Assembly: GCF_030159955.1 (NCBI RefSeq)
Contig: NZ_BSNK01000002.1
Location: forward strand, 372,001-436,000
DNA: 64,000 nucleotides
Source: Algimonas ampicilliniresistens
GTDB taxonomy: Bacteria > Pseudomonadota > Alphaproteobacteria > Caulobacterales > Maricaulaceae
Reading direction: 5' to 3'
Shown: piece by piece, positions 1-64,000 of the stretch
Position numbering within the stretch: position 1 is the stretch's first letter
Layout: each line of letters begins with the position of its first letter
The notes under the pieces: generated by a model
Seen by the model: the letters and a program-made list of their open reading frames with translations, nothing else
Told to the model about the DNA's origin: nothing
The model's database searches: none
Made by a program: the position numbers and the translations under genes

Positions 1-604
1 CGCCAAATTTTGCTTCGAGGTTTGACGCCACTTCGCCCAGATCATCACGTTGGGTATAGATGGTGTGTACGGGCTCATATTCGTCCCATTGATCATCAGA
101 CGCTTCGTCATGTTCGACATCATCTGCGCCAACTTCGATAGCCACTTCCATCACCGTGTCTTCGTCCGCGATGTCGAGCGGATATTCAATTTTACCGATC
201 TGATCGAACATGTAGGCGACAGAACCCGTCTCCCCCAGATTGCCGCCATTTTTGGAAAAGGCCGTGCGCACTTCCATCGCTGTACGGTTCGTATTGTCCG
301 TGGAGGCTTCAATGATGAAGCCAATGCCGCCCGGGCCAAAGCCTTCATAGCGAAGCTCTTCATAATCCGCGCCTTCACCGCCTGCGCCTTTATCGACAGC
401 GCGTTGGATATTGTCCTTGGGCATGGATTGGCCCTTGGCGTTATTGATCGCCAAACGCAGACGCGGATTCATGTCTGGGTCCGGACCGCCCATTTTAGCG
501 GCCACAGCGATATCTTTGGCAAGTTTAGAAAACAGCTTGGAGCGCAACTTATCCTGGCGACCTTTGCGGTGCTGGATATTGGCCCATTTGGAATGGCCGG
601 CCAT
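1..604 (-). CDS. yebC: YebC/PmpR family transcriptional regulator (3' end beyond window)
   Basis: The minus strand encodes a protein beginning [18 protein letters not shown], the hallmark N-terminus of YebC/PmpR proteins. The family comprises cytoplasmic DNA-binding regulators, some of which also assist translation of difficult proline stretches. About 201 codons are present. The family is usually 240-250 residues, so roughly the last 40-50 residues lie outside the window. Family signatures such as [12 protein letters not shown] and YEGFGPGG are readable in order. A GAGG element precedes the ATG at 604. The start is firm because the family begins exactly here. In many alphaproteobacteria yebC sits near ruvC or ymdB-like genes; here a ymdB-like gene lies 3 kb away. 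Confidence 0.95.
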
Positions 605-877
605 GGGGAACCTCGTTCTTAATCAGTCTTGTTCGGAGTTGCGTCCCTCTAGCGGGATGACGACGCGGCGGCAAGACAAGCGAACCGCCCGATCTCGCCT
701 CTCCCAATCTCGAGATTATCTCTCCTTACGCTCACACGCCTGTGATGCGCTGTGAAAAGACGTTACTGGAATGATCGGTCCATATCGTGTCTTAGGGCTT
801 TGTCAGGCGACATCGCCCGGCGCCCAGACCGAACAAAAGTCGGCTGGGGTTCAATCGAAATGAAAAGAGAGCGCATC

Positions 878-988
878 ATGTCGGAGAGCCACACACTGTC
901 TCATTTGATCACCTTTGCCCTGTTGGGCGGGATCACGATCACTCTCGCCTGCCTGCTGCTGCACTCCGGCGGCGGGCTCTACGCCTAG
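878..988 (+). CDS. Small single-pass membrane peptide (36 aa)
   Basis: A 36-residue reading frame with a short polar N-terminus (MSESHTLSH) followed by a hydrophobic stretch at about residues 9-29, so an inner-membrane peptide is likely. AGAGAG ends about 7 nt before the ATG at 878. A longer in-frame version from 860 or 752 is possible but has a worse start context. It lies 41 nt upstream of the DM13 gene and on the same strand, so it probably heads that operon. No family is recognised; the coding call rests on the ribosome site, the hydrophobic pattern and the context. Confidence 0.5.
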   Translation: MSESHTLSHLITFALLGGITITLACLLLHSGGGLYA

Positions 989-1029
989 CCTAGACCTTTT
1001 CACTCATCCCCGTCACAAGGACCCAGACA

Positions 1030-1533
1030 ATGACTCTTAAAGCCTCACCCCCCGCAAAAGCCCGCCTCGCCACTCTGGCGGCTATCGGCGTTATCTACCC
1101 TGTCGCCGCGCTTGGCGCAGCGCTCTGCGCCACGACCATGTTTTCTGGCTCGGCTTATGCCGCAGAAGCGCCAGCCGCCGTGGTTCAAATGGCTAAAGCC
1201 GACGCCCAACCCGTCAGCTTTCAAAAGAAAACTTACGCGCTGAAAGGCTCCGTCACTGTCGAGCAACGTGGCAACCGCACCGTGATTGTGTTCTCGGACG
1301 ACTTCAAAACTAAAAAAGGTCCGGACCTGAAAGTCTTCCTATCGAAACATGACATCGCGAACGCCACGGGTGACAACGCCACTACGGACGCCGTCCGTTT
1401 GGGCGCGCTACAATCCAATAAGGGCGCTCAAGAGTATATCCTACCCGAAGGTGTGAACTTGACCGACTTCAACTCTGTCCTCGTCCATTGTGAGGCTTTC
1501 TCTAAACTTTGGGGCGGCGCAGACGTTTCATGA
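1030..1533 (+). CDS. DM13-domain exported protein
   Basis: 167 residues. The N-terminal part has a positively charged start and a long hydrophobic segment ending near SAYAAEA (about residue 45), which fits a signal peptide or anchor. Residues about 65-165 match the DM13 fold: a GSVTVEQRGN strand, the DFKTKKGPDLKVFLS segment, GALQSNKGAQEYILPEGVNL and the terminal VLVHCEAFSKLWGGADV with the single conserved cysteine. DM13 domains are proposed to act in electron transfer or redox chemistry; the biochemical role is not settled. Its stop overlaps the TetR start (ATGA at 1530-1533), so the two are translationally coupled. Confidence 0.85.
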   Translation: MTLKASPPAKARLATLAAIGVIYPVAALGAALCATTMFSGSAYAAEAPAAVVQMAKADAQPVSFQKKTYALKGSVTVEQRGNRTVIVFSDDFKTKKGPDLKVFLSKHDIANATGDNATTDAVRLGALQSNKGAQEYILPEGVNLTDFNSVLVHCEAFSKLWGGADVS

Positions 1534-2162
1534 ACTCAGTGACGACACCACAGGCATCCAGACTTAAAGGTCGCCCCGCCCTCTTCGACTCAGACCGAGT
1601 CGAAGAGCAGGTGGCCGACTTGTTCTGGGCGCGGGGCTATGACGGGGTATCAATCTCTGACATCACGTCGGCCACCGGCCTGTCGAAATCGTCGCTTTAT
1701 AATAGTTTTGGCGGCAAGGATGACCTCTTCCGCAAGGCGCTCACCCGCTACCATAAGTCAACCGTGCAAGCGGGGGCCGACTGGCTCGCTGCAGACGATG
1801 AAGCCGATCCGATGGAAAAACTGGATCAGCTACTCCGTGGACCCGCCGACGATGTGCATGGCCGGGATGACACGCGCGGATGCTTTCTCTGCAATACATC
1901 CGCGGATGGGTTAGGCCGAGCCCCGGATATCGACACGCTGGTTGGTGACGGCTTTGCCAAACTCGAAGCCGGGATGACCGCTCTATTCCGACGTCATGCG
2001 CCCACCGCGCCGGACACAATCATTCGCGATGCCGCCCGGCTCTCGCTTACAACTTATGTTGGTCTGCGCATTCGCAGCCGCATGAAACCCACACGCGCCG
2101 AATTCGATTCCGTGCGCATCATGCTCGTCGACGCCGTTCGACGTTTGCTCGAAAGTGACTGA
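1530..2162 (+). CDS. TetR/AcrR family transcriptional regulator
   Basis: 210 residues from ATG 1530. Residues about 15-65 form the TetR N-terminal helix-turn-helix (AVADLFWARGYDGVSISDI-type segment, then GLSKSSLYNSFGGKDDLF). The C-terminal ligand-binding region contains a GCFLCNTSADG motif seen in one common TetR branch. An upstream in-frame ATG at 1509 is less likely, because 1530 gives the coupled ATGA junction with the DM13 gene. The gene is followed 3 nt later by the DoxX-like gene. It probably controls its own operon in response to a small or reactive compound (inference). Confidence 0.9.
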   Translation: MNSVTTPQASRLKGRPALFDSDRVEEQVADLFWARGYDGVSISDITSATGLSKSSLYNSFGGKDDLFRKALTRYHKSTVQAGADWLAADDEADPMEKLDQLLRGPADDVHGRDDTRGCFLCNTSADGLGRAPDIDTLVGDGFAKLEAGMTALFRRHAPTAPDTIIRDAARLSLTTYVGLRIRSRMKPTRAEFDSVRIMLVDAVRRLLESD

Positions 2163-2165
2163 CCC

Positions 2166-2651
2166 ATGTCCCTCATCAAAAAATATCTGCCGATCGGGCT
2201 GACCCTGTTCTCCGCCGCGATCTTTCTCGACAGTCTGCGCTACAAGTTTACTGACCACCCCAACACGCAAGAAATCTTCGGGCGTCTCGATGGGTGGGCG
2301 ACGGGGCTCGGCGCGGACGGCATTTTCGACAAGACCGGCATATTCTCGCAATATGTCATCGGCTCGGCAGAGCTGGTTGCCGCCGCCCTGCTCCTGATCG
2401 GCCTGTTCTCACGCTTCATCAAATTTGGCGTGCTGGGCAATTTAGTCGCGTTGGGCGTAATGACGGGGGCTGTCGGCTTCCATCTCTTCACGCCGCTCGG
2501 CATCGATCCCAATAATGATGGGGGCGGACTGTTTATGGCAGCGGTTGCTGTTTGGGCGTCTCAGATTATCATGCTGTGGCTACGCCGCGACACATTGATC
2601 GGTCTGATCCGTCGACCGTTTAGTCTGTTTAGCCCGGTGCAGGCTGACTGA
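2166..2651 (+). CDS. DoxX-like four-helix membrane protein
   Basis: 161 residues with about four hydrophobic helices (residues ~8-25, 62-82, 88-110, 122-142). A KYLPIGLTLFSAAIFLDSLRYKFTDHP start and a GIFSQYVIGSAELVAAALLLIG core resemble DoxX/DoxD-like proteins. Such proteins are inner-membrane components linked to quinone or thiol redox and detoxification in some bacteria. It starts 3 nt after the TetR stop, so it is the last gene of the operon. Its 3' end overlaps the convergent gene by 23 bp. The family call is moderate, since DoxX-like sequences are diverse. Confidence 0.7.
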   Translation: MSLIKKYLPIGLTLFSAAIFLDSLRYKFTDHPNTQEIFGRLDGWATGLGADGIFDKTGIFSQYVIGSAELVAAALLLIGLFSRFIKFGVLGNLVALGVMTGAVGFHLFTPLGIDPNNDGGGLFMAAVAVWASQIIMLWLRRDTLIGLIRRPFSLFSPVQAD

Positions 2652-3435
2652 TCGGCTCTAACTCGCTCACCGTGATCGCCATATTATTAGTGATCTCTTT
2701 GCCCAGCGCCTTCACGTCGACATTCATTGAGAAGTTGGAAACATAGGGGTGCCCGTTCGGGGCGATCGTGCAGCCCTGTTCCAGTTTCATCTGCTTGATC
2801 TTTGCGATCAGCAGCACCGTCATAGGGCGGGTAATGTGAAAAGACGCTGACGCTATTTTCCCGGACGGCTTGTCATAAACCAGCTCACCCTCTAGCCGGT
2901 CGACGAGCTTCTTAGCCATGCTGCGTTCTTTGCTGTCCAGCTCCCTGTCTCCGGTCTGCATAAATAGCGACACCATCCGTTCAGGCGTTGGGCGCAAACG
3001 CGCGATCGTGTCCGTCTCTGCGACGACCGCAAAATCTTCGGGCGTCGGCAAGGCCCCGCCTGGGTTACACCAGAAGCTTTGCGCCTGCGCTGCTGGCGTG
3101 CGGTCCTCACCTTCAATCTCCTCGATCATTTCGCGCAGCGCTTTTTCCATCTCCCCGCGCGCATCTTCGGTCTGTTCTAGAATAACGACCCGTTCACCGG
3201 GGGGCTGTGAGGGATCGATGCGGAGCTTAGCTGCGAGCGGGGCATGTATTGTGTCGCCCTTGGATCCAGATACGATCACATCAACCGTGTGGCGATAGGG
3301 CACAAAGGCGGGGGGCTCGGCTTGGTCCATGGCCGCTTCGCGCGCCAGAATGTCGAAAATATCTTCGGCTTGAGCCGGGGCCGCGATCGCCGAACTGGCA
3401 ACTAGAAGTGCCGCGCATGTCAGTTTGAAGCTCAT
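2629..3435 (-). CDS. Exported protein of unknown function
   Basis: 268 residues with a clear Sec signal peptide (MSFKLTCAALLVASSAIAAPAQAED, cleavage probably after AQA at about residue 23). The mature part is acidic to neutral with an ERVVILEQTEDARGEMEKALREMIEEIEGEDRT-type charged helix around residues 80-110. Only two cysteines remain after the signal peptide (in FWCNPGG and EQGCTIAPNG), which could form a periplasmic disulfide. I do not recognise the family. It lies downstream of the ymdB-like gene on the same strand and overlaps the end of the DoxX-like gene on the other strand. Confidence 0.75.
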   Translation of the reverse strand: MSFKLTCAALLVASSAIAAPAQAEDIFDILAREAAMDQAEPPAFVPYRHTVDVIVSGSKGDTIHAPLAAKLRIDPSQPPGERVVILEQTEDARGEMEKALREMIEEIEGEDRTPAAQAQSFWCNPGGALPTPEDFAVVAETDTIARLRPTPERMVSLFMQTGDRELDSKERSMAKKLVDRLEGELVYDKPSGKIASASFHITRPMTVLLIAKIKQMKLEQGCTIAPNGHPYVSNFSMNVDVKALGKEITNNMAITVSELEPISQPAPG

Positions 3436-3467
3436 GTCATGATCTTCGCCAACGCTGGCCAGATCTG

Positions 3468-3500
3468 CAAGTGAAGATACGGCCAGATGTGGTTCACTTG
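3468..3500. repeat. Inverted repeat CAAGTGAA/TTCACTTG
   Basis: Perfect 8-bp arms at 3468-3475 and 3493-3500 with a 17-nt centre, in the gap between the ymdB-like gene and the exported unknown protein. No U-tract follows on either strand, so it is more likely an operator or mRNA-stability hairpin than an intrinsic terminator. Confidence 0.3.
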
Positions 3501-3509
3501 GCGCTCACC

Positions 3510-4319
3510 TTAGACGTCCGGCACCTGCTCGGCCAACTGTCCACCAACGCGGATCGGCTCGGCGCGGACGGCTAGACCCTTGGCATTGGTCTCGACGAAA
3601 ATGCCGCACAAGGTCGCAGGACCGGTGGCGGGTTCGAACCGGGCAGAGCGCATCCGGGTGGTAAAGCGGCGCATGGGTTCATCCAATTCCATGCCGATGA
3701 TGGAGTTATAATCGCCGCACATACCCGCATCGGTCTGATAGGCCGTGCCTTGCGGTAGAATGCGCGTGTCTGCTGTCGGGACATGTTGGTGCGTGCCGAT
3801 CACCAGTGACGCGCGACCATCGCAGAAATAGCCCATCGCATTTTTCTCGCTCGTGGCTTCGGCGTGCATGTCAACAACGACAATATCCGCGACTTCACCC
3901 AGCGGGGCGGCGGCCAATTCGCGTTCCGCCGCTTGGAATGGATCATCCAGACTATCCATAAAGACCCGGCCATGCAGGCTGACGACCAGCATCTGATAGC
4001 CATTCACGTCATAGAGATTAGCGCCGCGTCCCGGCGTCCCGGCCGGATAGTTGGCAGGACGTAGAATGCGTCCATCGCGTTCAATGAGGCCCATTCCCTG
4101 CGGCTGATCGAAACTGTGATTGCCAAGCGTCAGGACGTCCGCCCCGGCCTCATATAATTGTTCTGCCGTTCCCGCCGTTATGCCAAAACCACCCGCTGCG
4201 TTCTCGGCGTTAATGATAACGGCGTCCAAGCTGAGTTGTTTGCGCAGGCGCGGCAGATGATCGGACACAACTTTGCGTCCCGCCCGTCCGACAACATCCC
4301 CAAAAAAAGCGAGCCGCAT
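3510..4319 (-). CDS. TIGR00282/YmdB-family metallophosphoesterase
   Basis: 269 residues, the usual length for this family of cytoplasmic phosphodiesterases (Bacillus YmdB hydrolyses 2',3'-cyclic nucleotides). Metal-ligand motifs are visible: FFGDVVGRAGR (Asp8), NAENAAGGFGI (Glu39, Asn40), LGNHSFDQ (Asn67, His68), DMHAEATSEK and GTHQHVPTADTRI with its histidines. The usual GNHTWD reads GNHSFD here, a mild substitution. It starts 8 nt downstream of phoH on the same strand, so the two are probably co-transcribed. The activity in this organism is inferred from the family. Confidence 0.92.
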   Translation of the reverse strand: MRLAFFGDVVGRAGRKVVSDHLPRLRKQLSLDAVIINAENAAGGFGITAGTAEQLYEAGADVLTLGNHSFDQPQGMGLIERDGRILRPANYPAGTPGRGANLYDVNGYQMLVVSLHGRVFMDSLDDPFQAAERELAAAPLGEVADIVVVDMHAEATSEKNAMGYFCDGRASLVIGTHQHVPTADTRILPQGTAYQTDAGMCGDYNSIIGMELDEPMRRFTTRMRSARFEPATGPATLCGIFVETNAKGLAVRAEPIRVGGQLAEQVPDV

Positions 4320-4327
4320 GACCCGGA

Positions 4328-5329
4328 CTAACCGTCTGAGTTGGCGCTACGAGCCAGCGTCTTGTCCAGACCGTCAGTCGGGCGCGAAAACTCGGCCTCA
4401 TAGGCGTCGACGATTTTCCCGACCAGCGGGTGACGAACCACATCCGCCGCCTTGAAATGGATTTGGCTGATACCTTTGATCCCGTCGAGAATATGCAGCG
4501 CGTGAGCCAAGCCGGACGGCTGTCCATTGGGCAAGTCGGTCTGCGTCGGATCGCCCGTGACGGCATATTTGGCGCGCTCGCCAAGGCGCGTCAGAACCAT
4601 TTTCATCTGCGGCACCGTTGCATTCTGTGCTTCGTCAATCACAACAAATGCGTCCGATAAAGTCCGGCCACGCATGAAAGCCAGCGGCGCCACTTCGATA
4701 TCGCCTGCAGCGCGACGACGATCGACCTCATCGCGGCCCAACACCATATGCAGCGCATCCCAGATCGGCTGCATATAGGGGTCAACCTTTTCGTTCAAAT
4801 CGCCGGGCAGAAAGCCAAGTCGTTCCCCGGCTTCGACTGCGGGCCGGCAGGCGATGAATTTATTGACCTCACCGCGCGCCAGCAGAGAGGCACCGTAAGC
4901 CGTGGCCAGAAAAGTCTTGCCTGTGCCGGCGGGCCCCACGCCAAAGGTGATTGTGTCATCACGCATGGCATGGATGAATTTTTCCTGGCGCGGCGTTTTT
5001 GGCACGATAGGCGAGCGACGCGGAAACGGGATGATCGCTTCGGCGCTGGCCGCTTTGACCTTGCCTTGACCCATCGCGCGGATCAGCGCGCGAATATCGG
5101 ACGGGCCGCACGGCCAGCCACGTTCCAGCCGCTGGTAGATTTCCTTGACCAGTTCACCGGCGCGCGCACGGCTCGGCGTGTCGCCATTAATATGGACCGC
5201 ACTGCCCGGCGCTTCGATATAGACGTCAAAGGCGCTTTCAATCAGCGCCAAATTCGTATGGTTCGGCCCACATAGTTTGCGCACCAGCTCGGCATCGGAA
5301 AATTCGAGAATATCTGTCTGTTTGCTCAC
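4328..5329 (-). CDS. phoH: PhoH family ATPase
   Basis: 333 residues. Walker A GPAGTGKT lies at residues 132-139, the RPAVEAGERLGFLPGDLNEKVDPYMQP block follows, and Walker B is VVIDEAQN at 229-236. The N-terminal 90 residues are the KH-like extension of the long PhoH type. The family comprises cytoplasmic ATPases associated with RNA metabolism. In most alphaproteobacteria phoH sits between miaB and ybeY; here miaB is 10 kb away and a ymdB-like gene occupies the ybeY position. Confidence 0.95.
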   Translation of the reverse strand: MSKQTDILEFSDAELVRKLCGPNHTNLALIESAFDVYIEAPGSAVHINGDTPSRARAGELVKEIYQRLERGWPCGPSDIRALIRAMGQGKVKAASAEAIIPFPRRSPIVPKTPRQEKFIHAMRDDTITFGVGPAGTGKTFLATAYGASLLARGEVNKFIACRPAVEAGERLGFLPGDLNEKVDPYMQPIWDALHMVLGRDEVDRRRAAGDIEVAPLAFMRGRTLSDAFVVIDEAQNATVPQMKMVLTRLGERAKYAVTGDPTQTDLPNGQPSGLAHALHILDGIKGISQIHFKAADVVRHPLVGKIVDAYEAEFSRPTDGLDKTLARSANSDG

Positions 5330-5451
5330 AGTTGAGCCTTAGTCACGACCGCCAGAAATTGCGAGGCCGTTGATCAGAAAGCGGTGAATCGATCTTTGCG
5401 GCCCGAGGCAGCAATAGATTATGTTACGGGATCGGCATGACGGAGGGGCAC

Positions 5452-6597
5452 ATGCGGCGAACACACTCACGATTGGGTTGCTGGCTTCAGCAACCCGTTC
5501 AAATATGTGCCGGGGCTGCATTCGGGCTCTGTCTGATCGGGTGCAGTCCCGTAGACGCGGCCCCCGGAAAGGACGACTTAATGCAGGCCCATGATAGGCA
5601 AACCCATGACAGCGCCGCAGTGAGCACAGACACCGACCGCGAACTTATCATTCTCGCCGCGCCGGGACCGGATGGATATTATGACGCCGTTCAGGAGGAC
5701 ATTGTCGCGTTCCATATTCGCTATGCCGAAGCGATCAGTGCGCATGACGATGTTATCGTTCTAAGCGGACCCAATCTTCATGCCCGTTATGTCGACGCCT
5801 TGGGGGACGACCGCGTGGCTCTTATTCCGATGGCTGACATTTGGATGCGGGACTTCACACCGCTCAACGCCGTAAACCCTGTAACCATGCGCTATTCCCC
5901 CGCCGGACAAGGTGGCGGGCGCACAGGTCGTCGGGAAGCCAAGTTTGTTCAGTCTGAACTTGAGGATATGTTGCAGGCGGCAAGCCTCAAGCTTCCCGAA
6001 AGCACGCTCATCAATGATGGCGGGAATTTCGTCGATGACTATGCGGGACGCGTCGTGCTGAGCCGCAAATTTCTGCGCGACAACCAACTGTCCGAGAATG
6101 AAGGCCGGGTCGCCGTTCGCGAGACGACAGGAGCCAACCATATCGCATTCATCGAAGCCGATGAGCAAGGCGGGTTGGAACATGCGGACGGGGTGGTCGC
6201 TTTTATCGGCCCGAACCAACTCGTCATTAATCGTTATCCTGAGGACGCGGCCTATGCGGACACGCTGAAGGCTGACTTACGGGCTGGCCTGCCCGGTGTA
6301 GCCATCCACGAAATCGTCACCCCCTATGATGGCAGCGACATCTATGACGTGCGGTTTGGGTCGGCCTGTGGCCTCTACACTAATATGCTGGTCACACCGC
6401 AGCGGATCTATTTTCCGCAATTCGGCATTGCTGAGGATCACGAGGCGCTGGAACAGTTGCGACGGTGGACCGACCGGGAAGTCATCCCGGTGCAGTCCTC
6501 CCAAGTTTGCCGCATGGGCGGCGGGGTCCGCTGTATGAGTTGGCAGCTTCGCGGCGAGCCCGCCGCGCGCTTAAAAACCTATCTCTCAGATCGCTGA
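5452..6597 (+). CDS. Agmatine deiminase/PAD-superfamily lipoprotein
   Basis: 381 residues. A strong GGAGGGG ribosome site lies just before ATG 5452, favoured over the in-frame ATG at 5437. The N-terminus carries a lipobox (CLIGC, Cys31), so the mature enzyme is probably membrane-anchored and periplasmic. Guanidino-group deiminase motifs are present in order: MADIWMRDFTP, LINDGGNFVDDY, QGGLEHADGVVAFIG, and MGGGVRCMSW with the likely nucleophile Cys361. The family converts agmatine or peptidyl-arginine to citrulline-type products plus ammonia. Cytoplasmic agmatine deiminases lack the lipid anchor, so the substrate here is open. It faces a second lipoprotein hydrolase convergently. Confidence 0.85.
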   Translation: MRRTHSRLGCWLQQPVQICAGAAFGLCLIGCSPVDAAPGKDDLMQAHDRQTHDSAAVSTDTDRELIILAAPGPDGYYDAVQEDIVAFHIRYAEAISAHDDVIVLSGPNLHARYVDALGDDRVALIPMADIWMRDFTPLNAVNPVTMRYSPAGQGGGRTGRREAKFVQSELEDMLQAASLKLPESTLINDGGNFVDDYAGRVVLSRKFLRDNQLSENEGRVAVRETTGANHIAFIEADEQGGLEHADGVVAFIGPNQLVINRYPEDAAYADTLKADLRAGLPGVAIHEIVTPYDGSDIYDVRFGSACGLYTNMLVTPQRIYFPQFGIAEDHEALEQLRRWTDREVIPVQSSQVCRMGGGVRCMSWQLRGEPAARLKTYLSDR

Positions 6598-6625
6598 GCG
6601 CGCATAGTTTAGTTCAGAGTCTAGC

Positions 6626-7654
6626 TCAGTTCTCAATGAAATCGACGATGGACGGGATTACAGTGTCCGCCAAAGGCAGGTCTGGATTGCCATAGGTCGC
6701 CAGGTTTCCGGCCCGATCTTCGGGCGAGGTTTTGAGCACGTGATTGACGCCGGGTAGCAGCGTCAGCGTCCCGCCTGCATCGGCCAGACGCTCCGCATCC
6801 GCGACAGACACCTGAATGTCATTCACACCTTGTACCACCAAGGTCGGCAGTCCCGCCTCGCGAACTAATTCCGCCGGATCAATAGCAAAGACGGAGATCA
6901 GAAAGCCCTGTACCGCCGGATTGAACAGGCCCTGCAAGCCTGGGTGAAACCCGCTCGGATCGACCGTTTCGCCGGCCTCAAGACTGGCTATTGCTGGCAA
7001 AGCTTGAGCCAAGATCGGTGCGTTGGCCGGATTGGCCTGCAACTGTTCCCTCAGCAGATCAGCATAGGGTCGTCCGGGCGCCGCGAGCAGGATCAAGCCG
7101 CAAATACCGTCTGAATATTGTGCCGCCGTGGCCGACACCATCGTGCCGCCCTCCGAATGGCCCAGTAGATAAACACAGTCGCGACCCGTCTCTTCTCGCA
7201 ATAGTGCGACCCAATCCCGATAATCCTGCGCATATAGATCGACCGTCACGGCGTTCGGATCGCCCGCTTCAAAGCTGGCATACATGCCGCGCTTATCGAC
7301 CCGCAGGGACGAAATACCCTCGGCATTCAGCCCCTCTGCCAACTGCCGATAGGCATTTGTGCGGATGCCTTGGGCGCTATTGCCGTCTCGGTCCGTTGGA
7401 CCCGAGCCCGGGACAATCAGCACAACAGGCGCATTATCCCCCGCACCCAAGAAAGTCCCCGCCAAGCCGTTAACGAACAGGTCGCGTTCGGCCTTTGCTA
7501 TTGGTGTCGCAGCCTCTGCCTGAACAGGATCCGCTGCATCCGTATCGTTGCTCGCAGAGACTGAAGTCTCCGCACTACAGGCCGCCAACATCGCCCCTAT
7601 CAACAAGCCTGAAATAGACTTTACGGGTTTGTGACAGTGAAGGAATTTAGACAT
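6626..7654 (-). CDS. Alpha/beta-hydrolase lipoprotein
   Basis: 342 residues. The lipobox AMLAAC places the lipidated Cys at residue 26. The body is an alpha/beta-hydrolase of the serine-aminopeptidase/DUF1749-like type: VVLIVPGSGPTDRDG (oxyanion region near residue 78), nucleophile elbow GHSEGG with Ser167, an acid within LVVQGVNDIQV, and the catalytic His in LLPGVNHVLK. These proteins are usually annotated as esterases or peptidases with unknown natural substrate. It stands alone, with 100 bp between its start and the cupredoxin gene end. Confidence 0.88.
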   Translation of the reverse strand: MSKFLHCHKPVKSISGLLIGAMLAACSAETSVSASNDTDAADPVQAEAATPIAKAERDLFVNGLAGTFLGAGDNAPVVLIVPGSGPTDRDGNSAQGIRTNAYRQLAEGLNAEGISSLRVDKRGMYASFEAGDPNAVTVDLYAQDYRDWVALLREETGRDCVYLLGHSEGGTMVSATAAQYSDGICGLILLAAPGRPYADLLREQLQANPANAPILAQALPAIASLEAGETVDPSGFHPGLQGLFNPAVQGFLISVFAIDPAELVREAGLPTLVVQGVNDIQVSVADAERLADAGGTLTLLPGVNHVLKTSPEDRAGNLATYGNPDLPLADTVIPSIVDFIEN

Positions 7655-7754
7655 GGGGCGACTCCGGCTTCGGTAAGATCAGCGGGCAGTCATATCCGAG
7701 ACGGGCTGACTATCCAATCTGTGAATTGTGATGAGCCGTGGCGACTTAGGCGAC

Positions 7755-8129
7755 TTATTCAACCGTTACATCAAGTCGCATTTTCGGGTGGATGGCGCAA
7801 CGCACTTGAAAACTACCTGCGGCGGTAAATTCGATGTCCCGCGTTTCACCTTCCTCCATAGAGCCGGAATCGAATGTCATCGTTTCCTCATCAATGAAGG
7901 CGTGATGCAGGAAGATGTCATCATTGACGATCCGCAGCTTATCGCCTGTCTTAATTGTGACGGCCCCCGGCGCATATTTCCGCTTTTTCTGAGAGATGGT
8001 GATGACGTCCTGAGACTGGGCCAAAACGCCCGCGGGAAAAGCGATCAGAGAAATCAGAAGCGCCTTGGCGCCGGTCGAGCCAAGTCCAAAATTACCAAGT
8101 CTGAAATGATGGGTCGGAAAACGGGTCAT
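7755..8129 (-). CDS. Cupredoxin-domain protein (methylamine-utilisation type)
   Basis: 124 residues: a hydrophobic N-terminal segment (about 20-37, signal peptide or anchor ending VLAQS) and a plastocyanin-like domain. Candidate type-1 copper ligands are His75/His76 (FLHHAF), Cys111, His114 and Met117 (VRCAIHPKM), in the correct order and spacing for a blue copper site. It should act in the periplasm as a small electron carrier. Its start overlaps the stop of the histidine kinase gene by 4 bp (8126-8129), and it is the last gene of the DUF3034-globin-kinase operon. Confidence 0.85.
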   Translation of the reverse strand: MTRFPTHHFRLGNFGLGSTGAKALLISLIAFPAGVLAQSQDVITISQKKRKYAPGAVTIKTGDKLRIVNDDIFLHHAFIDEETMTFDSGSMEEGETRDIEFTAAGSFQVRCAIHPKMRLDVTVE

Positions 8130-10006
8130 GCGGCATGGCTTTCAGTCTGGTGAGGAGTTTCAGTCATGGAACTGGATCGAGGGAAAATCACACTGAACAC
8201 GCTACCCTTATCGAGCGCAGATTGGATTTTGAGCTCTGCGCCGTGACGTTTGGCGATACGGTCAACGATACTGAGGCCAAGACCGGTCCCATCCACAGCT
8301 CGACTATAACCTTCGTCGACCTGCTGGAACGGTTGCAGAATGTGATCAAAATTCTTCGGATCAATTCCAATGCCGGTATCAATGATGTCGAGCCGGATCT
8401 GGCCTGTCTGTGTTTCAGAGAGTTGAGCTTTCACCGCGCCGCCAGAGCGATTGAACTTCACCGCATTGTCAAGCAGCTTGGCGGCAAGCTGCTTCAAATC
8501 CAACGCGTCGCCTTGCACACACTGCACGCGGCTAGGTTTGGTCCAAATGAGACGAACCCCAGTTTGCGCCGCGAGGTCGCGAACGCCAGAGACAGCCTGA
8601 TCGACAGCCTTGCCAAGGTCGACAGTCGACAAGGTCGCAGGGTCGATCACCTCTGTATCATCATTGGCGATCTCCAACACATCCCGTACAATTTGTGCAA
8701 TATGGCTACCACTTTGTGAAATCAGTCCGGCCATATCAGCATGGCTCGGATCGCGGCCCGGCTTGCGATATTCCAGCTGCAACATATCAGACAGACCGAC
8801 AATCGCATTGAGCGGTGTGTTAAGCTCATGGCTCATCGCCGCCATAAACATCGTTTTCGCGCGGCTGGCCGCTTCGGCAGCATCACGGGCTTGGCGTAAA
8901 TGCTCGGTCCGTTGTTTGGACTCCGTAATATCGCTCCAGATAAATAATCGCCCACCTTCGCGTGTGGCGGACGCGTTGACGCGTAACCAGCGCCCATCAT
9001 CCAGTTGGAACTCGCCGCTTTGTTGCGGTCCGTCTTGATTGAGGGCAACCGGGACGCCATCTGCGGCGAACAGCGTGCCGCACATTTGTCCGACTAAGGG
9101 CTGCTCAGACAGGTTTTGAAACAGCTGACCGACGCCGGGGTTGGCCACTATGATGCGGCCATCAATATCGGTCAAAAGCACGCCGTCTTTGGAGTTTTCT
9201 AGCGAGTCCGCCAAACGATGTTGCGCCAAAGTCCGCAAATCCTGTTCTTGCGCCATGCGGTCACGGATATTGGTCTGCATGGACCGCATCGATTTTAGCA
9301 GCTGCCCAGTTTCATCCTCACCCCCTTTGGGGATCATCACGTCCAATCGACCCGCGCTAATTTGGGCCGCCGCACCCGCCGCCGCCTTCAGCGGGCGAAC
9401 AATGGTCATCGCGATCCAAGCCGTCAGGCCGAGGGTCAAGATGAGCGCCGTGGCGACGGCGATTAGGCTGAATCGCCGAACCCGCGCCATGGTGGAGATA
9501 GCCTGTTCGCGATTGCGAAAGCTCTGATTGGTTTGCAGCTCGATGACGATATCGAGATTTTCTTCGATATCGTTTGAAAGCGCGGCATTGAGCTGTGCCG
9601 TTCCTGTTTGACCGAGACGCGCGCGTTCGCTTATTTCCCAAGACGAGAAATCACTCACGATATCATCAAAAAAACTCTCGGCGCGCGGGGCTATGGACCG
9701 GGCGCGCGCAACCTCAAGGTCTTCACGAAACTGCGTGACAAGCCGATCAAATTCAGCTTGCGGATTATCCACATCTGAGGGTCGCAGAGTTTCAATTTCA
9801 AGCGCCGCGAAAGTCTGGCCCGCAGAGCGCGCAAAGTTGACGGCCATCAGGGGGCGGTCAAACGTATCCGTTACCACCTGACCGGCATTATCAATCGACA
9901 ATAGCGCATAACCGCCGAGTCCGGCGATCAGCAGAGTCATCGCCAAAAACCCAGCGAAGAGCTTCGCCTTGACCGAAACCAGAAATTTGAACGGGCTCCG
10001 GATCAC
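8126..10006 (-). CDS. Membrane sensor histidine kinase (HAMP-PAS-HisKA-HATPase)
   Basis: 626 residues. TM1 is about 15-37, then a periplasmic helical sensor region of about 145 residues, TM2 about 183-203, HAMP to about 255, a PAS domain (about 265-360, DGVLLTDIDGRIIVANPGVG), the dimerisation/phosphoacceptor helix with MAAMSHELNTPLNAIVGL, and an ATPase domain with N-box LLDNAVKFN, IDTGIGIDP and GTGLGLSIV. It has no receiver domain, and no response regulator gene is adjacent, so its partner is unknown. The start overlaps the end of the hemoglobin gene by 4 bp, and the stop overlaps the cupredoxin start by 4 bp. Tight coupling implies joint function. Confidence 0.95.
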   Translation of the reverse strand: MIRSPFKFLVSVKAKLFAGFLAMTLLIAGLGGYALLSIDNAGQVVTDTFDRPLMAVNFARSAGQTFAALEIETLRPSDVDNPQAEFDRLVTQFREDLEVARARSIAPRAESFFDDIVSDFSSWEISERARLGQTGTAQLNAALSNDIEENLDIVIELQTNQSFRNREQAISTMARVRRFSLIAVATALILTLGLTAWIAMTIVRPLKAAAGAAAQISAGRLDVMIPKGGEDETGQLLKSMRSMQTNIRDRMAQEQDLRTLAQHRLADSLENSKDGVLLTDIDGRIIVANPGVGQLFQNLSEQPLVGQMCGTLFAADGVPVALNQDGPQQSGEFQLDDGRWLRVNASATREGGRLFIWSDITESKQRTEHLRQARDAAEAASRAKTMFMAAMSHELNTPLNAIVGLSDMLQLEYRKPGRDPSHADMAGLISQSGSHIAQIVRDVLEIANDDTEVIDPATLSTVDLGKAVDQAVSGVRDLAAQTGVRLIWTKPSRVQCVQGDALDLKQLAAKLLDNAVKFNRSGGAVKAQLSETQTGQIRLDIIDTGIGIDPKNFDHILQPFQQVDEGYSRAVDGTGLGLSIVDRIAKRHGAELKIQSALDKGSVFSVIFPRSSSMTETPHQTESHAA

Positions 10007-10551
10007 GGACTCGCTTCTGATGGGGTTTCAGGGTCTTGATCGGGGCCCATCCGGGTGATCGGAGCGACTGAATAACTGTCCGCTTTTGTCGTGCGCGGCG
10101 GAACAGGTGAGCGTTCAGTGACGTCATCATGCATTGGGGCGAGCCGTGCCAAAAAGCGGTTCTGAGTTCGAAACGGAATATCCTGATCATCCATCGCTTG
10201 CTGAAGGTTTTCCACCAGCGTGTTGAAATGGAGGGTGCGAATGCCGAGCCCATCATGGGCGCGGCGCATATCCTGCCCATCATAATCGCAGGGACCATCG
10301 GCAATATGGCAGGTATGGATGATGATCAGTTTTTCCAGCCGTTCCATATCCGAGTCCACAAAGATCGGAGCCATGCGCGGGTCGGCGAGCGCCAGATCGA
10401 GCATATCCGCAATGACCTTATCCATGACCGGCTTGCCGCCAAGATCATCATAGAGTGTGGACTTAGTCTTGTCCGACGCCTGCAGGGGTAGCGTTAGAGA
10501 CAGAGTTAGGGACGCGCCTAGAAGCAAAGCCTGAATAGCGGGTTTCATCAT
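10003..10551 (-). CDS. Exported group-1 truncated hemoglobin
   Basis: 182 residues. A signal peptide (LLLGASLTLSLTLPLQAS, cleavage near residue 26) precedes a compact globin: LYDDLGGKPVMDKVIADML, HTCHIADGPCDYDGQDMRRAHDGLGI with the proximal His99, and HFNTLVENLQQAMDDQDIPF. A proline-rich tail of about 35 residues follows the globin. Most truncated hemoglobins are cytoplasmic, so an exported one suggests gas (NO or O2) handling in the periplasm. It lies 1 nt after the DUF3034 gene and overlaps the kinase start by 4 bp. Confidence 0.9.
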   Translation of the reverse strand: MMKPAIQALLLGASLTLSLTLPLQASDKTKSTLYDDLGGKPVMDKVIADMLDLALADPRMAPIFVDSDMERLEKLIIIHTCHIADGPCDYDGQDMRRAHDGLGIRTLHFNTLVENLQQAMDDQDIPFRTQNRFLARLAPMHDDVTERSPVPPRTTKADSYSVAPITRMGPDQDPETPSEASP

Positions 10552-10552
10552 A

Positions 10553-11476
10553 TCAGAATCCTAGTTGGACGGAGCCGTAAAACCCCGTCTGTCGACCTTG
10601 AAGGGCGATCTCGCCCATATCGACGGCCGCCGCCGTTAAGGAGAGTGACTTGTTCGGAAACCAAGCCACAAAAGCGACCTTGGCATCACCCTCTGCTGCG
10701 AAGGCCAGATTGTCCGGTTTGGTTCGGTAATCTGCGCCGACGACCAGATCGCGCGACAGCATATAGGCGGCTGAGCCTTCGAACTGCGCCGAATAGCCAT
10801 CCTGATTGGGACCGCCAAAACCGAGTAGGCCCAGTTGATTGGCTTTGGTCCCGCGCAGTGACGCACTGAGCAACAAGTTTTTATCGAGCATCAATTTGGT
10901 CGCGGTTGCGTAAAAATCGACGCCGGAATGACTGCTCGCGCCGAGCGCTTTGACCAGATCGCCATTGGCCGATTTCTTGAACTGCGCGCCGACCGCGATC
11001 TGTGGCATGAGGCTATCTTGATCAAAGACCAGATCGCCCGCGACGCGTACCTTGGCGCCGACAATGTCCTGATGAAATTTATACCCCTGACGCAGGCCGA
11101 GTTTTGGCCCCGTATCGCCCGTATCAAACGTCTGCCGCGCATAAGAAATCTCGACCCGATTGCCCGCCCCAATGGCCGCGCCAGTCACTTCAAGATCGAA
11201 ATCGTTCAGTTTCGCGCGTGTGTGGAACGCCGTCGCGCCGTAACTATCGCTCGATCCGTAACCGGTAATCGTAGCCCAATTGGACAGCCCACTACCGCCC
11301 GCCCCTTCAACCTGACTAACCCCACCTGTGGCGAGCAAGCGACCCTTATCCGGACTTGGCAGAGAGCTGTTCGCGCAGGCAGACAGGCTTACACACGCCA
11401 GCAGGTTAATGGCGATGGCAATCGGTCGGACCACTCGATAGCGAGTCCGGTCCAATGAAATCGATCTGATGGTCAC
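10553..11476 (-). CDS. DUF3034-family outer-membrane protein with lipobox
   Basis: 307 residues. The body matches the DUF3034 family: RLLATGGVSQVEGAGG near the N-terminus, amphipathic strands throughout, LLGFGGPNQDGYSAQFEGSAAYML, and a terminal Phe (YGSVQLGF) typical of BAM-inserted barrels. The N-terminus also has a lipoprotein-like box (SLSAC, Cys34) after a long basic n-region, which is unusual for a barrel. It is the first gene of the operon with the exported hemoglobin, kinase and cupredoxin, and is divergent from the AbgT gene. The family has no established function. Confidence 0.85.
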   Translation of the reverse strand: MTIRSISLDRTRYRVVRPIAIAINLLACVSLSACANSSLPSPDKGRLLATGGVSQVEGAGGSGLSNWATITGYGSSDSYGATAFHTRAKLNDFDLEVTGAAIGAGNRVEISYARQTFDTGDTGPKLGLRQGYKFHQDIVGAKVRVAGDLVFDQDSLMPQIAVGAQFKKSANGDLVKALGASSHSGVDFYATATKLMLDKNLLLSASLRGTKANQLGLLGFGGPNQDGYSAQFEGSAAYMLSRDLVVGADYRTKPDNLAFAAEGDAKVAFVAWFPNKSLSLTAAAVDMGEIALQGRQTGFYGSVQLGF

Positions 11477-11593
11477 CCAGCTCTCCTCAATGACGAGGGC
11501 TGGAATAAATAGCTGACCTTAAGAATGTCTTGTCTCTGGCGGATCGACGCGATTAAGAGCGCGGTGAACTCCGATAACTATTCCGAGCGATCC

Positions 11594-13186
11594 ATGACTG
11601 ACACAACCGCTGACACATCCGACGCTAAAGGGTTTCTCGCCTGGGTCGAACGGTCCGGCAATAAGCTGCCTGATCCCGTTTTTATCTTCTTCTATTTGAT
11701 CTTAGTGTTGGTCGCGATTTCAGTCGTGGTTGCCCTATTGGGCCTGACCGCGGATCATCCGACGCAAGTCACAGCGGATGGATCGCCCGTTATTATCAAA
11801 TCGGCTTCGCTGCTTTCGGCTGAGAACATTCAACGTCTCTGGGTCGAGATGCCCAAGACCTTCACCCACTTCCATCCGCTCGGCTATGTGTTGGTCGTGA
11901 TGTTGGGTGCGGGCGTGGCGGAACGATCCGGACTATTTGCCGCAGGTATTCGCCAAGCCGTACGCGGCGCGCCGCTGTTCCTGCTCACCCCGGTCGTGGC
12001 GCTGGTCGCCATGTTGTCCAACCATGCGGCGGATGCGGGTTATGTGGTGATGATCCCACTGGCCGCCATTTTGTTTGCGTCGGCCGGACGTCATCCGTTG
12101 GCTGGGATTGCCGCCGCCTTTGCCGGTGTGTCGGGCGGGTTCTCCGCCAATATCTCACCGGGACAACTCGATGCGTTGCTGTTTGGCATTACCGAAGCCG
12201 CGGTTGACGGGTCGGGCCTTGATCCCAACTGGACCATGAACATTGCGGGCAATTGGTGGTTCATCGCCGCACTGATGGTGATCTATCTCCCTGTCATCTG
12301 GTTTGTGACCGACAAAATTATTGAGCCCCGTCTTGGTAAATGGGTGCCGGATGAGCGCCAAGCCGCCGAATATGGCGAAGAAGACAAGCCGCTTACAGAC
12401 GCACAACGCAAAGGCTTGCGCCGCGCGGGTCTTGCCATCTTGGCCGTCTGTGCGCTCTGGGCTGTTATGACCTTCGCACCGGGCACGCCGCTCCTAGCGG
12501 ATGAAACGGCGACACCGGGTCAAGCGTGGTATGTCACCGCGACCCCGTTTTTCCGCTCCCTCGTCGCCGGGTTCATGATCCTCTTCCTCGCCGCAGGTTG
12601 GGCTTATGGTAGCGCTGCCGGGTCGATCAAAAATCACCGCGATCTGGTCGATATGATGGCCGAAGCGATGAAGGATATGGGCTATTATCTGGTGCTGGCT
12701 TTCGCCGCCGCCCATTTCGTCGCCATGTTTAACTGGTCCAATCTGGGGCTGATTACCGCCGTACACGGCGCGAACGGCATCAAAGCTAGCGGCCTGCCGC
12801 TGCCACTGGCGCTTGGCCTGATCGTGATCTTTGCTGGCTTCCTCAACCTGTTTGTCGGCTCAGCCAGCGCCAAATGGGCGCTGCTTGCCCCCGTTTTGGT
12901 GCCAATGTTGATGCTGCTGGGGATTTCGCCCGAAGGCGCAACCGCCGCTTACCGCGTTGGCGACGGCGCGACCAATATCATCACGCCGCTGATGGTCTAT
13001 TTCCCGCTCATCCTGATCTTCGCCCAGCGTTGGCAGAAGGGTTTCGGCATTGGCAGCCTGACCGCGATGATGATCCCCTATTCGATCTGGCTGATGGTCA
13101 CGGGCGTTATCTTGATGATGCTCTGGATATTCCTTGGCATCGATTTGGGACCGGGCGCGCCGATTGGTTATACGCTGCCAGGTTAA
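11594..13186 (+). CDS. AbgT-family transporter
   Basis: 530 residues from ATG 11594; a 23-residue longer version from 11525 lacks family similarity. About a dozen hydrophobic helices. The FLAWVERSGNKLPDPVFIFF start, GVSGGFSANISPGQLDALLFGITEAA and the RVGDGATNIITPLMVYFPLI block identify the AbgT family (p-aminobenzoyl-glutamate uptake in E. coli, sulfonamide-type efflux in some homologues). It is an inner-membrane ion-coupled transporter; the substrate cannot be told from sequence. The next gene (GNAT) starts directly at the base after its stop, implying a two-gene operon. Confidence 0.95.
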   Translation: MTDTTADTSDAKGFLAWVERSGNKLPDPVFIFFYLILVLVAISVVVALLGLTADHPTQVTADGSPVIIKSASLLSAENIQRLWVEMPKTFTHFHPLGYVLVVMLGAGVAERSGLFAAGIRQAVRGAPLFLLTPVVALVAMLSNHAADAGYVVMIPLAAILFASAGRHPLAGIAAAFAGVSGGFSANISPGQLDALLFGITEAAVDGSGLDPNWTMNIAGNWWFIAALMVIYLPVIWFVTDKIIEPRLGKWVPDERQAAEYGEEDKPLTDAQRKGLRRAGLAILAVCALWAVMTFAPGTPLLADETATPGQAWYVTATPFFRSLVAGFMILFLAAGWAYGSAAGSIKNHRDLVDMMAEAMKDMGYYLVLAFAAAHFVAMFNWSNLGLITAVHGANGIKASGLPLPLALGLIVIFAGFLNLFVGSASAKWALLAPVLVPMLMLLGISPEGATAAYRVGDGATNIITPLMVYFPLILIFAQRWQKGFGIGSLTAMMIPYSIWLMVTGVILMMLWIFLGIDLGPGAPIGYTLPG

Positions 13187-13807
13187 ATGGTTTTCGATCT
13201 TCCCACCCTACCCGCGAAGATCTCAACCGGACAGCGCGGAGAGGCTCGCCTCTTCGCTGAGATCACGGCCAAAGCTTTTGCCAAAGACCCTTTCAACCTA
13301 TGGGTCTTTGGCAAGCCGAACGCGATGCGACCGACTTTTCATGTTGAGGCGGCTCACACCTACCTACCGCATGGTCTTTGTCACCGGATTGGAGAGCAGG
13401 CAGCTGCCATGTGGATGCTACCCAAAACACTGGGCGGTCGCTCAACCGATATTCCGATGCGCGCAATGCCAGGCCTGATCATGATCTTATTGCGTTATGG
13501 GGGCATTGGAGCTGTGCGCCGGGCTGCGGCTGCTGACAGGGCTATGAAAGCCAATAAACCGACTGAACCGCACCTCTACCTCTTCACCATTGGCGTGACC
13601 CCAGATGCACAAGGCCAAGGATTTGGCCATCAACTTTTGTCGCCGCTGCTACGCGCCGCCGATCGAGCGGGACTGCCAATCTATTTGGAAAGCTCCAATC
13701 CGGCTAATCATGACTTCTATGCCGGGCATGGCTTCGAAACTCACAAGATCGTCTACGCTCGACCAGACGCGCCACCCCTAGAAACTATGTGGCGGTATCC
13801 CCAATGA
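13187..13807 (+). CDS. GNAT family N-acetyltransferase
   Basis: 206 residues. The acetyl-CoA-binding motif A reads IGVTPDAQGQGFGHQLLSPLL (about residues 145-165), followed by LESSNPANHDFYAGHGFE. The ATG follows the AbgT stop with no gap, so the two are co-translated. A link between substrate transport and acetylation is plausible but not shown. The acceptor is unknown. Confidence 0.88.
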   Translation: MVFDLPTLPAKISTGQRGEARLFAEITAKAFAKDPFNLWVFGKPNAMRPTFHVEAAHTYLPHGLCHRIGEQAAAMWMLPKTLGGRSTDIPMRAMPGLIMILLRYGGIGAVRRAAAADRAMKANKPTEPHLYLFTIGVTPDAQGQGFGHQLLSPLLRAADRAGLPIYLESSNPANHDFYAGHGFETHKIVYARPDAPPLETMWRYPQ

Positions 13808-13897
13808 TAGCGGAGTCGCAGAACGATTTCACTTGAGCAAACAGACAATTGTCGTAATATAATAGCACCGTTTGAATACATTTCTTCTGAGGCTCCC

Positions 13898-14815
13898 ATG
13901 ACCCGTCTGCTCACCGCGTTGCTTCTATCCTCCGCCCTTGCCGCCTGCTCTCCGTCAGAGCCGGAGGCCCAAGCCCCGACACCGGACGCGCAAACCACCT
14001 CCGTTGAGACGGCCCCAGCCCCACAGAGCGTTATCCTGCAGCCGCTTTGGCAGCTAGACGGGTTCGAGGCGCCGGAAAGCGTGATTGAAGCGGACGACGG
14101 CACCACGCTCTATGTCTCCAATGTTGGCGGCGACGGCTCGGCGCAGGATAATAATGGCGTGATCTCGAAAATCGGGATGGACGGCGCGATGATCAATCGC
14201 AACTGGGTCGCCGGGACGGAGGCTTTGCCGCTGCACGGACCCAAAGGTATGGCGCTGGTCAATGGTACGCTCGTCGTGACGGACATTGACCATGTTGTTC
14301 TGATCGACACCGAAGCAAGCAACATCATCAAACGCATTCCAGCGGAAGGTGCGGGCTTTCTCAATGATGCCGTCGCGGGGCCTGACGGCACAGCGCTCAT
14401 CTCCGACTCCGCCAATGCCCGTATCTATAGCGTCCAGGATGACGTTGCGACGATCTGGCTCGAAGATGAACGCCTCGGCGGCGTCAACGGACTGCACAAT
14501 GATGGCGACCGCCTGCTCGTCACCACGATGGATGGCGGCGAATTACTGAGCGTCGATTGGGACACGAAAGCGATTACGGGACTGGCGAGCGGCATGGAGA
14601 ATGCGGACGGCATCGGCCTGCGATCAGACGGCAGCTATATCATCAGCTCTTGGCCCGGCCAGCTTTGGCACGTGCAAGACGGCGAAGCGCCAACCTTGCT
14701 TCAGGACACAAGCGGCGACACACCGATCCTGATGAATGATATTCTACTCAGCGGCGACACGCTGGTCACGCCGAACTGGATGCCGGGGACGGTGCGCGGA
14801 TATGGGGTAGAGTGA
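13898..14815 (+). CDS. SMP-30/NHL-like beta-propeller lipoprotein
   Basis: 305 residues. The N-terminal signal ends in a lipobox (SALAAC, Cys17), followed by a proline/threonine/alanine-rich linker (about 20-45). The rest is a repeated four-stranded pattern with segments such as GFEAPESVIEADDGTTLYVSN, GFLNDAVAGPDGTALISDS and GMENADGIGLRSDGSYIISSW. These are characteristic of gluconolactonase/SMP-30-like propellers. It is likely to be lipid-anchored in the periplasm. The ligand or lactone substrate is not known. Confidence 0.8.
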   Translation: MTRLLTALLLSSALAACSPSEPEAQAPTPDAQTTSVETAPAPQSVILQPLWQLDGFEAPESVIEADDGTTLYVSNVGGDGSAQDNNGVISKIGMDGAMINRNWVAGTEALPLHGPKGMALVNGTLVVTDIDHVVLIDTEASNIIKRIPAEGAGFLNDAVAGPDGTALISDSANARIYSVQDDVATIWLEDERLGGVNGLHNDGDRLLVTTMDGGELLSVDWDTKAITGLASGMENADGIGLRSDGSYIISSWPGQLWHVQDGEAPTLLQDTSGDTPILMNDILLSGDTLVTPNWMPGTVRGYGVE

Positions 14816-15097
14816 ACGCGCCAGCGATAAAACAGGCGCGCCCAGTCGTGTCAGGGCCGTGTTACGGCGATCAGGCCTTTTTGATCAGGCTCTTTTATTC
14901 AGTCGCGGAAGAAAGCTCCTGATCCTTACGAAGATCCCCATCTAAAAAACGATAGTGGTACTGCAATTGAGGGCAGTGGTCTAAACTTGGTGTGTGCTTA
15001 ATGTTGGTTTTCTGACTTCAATATGTCGAGCAGCGACGCGACTTTCAGCCCATCGCGCAAATGCAGCTGACGCCCGCATCGCGGACGCCAATTCGGT
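14816..15097. other. Non-coding stretch between convergent genes
   Basis: 282 bp between the SMP-30-like gene and the GlsB-type gene. A GCCGT-GTT-ACGGC hairpin at 14856-14868 is followed 8 nt later by five T residues (14878-14882), a possible weak terminator for the plus-strand gene. GATCAGGC occurs twice (14869-14876, 14883-14890). On the minus strand a stretch of about 33 codons directly after the GlsB stop is open (ending ILKSENQH), perhaps a decayed coding remnant, but it has no start and no recognised family. Confidence 0.35.
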
Positions 15098-15343
15098 TTA
15101 GGATTTTTTAATAGCCCGGACGAGCCAGATCAGGATCATCGCGCCGATGAAGGCTGTGACGAATGAGCCGATCAGGCCGCTCGCGCTCAGGCCAAGCAGA
15201 CCAAACAGCCAACCGCCCGCAATCGCACCGAGAATACCCAAAATAACGTCGCCGATCAGGCCATAGGGGCGCGCGGCCTTCATCACACTTCCGGCCGCCC
15301 AGCCAGCAAGGCCGCCAATGATAAGCCAAATAATCAAAGCCAT
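15098..15343 (-). CDS. GlsB/YeaQ/YmgE family stress-response membrane protein
   Basis: 81 residues from ATG 15343, which has an AAGGAGAG ribosome site close upstream. The longer open frame from 15439 has no such site and extends beyond family similarity. Three hydrophobic helices with glycine zipper character are visible: MALIIWLIIGGLAGWAAG, GDVILGILGAIAGGWLFGL and GSFVTAFIGAMILIWLVRAI. The family is a small integral membrane protein often stress-induced, of unknown mechanism. Confidence 0.92.
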   Translation of the reverse strand: MALIIWLIIGGLAGWAAGSVMKAARPYGLIGDVILGILGAIAGGWLFGLLGLSASGLIGSFVTAFIGAMILIWLVRAIKKS

Positions 15344-15474
15344 AATACTCTCCTTTAGATCCTGTGTGTTTCTAGCGGAGTCGCTGAACACACTTTGGAT
15401 GAGAGCCTCAAGTATAGAAGATGAATGCCAGATGAACAAATTGCGGTTGAGAACGGGGCAGAAACCCCGCCACC

Positions 15475-16977
15475 TTACGTTTTCGCGATGGACCCCACCA
15501 AACTATTCACCCCCGCACTCGTAATCGTCACCGGAACAATCTGCCCGATCAGCTCTTCTGGCCCATCGAAATGCGTGCCCGTTAAATAGGGGCTGCGACC
15601 GAATAATTGGCCGTCGCCGCGGGCGGTGCCTTCGACGAGCACGTCGAGGGTTTTGCCAATCAGGCTTTCATTCCATTCGCGCTGTTGCATGTAGAGCAGC
15701 TCTTGCAGCCGTTTGAGGCGCTCTGATTTGACGTCTTCCGGCACTTGGCGCGGCAAGCTTGCGCCCGGTGTACCGGGGCGGACGGAATATTTGAAACTGA
15801 ATGAGCTGGCATAGCCGATTTCGCGCACGCAATTCATCGTGTCTTCGAAATCCTGATCCGTCTCGCCGGGGAAGCCGACGATAAAATCCCCTGACAAAGC
15901 GATGTCAGGCCGGGCCGCGCGGATGCGCGCGATCAGGTCGCGGTAATGGGCGTAAGTGTGACCCCGGTTCATCGCGTCGAGCACCCGGTCACTGCCCGCC
16001 TGAACGGGCAGGTGCAGATAGGGCATGAGCTTGGGTTCCGTCGCGAGCGTCTCGATCAGATCCGCATCCATGTCGCGCGGGTGCGAGGTAGTGAAGCGCA
16101 TCCGGTCAATGCCGCCAATTTTCGCCAGATGGCGGATCAGATTGCCAAGACCCCATTGTGACCCGTCCGGGCCGTCCGCGTGGTAAGCGTCTACATTCTG
16201 CCCTATCAGCGTGATTTCGCGCACACCTTGCGAGGCCAGTGAGCGCGCTTCCGCCACGATCTGATCAACCGGACGGCTGACTTCTGCGCCACGCGTGTAA
16301 GGCACGACACAGAAGGTGCAGAATTTGTCACAGCCTTCTTGGACCGTCAGAAACGCCGAATAGCCTTTGGCATTGCGGCCTGCGGGCAAGGCATCGAATT
16401 TTTCGACCGTATCAAAATCGGTTTCCAGCACGTCGCCCGTTTCGCGGGTGACCTTAGCGATCATTTCCGGCAGGCGGTGATAGGTTTGCGGGCCGAGCAC
16501 CATGTCCACGACGGGGGCGCGGCGTTTAATTTCCGCCCCTTCGGCCTGCGCGACACAGCCCGCGACGGCGACTTTCATATCGGGATTATTTGATTTCTGA
16601 TGTTTGCGAATGCGGCCGAGCTCGGAATAGACTTTCTCCGCCGCCTTCTCGCGAATGTGGCACGTGTTCAGGATCACCAGATCGGCATGGTCCGGCGTGT
16701 CCACGGCGGCATATCCAATCGGCGCCAGCACATCGGCCATACGCTCACTGTCATAGACATTCATCTGACAGCCATAGGTCTTGATGAAGACCGACTTGGT
16801 GTTTTTGCCATTAGGAACAGGGCGCGGAGCCATCACGGTCGGCGTGTCTATATCGCGCGGTTTTGGAACGTTAGTGGAAGAAGTCGGCGTAACGGGACGT
16901 CCAATATCCAAGACGGTGCTGTTGCGACCGCTGGCAGACTGACCGTCACGGGACGCGGTTTTATCGCGCGGTGACAT
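15475..16977 (-). CDS. miaB: tRNA-2-methylthio-N6-dimethylallyladenosine synthase MiaB
   Basis: The radical-SAM methylthiotransferase that adds the 2-methylthio group to i6A37 in tRNAs reading UNN codons. Visible: N-terminal cluster domain [18 protein letters not shown], the radical-SAM motif [15 protein letters not shown], and a C-terminal TRAM domain. GGAG at 16987-16990 is 9 nt before ATG 16977, giving 500 residues; an ATG at 16983 (3 nt spacing) and an in-frame start at 17037 are alternatives. With any start there is an unusual basic, disordered N-terminal extension of about 60 residues or more before the first conserved cysteine. Confidence 0.96.
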
Positions 16978-17055
16978 GGGCATAGGCTCCGATTGAGTTG
17001 TGGTGCGCGCTTTAGGCGGCAAGGCGCAGCCGTGCAAGCCGCGCGCACTGTCCGC

Positions 17056-17595
17056 CTAAAACGGATTAAGCGTATAGCCCGCCTGTTGCAGTTGCGCGTG
17101 GGCGGTCATAGCGGAGAGGGCCATCTCAACGCCGGGCAGGAGGTCATCGGCCCTAATGTCACGATAGGCGGCGGTCTGTCCGCAGAGGATAATCCGGACC
17201 CCGTGATCGGTGAGGGCATTGATCAGAGCGGCATTAGGATTGGCGGCTCCGTCGCGACGCGCCGCAAACGGCTCCGCCGTCAACAAATCAAACGCCGCAC
17301 CGCCATGCACCACGACGGCTACGTCGATATTGTCCGGGTCCACGCCTGCAGCGGCATGCATGTTGATGAAACGGGCGGCGCTTTTCAGGGTACGGTTGAG
17401 GGCCTCACTCTCAGACGCTTTGGCCGCATCGAAACTGATTTTGAATTCGCTTGAGGCGGACAAGGGCTGCGCGCCCGCTACGGTGGCGACGGGACCAAAA
17501 GCTTCAAACACAGGGCCGGTCTTGAAATTATCCGGGCCCGCGAAAGCGACACTGGGCAGGAGGCAGATGGCAAGGAAAGCGAGAGGTTGACGCAT
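17056..17595 (-). CDS. Exported DsrE-family protein
   Basis: 179 residues. The signal peptide (MRQPLAFLAICLLPSVAFAG, cleavage after AFA) indicates export. The mature domain matches the DsrE/DsrF-like fold: VAVVVHGGAAFDLLT, NAALINALTDHGVRIILCGQTAAYRDI with the single likely functional cysteine, and VEMALSAMTAHAQLQQAGYTL. DsrE proteins carry sulfur or participate in thiol redox relays; exported members usually have no defined role. It lies directly upstream of miaB on the same strand. Confidence 0.87.
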   Translation of the reverse strand: MRQPLAFLAICLLPSVAFAGPDNFKTGPVFEAFGPVATVAGAQPLSASSEFKISFDAAKASESEALNRTLKSAARFINMHAAAGVDPDNIDVAVVVHGGAAFDLLTAEPFAARRDGAANPNAALINALTDHGVRIILCGQTAAYRDIRADDLLPGVEMALSAMTAHAQLQQAGYTLNPF

Positions 17596-17636
17596 GAGTT
17601 GATCCTTCGGAGCAATATTATGGCGGCAGTCTTTAA

Positions 17637-18317
17637 TTAAGGCGGCGCAGTCTTGGGCTTATATCGGCACAAATCCGCAATCCTGCAATCATAGCATTTC
17701 GGCGTTCGCGCCACGCAGGTGTAGCGGCCATGCAGCAAGATCCAGTGATGTGCGCCCATCATATATTGGTCTGGCGTCACCCGCAGAAGGTTGAGCTCCA
17801 CCTCAACCGGGTCTTTGCCGGGGGCCATGCCGGTACGGTTGGAGACGCGGAAAATATGCGTATCCACCGCCATGGTTGGCTGACCAAACGCTTCGTTCAT
17901 CACGACATTGGCGGTCTTTCGCCCGACGCCGGGCAGTTTGATCAGGTCTTCGCGACTCGTGGGAACGTCGCCACCAAAATCATCCAAGATCATGCGGGAT
18001 AGTTTGATGACGTTGCTGGCTTTGTTGCGATAGAGTCCGATCGTTTTGATGTGATCACGGACTATGTCCTCACCCAAATCGACCATCGCCTGCGGCGTGT
18101 CGGCTTTTTCAAACAGCGCGCGCGTCGCCCGGTTCACGCCGACATCGGTCGCTTGCGCGGACAGCGCCACGGCGACGACCAGCGTGTAGGGATTAGAATA
18201 GTTGAGTTCCGTACGCGGGTTAGGGTTTTCCCGGCACAGCCGTTCATAAATCTCGGCAATCTCGGCCCGCGTCAGCTTGGGCCGCGGCAAGTTTTTATAA
18301 AGGCGCTCTTTAGCCAC
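17637..18317 (-). CDS. nth: Endonuclease III (DNA glycosylase/AP lyase)
   Basis: 226 residues. The helix-hairpin-helix LPGVGRKTANVV contains the catalytic lysine, VDTHIFRVSNRTG contains the catalytic aspartate, and a 4Fe-4S cluster is formed by CVARTPKCYDCRIADLC (C-x6-C-x2-C-x5-C). It removes oxidised pyrimidines in base excision repair. The start is GTG at 18317, 8 nt after the stop of the flavin reductase gene on the same strand, so it is probably co-transcribed. Confidence 0.96.
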   Translation of the reverse strand: MAKERLYKNLPRPKLTRAEIAEIYERLCRENPNPRTELNYSNPYTLVVAVALSAQATDVGVNRATRALFEKADTPQAMVDLGEDIVRDHIKTIGLYRNKASNVIKLSRMILDDFGGDVPTSREDLIKLPGVGRKTANVVMNEAFGQPTMAVDTHIFRVSNRTGMAPGKDPVEVELNLLRVTPDQYMMGAHHWILLHGRYTCVARTPKCYDCRIADLCRYKPKTAPP

Positions 18318-18325
18318 GTTGCCCG

Positions 18326-18880
18326 TTAGCCGCGTTTTTGGCGAACACGGTCGATGATCTGTCCCAGCATCTTATCGGCGAGGCCGTTACTCGGTTCAGC
18401 AATCAAGCGACCCTCCCCGTCAAAGGCAGCTTGCGCTTTGCCGCAGCCCACTTGCGTTGGCACAACTTCGGCGCCTACCCGCGTCAGGATGTAATGTAGC
18501 TGGCGCAGGCACATGATGCCGCTCATCGGACCGGGTGTGCAGGACGCGATGCCGTAGACCGGTCCGGTAAAATGGCCCGTCTCAACCGTTGACGTCCAAT
18601 CGATGACATTTTTCAGCAGCGGCGGTAGCGAGCCATTATATTCCGGCGTGACGATAATCACTGCGTCAAACGTCTTTAACCGCTCAATCAGATCGTGGGC
18701 GGCCTCGGGCGTTTTCAGATCACCGTGATAAAGCGGCATCTCATAATCGTTCAGATCGAGCTTTAGCGCCTCGACCTCCAAACTGGCAGCTTTGATCATG
18801 AGCGCTGTTTCCAACTGCTGGTTGATCGAGCCGTGACGGAGGGAGGCACAGATGAAGGCAATTTTCGGAGTCTTTGACAT
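18326..18880 (-). CDS. NADPH-dependent FMN reductase family protein
   Basis: 184 residues with the flavodoxin-like fold of chromate/azo-type reductases: the phosphate-binding start IAFICASLRHGSINQQLE and the FMN-contacting VTPEYNGSLPPLLKNVIDWTS. Cytoplasmic, uses NAD(P)H to reduce quinones or other acceptors. Upstream of nth in the same operon; a protective function against oxidants would fit the repair partner (inference). Confidence 0.9.
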   Translation of the reverse strand: MSKTPKIAFICASLRHGSINQQLETALMIKAASLEVEALKLDLNDYEMPLYHGDLKTPEAAHDLIERLKTFDAVIIVTPEYNGSLPPLLKNVIDWTSTVETGHFTGPVYGIASCTPGPMSGIMCLRQLHYILTRVGAEVVPTQVGCGKAQAAFDGEGRLIAEPSNGLADKMLGQIIDRVRQKRG

Positions 18881-18955
18881 GACGCGGCCCTAAGCGAGCC
18901 ATCGCTTGGCTGCAAGTCGCTTGCAGTGAGGCAAAATCGCGCCATATCGGGAGGC

Positions 18956-19435
18956 ATGGTATATGGCGATATTGTTCTCTGGGCCGTGTTCGGTCCTGTG
19001 GCCCTCGTGGCGATCGGTTTCACGATCCGCGCCCTGATCGGTTGGACCGGTCTGCGGCGCGACGCAGAAGAGGATTTCGACTATCGCAGCCAACACAGCA
19101 TGATCCCGGCGGGGGTCGAGAAGGCTGAGTTCGTCGCCACCTATCGCCGGGTGAATGGCCCGCGGACTTCGACCTATGCCGCCGCCGCATTGTGGGGCGC
19201 ACTCTTGGCAACGCCGCTGATCGCGAAAATCATGGAAGTGTTGTTGGAGCTCTTATGGCAGCTGTCGGGGCGCTCACGCGTGTTCGAGCCTGGTTATCTG
19301 GTCTGGGCGTTTTTCATCTTTTTCGGCTTAATGGGGTCGTGGGCGCTAATCGGCTTTCTTGTCGCGCGGCGCTATCACGCCCGCACGCCCGCTAGATTTG
19401 AAGACGAACTCAAATCTCTATCAAATCCCTCATAG
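18956..19435 (+). CDS. Three-helix membrane protein of unknown function
   Basis: 159 residues from ATG 18956 (preceded by GGGAGG but at very short spacing); a GTG at 18926 would add 10 residues, so the start is unsettled. Hydrophobic segments lie at about residues 4-27, 70-95 and 105-130, and the C-terminus is charged. The central cytoplasmic-like section (RRDAEEDFDYRSQHSMIP, AEFVATYRRVNGPR) is polar. No family recognised. Its end overlaps dapB by 26 bp in convergent orientation. Confidence 0.65.
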   Translation: MVYGDIVLWAVFGPVALVAIGFTIRALIGWTGLRRDAEEDFDYRSQHSMIPAGVEKAEFVATYRRVNGPRTSTYAAAALWGALLATPLIAKIMEVLLELLWQLSGRSRVFEPGYLVWAFFIFFGLMGSWALIGFLVARRYHARTPARFEDELKSLSNPS

Positions 19436-20123
19436 AATAGAGGCCGGGCGTCTTCCCGCCCAACCAATCCGCCGCCGCTAGGGCCCCATCAGCAAAGACA
19501 TCCCGGTTGAGCGCCTGATGGCCGAGTGTGATCATCTCTGATTCGCTGACGATCCGCACCTCATGCATCCCGTAAACTCCGCCGCCGCGCAGCACGGCAT
19601 AGCCGATTTCGCCCTCTTCACGCTGACCGCCGCGCTCATGGACCGCTTTGTCCGACAGTGACACGGCTCGACCTTTGGCCACGGCCTCACCCAGCATCAG
19701 CGCGGTGCCCGACGGCGCATCAACTTTGTGACGGTGGTGCATCTCTAGAATTTCGACATCCCAGCCCGCACCCAATATGCGGGCCGTCTGCTGGGCTAGC
19801 TGGCTTAGCACCGCAATGCCGAGCGAGAAATTACCGGACTTTAGGATCGGCACGTGCTGAGATGCGACCGTAATCGCCGCCTCTTCTGCATCGCTCAACC
19901 CTGTTGTTCCTGACACGAGCGGCACACCACCACGAAGATGGGGCAGAGATTGGATCAAGGCAGGCCCCGCGGAGAAGTCGATAACCGCGTCACAATCAGC
20001 GAGTGTTTCATAGTCGGGATTCGCGAGCGTAATCCGAGCCGCCACGGCATATCGACCCTCTGCGAGCGCCTCAACGGCGCGACCCATACGCCCATCAGCG
20101 CCAATAATGCCCAACCTTTTCAT
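19410..20123 (-). CDS. dapB: 4-hydroxy-tetrahydrodipicolinate reductase
   Basis: 237 residues. The nucleotide-binding start IGADGRMGRAVE, the GTTGLSDAEEAA segment, and the catalytic/substrate motif EMHHRHKVDAPSGTAL identify DapB, in the lysine/meso-diaminopimelate pathway. The length is somewhat short compared with the 240-270 residues common in the family. dapF of the same pathway is at 53 kb. Its 3' end overlaps the convergent membrane gene. Confidence 0.95.
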   Translation of the reverse strand: MKRLGIIGADGRMGRAVEALAEGRYAVAARITLANPDYETLADCDAVIDFSAGPALIQSLPHLRGGVPLVSGTTGLSDAEEAAITVASQHVPILKSGNFSLGIAVLSQLAQQTARILGAGWDVEILEMHHRHKVDAPSGTALMLGEAVAKGRAVSLSDKAVHERGGQREEGEIGYAVLRGGGVYGMHEVRIVSESEMITLGHQALNRDVFADGALAAADWLGGKTPGLYSMRDLIEI

Positions 20124-20197
20124 AATTCCGCGCTTACAGCCTTGCGGAAGTTTAAGGAAGATGATGCATCCGTTCAGTCGCCGTTTATTCGTTGGTC

Positions 20198-20203
20198 GCT
20201 ATA
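20198..20203 (+). promoter_or_regulatory. -10-like element next to the lolA start
   Basis: GCTATA lies 8 nt before ATG 20212. It would put transcription start at or within a few bases of the start codon. An AGGG overlaps the end of the element, so a conventional ribosome site is not fully excluded. The -35 region is weak. Confidence 0.45.
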
Positions 20204-20211
20204 GGGACCCC

Positions 20212-20898
20212 ATGACTAGGATTACCAAAGCCCTTGCCGCCCTCTTATTGGTCAGCACAGCCCCCTTCGCCGTATCGGCCCAAATCGGCGTAGCGCCCAA
20301 TCCAGTGCTGCAGCCTGCTGCGGCCTTACCGGCCTTCACCCATCGACAGACTGTGCCGCAGGATCTTAACCAGATTAACGCCTCACTGAACAATACGGGC
20401 AGTTTTCAGGGACGCTTTACCCAATATGGCGCGGATGGATCGGTTGCGTCGGGCCGCGTGACCATTCAACGACCGGGCCGGGTTCGGTTCGAATATGATG
20501 CGCCTAATCCGCTACTTATCGTCTCTGACGGCGTTACGCTGGTGCAACAGGACCGCGCCCTCGAAACATTTGACCGCGTGCCGCTCGCTGCGACGCCCCT
20601 CAATTATTTCCTGAAAGAAAATGTCCGACTACAGGATGATACGGAAGTGATCAGCCTGCAAAAACTGCCTGACCAGTGGCGCGTGACATCGCGCGATGGG
20701 TCCGGCGAAATGGCCGGGGAAATCACTTTAGTGTTCGATCCTGGTACTCTCGCCTTACGCCAGTGGGTCATTACGGACGAATTTGGCGGTCAGACGACCG
20801 TACAACTCTCTGACCTGCAATATAATCAGCGCGTCGATCCGCGTCTGTTCATCTTGCGCGATGAGCGGGAAGATCGCCGCGACCGCCGCCGTCGCTAG
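20212..20898 (+). CDS. lolA: LolA-family outer-membrane lipoprotein carrier
   Basis: 228 residues from ATG 20212, where a signal peptide begins (MTRITKALAALLLVSTAPFAVSA); the longer frame from 20107 has no family support. The mature region has the LolA pattern: LNNTGSFQGRFTQYGADGSVASGRVTIQRPGRVRFEYDAPNP and later AGEITLVFDPGTLALRQWVITDEFGGQTTVQLSD. It carries lipoproteins across the periplasm to LolB. The C-terminus is strongly basic (DEREDRRDRRRR). It is divergent from dapB. Confidence 0.9.
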   Translation: MTRITKALAALLLVSTAPFAVSAQIGVAPNPVLQPAAALPAFTHRQTVPQDLNQINASLNNTGSFQGRFTQYGADGSVASGRVTIQRPGRVRFEYDAPNPLLIVSDGVTLVQQDRALETFDRVPLAATPLNYFLKENVRLQDDTEVISLQKLPDQWRVTSRDGSGEMAGEITLVFDPGTLALRQWVITDEFGGQTTVQLSDLQYNQRVDPRLFILRDEREDRRDRRRR

Positions 20899-20957
20899 GT
20901 CTGCTCACCTCGGACTGTCTCCGAAGGCAGCCTTATAGAATTGACGACAGGTTTTAA

Positions 20958-20984
20958 CTGACGCCGCTGCGCGGCTGCGCTAAC
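20958..20984 (+). promoter_or_regulatory. Promoter of xth, likely leaderless
   Basis: CTGACG (20958-20963) and GCTAAC (20979-20984), separated by 15 nt, resemble the alphaproteobacterial housekeeping promoter. GCTAAC ends 8 nt before ATG 20993, and no ribosome-binding sequence is present, so the transcript may begin at the start codon. Confidence 0.55.
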
Positions 20985-20992
20985 GCGGTTCT

Positions 20993-21838
20993 ATGAAAAT
21001 CTCCATCGCCACTTGGAACATCAATTCGGTCCGCCTGCGGGAACCGACCGTATTGCGGTTTTTAGAAGAACGACAGCCTGACATTCTCTGCCTGCAGGAA
21101 ATCAAATGTCAGAATGACCAATTCCCGATGAAGAACTTCAAAGCGCTCGGCTATGAGCATATCGAAGTGGCCGGGATGAAGGCCTATCACGGCGCCGCAA
21201 CCATTTCGAAATTGCCGCTGGAACGCCTTCCCACCTCTTTCTGCCCGCTCGATCACGCGCGGCATGTCAGCACGCGTGTCGTGGCGGATGCTTCGCGCGG
21301 CGATGCGGGTGATTTCGAGCTACATAATTTCTACATTCCGGCGGGCGGTGATGTGGCAGACCGGGAGGTCAACGATAAGTTCGGCCATAAGCTCGATTTT
21401 ATTGAGACCATGCGCGCCTATTTCGCGGAACGCTTTGCGCTCGGCGATCAACATCAGGTGTTGGTCGGAGACTTCAACATCGCCCCGCACGAACATGATG
21501 TGTGGAGCCATAAACAGTTGCTCAAAGTCGTCAGCCATACGCCGCTCGAGGTCGGCATTCTTGAAGATCTGCGTCAGAGCCACGACTTCACCGACACGGC
21601 CCGCTTATTTCGGGACGATGATGAAAAGCTCTATAGCTGGTGGAGCTACCGCGCGAAGGACGTCATGGCGTCCAATCGTGGTCGCCGCCTTGACCATATC
21701 TGGGTCAGCCCAGCCCTGCGTCCCGCGGCCGAAGCCACAGGCCGCGATGGCTTTACCATCCACACCGATATGCGCGTGTGGGAAAAGCCATCAGACCATG
21801 TCCCGGTCGTTCAAGTGCTGGATTTAGGGGCACTTTAG
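20993..21838 (+). CDS. xth: Exodeoxyribonuclease III
   Basis: 281 residues. Family motifs appear in order: IATWNINSVRLRE, DILCLQEIKCQNDQFP with the metal-binding Glu, VLVGDFNIAPHEHDVW with catalytic Asp/Asn, and SNRGRRLDHIWVSPAL followed by PSDHVPVV with the catalytic His. It is an AP endonuclease/3'-phosphatase in base excision repair, acting with enzymes such as the nth product. It is the usual family length. The stop is nearly abutted by the end of the convergent symporter gene. Confidence 0.97.
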   Translation: MKISIATWNINSVRLREPTVLRFLEERQPDILCLQEIKCQNDQFPMKNFKALGYEHIEVAGMKAYHGAATISKLPLERLPTSFCPLDHARHVSTRVVADASRGDAGDFELHNFYIPAGGDVADREVNDKFGHKLDFIETMRAYFAERFALGDQHQVLVGDFNIAPHEHDVWSHKQLLKVVSHTPLEVGILEDLRQSHDFTDTARLFRDDDEKLYSWWSYRAKDVMASNRGRRLDHIWVSPALRPAAEATGRDGFTIHTDMRVWEKPSDHVPVVQVLDLGAL

Positions 21839-21841
21839 ACC

Positions 21842-23092
21842 TTACTCGGCGATTTCATTGTCACCTAGGACACGCGGCTTGCGGTAGTAGAGCTTCAGGC
21901 CGTTGACCGTGCTCATCGAGTCCGACTGTGTATTCATCACGGTGCGGAGGCGATCAAGGATCAGCGTATCGATAGTGATAATTAGCCCGGTGACATAGGT
22001 CGCATATTCGGCGGACACGCCTTGGCTGACCAGAATGTCCTGCAACAGTACGACGGAGGCTGAGGGTGTCCCGGCGGCGGCAGTCGCAAAGACGAGTGAT
22101 TGGAAACCCACAACGAGCGCATCGCCCATCGTTGGAGCCAGCCCGAAGGCTTTCATCGCGTAGAGGCTCATCAAGAGTAGGCCGATCACGGTGCCGACCA
22201 TGTTGATGGTCGCGCCGATGTTAAAGAAGGGCGTGCTTTCATCACCGCTCGCACCCATATCGTCACAGGCGCGTTTGGTTGCGGTCAGCGTCGCCATGGA
22301 AGACGATGTCGAAAAGGCGACCAGCGCCTGCGGCAATACGGCACGCAGGATGAAACCAACCCCATGACCTTGGATTTTGGCCGTCACGGCGATCATGATC
22401 ACCCAGACCAATAGCATCGCCATCAGATATGGCGCGAGCAGTGGGACAAGGTTCGTCAATGTGTCGACCCCACCCGGACGGTTCAGCGCCAGCGTAATCG
22501 ACCCGAACACGGCGAGTGGGATCGTATATTGCAGAAACTTCCGGAAACCCCGGATGAACAAGTCGGAAATCGCATCCGCTTCACGGCCCAGGCCTAAAAC
22601 CGTCAAAGCGCGTCCGAAGATCAAGCCCGTATAGATACAGATCATTAGCGGGCTGGTGAGAACGCCGTAAATCTTCTGCGCGAAGGGGGACTGCGACAAA
22701 TCACCGGACCCCGCACCGATCGTCTCTGGGTCAGGCAGAATATCTAGGCCCGAAAATAGGAAATAGGCGGCAATACCGAGCGCCATACCGATCAGCGAGA
22801 AAGCGACAAAAAAACTTAGCACGCGCACGAATTTCGCACCGAGACCGCCAGTAGAGATCGCGATGGAGCTGCCAATCGACAGGATGATCAGCGCATACAT
22901 GAGCGGCTTGAGCGGAACGAACAAAGCGTCCTTGGCCAGACCTGCGACCGATTTCAGAACAAAGACATCGCCGAGCATAATCGGAGCCGCTAATTCTGAC
23001 GCTCCCATGGACCAAAAGCCGAAGGCGGCGAGCGCCGCGACAACGACCAGCAGAAGCAGCGGAATTTCGTGAATAGAACGCATGAGTGACAA
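21842..23092 (-). CDS. Dicarboxylate/amino acid:cation symporter (DAACS)
   Basis: 416 residues with about eight hydrophobic helices and family re-entrant loops: FSTSSSMATLTATKRACDD (serine-rich HP1), GATINMVGTVIGL, and AAAGTPSASVVLLQDIL (HP2). The C-terminal DRLRTVMNTQSDSM segment corresponds to the substrate-binding DRxRTxxNxxGD of glutamate/aspartate transporters. The canonical NMDGT motif reads NMVGT, so the sodium/substrate-site aspartate is missing, which suggests altered ion coupling or substrate. Inner membrane. Confidence 0.9.
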   Translation of the reverse strand: MSLMRSIHEIPLLLLVVVAALAAFGFWSMGASELAAPIMLGDVFVLKSVAGLAKDALFVPLKPLMYALIILSIGSSIAISTGGLGAKFVRVLSFFVAFSLIGMALGIAAYFLFSGLDILPDPETIGAGSGDLSQSPFAQKIYGVLTSPLMICIYTGLIFGRALTVLGLGREADAISDLFIRGFRKFLQYTIPLAVFGSITLALNRPGGVDTLTNLVPLLAPYLMAMLLVWVIMIAVTAKIQGHGVGFILRAVLPQALVAFSTSSSMATLTATKRACDDMGASGDESTPFFNIGATINMVGTVIGLLLMSLYAMKAFGLAPTMGDALVVGFQSLVFATAAAGTPSASVVLLQDILVSQGVSAEYATYVTGLIITIDTLILDRLRTVMNTQSDSMSTVNGLKLYYRKPRVLGDNEIAE

Positions 23093-23229
23093 ATCCCCTT
23101 ATTATGAGGGATAGCCTTAGCGCCTATCGGGACTTGAGCAAGCAGCGATCCTGTCACGACCCGCGCACAAAGAGGTTAAGCCCGGTTGATCAGGATGATT
23201 GATCAGGCCCGATTGATCGGACCGAAGGC

Positions 23230-24225
23230 TTATTTCAGCCCGAGCGCCATCTCGTGAACTGGCATTTCCGGTCTCGCCCCATAATGGCCAATGACCTCAG
23301 CCGCCGCAACGGAGCCGAAATAACCCGCATCGGCCCAATCCAGACCCAGCGCACGGCCTGCGAGCACGCCCGCCGCATATTGATCGCCCGCGCCTGTCGT
23401 ATCGACCAGCGTGTCCGCCCAGACGGCAGGAACATGATAGCGGCGCGACCCGTCACTAATGACAGAGCCCTTGGAGCCGCGCGTCACGCACAGCACCAAA
23501 TCTTCACGTTCGATCTCATCCATCGCCGCGTCGAGACTATCTGATTGCATCAGGGTCAACAGCTCATCCTGATTGGCGAAAACAATGTCGCATTGATGGT
23601 CGACCAAATGGCGGAAGCTGGCGCGGTGACGCTCTACGCAGAACGGATCCGACAAGGTCACGGCCACTTTTCCGCCCGCTGCATGCGCCACTTCTGCGGC
23701 ATGGACAAAGGCGGCCTTGGCCGGTTCGGCATCAAACAGATAGCCTTCGAGATAAAGCACGTCGGCGGCGCGGATCATCGTGTCCCGCACATCGGCTTTT
23801 TCAAATTCAACAGACGCGCCAAGGAAGGTGTTCATTGTCCGCTCCCCATCTGGCGTGACGAGGATCATACTGCGAGCCGAAGCCGATCCGCTGTCCGACG
23901 GTCGCGTCGCGAAATCTAGGCCAGCCGCCTCAAACCCATCGGCCAGAGCCTGACCCGTATCGTCGCGCCCTGTCTTACCAATATAGGCGGCATGAAATCC
24001 CATCGCCGCAAGACCGACCATGGTGTTAGCGGCGGATCCGCCTGCAATCGTTTGCGCCTTGCCCGTTGCGCGCAAGGCGCCGTCGAGCACCAAGGCCCGA
24101 TCCTGATCGATCAGGGCCATTGTGCCCTTGCTCATATCGTAGTCAGACAGGAAGCTGTCCTCGACCGGTGCGATAACGTCCATGATAGCGTTGCCGAGGC
24201 CGACGACGTGGTAACGGGATGACAT
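23230..24225 (-). CDS. PfkB-family carbohydrate/adenosine kinase
   Basis: 331 residues. N-terminal VVGLGNAIMDVIAPVEDSFL, the GGSAANTMVGLAAMG substrate loop and the C-terminal signature DTTGAGDQYAAGVLAGRALG (catalytic Asp) define a ribokinase-type fold; alphaproteobacterial members of this type are often annotated as adenosine kinase. AGGA sits 6 nt before ATG 24225. The gene stands alone between the symporter gene and the ATP-grasp gene. The exact nucleoside or sugar substrate is not shown by sequence. Confidence 0.92.
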   Translation of the reverse strand: MSSRYHVVGLGNAIMDVIAPVEDSFLSDYDMSKGTMALIDQDRALVLDGALRATGKAQTIAGGSAANTMVGLAAMGFHAAYIGKTGRDDTGQALADGFEAAGLDFATRPSDSGSASARSMILVTPDGERTMNTFLGASVEFEKADVRDTMIRAADVLYLEGYLFDAEPAKAAFVHAAEVAHAAGGKVAVTLSDPFCVERHRASFRHLVDHQCDIVFANQDELLTLMQSDSLDAAMDEIEREDLVLCVTRGSKGSVISDGSRRYHVPAVWADTLVDTTGAGDQYAAGVLAGRALGLDWADAGYFGSVAAAEVIGHYGARPEMPVHEMALGLK

Positions 24226-24293
24226 GATCTGTCCTGAGAAGAATGGTGGGGTGGTTGCCCTGACGAACTTTCATTGCGCCTTTAGGACGTCTA

Positions 24294-24322
24294 TTGACGC
24301 CGCAGCGCGGTCCTCTTAGCGC
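24294..24322 (+). promoter_or_regulatory. Promoter of the ATP-grasp gene
   Basis: TTGACG (24294-24299) and a weak TAGCGC (24317-24322), 17 nt apart. The stretch TTGACGCCGCNGCGCGG followed by a TAGCGCGG/TAACGCGG element closely resembles the promoter before xth, supporting both. Confidence 0.45.
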
Positions 24323-24364
24323 GGGTCTTCCCTCGCGTCACACCTATTTTTCATGGAGCTAACA

Positions 24365-25270
24365 ATGCGCATCGGTTTGCTCACCTCATCCAACCTCTTG
24401 CCTGGATCAGATCACCACCGGGTGGATGTCTTCGAATTTGACGAAGAATTGGGGTCACTCCGCCCCGCTTTTGCAGAGCTTGGGCTGACACTCGATCCGC
24501 TGCTCTGGGATAATGCGGCCGAACGGGCCAGCGACTTCGATGCGTTATTGCCGCTGATGGTATGGGATTATTTTGAAGGCAATGAGGCGCGCTTCCTCGA
24601 CACAATGCGCCGCGCGAATACGATCACGCCCGTTTTTAACCCGCCCGCTCTGCTGCACTGGAACTCAGATAAGCGCTATCTGCAAGAAATGGCCGCCGAT
24701 GGGGCCAAGGTGATCCCGACCCTGAGCGTTGAGGCCGTTACGGAAGCTGGCGCGAGCGCAGCCTTCGAACAATTCGGCACGGACCGCATCGTTATTAAGC
24801 CACAAGTCGGCGGCGGGGCGTGGCGGCAAGCGCTGCATACCAAGGGTGAGCCGTGGCCAGACGCCGAGCTGCTGCCGCCCGGTCATGCCTTGATCCAGCC
24901 CTTCCTGCCGAGCGTGACCGAAGAAGGCGAATATAGTTTTCTCTATTTTGGCGATCAGTTCAGCCATGCGCTGATCAAGACAGCGAAGCCGGGAGATTAC
25001 CGCATTCAAAGTTCGTTTGGGGGTCAGGAAACGACCTATCAGCCGAGCGCAAAAGAGGTCGCTATTGCGAACGCGATCCTTGCGACGCTTGATGAGCCGC
25101 CCCTCTATGCCCGCGTTGACCTCTTGCGCGGCCTCGACGGCGACCTTGCCTTGATCGAACTCGAAATGATCGAACCCTACCTCTACCTGCCGCACGCGGA
25201 GGTCATAAACGGGGTCAATCAGGGGGCATTACGATTGGGCGAAGCTTTGTTAGCGCGGTTACCGCGCTAA
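24365..25270 (+). CDS. ATP-grasp domain protein (RimK/glutathione-synthetase-like)
   Basis: 301 residues from ATG 24365, with GGAG 6 nt upstream overlapping an alternative ATG at 24353. The ATP-grasp features are RIVIKPQVGGGAWRQALH (ATP-binding lysine), GHALIQPFLPSVTEEGEYSFLYF, and the acidic metal-binding end LALIELEMIEPYLYLPHA. The DYRIQSSFGGQETTYQ motif is found in RimK/glutathione-synthetase-like ligases. Ligation partners are unknown. It ends 3 nt from the convergent response regulator gene. Confidence 0.85.
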   Translation: MRIGLLTSSNLLPGSDHHRVDVFEFDEELGSLRPAFAELGLTLDPLLWDNAAERASDFDALLPLMVWDYFEGNEARFLDTMRRANTITPVFNPPALLHWNSDKRYLQEMAADGAKVIPTLSVEAVTEAGASAAFEQFGTDRIVIKPQVGGGAWRQALHTKGEPWPDAELLPPGHALIQPFLPSVTEEGEYSFLYFGDQFSHALIKTAKPGDYRIQSSFGGQETTYQPSAKEVAIANAILATLDEPPLYARVDLLRGLDGDLALIELEMIEPYLYLPHAEVINGVNQGALRLGEALLARLPR

Positions 25271-25273
25271 GCT

Positions 25274-25981
25274 TTACTCTCTTGCGAGGGAATAGCCGCC
25301 GGCTTCCGTCAACAGAATGCTGGCTTGGCCTCTGACTGGTTCGATCTTCTGGCGCAGCCGGTAGACATGGGTCTCCAGCGTGTGTGTCGTCACGCCGGAA
25401 TTATAGCCCCAAACTTCTTCTAGCAGCTCATCCCGACCCACCGGCTTACCGCCCGCCCGGTAGAGATATTTCAGAATATTGGTCTCTTTTTCGGTCAGGC
25501 GAATATCGCGCACGACCTTGCCGTCTTCGGGTTGCGGCGGGGTTAGGCGTTTGGCCGACGGTTTGAATGTATAAGGACCAATGCGGAAGGTGGCGTCTTC
25601 ACTTTGCTCGAAACTGCGTAGATGCGCCCGGATACGGGCGACCAGCACGGAGAGCCGGAACGGCTTGGTGACATAGTCATTCGCGCCGCTATTGAGTCCC
25701 AGAATTTCGGACGCTTCGCCCGTATTGCCGGTCAGCATAATGATCGGGGCCGCAACGCCCTGTTTGCGCATCACCGCGCAAGCGTCTGTGCCTTGCATAT
25801 CGGGCAGATCAATATCGAGCACGATCGCGTCAAAATCACCGTCCTGAGCCGCATTGATCCCGTCAGTCGCCGTGGCAACCGCCGTTGTCTCGAACTCGTC
25901 GAAAAAGGCGAATTGGGAGGTCAACTCCTCACGGAGCGCGTCGTCATCATCGACAATAAGAATACGTTTTTTAACTGACAT
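25274..25981 (-). CDS. OmpR-family response regulator
   Basis: 235 residues. Receiver domain (about 5-120) with the acidic pocket ILIVDDDDALREE, phosphoacceptor Asp in IVLDIDLPD, MLTGNTGE and the lysine of VTKPFR. The winged-helix DNA-binding domain (about 140-232) contains LTEKETNILKYLYRAGGKPVGRDELLEEVWG and HVYRLRQKIE. There is no partner kinase gene next to it, so it is an orphan here; the unpaired kinase at 8-10 kb is one conceivable partner (inference only). The start codon directly follows a promoter-like element without a ribosome site. Confidence 0.94.
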   Translation of the reverse strand: MSVKKRILIVDDDDALREELTSQFAFFDEFETTAVATATDGINAAQDGDFDAIVLDIDLPDMQGTDACAVMRKQGVAAPIIMLTGNTGEASEILGLNSGANDYVTKPFRLSVLVARIRAHLRSFEQSEDATFRIGPYTFKPSAKRLTPPQPEDGKVVRDIRLTEKETNILKYLYRAGGKPVGRDELLEEVWGYNSGVTTHTLETHVYRLRQKIEPVRGQASILLTEAGGYSLARE

Positions 25982-25987
25982 ATGCGC

Positions 25988-26017
25988 TATCTAGACCAGC
26001 CGATCCGTTTGCGCCAA
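25988..26017 (-). promoter_or_regulatory. Promoter of the response regulator, likely leaderless
   Basis: Minus strand: TTGGCG (26017-26012), 18-nt spacer, TAGATA (25993-25988), then 6 nt to ATG 25981. No ribosome site precedes the ATG. Confidence 0.5.
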
Positions 26018-26059
26018 TCTTCGATGGACACGACGTGATCAAAGGAAGGTGAGCGAAGC

Positions 26060-26569
26060 GTGAGCACAGCATTGCGATTTGATACAAAGGCCGGGTGGGC
26101 AAGCTTTGGCCCCTGGTCAGCCCCGTTCAGTTTTGGACGGGACGGAGCCGTTCCTGTGGCCAAGGGCCGGGAAGGCGACGGCAAAACGCCTCTGGGTCGA
26201 TACCGTCTGCGCTCCGGGCTTTACCGCGCTGACCGTATGCCCCGCCCCATAACCTCCCTGACGCTGCATCCCATGCAAGAAGATGATGGCTGGTGCGATG
26301 CGCCAGATCACCCGGCCTATAATCGGTTTGTTCAGCGTCCCTTCGCCGCCAGTCATGAACCGCTTTGGCGCGATGACGGGGTCTATGATGTGGTCCTAGT
26401 CATAAGTCATAATGATAGCCCGCCCGTTGCGGGGCTCGGTTCCGCCGTCTTCATTCACTGTCGACAGCCCGATCACCGCCCAACATTGGGTTGCCTGGGA
26501 CTCAGCGCGCCGGACATGTGGGCGCTGTTACCAAAGTTACGGCACGGGACCGAAATCGAGGTCGTCTAG
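26060..26569 (+). CDS. L,D-transpeptidase (YkuD-type) family protein
   Basis: 169 residues from GTG 26060, with GGAAGGTGAGC upstream. The YkuD active-site signature is visible as VFIHCRQPDHRPTLGCLGLS (His and catalytic Cys). The preceding GKTPLGRYRLRSGLY segment is the substrate-side YkuD motif. The family makes 3-3 cross-links or attaches proteins to peptidoglycan. No signal peptide is apparent from this start, which is unusual for a periplasmic enzyme but common in this subfamily. Its stop overlaps yggS by 4 bp on the opposite strand. Confidence 0.88.
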   Translation: MSTALRFDTKAGWASFGPWSAPFSFGRDGAVPVAKGREGDGKTPLGRYRLRSGLYRADRMPRPITSLTLHPMQEDDGWCDAPDHPAYNRFVQRPFAASHEPLWRDDGVYDVVLVISHNDSPPVAGLGSAVFIHCRQPDHRPTLGCLGLSAPDMWALLPKLRHGTEIEVV

Positions 26570-27258
26570 CGCGCCTCGCGCGCGCCAAATAAAGCGCTGC
26601 CGACCCGAACATGGGTCGCGCGAAACGGAATGGCCGTTTCAAAATCGGCGCTCATCCCCATCGACAGGCCAGACAAACCATAGGTTTTCGCCATCCGTTC
26701 GAGCCGCCAGAAATGCGGCGCTGAGGGCTCCCCGACGGGCGGGAGGCACATCAGCCCCTCCGGCTCTAGGCCATACTCACTGCGAATCCGATCCAGAAAG
26801 GGACCGAGCTCGTCTGGCAATATGCCCGCTTTCTGCTCTTCTTCGCCAATATTCACTTGGACGAACAGTCTGGGCATACGCCCAACCGCGTCAGCGGCCT
26901 TGAGCAAGGCGCGCACTAGTTTTTCCCGGTCTAGTGTTTGGATGACATCAAACAGGGCCACAGCGTCTTTCGCCTTATTCGTTTGCAGCGGGCCGATCAG
27001 ATGTAATTCAAGGTCTGAGCGATGCGTCGCAAACGTCTCGCCCCAGCGGGTTTGCGCTTCCTGAACCCGGTTTTCGCCGAAGATTGTCTGGCCTGCAGCC
27101 AGCGCTGCCGCGATCCGGTCATCTGGCTGCACCTTGGAGACGGCGACCAAAGTCGGCGGCGTGACGCCCGCTCGCATCGCGGTGGTTTTGATCCGGTCGA
27201 GAATGTCCGCGCGGGCATTGGCTATCGTCTGGAGGTCTATGATAGGAGGCGTGCTCAT
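26566..27258 (-). CDS. yggS: YggS-family pyridoxal-phosphate homeostasis protein
   Basis: 230 residues from ATG 27258; an upstream frame from 27390 extends past family similarity. The PLP lysine lies in TLVAVSKVQPDD, followed by FGENRVQEAQTRW, LELHLIGPLQTNKAK and LFVQVNIGEEEQKAG, all standard for the YggS/PROSC family. It has a TIM-barrel fold and maintains free PLP. Its start codon shares two bases with the divergent ThiE-like gene start (ATG 27257), so the two promoters must lie in each other's coding regions, or one start is further downstream. Confidence 0.94.
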   Translation of the reverse strand: MSTPPIIDLQTIANARADILDRIKTTAMRAGVTPPTLVAVSKVQPDDRIAAALAAGQTIFGENRVQEAQTRWGETFATHRSDLELHLIGPLQTNKAKDAVALFDVIQTLDREKLVRALLKAADAVGRMPRLFVQVNIGEEEQKAGILPDELGPFLDRIRSEYGLEPEGLMCLPPVGEPSAPHFWRLERMAKTYGLSGLSMGMSADFETAIPFRATHVRVGSALFGAREAR

Positions 27259-28219
27259 GTGCGCGTCATACGAAAGCCCCACCCCGCCGCAAGGCCCAAT
27301 CCTGTCGCAAGGCCCGATGGTGAGATTTGCGCACCAGTTAAGCGGATCTCGGTTGGGCTCGCTTGTTCTGATGAGTGATCCGGCGCGCACGCCAGATCTG
27401 TTGGAACTCGCCGCCTATATGCCCAGCGGGTCGGCCATTATTTACCGCCACTTCGGCCAGCCCGGGCTGGAACGGCGCCTGCGCGCGATCACAGAAGGAC
27501 GTGGCGTTCAGCTTCTGATCGGCAATGACCCGGAATTGGCAATCACCTGCGGTGCAGACGGCGTTCACTTCCCCCGAACGACACCGGGCCGAGTGCTGGA
27601 ACATTGGCGAGACGTAAAACCCGATTGGATCATTAGCACAGCGGCCGCTAAGGAGGGTCCAGATCTACGACCGCTCGATACGCTCGACGCCCTGTTTGTT
27701 TCTTCAATCTTTCCGTCCGCCAGCCCATCCGCTGGAACGCCGATCGGAGTCGAGGCGTTACAATCGCTCACAACGGCCTCTCCCTGCCCGGTTTTTGCGC
27801 TGGGCGGCATAACAGGCACAACCGTCAGTCAGTTGCACGGCACTGGCATTGCGGGCATCGCTGCGATCAGCGGCCTCGCTGAAGAGATAAGGACATTTAT
27901 GATGAGCAGTTCCACCAAAGCGGACGGCCACGTCACGATCAGCAAAACAGAAAATGGTGATAGGATTGTCTTCACCGCTGATGTTGCCGGGTCAAGCGCA
28001 ACGGGAGAGCTGACCATGCGCCGCGTCGCAGACGGGGTGTGGAACGCCAATCATACGGGCGTCCCCAAAGAGATTGGCGGTCGCGGGGTCGGCAAAGCGC
28101 TGGTCAAAGCCATGGTCGAAGATGCGCGCCTACAAGGTTACCGGGTCGTGCCGGGCTGCCCGTTCGTCGCTAAACTGTTTGAGCGCAAACCCGACTGGGC
28201 AGACGGCGTCGCCGCCTAG
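27257..28219 (+). CDS. ThiE/TenI-like domain fused to a YidJ-type GNAT domain
   Basis: 320 residues from ATG 27257, which has AGGAGG 8 nt upstream; a later start at 27317 is possible. Residues about 30-210 match the thiamine-phosphate synthase/TenI barrel (CGADGVHFPRTTP, IISTAAAKEG, FVSSIFPSASPSAGTPIG, FALGGITGTTVSQL, GIAGIAAISG). Residues about 225-320 match the small YidJ-type acetyltransferase (NANHTGVPKEIGGRGVGKAL, PGCPFVAKLFERKPDW). No stop separates them. AAGGA at 27889-27893 lies 5-8 nt before in-frame ATGs at 27899 and 27902, exactly at the GNAT start, so a separate GNAT product could also be made. Confidence 0.82.
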   Translation: MCASYESPTPPQGPILSQGPMVRFAHQLSGSRLGSLVLMSDPARTPDLLELAAYMPSGSAIIYRHFGQPGLERRLRAITEGRGVQLLIGNDPELAITCGADGVHFPRTTPGRVLEHWRDVKPDWIISTAAAKEGPDLRPLDTLDALFVSSIFPSASPSAGTPIGVEALQSLTTASPCPVFALGGITGTTVSQLHGTGIAGIAAISGLAEEIRTFMMSSSTKADGHVTISKTENGDRIVFTADVAGSSATGELTMRRVADGVWNANHTGVPKEIGGRGVGKALVKAMVEDARLQGYRVVPGCPFVAKLFERKPDWADGVAA

Positions 28220-28244
28220 CCCAAATTCACCTAGCCAAACTCGT

Positions 28245-30656
28245 CTAGAACGTAATCCCGCCCTCTAAGAACAGGGCGGTCGCTTTTTCCGATCCGAGTT
28301 GCGCCGTGCCCGCAACATCGCGCAAGGTCTCACGGTCAGCATGCTGCACGCCAAGGCCCAAGCGAACCTTATCATTCACATCAAAGCTGACGCCGCCGAG
28401 AATTTGATTGCTGCTCAGACCGACGAGATCATCGGTTGCATGGCCGTAGCCGAGCGAGAAACCGAGTCTGGAGGGCTGCCATGTCAGGCCGACATCATAG
28501 GCTTGGTAGTCGCCATCCACTAGGCCTTGGTTCGAGCTGAGCCATGAGCCTCCGAGCGTCCATTGGTTCATCTTAAATTCGAGTCCAGCGCCGTAAGATT
28601 GCAGATTATCGAGCCCGACCAGTCCCGACTTTTCGCTACCGCGTGCATAAGTCAGCGTCCCTTCGACACTGACACCCGGCGCTAATGTCCGGTCAAGCGC
28701 GATGCCCGCTTCCATCACGTCCTGAATATCCGGCGCGACGACATCTGTAACGCTATTCAGGTCGACACAATAATCAACGCCGCAAGCGCTTGAATCGAGT
28801 GAATAAGAGACGCCAAGCTGCACGCCCAGGCCGACCTGATCGCCAAGTAGGCGGGGCGAAGTATAGGTGATTTTCTCAGAGAAACCTGACGCGTCATTGA
28901 GCGTTTTGACCGAGTCCAGACCCGTATAATCAACGGGGGAATTGCTGGCCCCGACATTCATAAGCGACGGCGCGCCCAAGCTAAATAGATAGGCGGCCCC
29001 ATCATCCCGACCGATGGTGACATCGCCATAGGCTGAGCGCAGGAAGAGGTGAGCGGATTCCAGCGCAATCTGCGAATCTTTCGCCACATCCGGCCCGGAC
29101 GTATAAAATTGTGTTGTGTGACCCCGTAACCCGGTCGGAGTGGCGACAACGATGATGGACGGACAGCCGAGGGTCGTTGGCGGGCAATCCGGCAGACGCC
29201 GCGTGAAGCCGATCCGGTCTTCATCATATTGCGCGCGGGCTTGAGTATGGATGCCCCACTCTAAACCGCCTTGGGTGATGGCACTGACTTCGACTTCAAG
29301 GTCGGCATCGCCAATAAAGGCTTCTTTCCAGCTATTGCTTTCGCGCGCGGCCACACCAGCGCGTAATCCACCGCGGATTAAAGTCGTAAGCGCACCTAGG
29401 CCCATTCGGTCAAAGAAACCCCGGCGAGGCTGATTGGCATAGGGACCGTTTTGATCGTAACCGCCTTGTTGATAGCCGCCTTGGGTGTTGGGGCCCTGAT
29501 TGTAACCCCCTTGATTATATCCGCCCTGATCATATCCACCCTGTTGATTGGGCGCTTGTTGACCATAGCCGTAATCATAGGCTGTTGGATTTTGCGATCC
29601 GCCCGACTGAGGCCCGTACTGACCCCAACCGGCTCTGGCCTGTGCTGACGCATTGGGCGCACGCTGCCCCTGACTTGCTTGACCTTGATTTGGTTGACGC
29701 TGAACAGATCGGCCTTGGGGATTATTGCCATAGGCACCGCCCGCTGCAGCGTTTCCAGCATATGTCTGTCCGCCTGCTAAACCTGACCCATACCCGCCCT
29801 GTTGGGTTGGATTTGCGCGGGGCCGTCCCGGTAATTCATGAACCCGGTAATCCGCATCAGGATTATTGAGCGATTGATGGCTTGGTGGGGCATTGACCGA
29901 ACGTTGCTGCATAGAGCGTGATGTCCCGGGCTGAACCCCGGCCTGAGTCCGGCCGTTATTTGACCCCAGAGTCCACCGACTTGAACTTTGATAGGTGGGC
30001 GATGTTGTTGGGGCCGGTTGAGCGGAGCCTTGCGCACCATACGTATATGTTGGTGACGGCACAGCGGTTGATGCCTGCTGTGTTGTTTGGGTTTGCACGC
30101 GTGTTTGCGTTTGGGTCTGTGATTGAACTTGGGCCTGAGCCTGAGCCTGAGCCTGAGATTGCGTTTGGGTTTGGCTTCGCACTTGGTTTTGAACAGGCAC
30201 TGCAGGCGCCGTCCGCCTTGCCGTCACACTTTGCGAGGGTGCCGGCGCGGGATTGGATGACCGCACGGGCGCTGGCGCTGTCGAAGGTGTCATTGTCCGC
30301 AGACCACGGAGCGCCGGAGCGCCTGTCGTTTGGGTGGAGCTCGTTGTCGTCTGTGTTTGCGTTGTCGCTTGTTCTTCCGGAACCTCCCACGCTTGGACTT
30401 TTTTCTTATTCGCGAATGGGCTTGAGGATTGAGCCGATGCGACAACGGTTACGCCCATGGCGAGCAATAAAGTGGGGCCTACCGCAAAAGCGAGCCGGTG
30501 CCGCAGACGTGTGCGCGGCGTCTCTTCCCGATAAACCCGGTTTTGGGCCTGAAAATTACTCTGAAAATCACCCTGAAAATCATTCCCGCGAACAGCCTCA
30601 CGACGACCCATAGGGCGACCGGACATTTGGCTGAATCCGTGATGGGTGCTGGCCAT
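28245..30656 (-). CDS. Porin-like outer-membrane protein with Q/G/Y-rich N-terminal insert
   Basis: 803 residues. A long basic n-region (about 50 residues) precedes a signal peptide (about 54-76, ending VVASAQS). Residues about 90-430 are low complexity: TQ/AQ alternation (about 150-195), then Q/G/Y-rich repeats QGGYDQGGYNQGG (about 360-408). From about 450 to the end is a beta-barrel domain with alternating strands such as LEFKMNQWTLGGSWLSSNQG and a terminal phenylalanine (LFLEGGITF) typical of porins. Likely an outer-membrane porin with an unusual disordered or surface-exposed segment. It starts divergently from the DUF3576 gene. Confidence 0.85.
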   Translation of the reverse strand: MASTHHGFSQMSGRPMGRREAVRGNDFQGDFQSNFQAQNRVYREETPRTRLRHRLAFAVGPTLLLAMGVTVVASAQSSSPFANKKKVQAWEVPEEQATTQTQTTTSSTQTTGAPALRGLRTMTPSTAPAPVRSSNPAPAPSQSVTARRTAPAVPVQNQVRSQTQTQSQAQAQAQAQVQSQTQTQTRVQTQTTQQASTAVPSPTYTYGAQGSAQPAPTTSPTYQSSSRWTLGSNNGRTQAGVQPGTSRSMQQRSVNAPPSHQSLNNPDADYRVHELPGRPRANPTQQGGYGSGLAGGQTYAGNAAAGGAYGNNPQGRSVQRQPNQGQASQGQRAPNASAQARAGWGQYGPQSGGSQNPTAYDYGYGQQAPNQQGGYDQGGYNQGGYNQGPNTQGGYQQGGYDQNGPYANQPRRGFFDRMGLGALTTLIRGGLRAGVAARESNSWKEAFIGDADLEVEVSAITQGGLEWGIHTQARAQYDEDRIGFTRRLPDCPPTTLGCPSIIVVATPTGLRGHTTQFYTSGPDVAKDSQIALESAHLFLRSAYGDVTIGRDDGAAYLFSLGAPSLMNVGASNSPVDYTGLDSVKTLNDASGFSEKITYTSPRLLGDQVGLGVQLGVSYSLDSSACGVDYCVDLNSVTDVVAPDIQDVMEAGIALDRTLAPGVSVEGTLTYARGSEKSGLVGLDNLQSYGAGLEFKMNQWTLGGSWLSSNQGLVDGDYQAYDVGLTWQPSRLGFSLGYGHATDDLVGLSSNQILGGVSFDVNDKVRLGLGVQHADRETLRDVAGTAQLGSEKATALFLEGGITF

Positions 30657-30787
30657 AGCCGGGCTCCAGGCGCGAAGAGGGACAAAAGGTAGGATGGAAG
30701 TGCCATGAGCGGCCCTAAAATAGAGTTAACGCGTCGTTTACTTCCGAGTCAGTGTGATAGAGAGGAGCCTGTCCCAAACTGATGGCG

Positions 30788-30833
30788 TGAAACCGGCCCT
30801 TGCGCTTACGGGAAGTTTATGAAACCGGCCCTT
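30788..30833. repeat. 14-bp direct repeat in a divergent promoter region
   Basis: TGAAACCGGCCCTT occurs at 30788-30801 and again at 30820-30833, a 32-bp period (about three helical turns), in the 294-bp gap between the Q-rich porin gene (minus) and the DUF3576 gene (plus). Such phased direct repeats are typical binding sites for a dimeric or tandem regulator. No other coding signal was seen in the gap. Confidence 0.55.
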
Positions 30834-30950
30834 TCACCGCGGCTTTCCCTTTGGCATAAGCGCGCAATATTCAGTGCGAGCTTTCGCACATTCGAGAATG
30901 ACGGTTTTCAGCCTAATGCCGGAAACCGTGTATGATAAAGGTCCCGCCTG

Positions 30951-31412
30951 ATGGCCACTCTTCGCCGTATTTCCAGCGCTGCTCTCTGCGCCACCGCCCT
31001 GATCGCCTTAACTGGCTGCGGGACGTTGGGCATTGGCGGTAAATCTGACACGTCGGAATCCCGTCGCACTCAGACGATTGCTCCAACCAATGGCGTAAAC
31101 AGCTATCTCTGGCGCGCCACTTTGGAGACTCTCAACTTTCTGCCGCTTGAGCAGGTTGACCCCTATGGCGGCGTCATCATCACAGATTGGTATGCGGATC
31201 CCGCTGCGCCGGATGAACGCCTCCGTGCGACCGCCTATATTCTTGACCAAAATCTTCGCGCCGACGCGTTAAAAGTCAGCGTCTTTAAGCAGGTTCGGTC
31301 TGCAACAGGTTGGAACGATGCCTCTGTCGACGCTGATACGGCTCGCCAAATCGAAAATGCGATCCTGACCCGCGCCCGTCAGCTTTACATCTCTACGGTC
31401 GATAATAGCTAA
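30951..31412 (+). CDS. DUF3576 lipoprotein
   Basis: 153 residues. Lipobox LTGC (Cys23) follows a signal peptide. The mature part has the DUF3576 pattern: GVNSYLWRATLETLNFLPLEQVDPYGGVIITDWYADP, RATAYILDQNLRADALKVSVFKQ and a C-terminal ARQIENAILTRARQLYI. The family is alphaproteobacterial; in Caulobacter-like genomes it usually lies next to leuS and lptE. Here it lies 15 kb from leuS, separated by the origin block. No function is established. Confidence 0.9.
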   Translation: MATLRRISSAALCATALIALTGCGTLGIGGKSDTSESRRTQTIAPTNGVNSYLWRATLETLNFLPLEQVDPYGGVIITDWYADPAAPDERLRATAYILDQNLRADALKVSVFKQVRSATGWNDASVDADTARQIENAILTRARQLYISTVDNS

Positions 31413-31421
31413 GTCGACCCT

Positions 31422-31438
31422 ACGGCGTCATCCGCCGT
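31422..31438. terminator. Hairpin between convergent genes
   Basis: ACGGCG-TCATC-CGCCGT, a 6-bp perfect stem with a 5-nt loop, between DUF3576 and hemJ. The flanks are only mildly U-rich, so a bidirectional terminator function is tentative. Confidence 0.35.
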
Positions 31439-31447
31439 TATTCTGTC

Positions 31448-31879
31448 CTAGAAACCAGGCTTTACAATCGCGAGCAGAACAATCGCGATTGTAAAGAACG
31501 CTGGAACTTCATTGATCCGCCGGAAGAATTTTTCCGAGCGCGGGCGACCGCTCTCTAAAAACTGCTTGCGCGTTTTAGATAGAAATCCGTGATAGCCGAT
31601 CAGGGTAAACGCTAGCGCCACTTTAATCAGCAGCCACAGGGGTGGCGGCATATTATAACCTAGCAAGATCAGGCCGAGCAGGAAGGCTGCAATCATAGCA
31701 GGGTTCATGATGGTCCGAAGCAATTTGACTTCGGCCTCTTCCATCTTGGCTTCCAACTCACCGCCCGGTTTTGCCACCGAATGGTAGACAAAGAGCCGCG
31801 GTAAATAGAGCAGTCCGGCCATCCAGAAGATAACCGCAATCAGGTGAGCCGCTTTAATCCAGAGATAAGCTTCAGTCAT
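31448..31879 (-). CDS. hemJ: Protoporphyrinogen oxidase HemJ
   Basis: 143 residues, four hydrophobic helices. The family signature is visible: WIKAAHLIAVIFWMAGLLYLPRLFVYH with conserved histidine, then PPPLWLLIKVALAFTLIGYHGFLSK with Lys and His. HemJ oxidises protoporphyrinogen IX in organisms lacking HemG/HemY and acts in the inner membrane. It overlaps hemE by 8 bp, giving a heme-biosynthesis operon, which is the usual alphaproteobacterial arrangement beside the origin. Confidence 0.95.
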   Translation of the reverse strand: MTEAYLWIKAAHLIAVIFWMAGLLYLPRLFVYHSVAKPGGELEAKMEEAEVKLLRTIMNPAMIAAFLLGLILLGYNMPPPLWLLIKVALAFTLIGYHGFLSKTRKQFLESGRPRSEKFFRRINEVPAFFTIAIVLLAIVKPGF

Positions 31880-32915
31880 AGTTAAACTCCCTGATCCGAC
31901 GGATCACAGCATGAACATCCTCAATCGCCACATCCGGCGTCACACCGTGACCCAGATTGAAGATATGGGGGCCTTCGGATCCATCACGTAAGACCTGATC
32001 AACCGCGCGCATTAAAGGCGCTCCCCCGGTTCGAAGGGCCAATGGATCAAGATTACCTTGGACGGGCATCCCTTCCGGCAAAGTCGCTCGGAAATCACCC
32101 AATGGTGCGTCTGTCCCAGCCGCAATTGCATTGATCCCCGTGTCGTGCGCATATCGGACGGCATTCAATCCGGCGCCACGAGGGAAACCCATGATCGGCA
32201 CATCAATGCCTGCGGCCCGCACACGCGAAATGATATCGCTTGTTGGCCGTAAAACGAGACGGTCAAACAGATCAGGCGACAAGCCTTCTGCCCAACTCTC
32301 AAAAATCTTCAGCACGTCAGCGCCCGCCTTAGCTTGGGCAATTAAATAATCTGCTGAGCTAATAACAAGGGCATCTAATAAAGCCGCCATGGCGTCGGGC
32401 TGTTCATAGGCAAACCGCTTCGCCGCTTCTTTATTCGGCGTGCCTCGCCCTTCCAACATATAGGTCGCAACGGTCCACGGACCGCCGCAAAATCCGATCA
32501 GAGCTTTGGAAGGATCGAGCTCAGCGCGAACTTTGCGCACTGTTTCATAGACGTTGCTTACCCGATCCGCTGCGCCGTCTACGGTCAGGGCATCAATCCC
32601 GGCTGCATCGATCGGATCCAAAGTTGGGCCCACACCTTTGACAAATTCTACGCGTCGCCCAAGCCCGATTGGGATCAGTAAAATGTCAGCAAACAGGATG
32701 GCGGCATCCATGTCATAGCGACGAACAGGTTGTAGCGTTACCTCAGCCGCTTTGTCGGGTGAAAAGCAGAAATCGATGAAGTCTTGGGCTGTGGCCCGAA
32801 TCTTCATATATTCGGGCAAATGCCGACCAGCTTGGCGCATAAACCAAACTGGAACGGGTGTGACACGCTCGCCTTTAAGGACGCGGAGAATGGGATTGTT
32901 CGGATCGGTTTTCAT
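31872..32915 (-). CDS. hemE: Uroporphyrinogen decarboxylase
   Basis: 347 residues from ATG 32915, where the family begins (ILRVLKGERVTPVPVWFMRQAGRHLPEYMK); the 16-residue longer frame from a TTG at 32963 is less likely. Further motifs: CFSPDKAAEVTLQPVRRYDMDAAILFADIL, GFCGGPWTVATYMLEG and NLGHGVTPD. It decarboxylates uroporphyrinogen III to coproporphyrinogen III. A GTATAA element ends 8 nt before the ATG with no good ribosome site. It borders the origin candidate, as in Caulobacter. Confidence 0.97.
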   Translation of the reverse strand: MKTDPNNPILRVLKGERVTPVPVWFMRQAGRHLPEYMKIRATAQDFIDFCFSPDKAAEVTLQPVRRYDMDAAILFADILLIPIGLGRRVEFVKGVGPTLDPIDAAGIDALTVDGAADRVSNVYETVRKVRAELDPSKALIGFCGGPWTVATYMLEGRGTPNKEAAKRFAYEQPDAMAALLDALVISSADYLIAQAKAGADVLKIFESWAEGLSPDLFDRLVLRPTSDIISRVRAAGIDVPIMGFPRGAGLNAVRYAHDTGINAIAAGTDAPLGDFRATLPEGMPVQGNLDPLALRTGGAPLMRAVDQVLRDGSEGPHIFNLGHGVTPDVAIEDVHAVIRRIREFNYD

Positions 32916-32923
32916 TGCGCTGC

Positions 32924-32929
32924 TTATAC
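32924..32929 (-). promoter_or_regulatory. -10-like element next to the hemE start
   Basis: Minus-strand GTATAA, 8 nt upstream of ATG 32915, without a ribosome-binding sequence nearby. The -35 region is weak. Confidence 0.4.
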
Positions 32930-33423
32930 GCTGAATTTTCCCGGACGCGCCCCCTCCCTTCAAACTTATTTTTTAAAAGAGTGGAAGTAGTAGAGCCTGT
33001 GAGTTTGGGGATGACCTTAAGGCTTTGGTAAGAGGTCTTAACAAGCGGGTCTTTGCCTGTGAATTGAGATGTTACGGCTTATCCTGATCACACGCTGGGC
33101 GTATAATTCCATAATCATACTAAAACGAGGGTTTATAGGCTGGGGATAATTGTGGGACAGATTAAGACCAAGGTGATTCGTCCCCATTTTGCTTGGGATT
33201 ATGGGTTAACGTATGCTCAGCGTGTGTGGAATCGGGGCGGATGAGGATTCCGTGCCCGATTCGAGTCCTCAGGCCGGGTTAGAACGATGGCTGTTGTGGA
33301 CAGAGACGGATAAGTGCCGCTAGAAGATGGCCAGCTTCTGAATGAAAGGCGCGCGATTATGACGGCTCAAAGCGTGTCCAAACTCTCGCAAGGCCCGTCG
33401 CAAGGTTTATGGTCTCTGCCTGA
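32930..33423. other. oriC: Candidate chromosomal replication origin (hemE-ppsR interval)
   Basis: About 0.5 kb without a convincing gene, at the position of the Caulobacter origin: hemE on one side and ppsR-maf-aroE-coaE-dnaQ on the other, all transcribed away from it. It holds three TTATCC hexamer cores (33079-33084; reverse strand at 33144-33149 and 33308-33313), DnaA-box near-matches TTATCCCCA (33141-33149, reverse) and CTGTCCACA (33295-33303, reverse), an AT-rich tract (32961-32980), one CtrA-like TTAA-N7-GTAA (33017-33031), and five GANTC sites (33175, 33229, 33246, 33258, 33263). The match is by synteny plus weak-to-moderate motifs, not by perfect DnaA boxes. Confidence 0.75.
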
Positions 33424-34299
33424 ATGAGCATTCCAGAGCGCAATCCCAATATTTCAACCTGTTTCCATGTCCACTTGGTCAGCGATTCGACGGGTGAAAC
33501 CTTGGTCGGAATGATGAAAGCTTCGACGGCACAATTCCGCAATGCCACGGCGTTAGAGCATCTTCACACTTTGGTTCGCTCAGACAGCCAGATGGAGCGA
33601 ACACTCCAAGCAATTGAGAATAAGCCGGGCGTGGTTCTCTATACGCTTGTCGATCCGGAGAAGCGCAAGAGTTTGGAGACATTTTGCTCGGCCCGTCACA
33701 TACCTTGCGTGTCGATCCTTGATACAACCCTAGCTATGATGGGACGATATTTGGGCGTGACGACCACAGCCGAAGTTGGGGCACAACGCACACTGGATGA
33801 TGCGTATTATAACCGCATTGCAGCGCTCGATTTCGCGATGGCCCATGATGATGGGCAGCAAATGGACGGGCTGGTTGATGCGGAAATCGTGCTGTTAGGC
33901 GTATCGCGCACATCCAAGACGCCGACCTCAATTTATCTGGCCAATCGCGGTTACAAAACAGGCAATATTCCGCTTGTGCCGGTGGGAATCGAAGGCATTG
34001 TGCTGCCCCCGATTATCGACGAGCTTAAAGAGCCGCTCGTGATCGGCTTGGTTGCATCGCCAGACCGGATCGTGGAAATCCGCGAAAATCGCCTGAAGGG
34101 TCTGAGTGCGACAGGTCGGTCTGGATATACGGATCAGGATTTGGTTCGAAATGAACTGCGCGACGCCAAACGCCTATTTTCGCGGCGTGGCTTCCCGGTT
34201 ATCGACGTATCGCGGCGTTCGATTGAGGAAACGGCCGCGCAGATTATGAACCTGTTTAAAGTACATCGGCCGGAACAAGCGGCGCGGAAGCATCGATGA
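33424..34299 (+). CDS. ppsR: Pyruvate, phosphate dikinase regulatory protein (PPSR family)
   Basis: 291 residues. N-terminal FHVHLVSDSTGETLVGMMKAS and the P-loop-like LLGVSRTSKTPTSIYLANRGYKTGNIPLVP are the signatures of the bifunctional ADP-dependent kinase/Pi-dependent phosphorylase that regulates PPDK or PEP synthase. In Caulobacter the corresponding gene is the first beside the origin. It overlaps maf by 4 bp (34296-34299). It is the first gene of a five-gene block transcribed away from the origin. Confidence 0.95.
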   Translation: MSIPERNPNISTCFHVHLVSDSTGETLVGMMKASTAQFRNATALEHLHTLVRSDSQMERTLQAIENKPGVVLYTLVDPEKRKSLETFCSARHIPCVSILDTTLAMMGRYLGVTTTAEVGAQRTLDDAYYNRIAALDFAMAHDDGQQMDGLVDAEIVLLGVSRTSKTPTSIYLANRGYKTGNIPLVPVGIEGIVLPPIIDELKEPLVIGLVASPDRIVEIRENRLKGLSATGRSGYTDQDLVRNELRDAKRLFSRRGFPVIDVSRRSIEETAAQIMNLFKVHRPEQAARKHR

Positions 34300-34907
34300 G
34301 CGCGCAATTAGAACAAAACCGATTGATCCTTGCCTCCGGCTCCGCGATCCGGCGTGACATCATGATAGGGGCTGGACTAGATTTCGAGGTGATTGTTAAA
34401 CCTATCGATGAAGCCGCGATCAAAGACGCCATGTTAAGCGATGGCGCGCGCCCGCGTGAGGTCGCGGATGCATTGGCAGAAGCCAAAGCGTTGCGGGTTT
34501 CTCGTAATGAACTTGGTCTGGTGATTGGCGCGGACCAAGTCATGGTCATGGATGGCGCGCTGTTCGATAAGCCTGCGTCCATAGGGGCGGCGCGCGATCG
34601 GCTTATCGCGATGCGTGGTCAGAGGCATGAATTAGTTGGATCTGTGGTGGTCGCCAAAGACGGTGCGCCGGTTTGGCGCTATGTGTCGGAGACAAAGCTT
34701 TGGATGCGTGATTTCTCGGATGAATTTTTGGAAGACTATCTGGTTCGCGAAGGCGATCTCGTGACGAAGAGCGTCGGCGCTTACCGCTTTGAAGGCCCAG
34801 GCGCGCAACTCTTTTCTCGGGTTGAGGGAGACTTCTTCTCGATCCTTGGGTTGAGCCTACTACCCTTGCTACAATATCTGCGGGATTGCGGAGCAATTGC
34901 CGCGTGA
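34296..34907 (+). CDS. maf: Maf-family nucleotide pyrophosphatase
   Basis: 203 residues. The Maf start LILASGSAIRRDIMIGAGLDFEV, the catalytic-region VIGADQVMVMDG and KSVGAYRFEGPGAQLF are clear. Maf proteins hydrolyse non-canonical nucleoside triphosphates and can inhibit septation. It overlaps ppsR by ATGA and aroE by GTGA, so the three are translationally coupled. Confidence 0.93.
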   Translation: MSAQLEQNRLILASGSAIRRDIMIGAGLDFEVIVKPIDEAAIKDAMLSDGARPREVADALAEAKALRVSRNELGLVIGADQVMVMDGALFDKPASIGAARDRLIAMRGQRHELVGSVVVAKDGAPVWRYVSETKLWMRDFSDEFLEDYLVREGDLVTKSVGAYRFEGPGAQLFSRVEGDFFSILGLSLLPLLQYLRDCGAIAA

Positions 34908-35770
34908 CGTCTGCAGCTGGAAAACCGCCCATTCCGAAACTTGCCGGTGTTTGCGGTTGGCCAATCCATCATTCGCTGTCGCCGATTTTGCATTCGCATT
35001 GGTTGCGTGAGGTTGGCGTTCGCGGCGCTTATGTGCCTTTTATGGTCAAACCGTGGGAGGCGCGGACGGCATTTGAAACGCTGAAAAAAACCACCATTGC
35101 CGGGCTGAATGTGACCTTGCCGTTGAAGATGGAAGCATTCCTTGCCGCCGATGAGCGGACCGAGGATGCGCAACGAATTGGGGCCGCGAATTGTTTGTAT
35201 GTTCGTCGCGGTAAGTTGATTGCGCATAATACCGATCTGCAAGGATTTTCAGATCCGCTGCGGGCGCGTCGATCGGTCGATGACTTAGCGGCGATGAGTG
35301 CGTTGGTTATTGGGGCTGGGGGTGCGGCCAAGGCGGTTGTCGGTGCGCTTTTAAGCCTAGGTGTGCCTGAAATCATGATGGTCAATCGCACGGATTCGAA
35401 GGCGGAAGACCTTGTTGCTCAAGCTGGACTGCCGTCTTTCTATGCCCTGCCCTGGTCCAGTCGACAGATTGCTGTCCAGCGTGCGGACTTGATTATCAAT
35501 GCGAGTTCGGCGGGCATGGCGGGCTATCCTGCGCTTGACATCAATCTGGCTAAAGCTCCAAAAACCGCGCTCATCTATGATCTGGTTTATACGCCTGAAG
35601 TGACGCCTTTATTAGGTGATGCAAAGGCCAATGGGCTTGAGACAATTGGCGGGCTCGACATGCTGATCGGACAGGCGCGGCCATCGTTTCAACTTTTCTT
35701 CGGGGTTTCGGCACCTGATAGCGATCCAAGCGATGTTTTGCGTTCGGCATTGGCCTCTGGTCGTCGCTGA
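34904..35770 (+). CDS. aroE: Shikimate dehydrogenase
   Basis: 288 residues from GTG 34904, inside the maf stop (GTGA). Substrate-site motif GWPIHHSLSPILHSHWL, catalytic lysine in NVTLPLKMEAF, NTDLQGF, and the NADP-binding VIGAGGAAKAVVGAL. Reduces 3-dehydroshikimate in aromatic amino acid synthesis. It overlaps coaE by 1 bp (TGATG). An in-frame ATG at 34886 would overlap maf more extensively and is less likely. Confidence 0.95.
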   Translation: MTSAAGKPPIPKLAGVCGWPIHHSLSPILHSHWLREVGVRGAYVPFMVKPWEARTAFETLKKTTIAGLNVTLPLKMEAFLAADERTEDAQRIGAANCLYVRRGKLIAHNTDLQGFSDPLRARRSVDDLAAMSALVIGAGGAAKAVVGALLSLGVPEIMMVNRTDSKAEDLVAQAGLPSFYALPWSSRQIAVQRADLIINASSAGMAGYPALDINLAKAPKTALIYDLVYTPEVTPLLGDAKANGLETIGGLDMLIGQARPSFQLFFGVSAPDSDPSDVLRSALASGRR

Positions 35771-36363
35771 TGAAGATTATCGGGCTAACCGGGTCTATTG
35801 GCATGGGCAAGTCGACGACGGCGGGCATGTTCGACGCGCTCGGTGTGCCTGTTTTTGATGCCGACGCCGCCGTTCACACGCTTTATGCGCCGGGTGGGCG
35901 GGCTGTGCCGCTGATCCGCGCGGTTTTTCCGGACGCGATTGGTTCTGACGGTGGCGTGGACCGCCAGATTCTAGGCCAGCATATGCGCTCTGATCCACTC
36001 AATCTGGATGTTCTAACCAGCTTCATTCATCCTTGGGTCGGCGAAATGCGCGCTGACTTTCTAGAACAGGCTGAAGCGACTGGGGCGAAGGCTGTTTTAT
36101 TCGATATTCCGCTTCTATTTGAAACGGGCGGGAATTCTCAGGTCGATGCGACGATTGTTGTGACAGCGCCCGCTTCAGTCCAACGTGAGCGCGTTTTATC
36201 ACGACCGGGGATGACGGAAGCCTTGTTTAAAAACCTACTTGCGCGACAGATGCCCGATCGTGAAAAGCGTGCCCTGGCGGATTATGTGATTTCGACGGGG
36301 GATGGTTTGGACTCAGCGAAAGCCGATGTTGAGCGCGTTCTGGCCGAGATCCTCGCAGACTAG
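35770..36363 (+). CDS. coaE: Dephospho-CoA kinase
   Basis: 197 residues. P-loop IGLTGSIGMGKSTTAGMF at the N-terminus, DADAAVHTLY and a lid-region DIPLLFETGG with downstream RERVLSRPGMTE. Catalyses the last step of coenzyme A synthesis. ATG shares one base with the aroE stop. Followed 63 nt later by dnaQ. Confidence 0.95.
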   Translation: MKIIGLTGSIGMGKSTTAGMFDALGVPVFDADAAVHTLYAPGGRAVPLIRAVFPDAIGSDGGVDRQILGQHMRSDPLNLDVLTSFIHPWVGEMRADFLEQAEATGAKAVLFDIPLLFETGGNSQVDATIVVTAPASVQRERVLSRPGMTEALFKNLLARQMPDREKRALADYVISTGDGLDSAKADVERVLAEILAD

Positions 36364-36426
36364 CTCGTCCACAAATGAGCCCGTCGCTGCGGTAGAATTT
36401 CCACACGGTTCCACTAGGGTGACGTT

Positions 36427-37140
36427 ATGGCGGGATTACGCGAAATCGTCTTCGACACTGAGACGACTGGCTTTGATAGCCAGGGTGCTGACCGGATCAC
36501 GGAACTCGGTTGTATCGAGCTGATCGATTGGTTGCCGACGGGCGAACAATTCCACGCCTATATCGACCCCGAACGCGATGTGCCCGATAAAGTCGTGCAG
36601 ATTACGGGTCTGACCACGGCATTTTTGCGCGGGAAACCGAAATTTGGTGAACGCGCGGACGACTTTTTGGAGTTCATCGGCGATTCGCCCTTGGTCGCGC
36701 ATAACGCCAAGTTCGATATGGGCTTTATCAATGCGGAACTACGGCGTGTCCGGAAGGACGAAATTCCAGAACACCGCTTTATTGATACGTTGGCGATGGC
36801 CAATAAGAAGTATCCTGGGAGCCCCGCCTCGCTCGACGCGCTGTGTAAGCGTTTCGATATCAGCCTGTCAGACCGGGACAAACACGGCGCCATCATTGAC
36901 TCGGAGCTTTTAGCGCGGGTCTATCTTGAATTACGCGGCGGGCGGGAACGGTCATTGGGATTGGAGCCGAACGCCGAGCAGGTTGAGCGTGTGGCCCCGC
37001 AATCGGCGCATGGTCGTCCATCACCCCTGCCCTCTTTATTGAGTGCGGCCGAAAAGTCCGCTCATGAGGCATTTATGGCTGAGTCTGGTGGGTCTGAGCT
37101 TTGGGACCGCGTTTTGCGCCGAATGGACGGTCGTCGCTAA
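36427..37140 (+). CDS. dnaQ: DNA polymerase III epsilon (proofreading) subunit
   Basis: 237 residues. Exo I VFDTETTGFD, Exo II LVAHNAKFDMGFIN and Exo III KHGAIIDSELLARVYLEL supply the acidic metal ligands and the catalytic histidine of DEDDh exonucleases. A C-terminal tail (about residues 180-237) fits the polymerase alpha-binding region. AGGGTGA precedes the ATG. It is the last of the ppsR-dnaQ block and is 13 bp from the convergent parB gene. Confidence 0.95.
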   Translation: MAGLREIVFDTETTGFDSQGADRITELGCIELIDWLPTGEQFHAYIDPERDVPDKVVQITGLTTAFLRGKPKFGERADDFLEFIGDSPLVAHNAKFDMGFINAELRRVRKDEIPEHRFIDTLAMANKKYPGSPASLDALCKRFDISLSDRDKHGAIIDSELLARVYLELRGGRERSLGLEPNAEQVERVAPQSAHGRPSPLPSLLSAAEKSAHEAFMAESGGSELWDRVLRRMDGRR

Positions 37141-37153
37141 GCGGTTTTCGGTC

Positions 37154-38140
37154 TTAGGAGCCCATTAGGCCGAGCTTCCCTAAAAGCGCTTCCATATCAT
37201 CTAAGTCTTTGTATTTTAATCTTATTTCACCACCTCGAGAGCCGTGCCGAATGTCTGCCGCATAGCCGGTCATGTCGCGGATCCGTTGTTCTAGCGCTTT
37301 GATGTCAGAGGACTTCTCTGCCTTTGCTTTGGGCGGGCGCAAGGCTGTCTTATCCTCTTTGACCCATGTTTCGGCCTCGCGAACGCTCCAATCATTTTTG
37401 ACGATCGCTTCGGCCAACGCATCCGGATCGGCGGCGGCCAAGAGCGCCCGCGCATGACCCGCCGTGATGCGTCCTTCAAGCAATAGCCCTCTCGCGCGCT
37501 CGGTTAGACCCGTGAGACGTACCGTATTGGCGACGTGAACCCGGCTTTTGCCGATGCTGGTCGCAATATCCGCTTGGGTTCGGCCAAATTCAGTGATGAG
37601 TCGCTCATAGGCCATGGCCTCTTCAAGCGGGTTAAGGTCGGCGCGTTGAACATTTTCGATCACGCCAATTTCGAGCACATCCCGGTCTGACAGATTGCGG
37701 ACCATGATCGGGATTGAGGTCAGCCCTGCTTTGAGCGCGGCCTGCCAACGCCGTTCGCCCGCGACGATCTGATAGACAAGCGGGCTATTCGGGACGGAGG
37801 ATTCCGGAATCGTACGAACTAGGATCGGTTGCAGAACACCTTTTTGCTGAATCGAAGCCACCAGATCGTCGAGCTTGTCGCGATCGAACACTTTGCGAGG
37901 CTGATTGACGTTCCGACGCAGCCGGGAAATGGCGACATTAAGCACATTGGGCTGTTGCTTCGGCGCGCTGGCGGGGCGTGGATCATCAACCAGATCAGCG
38001 ATCTGTTCCGCCGTGGCTGACTTCGTCTCGATTTCGGTCACATCATCTTCGCTTGGCGTGATGTCGGGCTCAGACAGGCCAGCATCGCTCATCAAGGCGG
38101 ATAATCCACGGCCAAGGCCAGTTTTACGTCCTGCGCTCAT
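37154..38140 (-). CDS. parB: Chromosome partitioning protein ParB
   Basis: 328 residues. N-terminal TGLGRGLSALMSD (ParA-contact region), conserved RKVFDRDKLDDLVASIQQKGVLQPILVR, the CTP-binding GERRWQAALKAG box, helix-turn-helix TQADIATSIGKSRVHVANTVRL, and a C-terminal dimerisation segment. It is a CTPase sliding clamp loaded at parS; five perfect parS sites lie within 3.2 kb upstream. It follows parA by 21 bp in the same operon. Confidence 0.97.
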   Translation of the reverse strand: MSAGRKTGLGRGLSALMSDAGLSEPDITPSEDDVTEIETKSATAEQIADLVDDPRPASAPKQQPNVLNVAISRLRRNVNQPRKVFDRDKLDDLVASIQQKGVLQPILVRTIPESSVPNSPLVYQIVAGERRWQAALKAGLTSIPIMVRNLSDRDVLEIGVIENVQRADLNPLEEAMAYERLITEFGRTQADIATSIGKSRVHVANTVRLTGLTERARGLLLEGRITAGHARALLAAADPDALAEAIVKNDWSVREAETWVKEDKTALRPPKAKAEKSSDIKALEQRIRDMTGYAADIRHGSRGGEIRLKYKDLDDMEALLGKLGLMGS

Positions 38141-38161
38141 GATTAAGTCCTTGTATTTTAA

Positions 38162-38944
38162 CTATTTTTTACGTTCAGCGTGCTTGCGAAGGATTTCCCG
38201 CGCCAGCCGCCGATAGGCTTTCGAGCCTTGGCTAGACGGGTCATAAGTCGTGACGGGTTCAGCGAAACTGGGCGCTTCGGCGATCCGAACATTGCGCGGG
38301 ATCACTGTGTCGAACACAGCGCGGCCCAAATGGCTGCGAACATCGTCGGCAACCTGGGCCGAAAGACGGTTTCGCTTGTCATACATGGTTAGCACCACCC
38401 CATCGATGGCAAGCTTTGGGTTGATCCCGGCTTTTGCCATTTCGACGGTCTTCAGCAGTTGCGACAGGCCCTCAAGCGCAAAGAACTCGCATTGCAACGG
38501 AACGATGATCGACCGTGCAACCGCAAGGGCGTTCAAGGTGAGCAAGTTCAAAGCGGGTGGGCAATCAATCAGAACATAATCGAAGCCCCCGTTCGCGGCC
38601 TCAATCGCTTGTGTGAGAACACGGGTTCGCCCTTCCGTATGCCCGATTTCCATTTCAGCGGCGGCTAGGTCGGAATGGCTTGGTAAAATATAGAGACCGC
38701 GAACGCGCGTTGGCCGGACAGCGTCGTCGAACGGCAAATTCTCAGTCATGACGTGATAGGTGGATCGTGATCGATCATCGCGCGGAACACCCAGACCGGT
38801 CGACGCATTGCCTTGCGGATCCATGTCGATCAGCAAAACGCGCTGTTCATGTTCGGCGAGCGCCGCGGCGAGGTTGATCGCCGTGGTCGTTTTACCGACC
38901 CCGCCTTTCTGATTGACGATGGCCATGATGCGTTTGGGTGTCAC
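38162..38944 (-). CDS. parA: Chromosome partitioning ATPase ParA
   Basis: 260 residues from GTG 38944, preceded by AGGA about 9 nt away; the longer open frame to 39088 starts inside a parS site and is not family-like. Deviant Walker A KGGVGKTTT, DMDPQGNASTG and the Walker B region YVLIDCPPALNLLT identify a MinD/ParA-type ATPase. It drives separation of ParB-parS complexes. The upstream 248-bp gap to rsmG holds three parS sites. Confidence 0.97.
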   Translation of the reverse strand: MTPKRIMAIVNQKGGVGKTTTAINLAAALAEHEQRVLLIDMDPQGNASTGLGVPRDDRSRSTYHVMTENLPFDDAVRPTRVRGLYILPSHSDLAAAEMEIGHTEGRTRVLTQAIEAANGGFDYVLIDCPPALNLLTLNALAVARSIIVPLQCEFFALEGLSQLLKTVEMAKAGINPKLAIDGVVLTMYDKRNRLSAQVADDVRSHLGRAVFDTVIPRNVRIAEAPSFAEPVTTYDPSSQGSKAYRRLAREILRKHAERKK

Positions 38945-39071
38945 AGCAACTATCCTACACTCTCGCCAGTCGGCGGGGATCAAAAAGCGGGAATCCCGCT
39001 TGGCTGCAGGCTCAATGCGACGAGAGCGGGCAAATGTCCACGGACCGGACCGTGTTTGTCTGCGCGTAAAG

Positions 39072-39087
39072 TGTTTCACGTGAAACA
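39072..39087. other. parS: parS site 1 (intergenic)
   Basis: Perfect TGTTTCACGTGAAACA; the palindrome extends to 24 bp (39068-39091). Lies between parA and rsmG. Confidence 0.96.
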
Positions 39088-39142
39088 CTTTCTATCTTTT
39101 TTAGGACAAAGGGGCCGTTTGAGTGGGATTCAGAAGGTGAAT

Positions 39143-39158
39143 TGTTTCACGTGAAACA
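39143..39158. other. parS: parS site 2 (intergenic)
   Basis: Perfect TGTTTCACGTGAAACA in an extended 20-bp palindrome (39141-39160), between parA and rsmG. Confidence 0.96.
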
Positions 39159-39175
39159 ATCAGGCCGTCATAAAA

Positions 39176-39191
39176 TGTTTCACGTGAAACA
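39176..39191. other. parS: parS site 3 (at the rsmG 3' end)
   Basis: Perfect TGTTTCACGTGAAACA, ending 1 bp before the rsmG stop codon. Confidence 0.96.
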
Positions 39192-39192
39192 C

Positions 39193-39813
39193 TTATGCTG
39201 GTGCAAGGCCGCCGATCTGCAGGACGCATCCGCCATCATTAGACAGGCTGGCTGTGCGTTGGCTTGTAAAGGTCCAGTCTTTTGACACTTCGTTGAGTTC
39301 GTCATCGACGGCTTCGCCTTTCAACAAGACAAGTTGACCACCCTCTCTCAAATGTTGCCAAGCGAGCGGAAACAGACGGTGTAGTGGCGCAAAGGCGCGG
39401 GCCGTCACAATATCAGCTTTCAGCGTCGGCAGTGATTCGATGCGTGCAGAGTGAACCACCGTTCTGAGCGATGTTTCACGTGAAACACTCTTGAGAAAAC
39501 TTGCCTTCTTCCCGGCGGATTCAATCAAATGCACGGTTTGGTCGAGATCGGCGTGTTTCGCTTGGATAGCGACGGCAAGTCCAGGAAATCCGGCGCCAGA
39601 TCCAAAATCCACAATCGTTTGGGCTTCTTTCGGGATCATCGGCACTATCTGGGCGGAATCCAATGCGTGTCGTTCCCAGAACTCTGGAAGCGAGTTGGGT
39701 GCGACAAGGTTGATGCGCGCATTCCATTTGCGCAGCAGGGTTTCCCACTTTTGGTAGTCGGCCAAGCTCCCCGGATGAATCGGAGCGCGCTCGGCAAATT
39801 GCTCAGCATTCAT
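39193..39813 (-). CDS. rsmG: 16S rRNA (guanine-N7) methyltransferase RsmG
   Basis: 206 residues. SAM-binding IVDFGSGAGFPGLAVAI and RAFAPLHRLFPLAWQHLREGG, the usual GidB/RsmG core, are clear; it methylates G527 of 16S rRNA. The gene contains a parS site encoding SVSRETS (39472-39487). It follows mnmG by 4 bp and precedes parA in the same operon. Confidence 0.96.
   Translation of the reverse strand: MNAEQFAERAPIHPGSLADYQKWETLLRKWNARINLVAPNSLPEFWERHALDSAQIVPMIPKEAQTIVDFGSGAGFPGLAVAIQAKHADLDQTVHLIESAGKKASFLKSVSRETSLRTVVHSARIESLPTLKADIVTARAFAPLHRLFPLAWQHLREGGQLVLLKGEAVDDELNEVSKDWTFTSQRTASLSNDGGCVLQIGGLAPA
39472..39487. other. parS: parS site 4 (inside rsmG)
   Basis: Perfect TGTTTCACGTGAAACA within rsmG; the protein there reads SVSRETS, so the site is embedded in the reading frame. 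Confidence 0.95.
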
Positions 39814-39817
39814 AATG

Positions 39818-41683
39818 TTAGGCAGCCTGTCGTTTTCGCATATAGGCGAGCACAGCCATCAGGGCGCCCGGCGTCACGCCTTCGAGTCGGGACGCTTGAC
39901 CCAATGTATCCGGCCGCGCGGCTTGCAGTTTTTCCCGTACCTCATTCGAGAGACCGCCAATCTTGGAGAAATCGAGATCATCCGGGATTCGCAGGCCTTC
40001 ATCGCGGCGGAAGGCGTCAATGTCAGCCTGTTGCCGCTCCAAATACCCAGCATAGATAGCGTGGATTTCGGCAAACTCTTGCGCGCGTGGGGAAAGATCT
40101 GACAGCTCCGGAAAGACTGGCAAGAGGTCGGCCATCGAAATGTTTGGATAGGCTAGTAGGTCTTTCACGCTGCGCGGTTGGCCATCCTGATTGATCGACA
40201 GACCCGCCGTTTGCAGCTGATAGGGGGTTTGCGAGAGCGTTGAGATCAGCGTTTTTGTGCGTTCGAACTCAGATTGTTTCACGTGAAACATTTTTTCGCG
40301 CTCATTTGTGACCATGCCGAGATCAACTGCTAGCGGGGTGAGGCGCATATCCGCATTATCCGCCCGCAAATGTAGGCGGTATTCCGCGCGGCTGGTAAAC
40401 ATGCGGTAGGGCTCGGTCACGCCTTTAGTGATCAGATCGTCAATCATCACGCCGATATAGGCTTGGCTTCGATCCAGAATGAGTGGCTCACGCGCTTGCG
40501 CGGCGAGCGCGGCATTCGCGCCGGCAATCAGACCCTGAGCCGCCGCTTCTTCATAACCGGTTGTACCGTTGATCTGTCCGGCCAGGTAAAGTCCTGGCAG
40601 AGACTTAGTCTCCAGTGTTGGGCGAAGCTCGCGCGGATCGACATAATCATACTCAATCGCATAGCCATAACGCTGGACCTCAACTTGCTCGAGACCCGGA
40701 ATCGTCCGCAGGAAAGCGTCCTGCACATCGTCGGGCAGGGATGAGCTAATGCCGTTGGGATAGATTGTATCGCCATCCGGATTGCCAGGCAGGCCTTCGG
40801 GTTCGAGGAAAATCTGGTGGCGATCGCGATCAGCGAATCGAACCACTTTGTCTTCGATAGAGGGGCAATAGCGAGGGCCGCGACCGGCGATTGACCCTCC
40901 GTAAACTGCTGATTTATTTATATTTTTTGATATCACGGCGTGTGTGCGCTCATTGGTATGCGTAATCGCGCAAGCGATCTGCGGAACCGTGATTTTATCT
41001 GTGAGAAATGAGAATGGGACGGGCTCATCATCTGCCTCTTGCATTTCGAGCTCGCTCCAATCGATGGAGGATTTCCTCAGCCGTGCAGGTGTCCCGGTCT
41101 TAAGACGACCCATCCGCAGGCCCATACCGTAGAGTCGCTCCGACAAACCAATCGCGGGAGCTTCACCCCACCGCCCGGCAGGTGTTCGCTGATCGCCGAC
41201 ATGGATGACGCCTTTCAGGAACGTTCCTGTGGTCAGCACGACTCGCGTCGTCAGAAATTCGCGCCCATCTTCGGTACTGACACCGATAAGCTTTCCATTC
41301 TCAACCATAAGATCGTGGGCGGCCCCTTCTTCGATGGTCAAATTATCTTGCCCGGCCATCTCGGCTTGCATCGCATTACGGTAGAGCCAGCGGTCGCTCT
41401 GTGTCCTCGGTCCACGCACGGCCGGGCCTTTGGACCGGTTGAGCAGGCGAAACTGAATGCCAGACTTATCCGCAACACGCCCCATTACGCCGCCCAACGC
41501 ATCGACCTCCCGCACCAGATGGCCTTTGCCCAAACCGCCAATCGCCGGGTTGCAGCTCATCTCGCCTATTGTGTCGGCGCGGTGCGTTAGCAGCAGCGTA
41601 TTCGCGCCCAAACGTGCAGACGCGCTGGCTGCATCGCAGCCCGCATGACCGCCGCCAATTATGATAACATCATAGGACTTCAT
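39818..41683 (-). CDS. mnmG: tRNA uridine 5-carboxymethylaminomethyl modification enzyme MnmG
   Basis: 621 residues from ATG 41683, matching the family start [16 protein letters not shown] with the FAD-binding loop; a GTG at 41713 would add 10 residues. Other motifs: [37 protein letters not shown], and [18 protein letters not shown]. With MnmE it modifies the wobble uridine of several tRNAs. It contains a parS site (protein MFHVKQ). CTATAT ends 7 nt before the ATG without a clear ribosome site. Confidence 0.97.
40275..40290. other. parS: parS site 5 (inside mnmG)
   Basis: Perfect TGTTTCACGTGAAACA in mnmG, translated as MFHVKQ, a parS position known from other bacteria. Confidence 0.95.
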
Positions 41684-41690
41684 GCCCGCA

Positions 41691-41718
41691 ATATAGAGGA
41701 GGGGACGGCGCACGTCAC
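41691..41718 (-). promoter_or_regulatory. Promoter of mnmG, likely leaderless
   Basis: Minus strand: GTGACG (41718-41713), 16-nt spacer, CTATAT (41696-41691), 7 nt, ATG 41683. It would allow rsmG-parA-parB transcription separately from mnmE. Confidence 0.5.
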
Positions 41719-41746
41719 GGCCCGCGACTCAGCCGCTTTGTCGAGC

Positions 41747-43048
41747 TTATTTCCCGACGCAGAATTGGCTGAATATCCGATCGAAGACTTCTTCAATGTC
41801 GGCGCGTCCGGCGAGTTCATCAATGGCGCGGAGGGCGGCGCGAATATCTTCGCTAACCAACTCTGGCGCGATACCGAGATGGGTTTGTGCGGACTGAGTG
41901 GCGCTGAGCGCGCGCCGCGCGCAATCGGCATGGCGCGCCCGGGTCAGGCCCGCTGGCTCTCCGCCCGTGAAGCGATCGCGGATAACGGCCTCCAGTCGGG
42001 TTAATAGGCCATCAACGCCGTAACCCTCTAAAGCATTGATTTCATTTTCATTACTGGGAGTTTTGACGTTGAAAACAACAATATCTCCGTCCTCAATAGG
42101 TGCTTTAACCGTTTCCCCGCGTTGCAATAGGATGCGCAAATGCGCGTCTTCGGCGCGGGCTAGCGCGCGTCTGACGCCCTCCGCTTCAATCGCATCTATT
42201 GCGTCGCGCAGACCTGCCGTGTCGGACAGCGTCACAGGCATGCCCGCAATGATCATATGCGCTTCGACAATGTCGCGCGTTGTTCCGGCTTGCGGTGAGG
42301 TGATTGCGACGTCCCGCCCAACGAGTTGATTGAGCAGGGTCGATTTGCCAGCATTGGGCGCACCGATAATGGCGATATCAATCCCAGTCCGCACAGCGCG
42401 GCCGCGGTCGGCGCGTTTCAGGGCCGCTTCAATGTCAGCGGCAACCTGGTTCAAATACGGCCAAGCGGCATGGGATAAAGCGTCCGGGACGTCCGCTTCA
42501 TCGGCAAAGTCGATCTCACCTTCCACTTGCGCCAGCGCATCGAGCAGCCCTTCGCGCCAATTTTCGTAAGTCTCCCGCAAATGGCCGTCCATTTGCTGCA
42601 GCGCCTGACGCCTTTGTCCCGTCGTTTGCGCATCAATCAGATCCATCAGACCTTCGGCTTCGGTCAGGTCCATGCGACCATTTTCGACGGCGCGGCGCGT
42701 GAATTCCCCGGCTTGAGCCTGCCGTAACCCCAGCGCCAGCAAGGCTTCGGACAGCGCTTCGATCACGGCATGAGAGCCGTGGCATTGTAGCTCGACCACA
42801 TCTTCGCCCGTGAAACTGTTCGGTGCGGGAAAATAGAGCACGAGGGCTTCGTCAATCACCTCATTCTCGCGCGAGAGTTTTCGCAGAACGGCACGGCGCG
42901 CTGGAAGCGCTGCGCCGCCCGATAAGGTCAGCGCGATGGGCTCAGCGTCTGGCCCTGATAGCCGGATGACGGCGACTCCGGCCCGTCCCGGCGCGGTGGA
43001 GAGCGCAAAAATAGTCTGTGTTGCGGCATTGGAGGGAGTGACAGCCAT
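41747..43048 (-). CDS. mnmE: tRNA modification GTPase MnmE
   Basis: 433 residues from ATG 43048; upstream in-frame ATGs at 43060 and 43075 are less likely. N-terminal TIFALSTAPGRAGVAVIRLSG (folate-binding domain), G1 GAPNAGKSTLLNQLV, SPQAGTTRDIV, DTAGLRDA and the invariant C-terminal FCVGK with catalytic Cys. Works with MnmG. It heads the mnmE-mnmG-rsmG-parA-parB gene series and is divergent from the GDPD gene. Confidence 0.96.
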   Translation of the reverse strand: MAVTPSNAATQTIFALSTAPGRAGVAVIRLSGPDAEPIALTLSGGAALPARRAVLRKLSRENEVIDEALVLYFPAPNSFTGEDVVELQCHGSHAVIEALSEALLALGLRQAQAGEFTRRAVENGRMDLTEAEGLMDLIDAQTTGQRRQALQQMDGHLRETYENWREGLLDALAQVEGEIDFADEADVPDALSHAAWPYLNQVAADIEAALKRADRGRAVRTGIDIAIIGAPNAGKSTLLNQLVGRDVAITSPQAGTTRDIVEAHMIIAGMPVTLSDTAGLRDAIDAIEAEGVRRALARAEDAHLRILLQRGETVKAPIEDGDIVVFNVKTPSNENEINALEGYGVDGLLTRLEAVIRDRFTGGEPAGLTRARHADCARRALSATQSAQTHLGIAPELVSEDIRAALRAIDELAGRADIEEVFDRIFSQFCVGK

Positions 43049-43084
43049 GGTCGCGCCCATATAGGCCGCTCCCATGACCGCCAA
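43038..43084. promoter_or_regulatory. Overlapping divergent promoters for mnmE and the GDPD gene
   Basis: A central ATATAG (43059-43064) can act as -10 in both directions. Minus strand: TTGGCG (43084-43079) - 14 nt - CTATAT - 10 nt - ATG 43048. Plus strand: GTGACA (43038-43043) - 16 nt - TATAGG (43060-43065) - 8 nt - ATG 43074. Each -35 lies in the other gene's 5' region, so the promoters should compete. The GDPD start lacks a ribosome site; an AG-rich stretch lies downstream of the mnmE ATG only. Confidence 0.5.
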
Positions 43085-43964
43085 GCCCACATTGTTCAAA
43101 CATGCCCTGCTTCTGACAGTGATGTTGATGACCGCCTGCACGAATAATGCGTCCACAGCCGCGACGCTGCTGGATGCGGAGACGTCGTTACCGCCGCTCC
43201 GCACAATGTTGGAGTGCTTGCCGAGTGAAGCAGCCTTGGTCGCGGCCCACCGCGGGACGGATATAGGGATGAACGAACCGGAAAACTCAATCAGTGCCCT
43301 TGAAAAACTGATCGCTCACGGGACGTTGATGGCGGAAATCGATATTGCTGCGATCAAAGACGGTACGCCGATTATCTTCCATGACGGTGTCTGGGATGAT
43401 CATGCGTCGAGTACTGGTCCAGTGGTCGCAACGTCAGCCGAAGCGTTCGCACGGTTGCGGCTCAAGGATGCAAAAGGATCGGTCGGTGGTGAGCCTGTGC
43501 CGACTTTGGCCGCCATGCTCGACGCCGCTAAAGACCGAATCTATCTCGAAATCGATTTCAAGACATCCGCTGACATGGAGACCGCGATCAATATGATACG
43601 CGCGCGCGATATGGCTGACCAGGTGGTCCTGATTGCGACCGACGATATGGAAGCCGAGGCTTTAGCGCCTTATGCGGGCGAGTTTCTAATGTCACTTCCA
43701 CGTGCGCGGAAACGGATTGTCGCCAACGCCAAACAGGGGGTTTGGATTGGCGGGGGCTGGCGCGACGGCGACGAAAAGCGGATCCAAAACCGCCATTATG
43801 TGATCGGGGCGCAATGGAAGAAAAACCCGGCGCAGTTGGCGAAAGCGGCCCAGGCCCTTGATATTCTCGTGACTGATCAGGCCCTTCGCTATAAACCAAT
43901 TGCGGGTCTGAAGACCACGGGGGCCTTCCGGGCCTGCCTCAAAGCAGGCACCGACGCAGGTTAA
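43074..43964 (+). CDS. Glycerophosphodiester phosphodiesterase-family lipoprotein
   Basis: 296 residues. Lipobox LMTAC (Cys22) after a hydrophobic signal; mature enzyme likely periplasmic. GDPD motifs: VAAHRGTDIGMNEPENSISAL (active-site His and Glu) and MAEIDIAAIKDGTPIIFHDGVWDD (metal-binding Glu/Asp and His). The family hydrolyses glycerophosphodiesters, but divergent members have other substrates. It starts 25 bp from the mnmE start with overlapping promoters and ends overlapping mscS by 4 bp. Confidence 0.87.
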   Translation: MTAKPTLFKHALLLTVMLMTACTNNASTAATLLDAETSLPPLRTMLECLPSEAALVAAHRGTDIGMNEPENSISALEKLIAHGTLMAEIDIAAIKDGTPIIFHDGVWDDHASSTGPVVATSAEAFARLRLKDAKGSVGGEPVPTLAAMLDAAKDRIYLEIDFKTSADMETAINMIRARDMADQVVLIATDDMEAEALAPYAGEFLMSLPRARKRIVANAKQGVWIGGGWRDGDEKRIQNRHYVIGAQWKKNPAQLAKAAQALDILVTDQALRYKPIAGLKTTGAFRACLKAGTDAG

Positions 43965-44812
43965 TCGCTAATCGCTGAGTCAGCTTTTGCCATGTGAATG
44001 ACGCGCTGCGGGAAGGGAATTTCGACACCCGCATTATCGAGCGTGCTTTTGATCGCGATGCGGAGGTCCGTCGCGCGGCGAAGCCAGTCATCGCCCGGTA
44101 ACCAGCAGCGGCAGGACAGATTGATCGCGCTATCCCCGAAACCCATCACATAAAGCTCGGGCGGGGTCGGTGCCGAGTTCGATGCGTCGGCATAGTCATT
44201 CATCAGACCGAGGAGTAATTCACGCACGGCCTCAAGATCCGTGCTGTAACCCACACCAATATCGATGATCGCCTTTCGGTTCATATGACGGCCGAAATTT
44301 TGCACCCGATTGCCCCAGATCTGACTGTTCGGCAGGAAGATGGCGACGTTTTCAGGGTTACGAAGGGTTGTGTTGAACAGGCCAATTTCTTCGACCGTGC
44401 CCAGCACGCCCGCTAAGTCGACGAACTCACCGACTTTGAGCGGTCGAAGCACCAACAGCATGACGCCGGCGGCGATATTGGCCAGTGTATCACGCAGAGC
44501 GAGACCAATTGCGAGACCAGCGGCCCCGAAGATCGCGATCAGAGCCGATGGCGGAACGCCGAGCTTGATCAGCACGGCGTAGAGCGTCATCGACAGGATG
44601 ATGTAGAACAGCACGCTGGCCAGTACAGGCCGCAAAGTCGCATCCAGATGACTACCGCCAAATTTTGATCGACGTAAGCGCTTGCTGAGCCCGCGCCCGA
44701 CAATCAGGCCCGCGATGAAGATCAATATGGCGGAGACAACATTCCCGCCCAGCGTCAGCAGAATTGGAAATTGGTCCTGAGCGAGTGCCCAATATTCAGC
44801 GATCATATCCAT
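43961..44812 (-). CDS. mscS: Small-conductance mechanosensitive channel, MscS family
   Basis: 283 residues, similar in size to E. coli MscS (286). Three N-terminal helices, with the pore helix glycine/alanine pattern GAAGLAIGLALRDTLANIAAGVMLLVLRP, then the cytoplasmic beta domain (VLGTVEEIGLFNTTLRN, IFLPNSQIW). AGGA precedes ATG 44812. It sits in the place where parB-parA normally follow holA in Caulobacter. A second, longer MscS-like gene lies at 51.5 kb. Confidence 0.93.
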   Translation of the reverse strand: MDMIAEYWALAQDQFPILLTLGGNVVSAILIFIAGLIVGRGLSKRLRRSKFGGSHLDATLRPVLASVLFYIILSMTLYAVLIKLGVPPSALIAIFGAAGLAIGLALRDTLANIAAGVMLLVLRPLKVGEFVDLAGVLGTVEEIGLFNTTLRNPENVAIFLPNSQIWGNRVQNFGRHMNRKAIIDIGVGYSTDLEAVRELLLGLMNDYADASNSAPTPPELYVMGFGDSAINLSCRCWLPGDDWLRRATDLRIAIKSTLDNAGVEIPFPQRVIHMAKADSAISD

Positions 44813-44834
44813 GAGAGACTTTATCCTATGAGGA

Positions 44835-45896
44835 TCAGGCGGCCCGGCGACGGGCGGCGAAATTAGCGAGGCCGAATAAAAGGCGCTCAGTCAGGGCTTC
44901 GGCAGGCGCGCCTGTGCTTTTGAGCTGGCGCTCTACCATTTGGCATTGTGAAAGGGCAGATCGGAGTGCACGCCCATTCCAGCGGTTGAGTGTATTGACG
45001 AACCCGTCTTCTGCCATGCCAAAGACGGGCGGACGCAGGCTTCGCGTCGCCGATAACGCGCTATCCCCCCGATCCATGCGGGCCGAGGCTTCGCACAACC
45101 GTAAGACATGGCGCTGTAGGGCAAAATGAATGGCGATGGGGCTGGTTTTGGCTTCGACGGCGCGTCGATAGCGCGCATCCAGACTGTCGATTCGTCCAAA
45201 CAGCGCGTCCTGAATGATCGGGTCGATGGCAGAGCCCTGCGCGCCAGCGGCAACCGCGCGAACATCTTCAGGCGTGACGGTCGCACCGTCTTCTGTCCCG
45301 TAACCTTTATACAGCGCCATTTTTTCAACCTCACCAGCGGCGAGCGCATGATCACCCTCCAGCAGCGGCACCCAAAGATCGAGCGCGTCCGGGGTAATTG
45401 CAATCCCGATCCCATCAAGCTGGTCGCGAACTTGATCGCGGCGCGCTCGCGCCCCAAGCGGGTAGCACCCCAGCGCCCCAATGTGACGCGCGGCTTCGGC
45501 GGATTTGCGCACAGCAGAGCGTGTTGAAAGATCGCCCGCTTCTATGACGAGTTTGGCCTCGACGCGGCTTGGGTCTGCGTCGATCTGCTTGATGATTTTG
45601 GCGATGGCGGCGCCGGATCGTTCGTGATCAAGGCGGAGTCGGACCAGACGCGTTCCGCCAAGCAAGCTCATCGCGCTCATTTCATCCATCAGGCGGGCGG
45701 GATCACTGATGAGGTCATCGGATGTGAGGACAGTCGCGCCAAAGGCCGGATCAACATCCGGCGCAAGTGTTTGGATTAGCGCGGCTGCGCGGGTTTTGAC
45801 CAAGCCCCGATCAGGACCGAACAGCAGCGCGCCGATAATATCTTGCGGCGGGGCCGATAGAAATCGGGCTTGACGCGCGCCGGTAATCTTTACCAT
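44835..45896 (-). CDS. holA: DNA polymerase III delta subunit
   Basis: 353 residues. ALLFGPDRGLVKTRAAALIQ is the AAA+-like N-terminus of HolA, and the MALYKGYGTEDGATVTPEDVRAVAAG domain II segment and ALQRHVLRLCEA follow. It opens the sliding clamp. AAGGGGG is 6 nt before ATG 45896. It follows lptE by 49 bp in the leuS-lptE-holA operon. Confidence 0.92.
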   Translation of the reverse strand: MVKITGARQARFLSAPPQDIIGALLFGPDRGLVKTRAAALIQTLAPDVDPAFGATVLTSDDLISDPARLMDEMSAMSLLGGTRLVRLRLDHERSGAAIAKIIKQIDADPSRVEAKLVIEAGDLSTRSAVRKSAEAARHIGALGCYPLGARARRDQVRDQLDGIGIAITPDALDLWVPLLEGDHALAAGEVEKMALYKGYGTEDGATVTPEDVRAVAAGAQGSAIDPIIQDALFGRIDSLDARYRRAVEAKTSPIAIHFALQRHVLRLCEASARMDRGDSALSATRSLRPPVFGMAEDGFVNTLNRWNGRALRSALSQCQMVERQLKSTGAPAEALTERLLFGLANFAARRRAA

Positions 45897-45945
45897 GTCG
45901 GCCCCCTTAAGAGCGTCCGTTTTACCTTGATCAAGGCTACGCTGA

Positions 45946-46470
45946 TCAAGGCTGAGAGGGGTCGGCGTCGGCCTGATCGATCAAGGCGAGCGCGATTTCG
46001 CTGAGCAGTTCGTCGGCGACTTCGCGAGAGGCGCGTTCAACCGCTTCGTCCGACGTGGTGAGCAGGCTGTAAGGGTCCTCATCAGCCGAATAACTGGCTG
46101 TGCGCTGGGCAGTGCCTGTTTTGATGACGGTTCCGTCCTTGATCCGGACCAAAGACCACTCCGCTATCACAATACTATCGAAGCGACTGGCGAAATCTTG
46201 TGCGGTTAGGCCGAGACCGACGCGTAGAGCTCCTGGGCGCACTAAGACGCGATATTGTGGCGTCGCGCTGGTGCTGATCCGGTCAGCCAGTCTTTGTTGG
46301 ATCAAAAAACCAGCGGCCCGGTCGCCCTCATCCTCGCCATCATCAATCACAACATCAAGCTGATTAAACGCCGCCTTGCCGCCCGGGGTGGCATTGAGCG
46401 GCGTGAACCCAGCACAGGCTGTGAGCGTGGTTGACAAGGCGAGAGCGGCAGTGACGAGAAGATGTTTCAT
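45946..46470 (-). CDS. lptE: LPS-assembly lipoprotein LptE
   Basis: 174 residues. Lipobox LTAC (Cys19) followed by [12 protein letters not shown], then LptE-like segments [26 protein letters not shown] and [37 protein letters not shown]. The family plugs the LptD barrel in the outer membrane. It overlaps the leuS stop by 4 bp and precedes holA, the conserved alphaproteobacterial order. Confidence 0.9.
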
Positions 46471-49046
46471 TGTGCGACTATATTCACGATCCGGCCCGGA
46501 ACAACAATCACCTTTCGAACGGTTTGCCCGTCCAATGTGCGAACAATATTCGGCTCAGACAAAGCAGCCGCCTCAATGTCGTCTTTTGACAAACCCGCTG
46601 GCACGGTTATTTCGCCGCGTCGCTTACCATTGACTTGGATTGGCAAGGTCACTTCATCCTCGACCAGCATAGCATTATCGAGCTGTGGCCACGGGGCTGT
46701 CGCGACCAAACCCTCGCCGCCTAACGCGCTCCAGCATTCTTCAGACAGATGCGGCATGAAGGGCGCGATAGAGCGGATCAGAATGCCGAGCGCTTCCATC
46801 CGCACGGCGTCCTGCCCGTCATATTTAGACAGCGCGTTGGTCAGTTCATAAATCTGCGCGACGGACGTATTGAAGCGGAAGGCTTCGATACCCGCTGTGA
46901 TTTTCTCAAGTGCCTTATGCGCGCTGCGGCGCAAGGCGAGGGCGTCGCCAGTTGCCTTCGGGTCGGACGCCGTTGGTGAATGATCCGGCACATCGGTCTG
47001 TTCGACAATGCGCCAGACTTTTTTCTGGAAATTCCACGCGCCGCGCACGCCGTCCTCACTCCATTCGACATCGCGTTCGGGCGGGCTGTCTGACAGCACG
47101 AACCAGCGCGCCACGTCCGCACCATAGGTTTCGATAATGTCGTTCGGGTCCACGACGTTCTTTTTGGACTTGGACATTTTGATGACGTCGCCCTTCGTCA
47201 CGATCTTGCCGGTCGGCATATGGATCAACGCGCCGTCTTTTTCCGTCACTTCGGCCGGAACGACCCACTCTTGATCGCCAATGTCGTAAGTCGCATGCGT
47301 GACCATGCCTTGTGTGAACAGACCCGCAAACGGCTCGCCCGCCGGCAGGTCAAGCAGTCCACAATCGCGCAAACCGCGCGTGAAGAAACGCGAATAGAGC
47401 AGGTGCAGCACAGCATGTTCCACACCGCCGACATATTGGTCGACGGGCAGCCAAGCGGAGGCCGCCGCCTTATCAAAGGGCGATCCGTTCGGTCCGGCGA
47501 AACGGGCATAATACCAAGATGAGTCCCCGAATGTGTCGAGCGTATCGGTCTCGCGTTCAGCCTCACCGCCGCATTTAGGGCAGGCGACCTGTTTAAAGGT
47601 CGGGTGGCGATCCAGCGGATTACCGGGGATGGTCAGGTCAATATGATCATAGGGCAATTCGACGGGTAGCTGATCTTCCGGAACCGGGACGGCCCCGCAA
47701 CTGTCGCAGTGAATAACCGGGATCGGGCAACCCCAATAGCGCTGACGGGACACGCCCCAATCGCGCAGGCGGTACTGGATCGTGCCTTCGCCCAGGCCAA
47801 GCTCTTCGATCATCGCGATGGCCGCGGCTTTGGCCTGATCGATTTCCAAACCATCAAGCGAGAATGTGTCCCGCCCAGCCACTGGAATGGGGGCCGTCGA
47901 ATTAAAGATCGTGCCCGGACCCGTATAGGCCTCGTCTTCGACTGTGAAATCATCGCCCTCCGGCGTGACCACAGGCAAAACGGGTAGACCATATTTGCGC
48001 GCAAAATCCAGATCACGCTGATCATGGGCGGGACAAGCAAAGATCGCGCCCGTGCCGTAGCCCATCAGGACGAAATTCGCGACCCAGACCGGAAGCGTCT
48101 CGCCTGTAAACGGATGCGTTACGCGCAGCCCCGTATCGATGCCGAGTTTCGGCGCTTGGGCGATGGCTTCCTCGGACGTGCCGATCTTGGCGCAGTCTGC
48201 GCGAAACGCATCCAGCTCGGGCCGTGTCTCGGCCAATTGCTTGGTCAGAGGATGATCAGGAGACAGGGCAACAAAGCTCGCGCCAAACAGTGTGTCGGGT
48301 CGGGTCGTAAAGACTTCAATATCCGCATCGGAATCGGTGGCGGCTTCGAACCGCATCTGCAAGCCTTCTGACTTCCCGATCCAGTTGCTTTGCATCGTCC
48401 GGACTTTCTCTGGCCAGCGGTCGAGCGTTTCCAAACCTTCGAGCAGCTCTTCGGCATAGTCGGTAATTTTGAAGAACCATTGCTGCATGTCGCGCTGTTC
48501 GACCGTCGCGCCTGAGCGCCAGCCTTTACCGTCAATGACTTGCTCATTGGCCAGCACCGTATTGTCGACGGGGTCCCAATTGACCTTGGCGGTCTTGGAA
48601 TAGACCAGACCTTTTTCCCAGAATTTCAGGAAAATGCGCTGCTGCTCGGTGTAATAGCTGACGTCGCAGGTTGCGAATTCGCGCGTCCAGTCCAGCGCAA
48701 AGCCGAGCCGTTTCATTGGGGCGCGCATCTGTTCGATATTGGCGTAGGTCCAATCCTTGGGATGGCCGCCGGTCTCGATCGCTGCGTTTTCCGCGGGCAT
48801 CCCAAACGCGTCCCAGCCCATCGGGTGCAGCACCTCAAATCCTTGCGCCCGTTTATAGCGCGCGACGACATCGCCCATGGCGTAGTTGCGCACATGGCCC
48901 ATATGGATGCGCCCGCTTGGGTAGGGGAACATTTCCAGCGCGTAGAATTTCGGCTTGGGCGAGTGGTCGTCCGCCGTAAAAACGTCGGCATCGTCCCAAT
49001 GGGACTGCCACTTGGGTTCGGTTTCGGATGGATTATAGGCAGGCAT
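46467..49046 (-). CDS. leuS: Leucyl-tRNA synthetase
   Basis: 859 residues, normal bacterial length. Start [16 protein letters not shown] is standard; the HIGH motif reads HMGH (residues 48-51 in [11 protein letters not shown]) and the KMSKS motif [11 protein letters not shown] is intact. The editing domain and C-terminal domain are present. First gene of leuS-lptE-holA; its stop overlaps the lptE start by 4 bp. DUF3576, often its upstream neighbour, is not adjacent here. Confidence 0.98.
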
Positions 49047-49134
49047 GGCGGGCGGTTCGTTAGAAAACTGGAAACCGCGCTCTAGCCGGGTGAAGGCGCG
49101 GGGTTAAGGGGTTTTCTCGGCTGGCTTGAAATAG

Positions 49135-49156
49135 AAAAAGCGCCCCAGAGGGCGCT
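49135..49156 (-). terminator. Intrinsic terminator downstream of the S9 peptidase gene
   Basis: Minus-strand stem AGCGCCC/GGGCGCT (49139-49156) with a 4-nt loop, followed by U-rich TTTTT (49139-49135). Placed after the S9 peptidase gene and before leuS. Confidence 0.7.
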
Positions 49157-49170
49157 CATTGTAGAGTTGG

Positions 49171-49195
49171 TCCGAGCGGCTTGAGACCGCTCGGA
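49171..49195. repeat. Hairpin adjacent to the S9 peptidase gene end
   Basis: TCCGAGCGG/CCGCTCGGA, 9-bp perfect arms with a 7-nt loop, just upstream of the terminator in the minus-strand transcript; may stabilise the mRNA 3' end or aid termination. Confidence 0.45.
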
Positions 49196-49206
49196 GAATT
49201 ATCGCG

Positions 49207-51414
49207 TTAGTCAGCCAACTTCTGCAGCAGATAGACATGCTGCAGCGCCAGACGTTTGGCAGTCTCTTTCAAATTGGCGGCTGCGCTGTGGCCGCCATCA
49301 ATATTCTCATAATAGAGGAAGTCGTGACCTTGATCGTCCATTCGCTGCGCAAACTTCCGCGCGTGGCCAGGATGAACGCGGTCATCCTTGGTCGAGGTGA
49401 TCAGGAAGACTTCCGGATAATCGACGCCTTCACGTAGATTATGATAGGGGCTGATCCGGCGGAGAAATTCGCCTTCGACCGCGTCATCCGGATTGCCATA
49501 CTCGCCCATCCACGATGCGCCAGCCAATAATTTATGGAAGCGCTGCATGTCGAGCAGGGGCACAGCAATGATGGCGGCATTGAATAAATCAGGCCGTTGC
49601 GTTGTCATCACGCCCGTCAGCAGACCGCCATTCGACCCGCCTTCGACGCCCAAATGGTCAGGTGAGGTTACGCCGGCATCGATCAGATCTTCGGCGACTG
49701 CGATGAAGTCGTCATAGATGCGCTGACGTTCGGTCTTCAGACCCGCTTGGTGCCAGTTCGGACCATATTCACCACCACCCCGAATATTGGCGAGCACATA
49801 AACGCCGCCATTTTCAAGCCAGAGCTTACCGCGCGTGGCGGAGTAAGCTGGGTTGAGCGAAATTTCGAACCCGCCATAGCCATAGAGCAGCGTTGGGTTC
49901 TGGCCGTTCATCTCCGCATCTTTGGCGCGGACGATGAAGTAAGGGACTTTGGTTCCGTCTGCTGACGTCGCGAATTTCTGTTCGCTGACCATATTGGTCG
50001 CGTCGAACCAATCCGGCAGAGACTTGGCCGCGATCGGGGTCAGGTCGGCCTTGGATGTGTCGATCGTGTAAAGCGTATCAGGGGTGAGGAAATCCTCGGC
50101 TGATAAGAAGGCAATCGACTCCTTATTATTGGTTCTGCCGACACCAGCCGCGCCGTTTTCGGGAAGAGCAATCCGCGTGGATGTCCAGTTTTCACCGTCC
50201 CAATCAAACGCATGAACAGAGCCTTTAACGTCGGTCGTGGTCGACAGCAGGACTTTATCCTTGGTCGCGCCGTAACCACCCATCGAGCTTTTCTCGTCCG
50301 GGCTATAGACAAGATGCAAGTCGGCAATCTGGCCATCATCGGCGAAATCATCCCAAGCAAAGCTAACCAGATCGCCGGATTTAAAGTCGCGCCAATCTTC
50401 ATTGAGGGACAGTAGCATTTGTCCTTTAAAGACAGAGCCGAGATTGGATTTTGTCGGGACGGGGAACTTCACAGCCTCGCCTACCGTACCGTCTTCGTTG
50501 CGCGGGAACCAGAATGTGTCAGTGTCGTAGAACGACGTCGATTGCGAGGTCATGATCTCGCGGCGACCATCGGACAGTTCGAGAACGCCCGGCCAATAGC
50601 CAACATCCGTCTGATTACCGCGCCCAATTTCTACTGAGTCTTCGAGCGCCTGCCCTCGGGTCCAGATCCGCGCCGTGCTCGGATAACCGGAATCGGTCAT
50701 TGTGCCTTCGCCAAAGTCGACGGCGACCACCATCGTATCCGCATCAACCCAATCCATCGTACCTTTGGATTCGGGGGTGACGAAACCACCTTCGACGAAT
50801 TCACCCGTCTCACTATTAAACTCACGACGAACCACGGCGTCCTTGCCACCGTCTGAGAGGTTGACGATACAGAGCGCGTAGTCGGGCGCGAGGCAGTTAT
50901 TGCCTTTATAAACCCAGTTCTTGTCTTCGTCCGCCGCCAGCTTGTCGAAATCGAGCACGGTTTCCCATTCAGTGCTATCCGACAAATAGCTATCAAGGCT
51001 GGTTTTGCGCCAAACACCGCGCACATGGGTCTCGTCCTGCCAGAAATTATGCGCAGCACCCGCCCGATAAGACACATAAGGAATTTTGTCTTGGCTCTGC
51101 AGGATGCCGAGCGCGTCTTGATACAGAGTTTCATAGCGCGGGTCGGCCATCAGCCGGTCGAGCGACCCTTTGTTCCATTCGCGGACTTGATCCAGCGCCG
51201 CTTCGCCTTCGACCTCTTCGAGCCAAAGATGGTCCTCATCACGCATACCGTCTGCATCATAGACGACGGGCACATAGCTGTCGGCCACTTCAGTCGTGAC
51301 GGTTTCGCTTGTGACGGTGTCGGGCGTATCGTTCACAGCTGTCTCTTTCGTGTCGGAACAGGCGGCCAATATCAGCGCCATGGCGCTGGTCGCCAAAAGT
51401 GTTTTGGTGGTCAT
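49207..51414 (-). CDS. Prolyl oligopeptidase family (S9A) lipoprotein
   Basis: 735 residues. GGAG is 6 nt before ATG 51414. A lipobox (ILAAC, Cys19) suggests membrane attachment. The N-terminal half is a beta-propeller; the C-terminal catalytic domain has nucleophile elbow GGSNGGLLTG, TSTKDDRVHPGHARKF with the acid, and DGGHSAA with the histidine. Hydrolyses proline-containing peptides. The gene ends at an intrinsic terminator. Confidence 0.95.
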   Translation of the reverse strand: MTTKTLLATSAMALILAACSDTKETAVNDTPDTVTSETVTTEVADSYVPVVYDADGMRDEDHLWLEEVEGEAALDQVREWNKGSLDRLMADPRYETLYQDALGILQSQDKIPYVSYRAGAAHNFWQDETHVRGVWRKTSLDSYLSDSTEWETVLDFDKLAADEDKNWVYKGNNCLAPDYALCIVNLSDGGKDAVVRREFNSETGEFVEGGFVTPESKGTMDWVDADTMVVAVDFGEGTMTDSGYPSTARIWTRGQALEDSVEIGRGNQTDVGYWPGVLELSDGRREIMTSQSTSFYDTDTFWFPRNEDGTVGEAVKFPVPTKSNLGSVFKGQMLLSLNEDWRDFKSGDLVSFAWDDFADDGQIADLHLVYSPDEKSSMGGYGATKDKVLLSTTTDVKGSVHAFDWDGENWTSTRIALPENGAAGVGRTNNKESIAFLSAEDFLTPDTLYTIDTSKADLTPIAAKSLPDWFDATNMVSEQKFATSADGTKVPYFIVRAKDAEMNGQNPTLLYGYGGFEISLNPAYSATRGKLWLENGGVYVLANIRGGGEYGPNWHQAGLKTERQRIYDDFIAVAEDLIDAGVTSPDHLGVEGGSNGGLLTGVMTTQRPDLFNAAIIAVPLLDMQRFHKLLAGASWMGEYGNPDDAVEGEFLRRISPYHNLREGVDYPEVFLITSTKDDRVHPGHARKFAQRMDDQGHDFLYYENIDGGHSAAANLKETAKRLALQHVYLLQKLAD

Positions 51415-51512
51415 GAAAGTCTCCGCAAATGGGTTTGGAGACGGTTTAGCGCTCTAGCGGCGCAAGGCAAGTGGGCGGCTAAAGGTTGACCCTCGGGCTA
51501 GCAGAACAACAA

Positions 51513-52835
51513 TCACTCGGTTTTTGCGCTGTCGTCTAGAAGATCGGTTCCGTTTTCGTCTTGGCTTAATTGGGCCCGTTCTTCGGCGACCCGTTCAACA
51601 ATGGTCGTTTCGGCATCCGTATCCAGCACTTCGCGCACGGTGGGCTTGGTAGGGGCCTTCTTCGTCATGCGGTTTTCTGGCTTCGAGCCCGTCGTTTTAG
51701 GGAGTTCAACGCCGCCATCGACCCGCAAGCGGTAGAGCGGTTCAGGCAGGGAGAAGCCGTCTGCCTCTAACACATCTTTGACGTCACGAATGGCTTGGCT
51801 TCGGGCTGTTCCAAATCCTGTCTCGCGCTGGTCGATCCAACCAAAGAAATCGATCAAAATTGAACTGTCACCCACTTCGACAATCATCCCACTGGGGGCG
51901 GGGTCTGTCAGGACAAAGGGCAGCTCTGACATGGCTTTGACCCCGACGGCGATGGCCGACACAGGATCATCGGCGCTGTCGACACCCACGCGAAAGGAAA
52001 AACGTCGTTCCGAATTGGTGCTATAATTCAAGATGTCGGCCTTGAAGACTTTGGCATTGGGAATACGCAGATGATTGCCATCCAGCGTCATCAGAATGGT
52101 GGCCCGTGTGTTGAGCCGGACGACCAGACCCTCATTGCCGTCAATGATGACATGGTCGCCCGCGCGAAACGGTTGACGGATCGATAGCAGCAGCGACGCG
52201 ATATAATTCTCGACCGTGTCGCGCACGCCAAAACCGAGCGCGATCCCGATGATCCCTGCGCCGCCTAAAACCGTCCCGACCAAAGCGGTCGCCCCAAGGA
52301 TATTCAGCGCCACGACAATCCCGATCATCACGAAAGCGAGACGAATAGCCGTTGCGATCAATTCGGCGAGAAACGGGTTGCCCGCCATACGTCGGATCAG
52401 TCCGGTCCGGCTGGCGAGCAAACGTCCGAGCAGGAAAATCGCGACCAAAGCGATCAAGGCGGCCGCGATTAACGGTAGAGCCCGAACAAATTGCGTACTC
52501 AATTCCGTAGTCCGGTCGACGAGGGGCGTGACATTATCGGTCACGCCCAGCGTGCGAATAATCTCGTCCTGAACCGCGACCACCCCATCGACACGCTGCG
52601 CAATGCGCACAGCGCGTTCGGCCGCTTCCGTATTCGCGGCTTCACCAGCCAAGGTGACGACGCTATTTTGTACTGTAACCGAGACCTCTTCCGTGTCTCC
52701 AAGCTGGCTGTAAATCCCGGTCAGTCGCTCGGCGATCTGGGCATCGGACGGACCATTCCCGACTGTAATGGCTGCATCCTGCGCAAAAGCGGAGAGTGGT
52801 AGCAAGAGCGTGAGAAGAAGGATCAGAGTGCGCAT
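51513..52835 (-). CDS. BON-domain MscS-family mechanosensitive channel
   Basis: 440 residues. Signal peptide (LLLTLLLPLSAFAQ) then a BON domain (about 22-95, ERLTGIYSQLGDTEEVSVTVQNSVVTLAGEA), three helices (about 118-205) ending in the pore pattern GTVLGGAGIIGIALGFGVRDTVENYIAS, the cytoplasmic MscS region (VIIDGNEGLVVRLNTRATILMTLDGNHLRIPN), and an about 70-residue C-terminal polar tail with Lys/Glu. A periplasmic BON domain on an MscS channel is a recognisable architecture, probably sensing envelope state. Confidence 0.92.
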   Translation of the reverse strand: MRTLILLLTLLLPLSAFAQDAAITVGNGPSDAQIAERLTGIYSQLGDTEEVSVTVQNSVVTLAGEAANTEAAERAVRIAQRVDGVVAVQDEIIRTLGVTDNVTPLVDRTTELSTQFVRALPLIAAALIALVAIFLLGRLLASRTGLIRRMAGNPFLAELIATAIRLAFVMIGIVVALNILGATALVGTVLGGAGIIGIALGFGVRDTVENYIASLLLSIRQPFRAGDHVIIDGNEGLVVRLNTRATILMTLDGNHLRIPNAKVFKADILNYSTNSERRFSFRVGVDSADDPVSAIAVGVKAMSELPFVLTDPAPSGMIVEVGDSSILIDFFGWIDQRETGFGTARSQAIRDVKDVLEADGFSLPEPLYRLRVDGGVELPKTTGSKPENRMTKKAPTKPTVREVLDTDAETTIVERVAEERAQLSQDENGTDLLDDSAKTE

Positions 52836-52964
52836 AGGATCTCAATGAATGGGGCGAGAACGAGTTCCACCTTATAAACATGAGTTCGTGATGAGACGAC
52901 AGGCTTTCACGTGCTCTATTTCCCAACATCTATTTCAACGACTGGGCGGAATGCCTTCTCTCCT

Positions 52965-52970
52965 CTATAT
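52965..52970 (+). promoter_or_regulatory. -10-like element next to the dapF start
   Basis: CTATAT lies 7 nt before ATG 52978, and no ribosome-binding sequence intervenes. The same CTATATnGGGC-type sequence precedes mnmE and resembles that of mnmG. Confidence 0.45.
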
Positions 52971-52977
52971 GGGCTCT

Positions 52978-53817
52978 ATGGATTTTCTCATCATGAATGG
53001 GGCGGGCAACCGGTTTGCGGTGTTCGATGCGCGTAAGGCGCTCGATTTTGCTCTGTCTGATGAACAGGTAAAGGCTATCTGCGCGCCCGGCTCCGCCGCC
53101 ATGGGCCCGCTCGGTGCCGATCAGTTGCTTGTCCTGCGACCGCCGAAATCACCAGAGGCGGATATTTTCATGGAAATCCGAAACCAGTCAGGCTCTGAGG
53201 TCGATGCGTGCGGGAATGCGACGCGCTGTGTGGCGTGGCTGGTGATGGAAGAGACGGGCGAAGCAGCAGCAACTGTGCAGACCAATGCCGCGCTACTGGC
53301 CGCGACGCGTACGGGGCCACTATCCATTGCCGTGGATATGGGTGAACCCAGACTCGACTGGTCGCAAATCCCGCTCAAAGAACCGATGCACACCCATCAT
53401 GTCGATGTGAAGCTCGGTCCCATCGATAATCCCGTCCTGTCCAATCCCGGCGCGGTCAGTATGGGCAATCCGCACGTCGTGTTTTTTGTCGAAGATTTTG
53501 AGACAGTGAAGCCACATCTGGCGGGGCCGATGGTCGAGTTTCACCCGCTCTTTCCAGAACAGACCAATGTTGGCTTTGCCCGTATTGACGGCCCAAAAAA
53601 TATTCGGCTCAAAGTTTGGGAACGGGATGCCGGTTTGACCCAAGCCTGCGGCACGGGTGCCTGTGCCGCCGTGGTCGCGGCCCACCGCCAAAAACGCGCC
53701 GATCGCGATGTGCAAGTGGACGTCGATGGTGGGACGCTACACATCCATTGGCGCGAAAGCGACAATCACGTCATCCTGAGCGGCCCGGTCGAATTAGAAG
53801 GGCGCGGGACGCTCTAA
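52978..53817 (+). CDS. dapF: Diaminopimelate epimerase
   Basis: 279 residues from ATG 52978, matching the family start MDFLIMNGAGNRFAVFD; the longer frame from 52849 is not family-like. Two catalytic cysteines are present: Cys78 in DACGNATRC and the second in TQACGTGACAAVVAA. Converts LL- to meso-diaminopimelate. It is divergent from the BON-MscS gene. Confidence 0.96.
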   Translation: MDFLIMNGAGNRFAVFDARKALDFALSDEQVKAICAPGSAAMGPLGADQLLVLRPPKSPEADIFMEIRNQSGSEVDACGNATRCVAWLVMEETGEAAATVQTNAALLAATRTGPLSIAVDMGEPRLDWSQIPLKEPMHTHHVDVKLGPIDNPVLSNPGAVSMGNPHVVFFVEDFETVKPHLAGPMVEFHPLFPEQTNVGFARIDGPKNIRLKVWERDAGLTQACGTGACAAVVAAHRQKRADRDVQVDVDGGTLHIHWRESDNHVILSGPVELEGRGTL

Positions 53818-53894
53818 CAATCCCTTGATTGTGACGTAAACAATGGGGTTTCCGCCCTGATCCGGGTCGCTCAAAATATGTTGTTGATGTGAGC

Positions 53895-54536
53895 TTAGCT
53901 GTCAGCCTCTGGAAATTCGATCAACGGTCCCAGGTTCTCGATCACCTGATGGGCGTCAAAGACATTTTCGGCCTTGGTAGGTTTCGGGCCATTGCCAAAA
54001 CGGACTTCGGCTGTGGCACGATATTTAGTGATCTCGCGGACATTAAAATCGTCGAAGAACGGGTCATAAAACGGATCATAAAACCCGCGATAGCCAAAGC
54101 CGCGACGATGGCGGAATCCACGAAAGCGAGAATAGTGATAGCCGCGCGACCAACCGTAACGGGGCCGGAAGAAGCTATAGCCGAAATAAGGATCATAGGC
54201 AGAGGTAAAACCTGAGTTGACCCGTGTGCGCGTCTTCGCTTCAAGATCGCGTTCTTGCAATTCGAACCAGTCAAAGCCGCGTTCCACCGCTGTCTCAGCG
54301 GCGCGGAACAGCATGTAATTTTCAACTGTGTCGCGCTTGGTCAGCGAATTACCAGCAAAGGCGATCCGGGCACGATCCGCTTCGATCATTTGCTGGGAAA
54401 ACCCGTCATAAGCGCCGGGCTCACTGGCGGGTTGATAAGGTGTAGCCGTTGCACAGGCGGTAAGCACAATAGCGCTCACACATAAAAGGGCGTGGCGAAG
54501 TTTATTAGAAGTCGCCATTTTTAGGGGAATAGACAT
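53895..54536 (-). CDS. CC0125/CC1285-type lipoprotein with aromatic/basic-rich region
   Basis: 213 residues from ATG 54536 (AGGAG about 6 nt upstream). Lipobox LTAC (Cys28), then TPYQPASEPGAYDGFSQQMIEADRARIAFAGN and DTVENYMLFRAAETAVERGFDWFEL, the pattern of CC0125/CC1285 lipoproteins found in Caulobacter relatives. A segment at about 120-170 is rich in Arg, Tyr and Phe (RGFRHRRGFGYRGFYDPFYDPFF). The protein is probably anchored in the envelope; function unknown. Confidence 0.75.
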   Translation of the reverse strand: MSIPLKMATSNKLRHALLCVSAIVLTACATATPYQPASEPGAYDGFSQQMIEADRARIAFAGNSLTKRDTVENYMLFRAAETAVERGFDWFELQERDLEAKTRTRVNSGFTSAYDPYFGYSFFRPRYGWSRGYHYSRFRGFRHRRGFGYRGFYDPFYDPFFDDFNVREITKYRATAEVRFGNGPKPTKAENVFDAHQVIENLGPLIEFPEADS

Positions 54537-54676
54537 ATAAATCTCCTAATCTCGCCCGCTGCGATAGCGCGACAAACCTGAACGTCCCCTGTATGAAACA
54601 TAAGCGTTTCGTATGATTATATAAGGCCTGCGTCACATTTACGCTAATCAAGTCTATGCGACCCGATTGTGAGCGA

Positions 54677-55123
54677 TCACGGTTTGGCTCGCGCGCGCCG
54701 CTCCAAAATTATGGACACGATCGCCCAAAGACTGATTGGCGTCGCCAGCAGAAGCGGGAAAATTGTCAGCCAAATTGGCATCCACTCAGACGGTCGAGCC
54801 ATCAGGCTCAACCCGATCCATGGCAGAGCCAGAACTAAGGTCCAGAGACCATGCACGGGCCGAAAACCATACCGCCACGCGGTCCATGCCAAACGCAAGA
54901 TCACGGCCCCCGGAATAATGGCAAAGGCGCCAAGCCCTAGCGACAATAGCGCCGCCGAACTGGCCGCTGAGAAGCCGGGATCAGTTTCGTAAAAGCCGAG
55001 AAAGAACCAAAGCGTCGCTGCGACCGCGCAGAACAGCCAGATAGCGGCCAGTCCCGCCACGATCCGGTCCACGGGCCGTCCTTGAGCGGGCGGTCGTTTG
55101 ATAATTGGCTCACGCGCAGTCAT
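54677..55123 (-). CDS. Four-helix membrane protein of unknown function
   Basis: 148 residues, four hydrophobic helices (about 20-42, 52-75, 90-107, 118-137), and basic ends. It is divergent from the metallopeptidase gene. No family recognised; the coding call rests on length, hydrophobicity and lack of competing frame. Confidence 0.65.
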   Translation of the reverse strand: MTAREPIIKRPPAQGRPVDRIVAGLAAIWLFCAVAATLWFFLGFYETDPGFSAASSAALLSLGLGAFAIIPGAVILRLAWTAWRYGFRPVHGLWTLVLALPWIGLSLMARPSEWMPIWLTIFPLLLATPISLWAIVSIILERRARAKP

Positions 55124-55256
55124 GGCACGGCGCTATCTGAGCCATGCGCTCCCGTCATTGATTTTCTACCACGTTCAGCGATTGCCCTTCTGTGATTGCT
55201 CTGAGGCCGCTATTGGTGAAGAGGGGATAGGACATGACGATTTGGAGGCCCTGAAT

Positions 55257-56549
55257 ATGCCGCGCCTGAGGCACGTATTGACCCGGCGGTTGGTCCTGTC
55301 CGGCCTAATGTTGGGGGCTGCCGTGACAGCGCCCGCTTATGCCATGGATGCCTTTGAAGCGGTTAAGGGGCCGCTCGATTATATCGGGAGTGTAGAATTC
55401 TTTCCTGAAGCAGGGGCTTTGTCAGCGGGTTGGACCGTGCGCATTGCGGAAGATGATCTTGATGAAATCTCCTTTGCGCTGAGTTCAGCTTTTGGCACGG
55501 CGTCTGTGGCCGGGGCCGATGTGGTCGATGTCACGACTGAGCTGGATGAACGTTTTGGCGGTGCGGTTCGGACCTACCGGATTGATCTCGCGCCCTCGGT
55601 CAATGGCGCGGACCGGATCGTCAAATTCGCCTATGGTGGCCCGCTCTTTCCAGAAGAGCTCCCGCTTCCGATTAATACGCTGGATTCTGACAAGATCGAA
55701 CTGACGGTCGATAGTTTCTGGTTTCCCTTTGACGCTCGCTTTGATTCCGATCTGACGGCTCGGGTGCAGGTGCGCCTTGCAGGCGAATGGTCCGCGGTCG
55801 GAGTCGGGTCGGTTGTATCGACCCCAAAGGGATTTCATTTTGTCCAAGCCGAACCGGCGCTCGATATCGCTTTCTCGCTGCTCTCAAACTCAGAGGTTGT
55901 TAAGGCGGATGATTATGTCATTCATGATGCACGCTCAGAACCCGGCACAAAGCTCGAAGAACTCACAGGCGCGCTAGAATTTTGCACTGCATATTTGAAC
56001 GGTTTGGCGGGTCCGGCAGGGCCACTGCCGCAGGCCTCGATCATTGTGACGGATCGTCCTGAAGGCGGTTATTCTCGCGGGACGTTGATCGCGTTGACCG
56101 ACATTGAAGATGATGATGAAGAATATCTGCTTCAATTCATTTGTCATGAGTTGGCGCATTATTGGAGCAAGGCCAATGCTGGCGGTCCGGAAAACTGGAT
56201 CAATGAAGGACTTGCCGACTATCTGGCCAATATGGGCGTGCGTAACGCGCTCGGCGAAACCGTGTTCGACGCCCGTATGGCGCGCTACGCCGAACAAATC
56301 GAAGGGCATGACCTGCCACCGATCTGGGCAGCGGAGCTAACCGAGCGACCGCCTTACCTAATCATGTACCGCGCCGCGCCGGTCGCGCTGCAGCATCTTG
56401 AAGAGCGTATGGGTCGCGCGACCTTTACAGCCTTTATGCAGCGCATCATGACCGACCGTGTTCGAACCACACCCGCCTTGCTGGCCTTGTTAGAAGAGAT
56501 GGCAGGCGCGGAGATCCGGACATGGTTCGAGACGCGATTGGCGGATTAG
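55257..56549 (+). CDS. Secreted HExxH metallopeptidase-like protein
   Basis: 430 residues from ATG 55257 with GGAGG 8 nt upstream; the longer frame from 55098 lacks this. Signal peptide (about 1-25, LSGLMLGAAVTAPAYA). The zinc motif HELAH in FICHELAHYWSKANAGGPENWINEGLADYLAN provides HExxH plus the downstream glutamate of gluzincins. The N-terminal half resembles the beta domain of M1-like proteins. It is likely periplasmic or secreted; substrate unknown. Confidence 0.85.
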   Translation: MPRLRHVLTRRLVLSGLMLGAAVTAPAYAMDAFEAVKGPLDYIGSVEFFPEAGALSAGWTVRIAEDDLDEISFALSSAFGTASVAGADVVDVTTELDERFGGAVRTYRIDLAPSVNGADRIVKFAYGGPLFPEELPLPINTLDSDKIELTVDSFWFPFDARFDSDLTARVQVRLAGEWSAVGVGSVVSTPKGFHFVQAEPALDIAFSLLSNSEVVKADDYVIHDARSEPGTKLEELTGALEFCTAYLNGLAGPAGPLPQASIIVTDRPEGGYSRGTLIALTDIEDDDEEYLLQFICHELAHYWSKANAGGPENWINEGLADYLANMGVRNALGETVFDARMARYAEQIEGHDLPPIWAAELTERPPYLIMYRAAPVALQHLEERMGRATFTAFMQRIMTDRVRTTPALLALLEEMAGAEIRTWFETRLAD

Positions 56550-56577
56550 AGGCAGGTTATTCTGATTATTCTGGGCT

Positions 56578-57163
56578 TTGACGTGTGATGAAATCCATCT
56601 GCAGGAGATCGCATATGCCATTGACCGCTCCGCATGTACCCTCTGCCTCGCTTTGGACCTTGATCGAGGGGTTGGGCAGTTCGGCTTTTTGGACGACGCT
56701 GTCAGTGATGCGCGGATCGTGCAGCTCGGTGAGAATACGCACGGCGTGAAAGACGACACAGCGTTGAAGACAGGCGCGATCCGCTATCTGCATGCCCAGA
56801 TGGGGTTTGATGTCATCGCCTTTGAAAGCGCGGTCTATCAGTGCGACGAAAGCGACCTTCATCTGGCTCAAATGGCGGAACCGGATCGGGACCAGATTGT
56901 AGCGCGCATGACGTTGCGCAGTATGGCCGCCTATATTCGTCAGCAATCCGCGGACGCAAACACCGATCAGCGCGCGGTTCGATGTGCAAACGCCGCTTAT
57001 CCAGATATTGCCAGATCAGTACGACGGCGTCGTAGTGATTGACACAGCGCACGCACGCGGCACTTTGAGTTCCGACCGGGTGGATAGAGCCGTGGCCCAA
57101 CGTCCGATTGACGATAACGCGAGCCCGGTTACGTGCGATCTGTCGAGCGCACCCCAGCCCTAA
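56578..57163 (+). pseudogene. Decayed erythromycin-esterase-family gene
   Basis: The first frame (56578-57042) reads ARIVQLGENTHGVKDD and FDVIAFESAVYQCDESDL, the N-terminal signature of erythromycin esterase-like proteins, then breaks into unrelated residues. A second frame ending at TAA 57161-57163 reads QTPLIQILPDQYDGVVVIDTA, like the family C-terminus. The middle (catalytic) region is missing and the frame is shifted, so this is a truncated, frameshifted remnant. It follows the metallopeptidase gene by about 30 bp. Confidence 0.75.
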
Positions 57164-57164
57164 C

Positions 57165-57190
57165 AAAAAGGCCGCCCGGACGGGGCGACC
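57165..57190 (-). terminator. Intrinsic terminator of hppA
   Basis: Minus-strand GGUCGCCC/GGGCGGCC stem (one G-U pair; 57190-57170) followed by UUUUU (57169-57165), about 30 nt after the hppA stop. Confidence 0.75.
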
Positions 57191-57217
57191 TCAAACTCGG
57201 GTAAAAGCGTGTCAGCT

Positions 57218-59341
57218 CTAGTGAGCAACAACCGCCAATAGAAGCAGAGCGATGATGTTGGTGATTTTGATCATCGGGTTCACCGCTGGACCAGCGGTAT
57301 CCTTGTAGGGATCGCCGACTGTATCGCCCGTGATGGACGCTTTGTGGGCTTCTGAGCCTTTGCCACCGTGATGGCCGTCCTCAATATACTTCTTGGCATT
57401 ATCCCATGCGCCGCCACCGGCTGTCATGGAGAGGGCCAGGAAGAGACCGGTCACGATCACGCCCATCAGCATGGCGCCGAGTGAGGCGAGCGCCTGGCTT
57501 GTACCAGCGATAAACTGGATCGCGAAGAAAAGCACAATTGGCGACAGGATCGGCAGCAAGGACGGTTTGATCATCTCTTTGATCGCAGCGCCCGTAAGGA
57601 GGTCCACAGCCTTGGCATAGTCCGGGCGAGACGTGCCCTTCAAGATGCCCGGATCCGCTTTAAACTGACGACGGACTTCTTCGACAATCGCACTGGCCGC
57701 GCGGCCAACGGACTGCATCGCCCATGCACCGAACAGGTAAGGCAGCAAGCCCCCGATAAACAAACCGACAATCACATAGGGATTGGTTAGGCTGAAATCG
57801 ACGGTGACACCGGACAATGGATTACCCGGCTGAGCCGAGAAATACAGAATGTCCTGATAATAAGCCGCGAACAGCACCAGAGCACCGAGACCGGCAGAGC
57901 CAATCGCATAGCCTTTGGTAACAGCTTTGGTCGTGTTGCCAACGGCGTCGAGCGTATCAGTCGTGTTGCGCACTTCTGGATCCAGCTCAGCCATTTCAGC
58001 AATGCCGCCCGCATTATCCGTGACAGGACCGAAGGCGTCGAGCGCGACGATCATCCCAGCCACGCCGAGCATAGCGGTCACAGCGATAGCGATGCCGTAA
58101 AGGCCAGCCAGGCTGAAGGTGATGATGATACCCGCCACAATGATCAGGGCCGGAATAGCGGTCGCTTCCATTGAGACAGCGAGACCTGCAATCACATTGG
58201 TACCGTGACCGGATTCAGACGCTTCAGCGACCGACTTCACCGGGCGGTATTTCGTACCCGTATAATATTCGGTGATCATCACGATCAGGCCCGTGATGAC
58301 CAGACCGACGATGCTGCAAAGGAATAGATCCATGCCGCTGAATGAGGCCGCCGAGCCGTCCGCAAGAACGCGACCGACTTCATTGACCGTGCCCATGCCG
58401 TTATCAAGCACATAGCTCGTGACGAGATAGATCGCGCCAACGGATAAAACGCCGGTAGCGATCAGACCTTTGTAAAGCGCGCCCATAACATTCACTGAGC
58501 CCTTAGACAGGCGCACGAAGAAGGTGCCGAAGATGGAGGTGATGATACACGCGCCGCCGATCGCCATTGGGTAGAGAACGAGGTCCAATGCGCTTGGGAA
58601 CAGAATTGAGCCGAGGATCATAGTGGCCGCGATGGTCACAACATAGGTCTCGAACAAATCCGCAGCCATACCGGCACAGTCACCGACATTGTCGCCAACA
58701 TTATCCGCGATGGTCGCAGGGTTGCGAGGATCATCTTCCGGAATACCGGCTTCGATTTTACCGACGAGATCGCCGCCAACATCTGCACCCTTGGTGAAGA
58801 TACCGCCGCCGAGACGCGCAAAGACCGAAATCAGGGACGCGCCGAGCGACAGGCTAACCAAGCCATCAATCACGCCGCGTGCATCTGCCGCCATGGGGCC
58901 TGTTAGAACCATATAATAAACGGCCAAGCCTAGCAGAGCGAGGCCCGCCACGAGCATGCCCGTGATCGCGCCTGCTTTGAAGGCGATGTTCAGGCCTGCG
59001 CCAAGTGAGCCGCGTGACGCTTCGGTCGTGCGGACGTTCGCTTGGACGGAAACCAGCATGCCGACATAACCGGCGATACCCGACAAGACCGCACCGATGA
59101 CAAAGCCGACTGGAGCGATGAGGTTTTGGAACAGTAAAGCCAGCAGGATAGTCACGACGACGCCGACGATGGCGATCGTTTTATACTGCTTGTTCAAATA
59201 GGCTTTTGCGCCTTCTTGGATCGCGCCTGCGATCTCGTTCATACGTTCATTGCCAGTGCTGGCCTTCATCAGGCTGGCACGGGTCACGATCCCGTAAAGC
59301 ACAGCGATCAACGCTGCGCCGATGATAAGATAGAGTGTCAT
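57218..59341 (-). CDS. hppA: Membrane H+-translocating pyrophosphatase, K+-independent type
   Basis: 707 residues with about 16 hydrophobic helices. Pyrophosphate-binding motif [22 protein letters not shown] and [25 protein letters not shown] are the family hallmarks. The [16 protein letters not shown] segment carries lysine at the position that marks the potassium-independent, proton-pumping subfamily. It uses pyrophosphate to energise the inner membrane. No strong ribosome site precedes ATG 59341. A terminator follows the gene. No other gene shares its operon. Confidence 0.97.
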
Positions 59342-59600
59342 GATTGATCTGGCCCCAACCCTTGGCGGTCGGGTCTCCCTCAGTTTTTGAGTCCTGAAGT
59401 TGGCCGATGGATAAGCCGTCCCAGTAGACCCAGGCTCAACATCCGTCGCTTCCCCTCGCGATATATGAAGTTGGCCGCTCCTCCTCCCCCTTATTGAGTG
59501 GTGGAGTAGCGCTTCCCTTCGCGATGGGGCGTCCTTGGCCCAATTTCATCGCAGTTTCAAGACATGGCAATGACGGCGCCATGACAGCTTCGTCTGCCGG

Positions 59601-60779
59601 TCAAGCGTCGATCAGGCGGGCCTTGGTCTCGTCGCGGTGTTTTTTGAGATATTTCATGAATGGTGTACCGCCCGTGCCGACATCGGGATCATTGCCGGCG
59701 CTGGTCTTACCCTGCTTCTGAATATAGCTGGCGGCATATTGCAGATGGCGCGAGCGGAAGTCGGCAACGGCTTGGATGATGGCGTTGTAAGCTAGCGTCA
59801 GGTCACGGTCACCCGCGCCTTCGACAAAGTGGCGCAAAGAGGACTGTGTCCGCACATCATCGATAAACTTACGGTGGCCCGGCGGACGGTAGATGTGCAG
59901 CTGGTCCAGATAGGCTTTGAGCGGATCATCCGCGTGACCAACCTGCATTAGCGCGTCCATGGTCGGCACGATGGAGGATTGCGATCCAGTCTGGCCGCGA
60001 AAGGCCTGCGGCTTGCCGCCAAAGGCCTCGACGCCTTCATAAATCAAACCGCCAGGCAGGGCAGGATTGTCTTTCCAGCCGTGAATGTAAGGCCGCACGC
60101 GGGTGAAATAGGTATGCGGGTCGCAGCGTTCCGGCATACGGTCAAACAGTGCGTTGATCGCGGCCCAGTGCGTGGCCATGCCTTCTAACTCAACCCGGAC
60201 TGTGTCAGTGTCACCCGTTGCGATGGCGTTCAGAATTGTCGGGATCGCGGCCAGAACTTTCCCGGCGCGCGCTTCAATCGCGACATGGACCAGTACGAAC
60301 CAGGCCTCGTCCTGCCCACCGAGGAAGGGTTGGATCATGAAAATATTGTCGAGGTCAATCGGACGGTCGGCATCAAATAGGCCCCAGTTATCCAGCACAT
60401 AGCCGGAATAGGGCAGCAGTGGTTGCTGACCAAGCCGTTCGGCCAGAGCATGCATCGGGACGGCCAAAGCGCGCGGCAGCAGGGCCGGCGCGTCCGCCTC
60501 TCCCCAGACATAGGCTTGGATCAGGAAGCTATAATGTACCATCGCCATGCGGGCCTGCTCGTCTGTCAGGTCGGCAATATCGTCCGCCTCGACATTATTA
60601 GGCAGGTCACGCAGCATGAGATCCCGTAACCGACCCGTGACCAAGGTCTTGGGCAGGGCCATAGCCACATTGCGAACGGCGGCCATTTTGCCGTGTAGTT
60701 CGACATCGGGCGCGTCGTAACGGCAAAGAAAGCCGCGCTCGGCGGAAATATCGTAATCGCTCAGGGTCAAATGGGTCAT
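59601..60779 (-). CDS. Indoleamine 2,3-dioxygenase family protein
   Basis: 392 residues, typical of bacterial IDO-like enzymes. Motifs: DNWGLFDADRPIDLDNIFMIQPF, AFRGQTGSQSSIVPTMDALM, RPPGHRKFIDDV and FRSRHLQYAASYIQKQGK with the likely heme-proximal histidine; GTGGTPFMKYLKKHRDET at the C-terminus. Oxidises tryptophan to N-formylkynurenine; tryptophan 2,3-dioxygenase is the more frequent bacterial alternative. Transcribed divergently from an Lrp/AsnC regulator. Confidence 0.9.
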   Translation of the reverse strand: MTHLTLSDYDISAERGFLCRYDAPDVELHGKMAAVRNVAMALPKTLVTGRLRDLMLRDLPNNVEADDIADLTDEQARMAMVHYSFLIQAYVWGEADAPALLPRALAVPMHALAERLGQQPLLPYSGYVLDNWGLFDADRPIDLDNIFMIQPFLGGQDEAWFVLVHVAIEARAGKVLAAIPTILNAIATGDTDTVRVELEGMATHWAAINALFDRMPERCDPHTYFTRVRPYIHGWKDNPALPGGLIYEGVEAFGGKPQAFRGQTGSQSSIVPTMDALMQVGHADDPLKAYLDQLHIYRPPGHRKFIDDVRTQSSLRHFVEGAGDRDLTLAYNAIIQAVADFRSRHLQYAASYIQKQGKTSAGNDPDVGTGGTPFMKYLKKHRDETKARLIDA

Positions 60780-60798
60780 GGGGTCTCGCTAACCGCTA

Positions 60799-60816
60799 TT
60801 ATTCACGCAAGAATAA
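60799..60816. promoter_or_regulatory. Inverted repeat between IDO and lrp genes, candidate operator
   Basis: TTATTC-ACGCAA-GAATAA: perfect 6-bp arms in the 96-bp divergent gap, placed 20 bp from the IDO start and 60 bp from the regulator start; plausible binding site for the Lrp-type protein. Confidence 0.45.
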
Positions 60817-60875
60817 CGCGTATGATTTCGCATGAGCTTGCTTTATGGGTTTTATGGCGTAATTATCTGCAAGGA

Positions 60876-61328
60876 ATGACGAAATTAGACCTGATTAACG
60901 CGCAAATATTGCAAGAGCTAGAAACGGATGGGCGGATCAGCAATGCTGAACTGGCCGATCGGGTTGGGCTCTCCGCTTCAGCCTGCCTGCGCCGCGTGCA
61001 GGAGCTTGAGCGGACGGGGGTTATCCAAGGCTACCGTGCGGTGCTAGATCGGTCGCGGCTTGGCGGGGCGGTCACGGTCTTTGTCATGGTCGGTCTATCC
61101 GCCCATTTACGCCGCGACGCCGCCGCGTTTGAAGCCGCGATGATGGCGGCGCCGGAAGTGCGTGAATGTCACAATGTCACTGGGTCCGTCGAATATTTGT
61201 TACGGGTCGAGGTCGCAGACCTAGTTGCTTACAAAGCCTTCCACGCGGACACGCTGGGCCGTGTCCCGCAGGTGGCGAGCATCACGTCTTATATATCGCT
61301 AGGCTCGGCCAAAGATATGCGGGCTTAG
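60876..61328 (+). CDS. Lrp/AsnC-family transcriptional regulator
   Basis: 150 residues from ATG 60876 (an ORF from 60771 has a non-family extension). N-terminal winged helix: LDLINAQILQELETDGRISNAELADRVGLSASACLRRVQELERTGVIQGYRAVLD. C-terminal RAM domain: EVRECHNVTGSVEYLLRVEV. Its divergent position to IDO parallels KynR, an Lrp-type regulator of kynurenine-pathway genes in Pseudomonas; kynurenine or tryptophan as effector is therefore an inference. Confidence 0.93.
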   Translation: MTKLDLINAQILQELETDGRISNAELADRVGLSASACLRRVQELERTGVIQGYRAVLDRSRLGGAVTVFVMVGLSAHLRRDAAAFEAAMMAAPEVRECHNVTGSVEYLLRVEVADLVAYKAFHADTLGRVPQVASITSYISLGSAKDMRA

Positions 61329-61411
61329 GGTCGATCCTCACGCTCTTGTTATGGAACCCGTCTGCAATTCGCGTATATGCGTAGATAGACCAGACTTATT
61401 TGGAGACTTCT

Positions 61412-62581
61412 ATGCGCTTGCCTCTCGCTCTTTCCCTGACCTTCGCTCTCGCCGCCCCAGTTTTCGCTCAGACGACGGTCACAGGCACAGCCGGAACGAC
61501 CCTGCAGATGACCGAGCTGGCGACCTTTGACGGCGCATGGGCCATGACGTTCTTGCCAGATGGTCGCGCGCTGGTGACAGAACAAGCGGGCTCAATCTGG
61601 CTGCTCAATCAATCGGGCGCCAAGATCGCGCGGATTGGCAATGTGCCAGACGTTCAAGACCGCGGGCAGGGCGGCTTAGGCGACATCATTATCGACCCGG
61701 ACTTCGCGACCAACAACATCGTCTATATCTCTTACGTCGAACGCGACGCTGAGAATAATCGCCTCTCCGGCGCGGCAGTCACGCGGGCAACTCTGACTCT
61801 GACATCGAATGGCGGTACGCTGTCCGATGGTGACGTGATTTGGCGTCAATTCCCGAAAGTCACGGGCAATGGTCATTACGGGCACCGGATGGTGATCTCT
61901 CCTGATGGCTATTTATTCATCACCTCTGGCGATCGGCAGAAATTTACGCCGGCGCAGAATATGGACATGAATTTGGGCAAGGTGATCCGACTGAACCGGG
62001 ATGGTTCTGTCCCCGAAGATAATCCCTTCTTTGGCCAAGGTGGTGTGACCAATCAGATCTGGTCGCTCGGCCACCGTAATCCGCTTGGCATTGATTTCGA
62101 TGCCGAAGGAGACCTCTGGCTGCACGAAATGGGCCCGAAACATGGTGACGAGCTCAACCGCGTCCTGCGCTCGGAAAATTACGGCTATCCGGTAGTCAGC
62201 AATGGTGACCACTACTCCGGCAAGGAAATTCCGGACCATTCAACCAACCCCATTTATGAAAATCCAGCCGCCTATTGGGTTCCAGCAATCAGCCCGGCGG
62301 GTTTCACCATCTATGATGGCGATCTGTTCGAAGATTTCAAAAGCGACGGGTTTATCGGTGGTCTTTCAAGCCAAGCGCTAATCCGCGTCGTCTTCGACAG
62401 TGACAAGATCGAGGCGGCGAGCGACTCGCCGTCCAAGTCGGATCGTCGCGAAACGATTGCGGCGGAAGCCGAGCGGTTCGAATGGGGCAAACGTATTCGC
62501 GAAGTCGAACAAGGCCCGGATGGCGCGCTTTATGTGCTGGAAGACAATGAAGGTCGGTTGCTCAAGCTAACGCCGGGATAA
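61412..62581 (+). CDS. PQQ-dependent sugar dehydrogenase family protein
   Basis: 389 residues from ATG 61412 with GGAG 8 nt upstream. Signal peptide MRLPLALSLTFALAAPVFA. Six-bladed propeller motifs: AMTFLPDGRALVTEQAG, YGHRMVISPDGYLFITSGDR, QIWSLGHRNPLGIDFDAEGDLWLHEMGPKHGDELNRV. It resembles soluble glucose/aldose sugar dehydrogenases that use PQQ and calcium in the periplasm. Whether this organism makes PQQ is not visible here. Confidence 0.9.
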   Translation: MRLPLALSLTFALAAPVFAQTTVTGTAGTTLQMTELATFDGAWAMTFLPDGRALVTEQAGSIWLLNQSGAKIARIGNVPDVQDRGQGGLGDIIIDPDFATNNIVYISYVERDAENNRLSGAAVTRATLTLTSNGGTLSDGDVIWRQFPKVTGNGHYGHRMVISPDGYLFITSGDRQKFTPAQNMDMNLGKVIRLNRDGSVPEDNPFFGQGGVTNQIWSLGHRNPLGIDFDAEGDLWLHEMGPKHGDELNRVLRSENYGYPVVSNGDHYSGKEIPDHSTNPIYENPAAYWVPAISPAGFTIYDGDLFEDFKSDGFIGGLSSQALIRVVFDSDKIEAASDSPSKSDRRETIAAEAERFEWGKRIREVEQGPDGALYVLEDNEGRLLKLTPG

Positions 62582-62621
62582 GGTTTTGGGCGCATTTTCA
62601 TTTAAAATGTGCGCCCGAACC
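62582..62621. terminator. Long inverted repeat between convergent genes
   Basis: GGTT..GGGCGCA...TGCGCCC..AACC, with flanking arms TTTT/AAAA and a 2-nt bulge, covering the last codons of the patatin-type gene. It fits a bidirectional terminator, although strong U-tracts are absent. Confidence 0.45.
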
Positions 62622-64000
62622 GGAAGAAAAACCTCAAATCATTATTATTGCCAAAGGCCGTGCCGATGAAGGCTGGGCCAAGCGGCGTTTCTGCGCCCAT
62701 ATAGGCGGCCAAGGATAAGGCATCCTCTACGTCGTCCAAGCCGAGGGCCGAAAACGGAATGCGAGCATATTCAGCAAGGCCGCCGATATAAACAGGAATA
62801 TCAACCAAGAATCCGTCATTGGATAGGCGCTTGAACACCTCCAATGACGCATAGTTCAGCCTTTCGACGGGCAGCGATCGTTCTCGAAACCCGCTCAACT
62901 GGCGAAACCCGCCCAGTTCAAATGTTGAATCAAAGCCAACAGTGACCCCATCTGTATTGAGCTTACCGTGCCGAAGGTTGAGCAGGGCTCCGTAAGATCC
63001 GGCGCTGAACGCTTGTAGCCAAGACGCTTCATATCGATTTGCATCCAGCGCGCCATCTTCAGAAATGTCGAAGAATTGCTGCGCGCGTAATTGTACTCTT
63101 CGCCCTCCTGTGGGCCAATCGGTCCGGTCCAACGTATCAATGCCGAAATAAGCCCCGACGGACCCGAAACTATAATGTTCAGCTGTGATGGTAGGGTCTA
63201 TGGTGACAATTGGTTCAAACCGACCATCCTGGATTTCCCCTTCCAGCGCAATCAGCCCCCATGACGATAGTTCGCGGCCCAAACGGGCTCTAATCCCTTG
63301 GGTTTCAACCAAGAAGTCGCCAACGCGAATATCAATCAGGTCTAGTTCGCGTTTTTCACTGCGGATGAACAGTTCCGGTTGAATGAAGTAGTGAGAATCG
63401 ACCCCGAGTGGCTGATATAATTCCAGACTCAGCCCCGTATTGGTCCCCAATTCAGCCGATAGGCTGACATCACCTCCTCTTGGGCCAATGGGTTGTCGGG
63501 TGAGTTGTGCTAATAGGGAAAACGATGCCGCCCCATCGAAATTACTGGCAACATTGGCCCCTATTTTCAAACGGGTCCGTCCAATCGAATTGGGGCTCAC
63601 CGTAAGAACCGCTTCGCCACTACTATAGCCCAGATCAACTTCGCCGAAACTGCCAAAGGACGCCAGTTCGCGCAAACGGCGGTCCCGATCTCCAGAATCT
63701 TGGTCGAGAGACAGGATGTCGTTGACGCGTCTCTTGATCACATCATCAGCAATAAGCGAGTTGTTGACCAGCGTGAGGGTTTCAGGCTGATCAGGATTGG
63801 GTTTGAGGCGCGGTTTGCGCTTTGAAGGGGCCGCCAGATCGCGAATCCGAAGGAGTGCGTCTTTATGCTCATGCCCAACATCACGGCCAACCTTCAGGCC
63901 TGCGGCGGACTCAGTGTAGGCTGATGTGCCGATGTCGATCCGATTGGGCTCGACGTAAAGGTCGCGCTTGGACAGGGCCTGCTTTTCAAGCTGGGCATTT
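62602..64000 (-). CDS. Patatin-like phospholipase with C-terminal outer-membrane barrel (5' end beyond window)
   Basis: At least 465 residues are open from the window edge to the stop at 62602. The N-terminal visible part (KRDLYVEPNRIDIGTSAY...SAAGLKVGRD...) corresponds to the end of a patatin (RssA/NTE-type) domain; a short POTRA-like section (LTLVNNSLIADDVIKRRVND) follows, then a surface-antigen-type barrel (from about ELASFGSFGEVDLGY) ending FFRFGRTF with the terminal aromatic. The catalytic Gly-X-Ser-X-Gly and its aspartate lie outside the window. The GTG at 63741 is not the start, because the frame stays open with family sequence upstream. Confidence 0.8.
   Translation of the reverse strand, partial: NAQLEKQALSKRDLYVEPNRIDIGTSAYTESAAGLKVGRDVGHEHKDALLRIRDLAAPSKRKPRLKPNPDQPETLTLVNNSLIADDVIKRRVNDILSLDQDSGDRDRRLRELASFGSFGEVDLGYSSGEAVLTVSPNSIGRTRLKIGANVASNFDGAASFSLLAQLTRQPIGPRGGDVSLSAELGTNTGLSLELYQPLGVDSHYFIQPELFIRSEKRELDLIDIRVGDFLVETQGIRARLGRELSSWGLIALEGEIQDGRFEPIVTIDPTITAEHYSFGSVGAYFGIDTLDRTDWPTGGRRVQLRAQQFFDISEDGALDANRYEASWLQAFSAGSYGALLNLRHGKLNTDGVTVGFDSTFELGGFRQLSGFRERSLPVERLNYASLEVFKRLSNDGFLVDIPVYIGGLAEYARIPFSALGLDDVEDALSLAAYMGAETPLGPAFIGTAFGNNNDLRFFFRFGRTF

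Follow-up and report, generated by a model that had tools for sequence, protein, structure and literature searches.

A DUF3034 operon of Algimonas ampicilliniresistens as a candidate envelope haem-copper sensory system with exchangeable outputs

Known haem-based sensors and layout of the locus

Several described systems couple a haem protein to a signalling output. H-NOX is a separate haem protein that serves a histidine kinase (HnoK) or a GGDEF/EAL partner, NosP is a haem NO sensor paired with the kinase NahK, and globin-coupled sensors join a globin input to a kinase or c-di-GMP output, as set out in sections of PMC8846402. In the sCache_heme family (DUF3365), haem-based NO sensing outside the cytoplasm feeds signalling proteins, the haem being bound covalently within a Cache domain (preprint PMC12889525). 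Within the window, i.e., the whole 64,000-nucleotide stretch of A. ampicilliniresistens DNA analyzed here, a minus-strand set of four genes (7755-11476) encodes a DUF3034 barrel, an exported globin, a membrane histidine kinase and a cupredoxin. Read as a sensor, this set would resemble H-NOX and NosP sensing in its working, as it too pairs a separate haem protein with a kinase or GGDEF/EAL output, but it is built from unrelated parts. H-NOX is taken to be cytosolic and has another fold, whereas the haem protein of the window is an exported truncated globin accompanied by a copper protein and an outer-membrane barrel. A Pfam scan of the four window proteins, taken to E 1, detected neither the HNOB haem domain of H-NOX nor the FIST domain that characterizes NosP. 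Globin-coupled sensors fuse globin and output; the genes of the window are separate, and no open frame joined the globin to another profiled family in 150 loci. One apparent cupredoxin-c2 frame, possibly a sequencing frameshift (L202), was left out of the fusion count.

The set had been put forward as a candidate for an undescribed system, and undescribed it does look, since no description of a DUF3034 haem-copper set was found in the open-licence literature searched. One mention of DUF3034, in a legend of a retron paper, reads like a slip for DUF3037, and another, in a passage on Streptomyces, refers to an integral membrane protein of 251 residues that seems not to be a member of this family. 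PMC3770913, PMC11976967 and PMC11102522 concern, in the parts consulted, other truncated haemoglobins, and the words copper and cupredoxin are absent from the main text of the broad c-di-GMP sensing review PMC8846402. The features of the locus are as follows:

7755..8129, minus strand: short (amicyanin-like) cupredoxin; PF00127 over cut-off, best PDB sequence match amicyanin
7779..7799, minus strand: C-x2-H-x2-M copper loop of the cupredoxin (Cys111, His114, Met117), from ligand alignments
7905..7907, minus strand: His75, fourth copper ligand of the cupredoxin, from ligand alignments
8126..10006, minus strand: membrane histidine kinase, no receiver domain found; Pfam HAMP, HisKA and HATPase_c over cut-off, PAS just under
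9467..9892, minus strand: sensor region of the kinase in the periplasm, spanning about residues 39-180 and probably folded as a four-helix bundle, from two hydrophobic regions and sub-cut-off matches in relatives
10003..10551, minus strand: exported group 1 truncated haemoglobin
10255..10257, minus strand: His99 (F8), proximal haem ligand of the globin; His in 147/147 globins
10288..10290, minus strand: Cys88 of the globin, partner in a probable disulfide (conservation of the Cys pair)
10309..10311, minus strand: Cys81 of the globin, the other partner (same evidence)
10553..11476, minus strand: DUF3034 gene; product predicted to be a 12-stranded beta-barrel of the outer membrane, with LSAC (residues 31-34) as a possible lipobox
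10559..11242, minus strand: barrel strands of DUF3034 (residues 79-306), from the strand list of the structure model

The original prediction, which named these four genes on one strand, was borne out in position, strand and, by Pfam, in the identity of each part. The DUF3034 and globin genes are separated by 1 bp and the other two junctions are 4-bp overlaps, as anticipated; of the two ATGA overlaps proposed, only that between kinase and cupredoxin has this sequence. The globin/kinase overlap reads GTGA, since GTG is the start codon of the kinase; the relative in L062 starts at the equivalent place. Export signals had been assigned to all proteins except the kinase, and hydropathy agreed in giving a single N-terminal hydrophobic segment to DUF3034, globin and cupredoxin (signal peptides were judged by hydropathy and by sight of the sequence rather than by a dedicated predictor). 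The kinase has the periplasmic loop ascribed to it, ~140 residues between hydrophobic regions at ~20-38 and 181-199. By Pfam, the flanking genes encode an alpha/beta hydrolase and a divergent AbgT transporter and, therefore, no receiver gene adjoins the set, again as foreseen.

The four proteins

DUF3034 (PF11231; 323 bits) was the sole Pfam family matching the barrel protein in the scan to E 1, and phages gave no match to it. The protein ends in an aromatic residue (F, Y or W) in 138/150 loci, counting duplicates; together with the modelled membrane barrel and the export signal, this C-terminus leads us to predict an outer-membrane beta-barrel. LSAC at residues 31-34 fits a lipobox motif. Among the matches listed by VIA-align, the closest barrel structures were FapF, VhGalP and KdgM (FapF and KdgM at 10-12% identity over the aligned parts), and the model predicts a channel-like barrel. 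FecA-FecR-FecI surface signalling also links an outer-membrane barrel to a signal output, and one DUF3034 locus (L123) does carry ECF sigma and anti-sigma genes. DUF3034 differs from FecA in being modelled as a 12-stranded barrel, in having no match to a TonB-receptor domain, barrel or plug, in the scan to E 1, and in the soluble haem and copper proteins alongside it; a FecA-type system was thus rejected.

The globin (Bac_globin, 50.6 bits; 2-on-2 fold) belongs to the HbN group of group 1 truncated haemoglobins. It shares the fold and the F8 histidine with HbN but differs in being exported, in a cysteine pair and in apolar residues at B10 and E11. Tyr B10 and Gln E11 have roles in HbN-type NO dioxygenase. 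The window protein has Leu51 and Ile76 at these positions, and across the family B10 is V, L, M or I in 133/147 globins (Tyr in only 4/147) and E11 is L, F, I or V in 146/147, with one gap and no Gln (0/147). An HbN-type NO dioxygenase was rejected on this replacement of the pair. Cys81 and Cys88 are both present in 139/147 sequences, both absent in seven and gapped in one row (133, 7 and 1 of 141 without duplicates), a pattern suggesting that they probably form a disulfide that pins the globin.

The kinase has the HisKA (50.1 bits) and HATPase_c (85.4 bits) domains of a sensor histidine kinase, with HAMP at 45.9 bits and a best PAS match of 26.9 against a cut-off of 27. Sub-cut-off matches to TarH (L078) and 4HB_MCP_1 (L151 and L166) were found in the sensor regions of relatives, and none in the window kinase itself to E 1. 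A metal site was sought in the first 300-340 residues of the receptors, where no Cys or His was widely conserved: the commonest Cys column reached 3/22 in four-helix and 4/50 in dCache sensors, and the commonest His column 4/22 and 19/50. The cofactors therefore probably sit in partner proteins. On the same Cys columns, rather than a CXXCH scan, an sCache_heme protein with CXXCH inside its Cache domain was rejected; in contrast to that family, haem and copper are expected here in separate proteins.

The cupredoxin scored 25.3 bits against Copper-bind (PF00127; cut-off 21.2). All four ligands are invariant in the 12/12 short cupredoxins aligned, with equivalents in 20/20 long ones, and by this His-Cys-His-Met set the window protein is predicted to be a type 1 cupredoxin, a class of proteins that carry electrons. 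It has the C-x2-H-x2-M loop of amicyanin but not its setting or score: the hydrolase and AbgT flanks include no mau genes, and the amicyanin profile gave 25.9 of the 110.2 bits required, so the amicyanin of methylamine oxidation was rejected. The longer form, in whose stead the genome of the window has the short one, is annotated 'methylamine utilization protein' in two Caballeronia plasmid records.

Linkage across genomes and exchange of outputs

Linkage was scored by six-frame profile searches and a GC3-weighted gene caller across 143 non-redundant loci (150 with duplicates). The neighbourhood search called for in the original prediction, which could have refuted it, came out strongly in its favour and revealed a conserved unit, with a globin next to DUF3034, always on the same strand, in 140/143 loci; three loci had no adjacent globin. 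These counts and those that follow are uncorrected for kinship and use profiles and alignments built from DUF3034 loci, some in the genomes counted. The globin subfamily (>130 bits, next best 85) occurred in 36 of 250 genomes of the order, 35 of them among the 36 with DUF3034; the remaining DUF3034 genome (G585) holds adjoining fragments of both genes. A long cupredoxin (at least 130 bits) was found in 37/39 DUF3034 genomes, five of them with the cupredoxin away from DUF3034, versus 13/359 others, and a short cupredoxin (at least 100 bits) in 8/250 genomes of the order, precisely those eight whose DUF3034 locus is of the kinase type. The linkage survives in four gene arrangements, one seen once. 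Neither cupredoxin nor receptor was nearby in 29/143 loci. In eight of these, the available sequence on one flank is <3.5 kb long, and four lie in genomes with a long cupredoxin elsewhere; in another (G606) the globin adjoins a receptor gene elsewhere in the genome. DUF3034-globin pairs occur in named alpha-, beta- and gammaproteobacteria, and the full set with receptor in named alpha- and betaproteobacteria. Brevundimonas alba (L181) and Caballeronia grimmiae (L207) have the version with a c-di-GMP output, and Caulobacter vibrioides, a control genome, gave no DUF3034 match.

The kinase had been regarded as a member of the system. It is present in the window, but is not a defining part, as most loci carry a dCache-GGDEF-EAL c-di-GMP protein instead (77/143; 41/143 have no recognised receptor nearby). 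Other outputs were histidine kinases, hybrid histidine kinases, a window-like sensor fused to GGDEF-EAL (4HB-PAS-GGDEF-EAL) and an ECF sigma factor with RskA; locus classes were assigned from profile scores and distances, with Pfam run on examples. The EAL motif is intact in 53/53 receptors and the GGDEF motif is found in 10. Four receptors from Lysobacterales reach only 346-375 residues, and one of the four, that of L138, has no output domain by Pfam. All 75 dCache-GGDEF-EAL loci having a cupredoxin have the long form, and all 22 loci with the sensor type of the window have the short form, whether classed as kinase (17) or GGDEF-EAL (5). The cupredoxin type is thus tracking the periplasmic sensor domain and not the output, and this link looks like the tightest in the set. 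On the DUF3034 tree, sensor type and cupredoxin type each change only twice, so the match rests on few events (the tree counts include L150, classed as a kinase on a contig that ends before its output). Since the cupredoxin follows the sensor, there seem to be two units, barrel plus globin and cupredoxin plus receptor. The second can do without the first, given the 13 genomes with a cupredoxin and no DUF3034; of 17 cupredoxin places fetched away from DUF3034, 13 directly adjoin a receptor gene (12 strong matches and one weak, 102 bits).

A possible signalling route and its alternatives

Taken with the parts, linkage, two-unit structure, output exchange and cupredoxin-sensor match that the genomic data show, we consider it probable that the operon is a haem-copper sensory system of the envelope and periplasm, made of two units with exchangeable outputs. 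Unit one would comprise the channel-like DUF3034 barrel and a periplasmic globin, probably pinned by its disulfide and apolar at B10 and E11; unit two would comprise the type 1 copper protein and the inner-membrane receptor. A ligand or redox signal, nitric oxide being the first choice, followed by O2 or a redox-active compound, would meet the haem of the globin close to the outer membrane. The ligand or oxidation state of the globin would be passed to the cupredoxin, most simply as an electron, and the cupredoxin may dock in a redox-dependent manner on the periplasmic domain of the receptor. The receptor would then alter its output, a histidine kinase in the window and probably c-di-GMP breakdown in most relatives. 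More tentatively, the set might act as a trans-envelope haem-copper wire: a globin at an outer-membrane channel would turn a cue, gas or redox, into an electron, which the cupredoxin would ferry through the periplasm, and by docking on a receptor free of cofactors the cupredoxin would control a kinase, a c-di-GMP enzyme or a sigma factor.

NO as the ligand is not indicated by genome context, there being no overlap with nitrite reductase and no clear enrichment of regulatory boxes. Copper nitrite reductase scored over cut-off in 9/250 genomes of the order, none with DUF3034 (0/36 vs. 9/214; Fisher p 0.37). The sequence upstream of DUF3034, which is not always the first gene, was taken as 143 stretches of 200-250 bases and set against 20 block shuffles: FNR/DNR boxes numbered 14 with up to two mismatches (shuffle mean 10.05, max 18) and 2 with up to one (mean 0.5, max 2), CueR-like boxes 9 (shuffle 9.7), CRP boxes 7 (8.75) and the NsrR half site 0 (0.1).

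The strongest alternative, although unlikely, is a redox enzyme in the periplasm, made of globin and cupredoxin, that would turn over NO, peroxide or O2, be fed via the barrel and simply be under the control of the kinase or EAL protein. NO turnover is within the reach of truncated haemoglobins, cupredoxins carry electrons, and the globin falls in the HbN group; but the HbN pocket pair is lost in nearly all members, the cupredoxin adjoins a receptor away from globin and DUF3034 in most places fetched, and among the 70 loci clustered no additional gene family turned up in more than 4 (the gene caller was poor in GC-rich loci, where antisense ORFs were picked). Somewhat less probable still is copper handling, with copper passed by the barrel, carried or reported by the cupredoxin and answered by the receptor, the globin being accessory. 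We think it improbable that the barrel is an exporter or importer of a polymer in the manner of FapF or KdgM, with c-di-GMP output tied to biofilm and the haem and copper parts sensing local stress: the top barrel matches listed and the intact EAL motif of the commonest receptor fit this, but a fold by itself shows no function and, again, no further family recurred. Chance grouping or passive hitch-hiking, which the patchy presence within genera might suggest (DUF3034 is in 3/9 of the genomes drawn from the same genus as the window), is largely refuted by the counts, albeit uncorrected for kinship, as the linkage is kept over many families and through rearrangement, and neither the globin nor the short-cupredoxin alignment had a match in the six genomes of that genus that lack DUF3034.

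DUF3034, a family without an assigned role, thereby gains a setting and a testable job, and the named alpha- and betaproteobacteria with the full set mean that culturable hosts are at hand. If the sensory reading is true, a globin would be sensing beyond the cytoplasmic membrane, and c-di-GMP and kinase signalling would be tied to an electron-carrying copper protein. If the wire reading also holds, the set would represent a class of modular sensors whose proteins signal to one another by means of an electron.

Organization of the operon and its DUF3034-globin pair

The original prediction's four same-strand genes are confirmed in place on the minus strand, and Pfam bore out their families.

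11476-10553, minus strand: DUF3034 gene, first in order
10551-10003, minus strand: globin gene, second in order
10006-8126, minus strand: kinase gene, third in order
8129-7755, minus strand: cupredoxin gene, fourth in order
11525-13186, plus strand: AbgT-family transporter gene, transcribed divergently from the operon

The spacing (1, -4 and -4 bp) matched the predicted 1-bp gap and two overlaps; of the latter, both described as ATGA, the first reads GTGA and only the second ATGA. Pfam identified an alpha/beta hydrolase downstream and the divergent AbgT transporter upstream. The DUF3034 signal region (11375-11476) carries LSAC at residues 31-34, a possible lipobox; a lipidated barrel would be unusual, and a Cys also lies nearby in the DUF3034 proteins of loci L062 and L064. 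The globin has a C-terminal tail of ~36 residues past the globin fold (10003-10113), modeled with low confidence (pLDDT ~60).

DUF3034 was present in 39 of 398 genomes drawn by phylum and 36 of 250 drawn by order, with four common to both draws. Seventy loci around DUF3034 and another 80 from named organisms, chosen as the best of 360 relatives, were fetched, and removal of seven with an identical DUF3034 domain gave 143 loci, a sample counted apart from the window and skewed toward relatives of the alignment used in the search. The named hosts of these 80 loci include Caulobacter, Brevundimonas, Phenylobacterium, Azospirillum, Caballeronia, Lysobacter, Arenimonas, and a Xanthomonas; at the Azospirillum, Arenimonas, and Xanthomonas loci no clear receptor accompanied the barrel and globin. 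Of 13 matching records, three were inspected, all plasmids: two from Caballeronia and one from Novosphingobium. Their annotation gives the order DUF3034, group 1 truncated hemoglobin, together with an EAL protein and, in Caballeronia, a "methylamine utilization protein" or, in Novosphingobium, a carboxypeptidase-like protein.

The gene-neighbourhood check that the original prediction had called for showed a same-strand globin adjoining DUF3034 in 140 of the 143 loci. Of the three loci without one, L066 comes from a genome (G606) whose globin lies elsewhere, oriented divergently to a dCache-GGDEF-EAL gene. The globin subfamily and DUF3034 occurred together in 35 of 250 order genomes and each alone in one; in the lone-DUF3034 genome (G585), a DUF3034 fragment adjoins a globin fragment. 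The six DUF3034-less genomes of the window's genus matched neither the globin nor the short-cupredoxin alignment. Besides its intact copy, genome G078 holds fragments of a second, broken DUF3034 (G078:C3:72638-73313; three matches, one with a stop), and at L134:6950-7909 DUF3034 lies in two frames, through either a frameshift or an error of assembly, and the globin, kinase, and cupredoxin genes are all present.

Receptors, outputs, and cupredoxins

Outputs are exchanged between DUF3034 loci. A dCache-HAMP-GGDEF-EAL protein was found in 77/143; the window-type sensor was classed as a kinase in 17/143 (including L150, cut off before its output) and fused to GGDEF-EAL in 5/143; an ECF sigma factor with an RskA anti-sigma factor occurred in 1/143 (L123); and 2/143 gave a partial match. 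No recognised receptor lay within 5.5 kb in 41/143, 12 of which have a cupredoxin. In four of these 12 (Lysobacterales: L138, L140, L149, L159) a receptor-like protein of 346-375 residues adjoins the long cupredoxin; that of L138 (L138:5792-6832), the one scanned with Pfam, ends after HAMP without an output domain. Receptor domain content was verified by Pfam on example loci, among which L078 encodes a hybrid kinase carrying two receivers. Among 53 GGDEF-EAL proteins encoded by the first 70 loci, the EAL motif was retained in 53/53 and the GGDEF motif in 10/53, making c-di-GMP breakdown the likelier activity. At L123:7373-8806, the ECF sigma and RskA-type anti-sigma genes, an output type seen once, immediately follow DUF3034, globin, and long cupredoxin, and at L062:6879-10827 a tandem pair of window-like kinases, a duplicated receptor, lies between globin and cupredoxin.

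The cupredoxin goes with the receptor. Among loci having a cupredoxin, the long form was found in 75/75 dCache-GGDEF-EAL loci and the short form in 22/22 window-sensor loci, kinase or GGDEF-EAL class alike. The association is clean but comes from few independent switches, since a quick tree of 141 rows showed two sensor and two cupredoxin changes, with four output changes. The short cupredoxin (at least 100 bits) was found in 8/250 order genomes, the same eight with a kinase-type DUF3034 locus, using an alignment that includes the window's sequence and two others of those eight genomes. The long form (at least 130 bits) was present in 37/39 DUF3034 genomes versus 13/359 others (Fisher 1.2e-38, kinship ignored), using an alignment built from 20 such cupredoxins, of which the phylum draw supplied 13; the two DUF3034 genomes without it were the window's own, which has the short form instead, and G078.

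Seventeen cupredoxin places away from DUF3034 were fetched (five from genomes that carry it, two that are second copies, and ten from DUF3034-less genomes); a c2-type receptor gene directly adjoins the cupredoxin at 13 (one weak, 102 bits) and at none of the other four. At L202:5663-6751 the cupredoxin and c2 matches share one open frame, either a true fusion or an assembly frameshift, and at L137 and L193 a long-cupredoxin/c2 pair lies ~5 kb upstream of DUF3034, with a lone cupredoxin adjoining DUF3034.

A proposed signaling scheme

No widely conserved Cys or His was found in the first 300-340 residues of the receptors (top columns, His 19/50 and Cys 4/50), suggesting that haem and copper probably reside in partner proteins rather than in the receptors. 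In the simplest scheme, a cue would act at the globin haem, an electron or ligand-driven change would be handed to the cupredoxin, and the cupredoxin would dock on the receptor in a redox-dependent manner; the barrel may let the cue in or keep the globin at the outer membrane. NO is our first-choice cue, because globin positions B10 and E11 lack the residues that stabilise O2 in HbN, and because the effects of NO on c-di-GMP enzymes are often mediated by partner proteins (PMC8846402). Genome context (copper nitrite reductase in the order genomes, regulatory boxes upstream of DUF3034) gave no help for NO. Against the scheme, neither cupredoxin nor receptor was in reach at 29/143 loci; eight of these are short of sequence on one side, and four come from genomes with the cupredoxin at another place. 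Also against it, independent switches are few, and cupredoxin and receptor occur apart from DUF3034 and globin in 13 genomes. The system could instead be an enzyme plus its regulator, or a copper system.

The component families are all known, and we found no account of a DUF3034-globin-cupredoxin-receptor system in the open-licence literature searched. The proposed system is a member of neither the H-NOX nor the NosP systems, but resembles both in that a separate haem protein would serve kinase or c-di-GMP partners.
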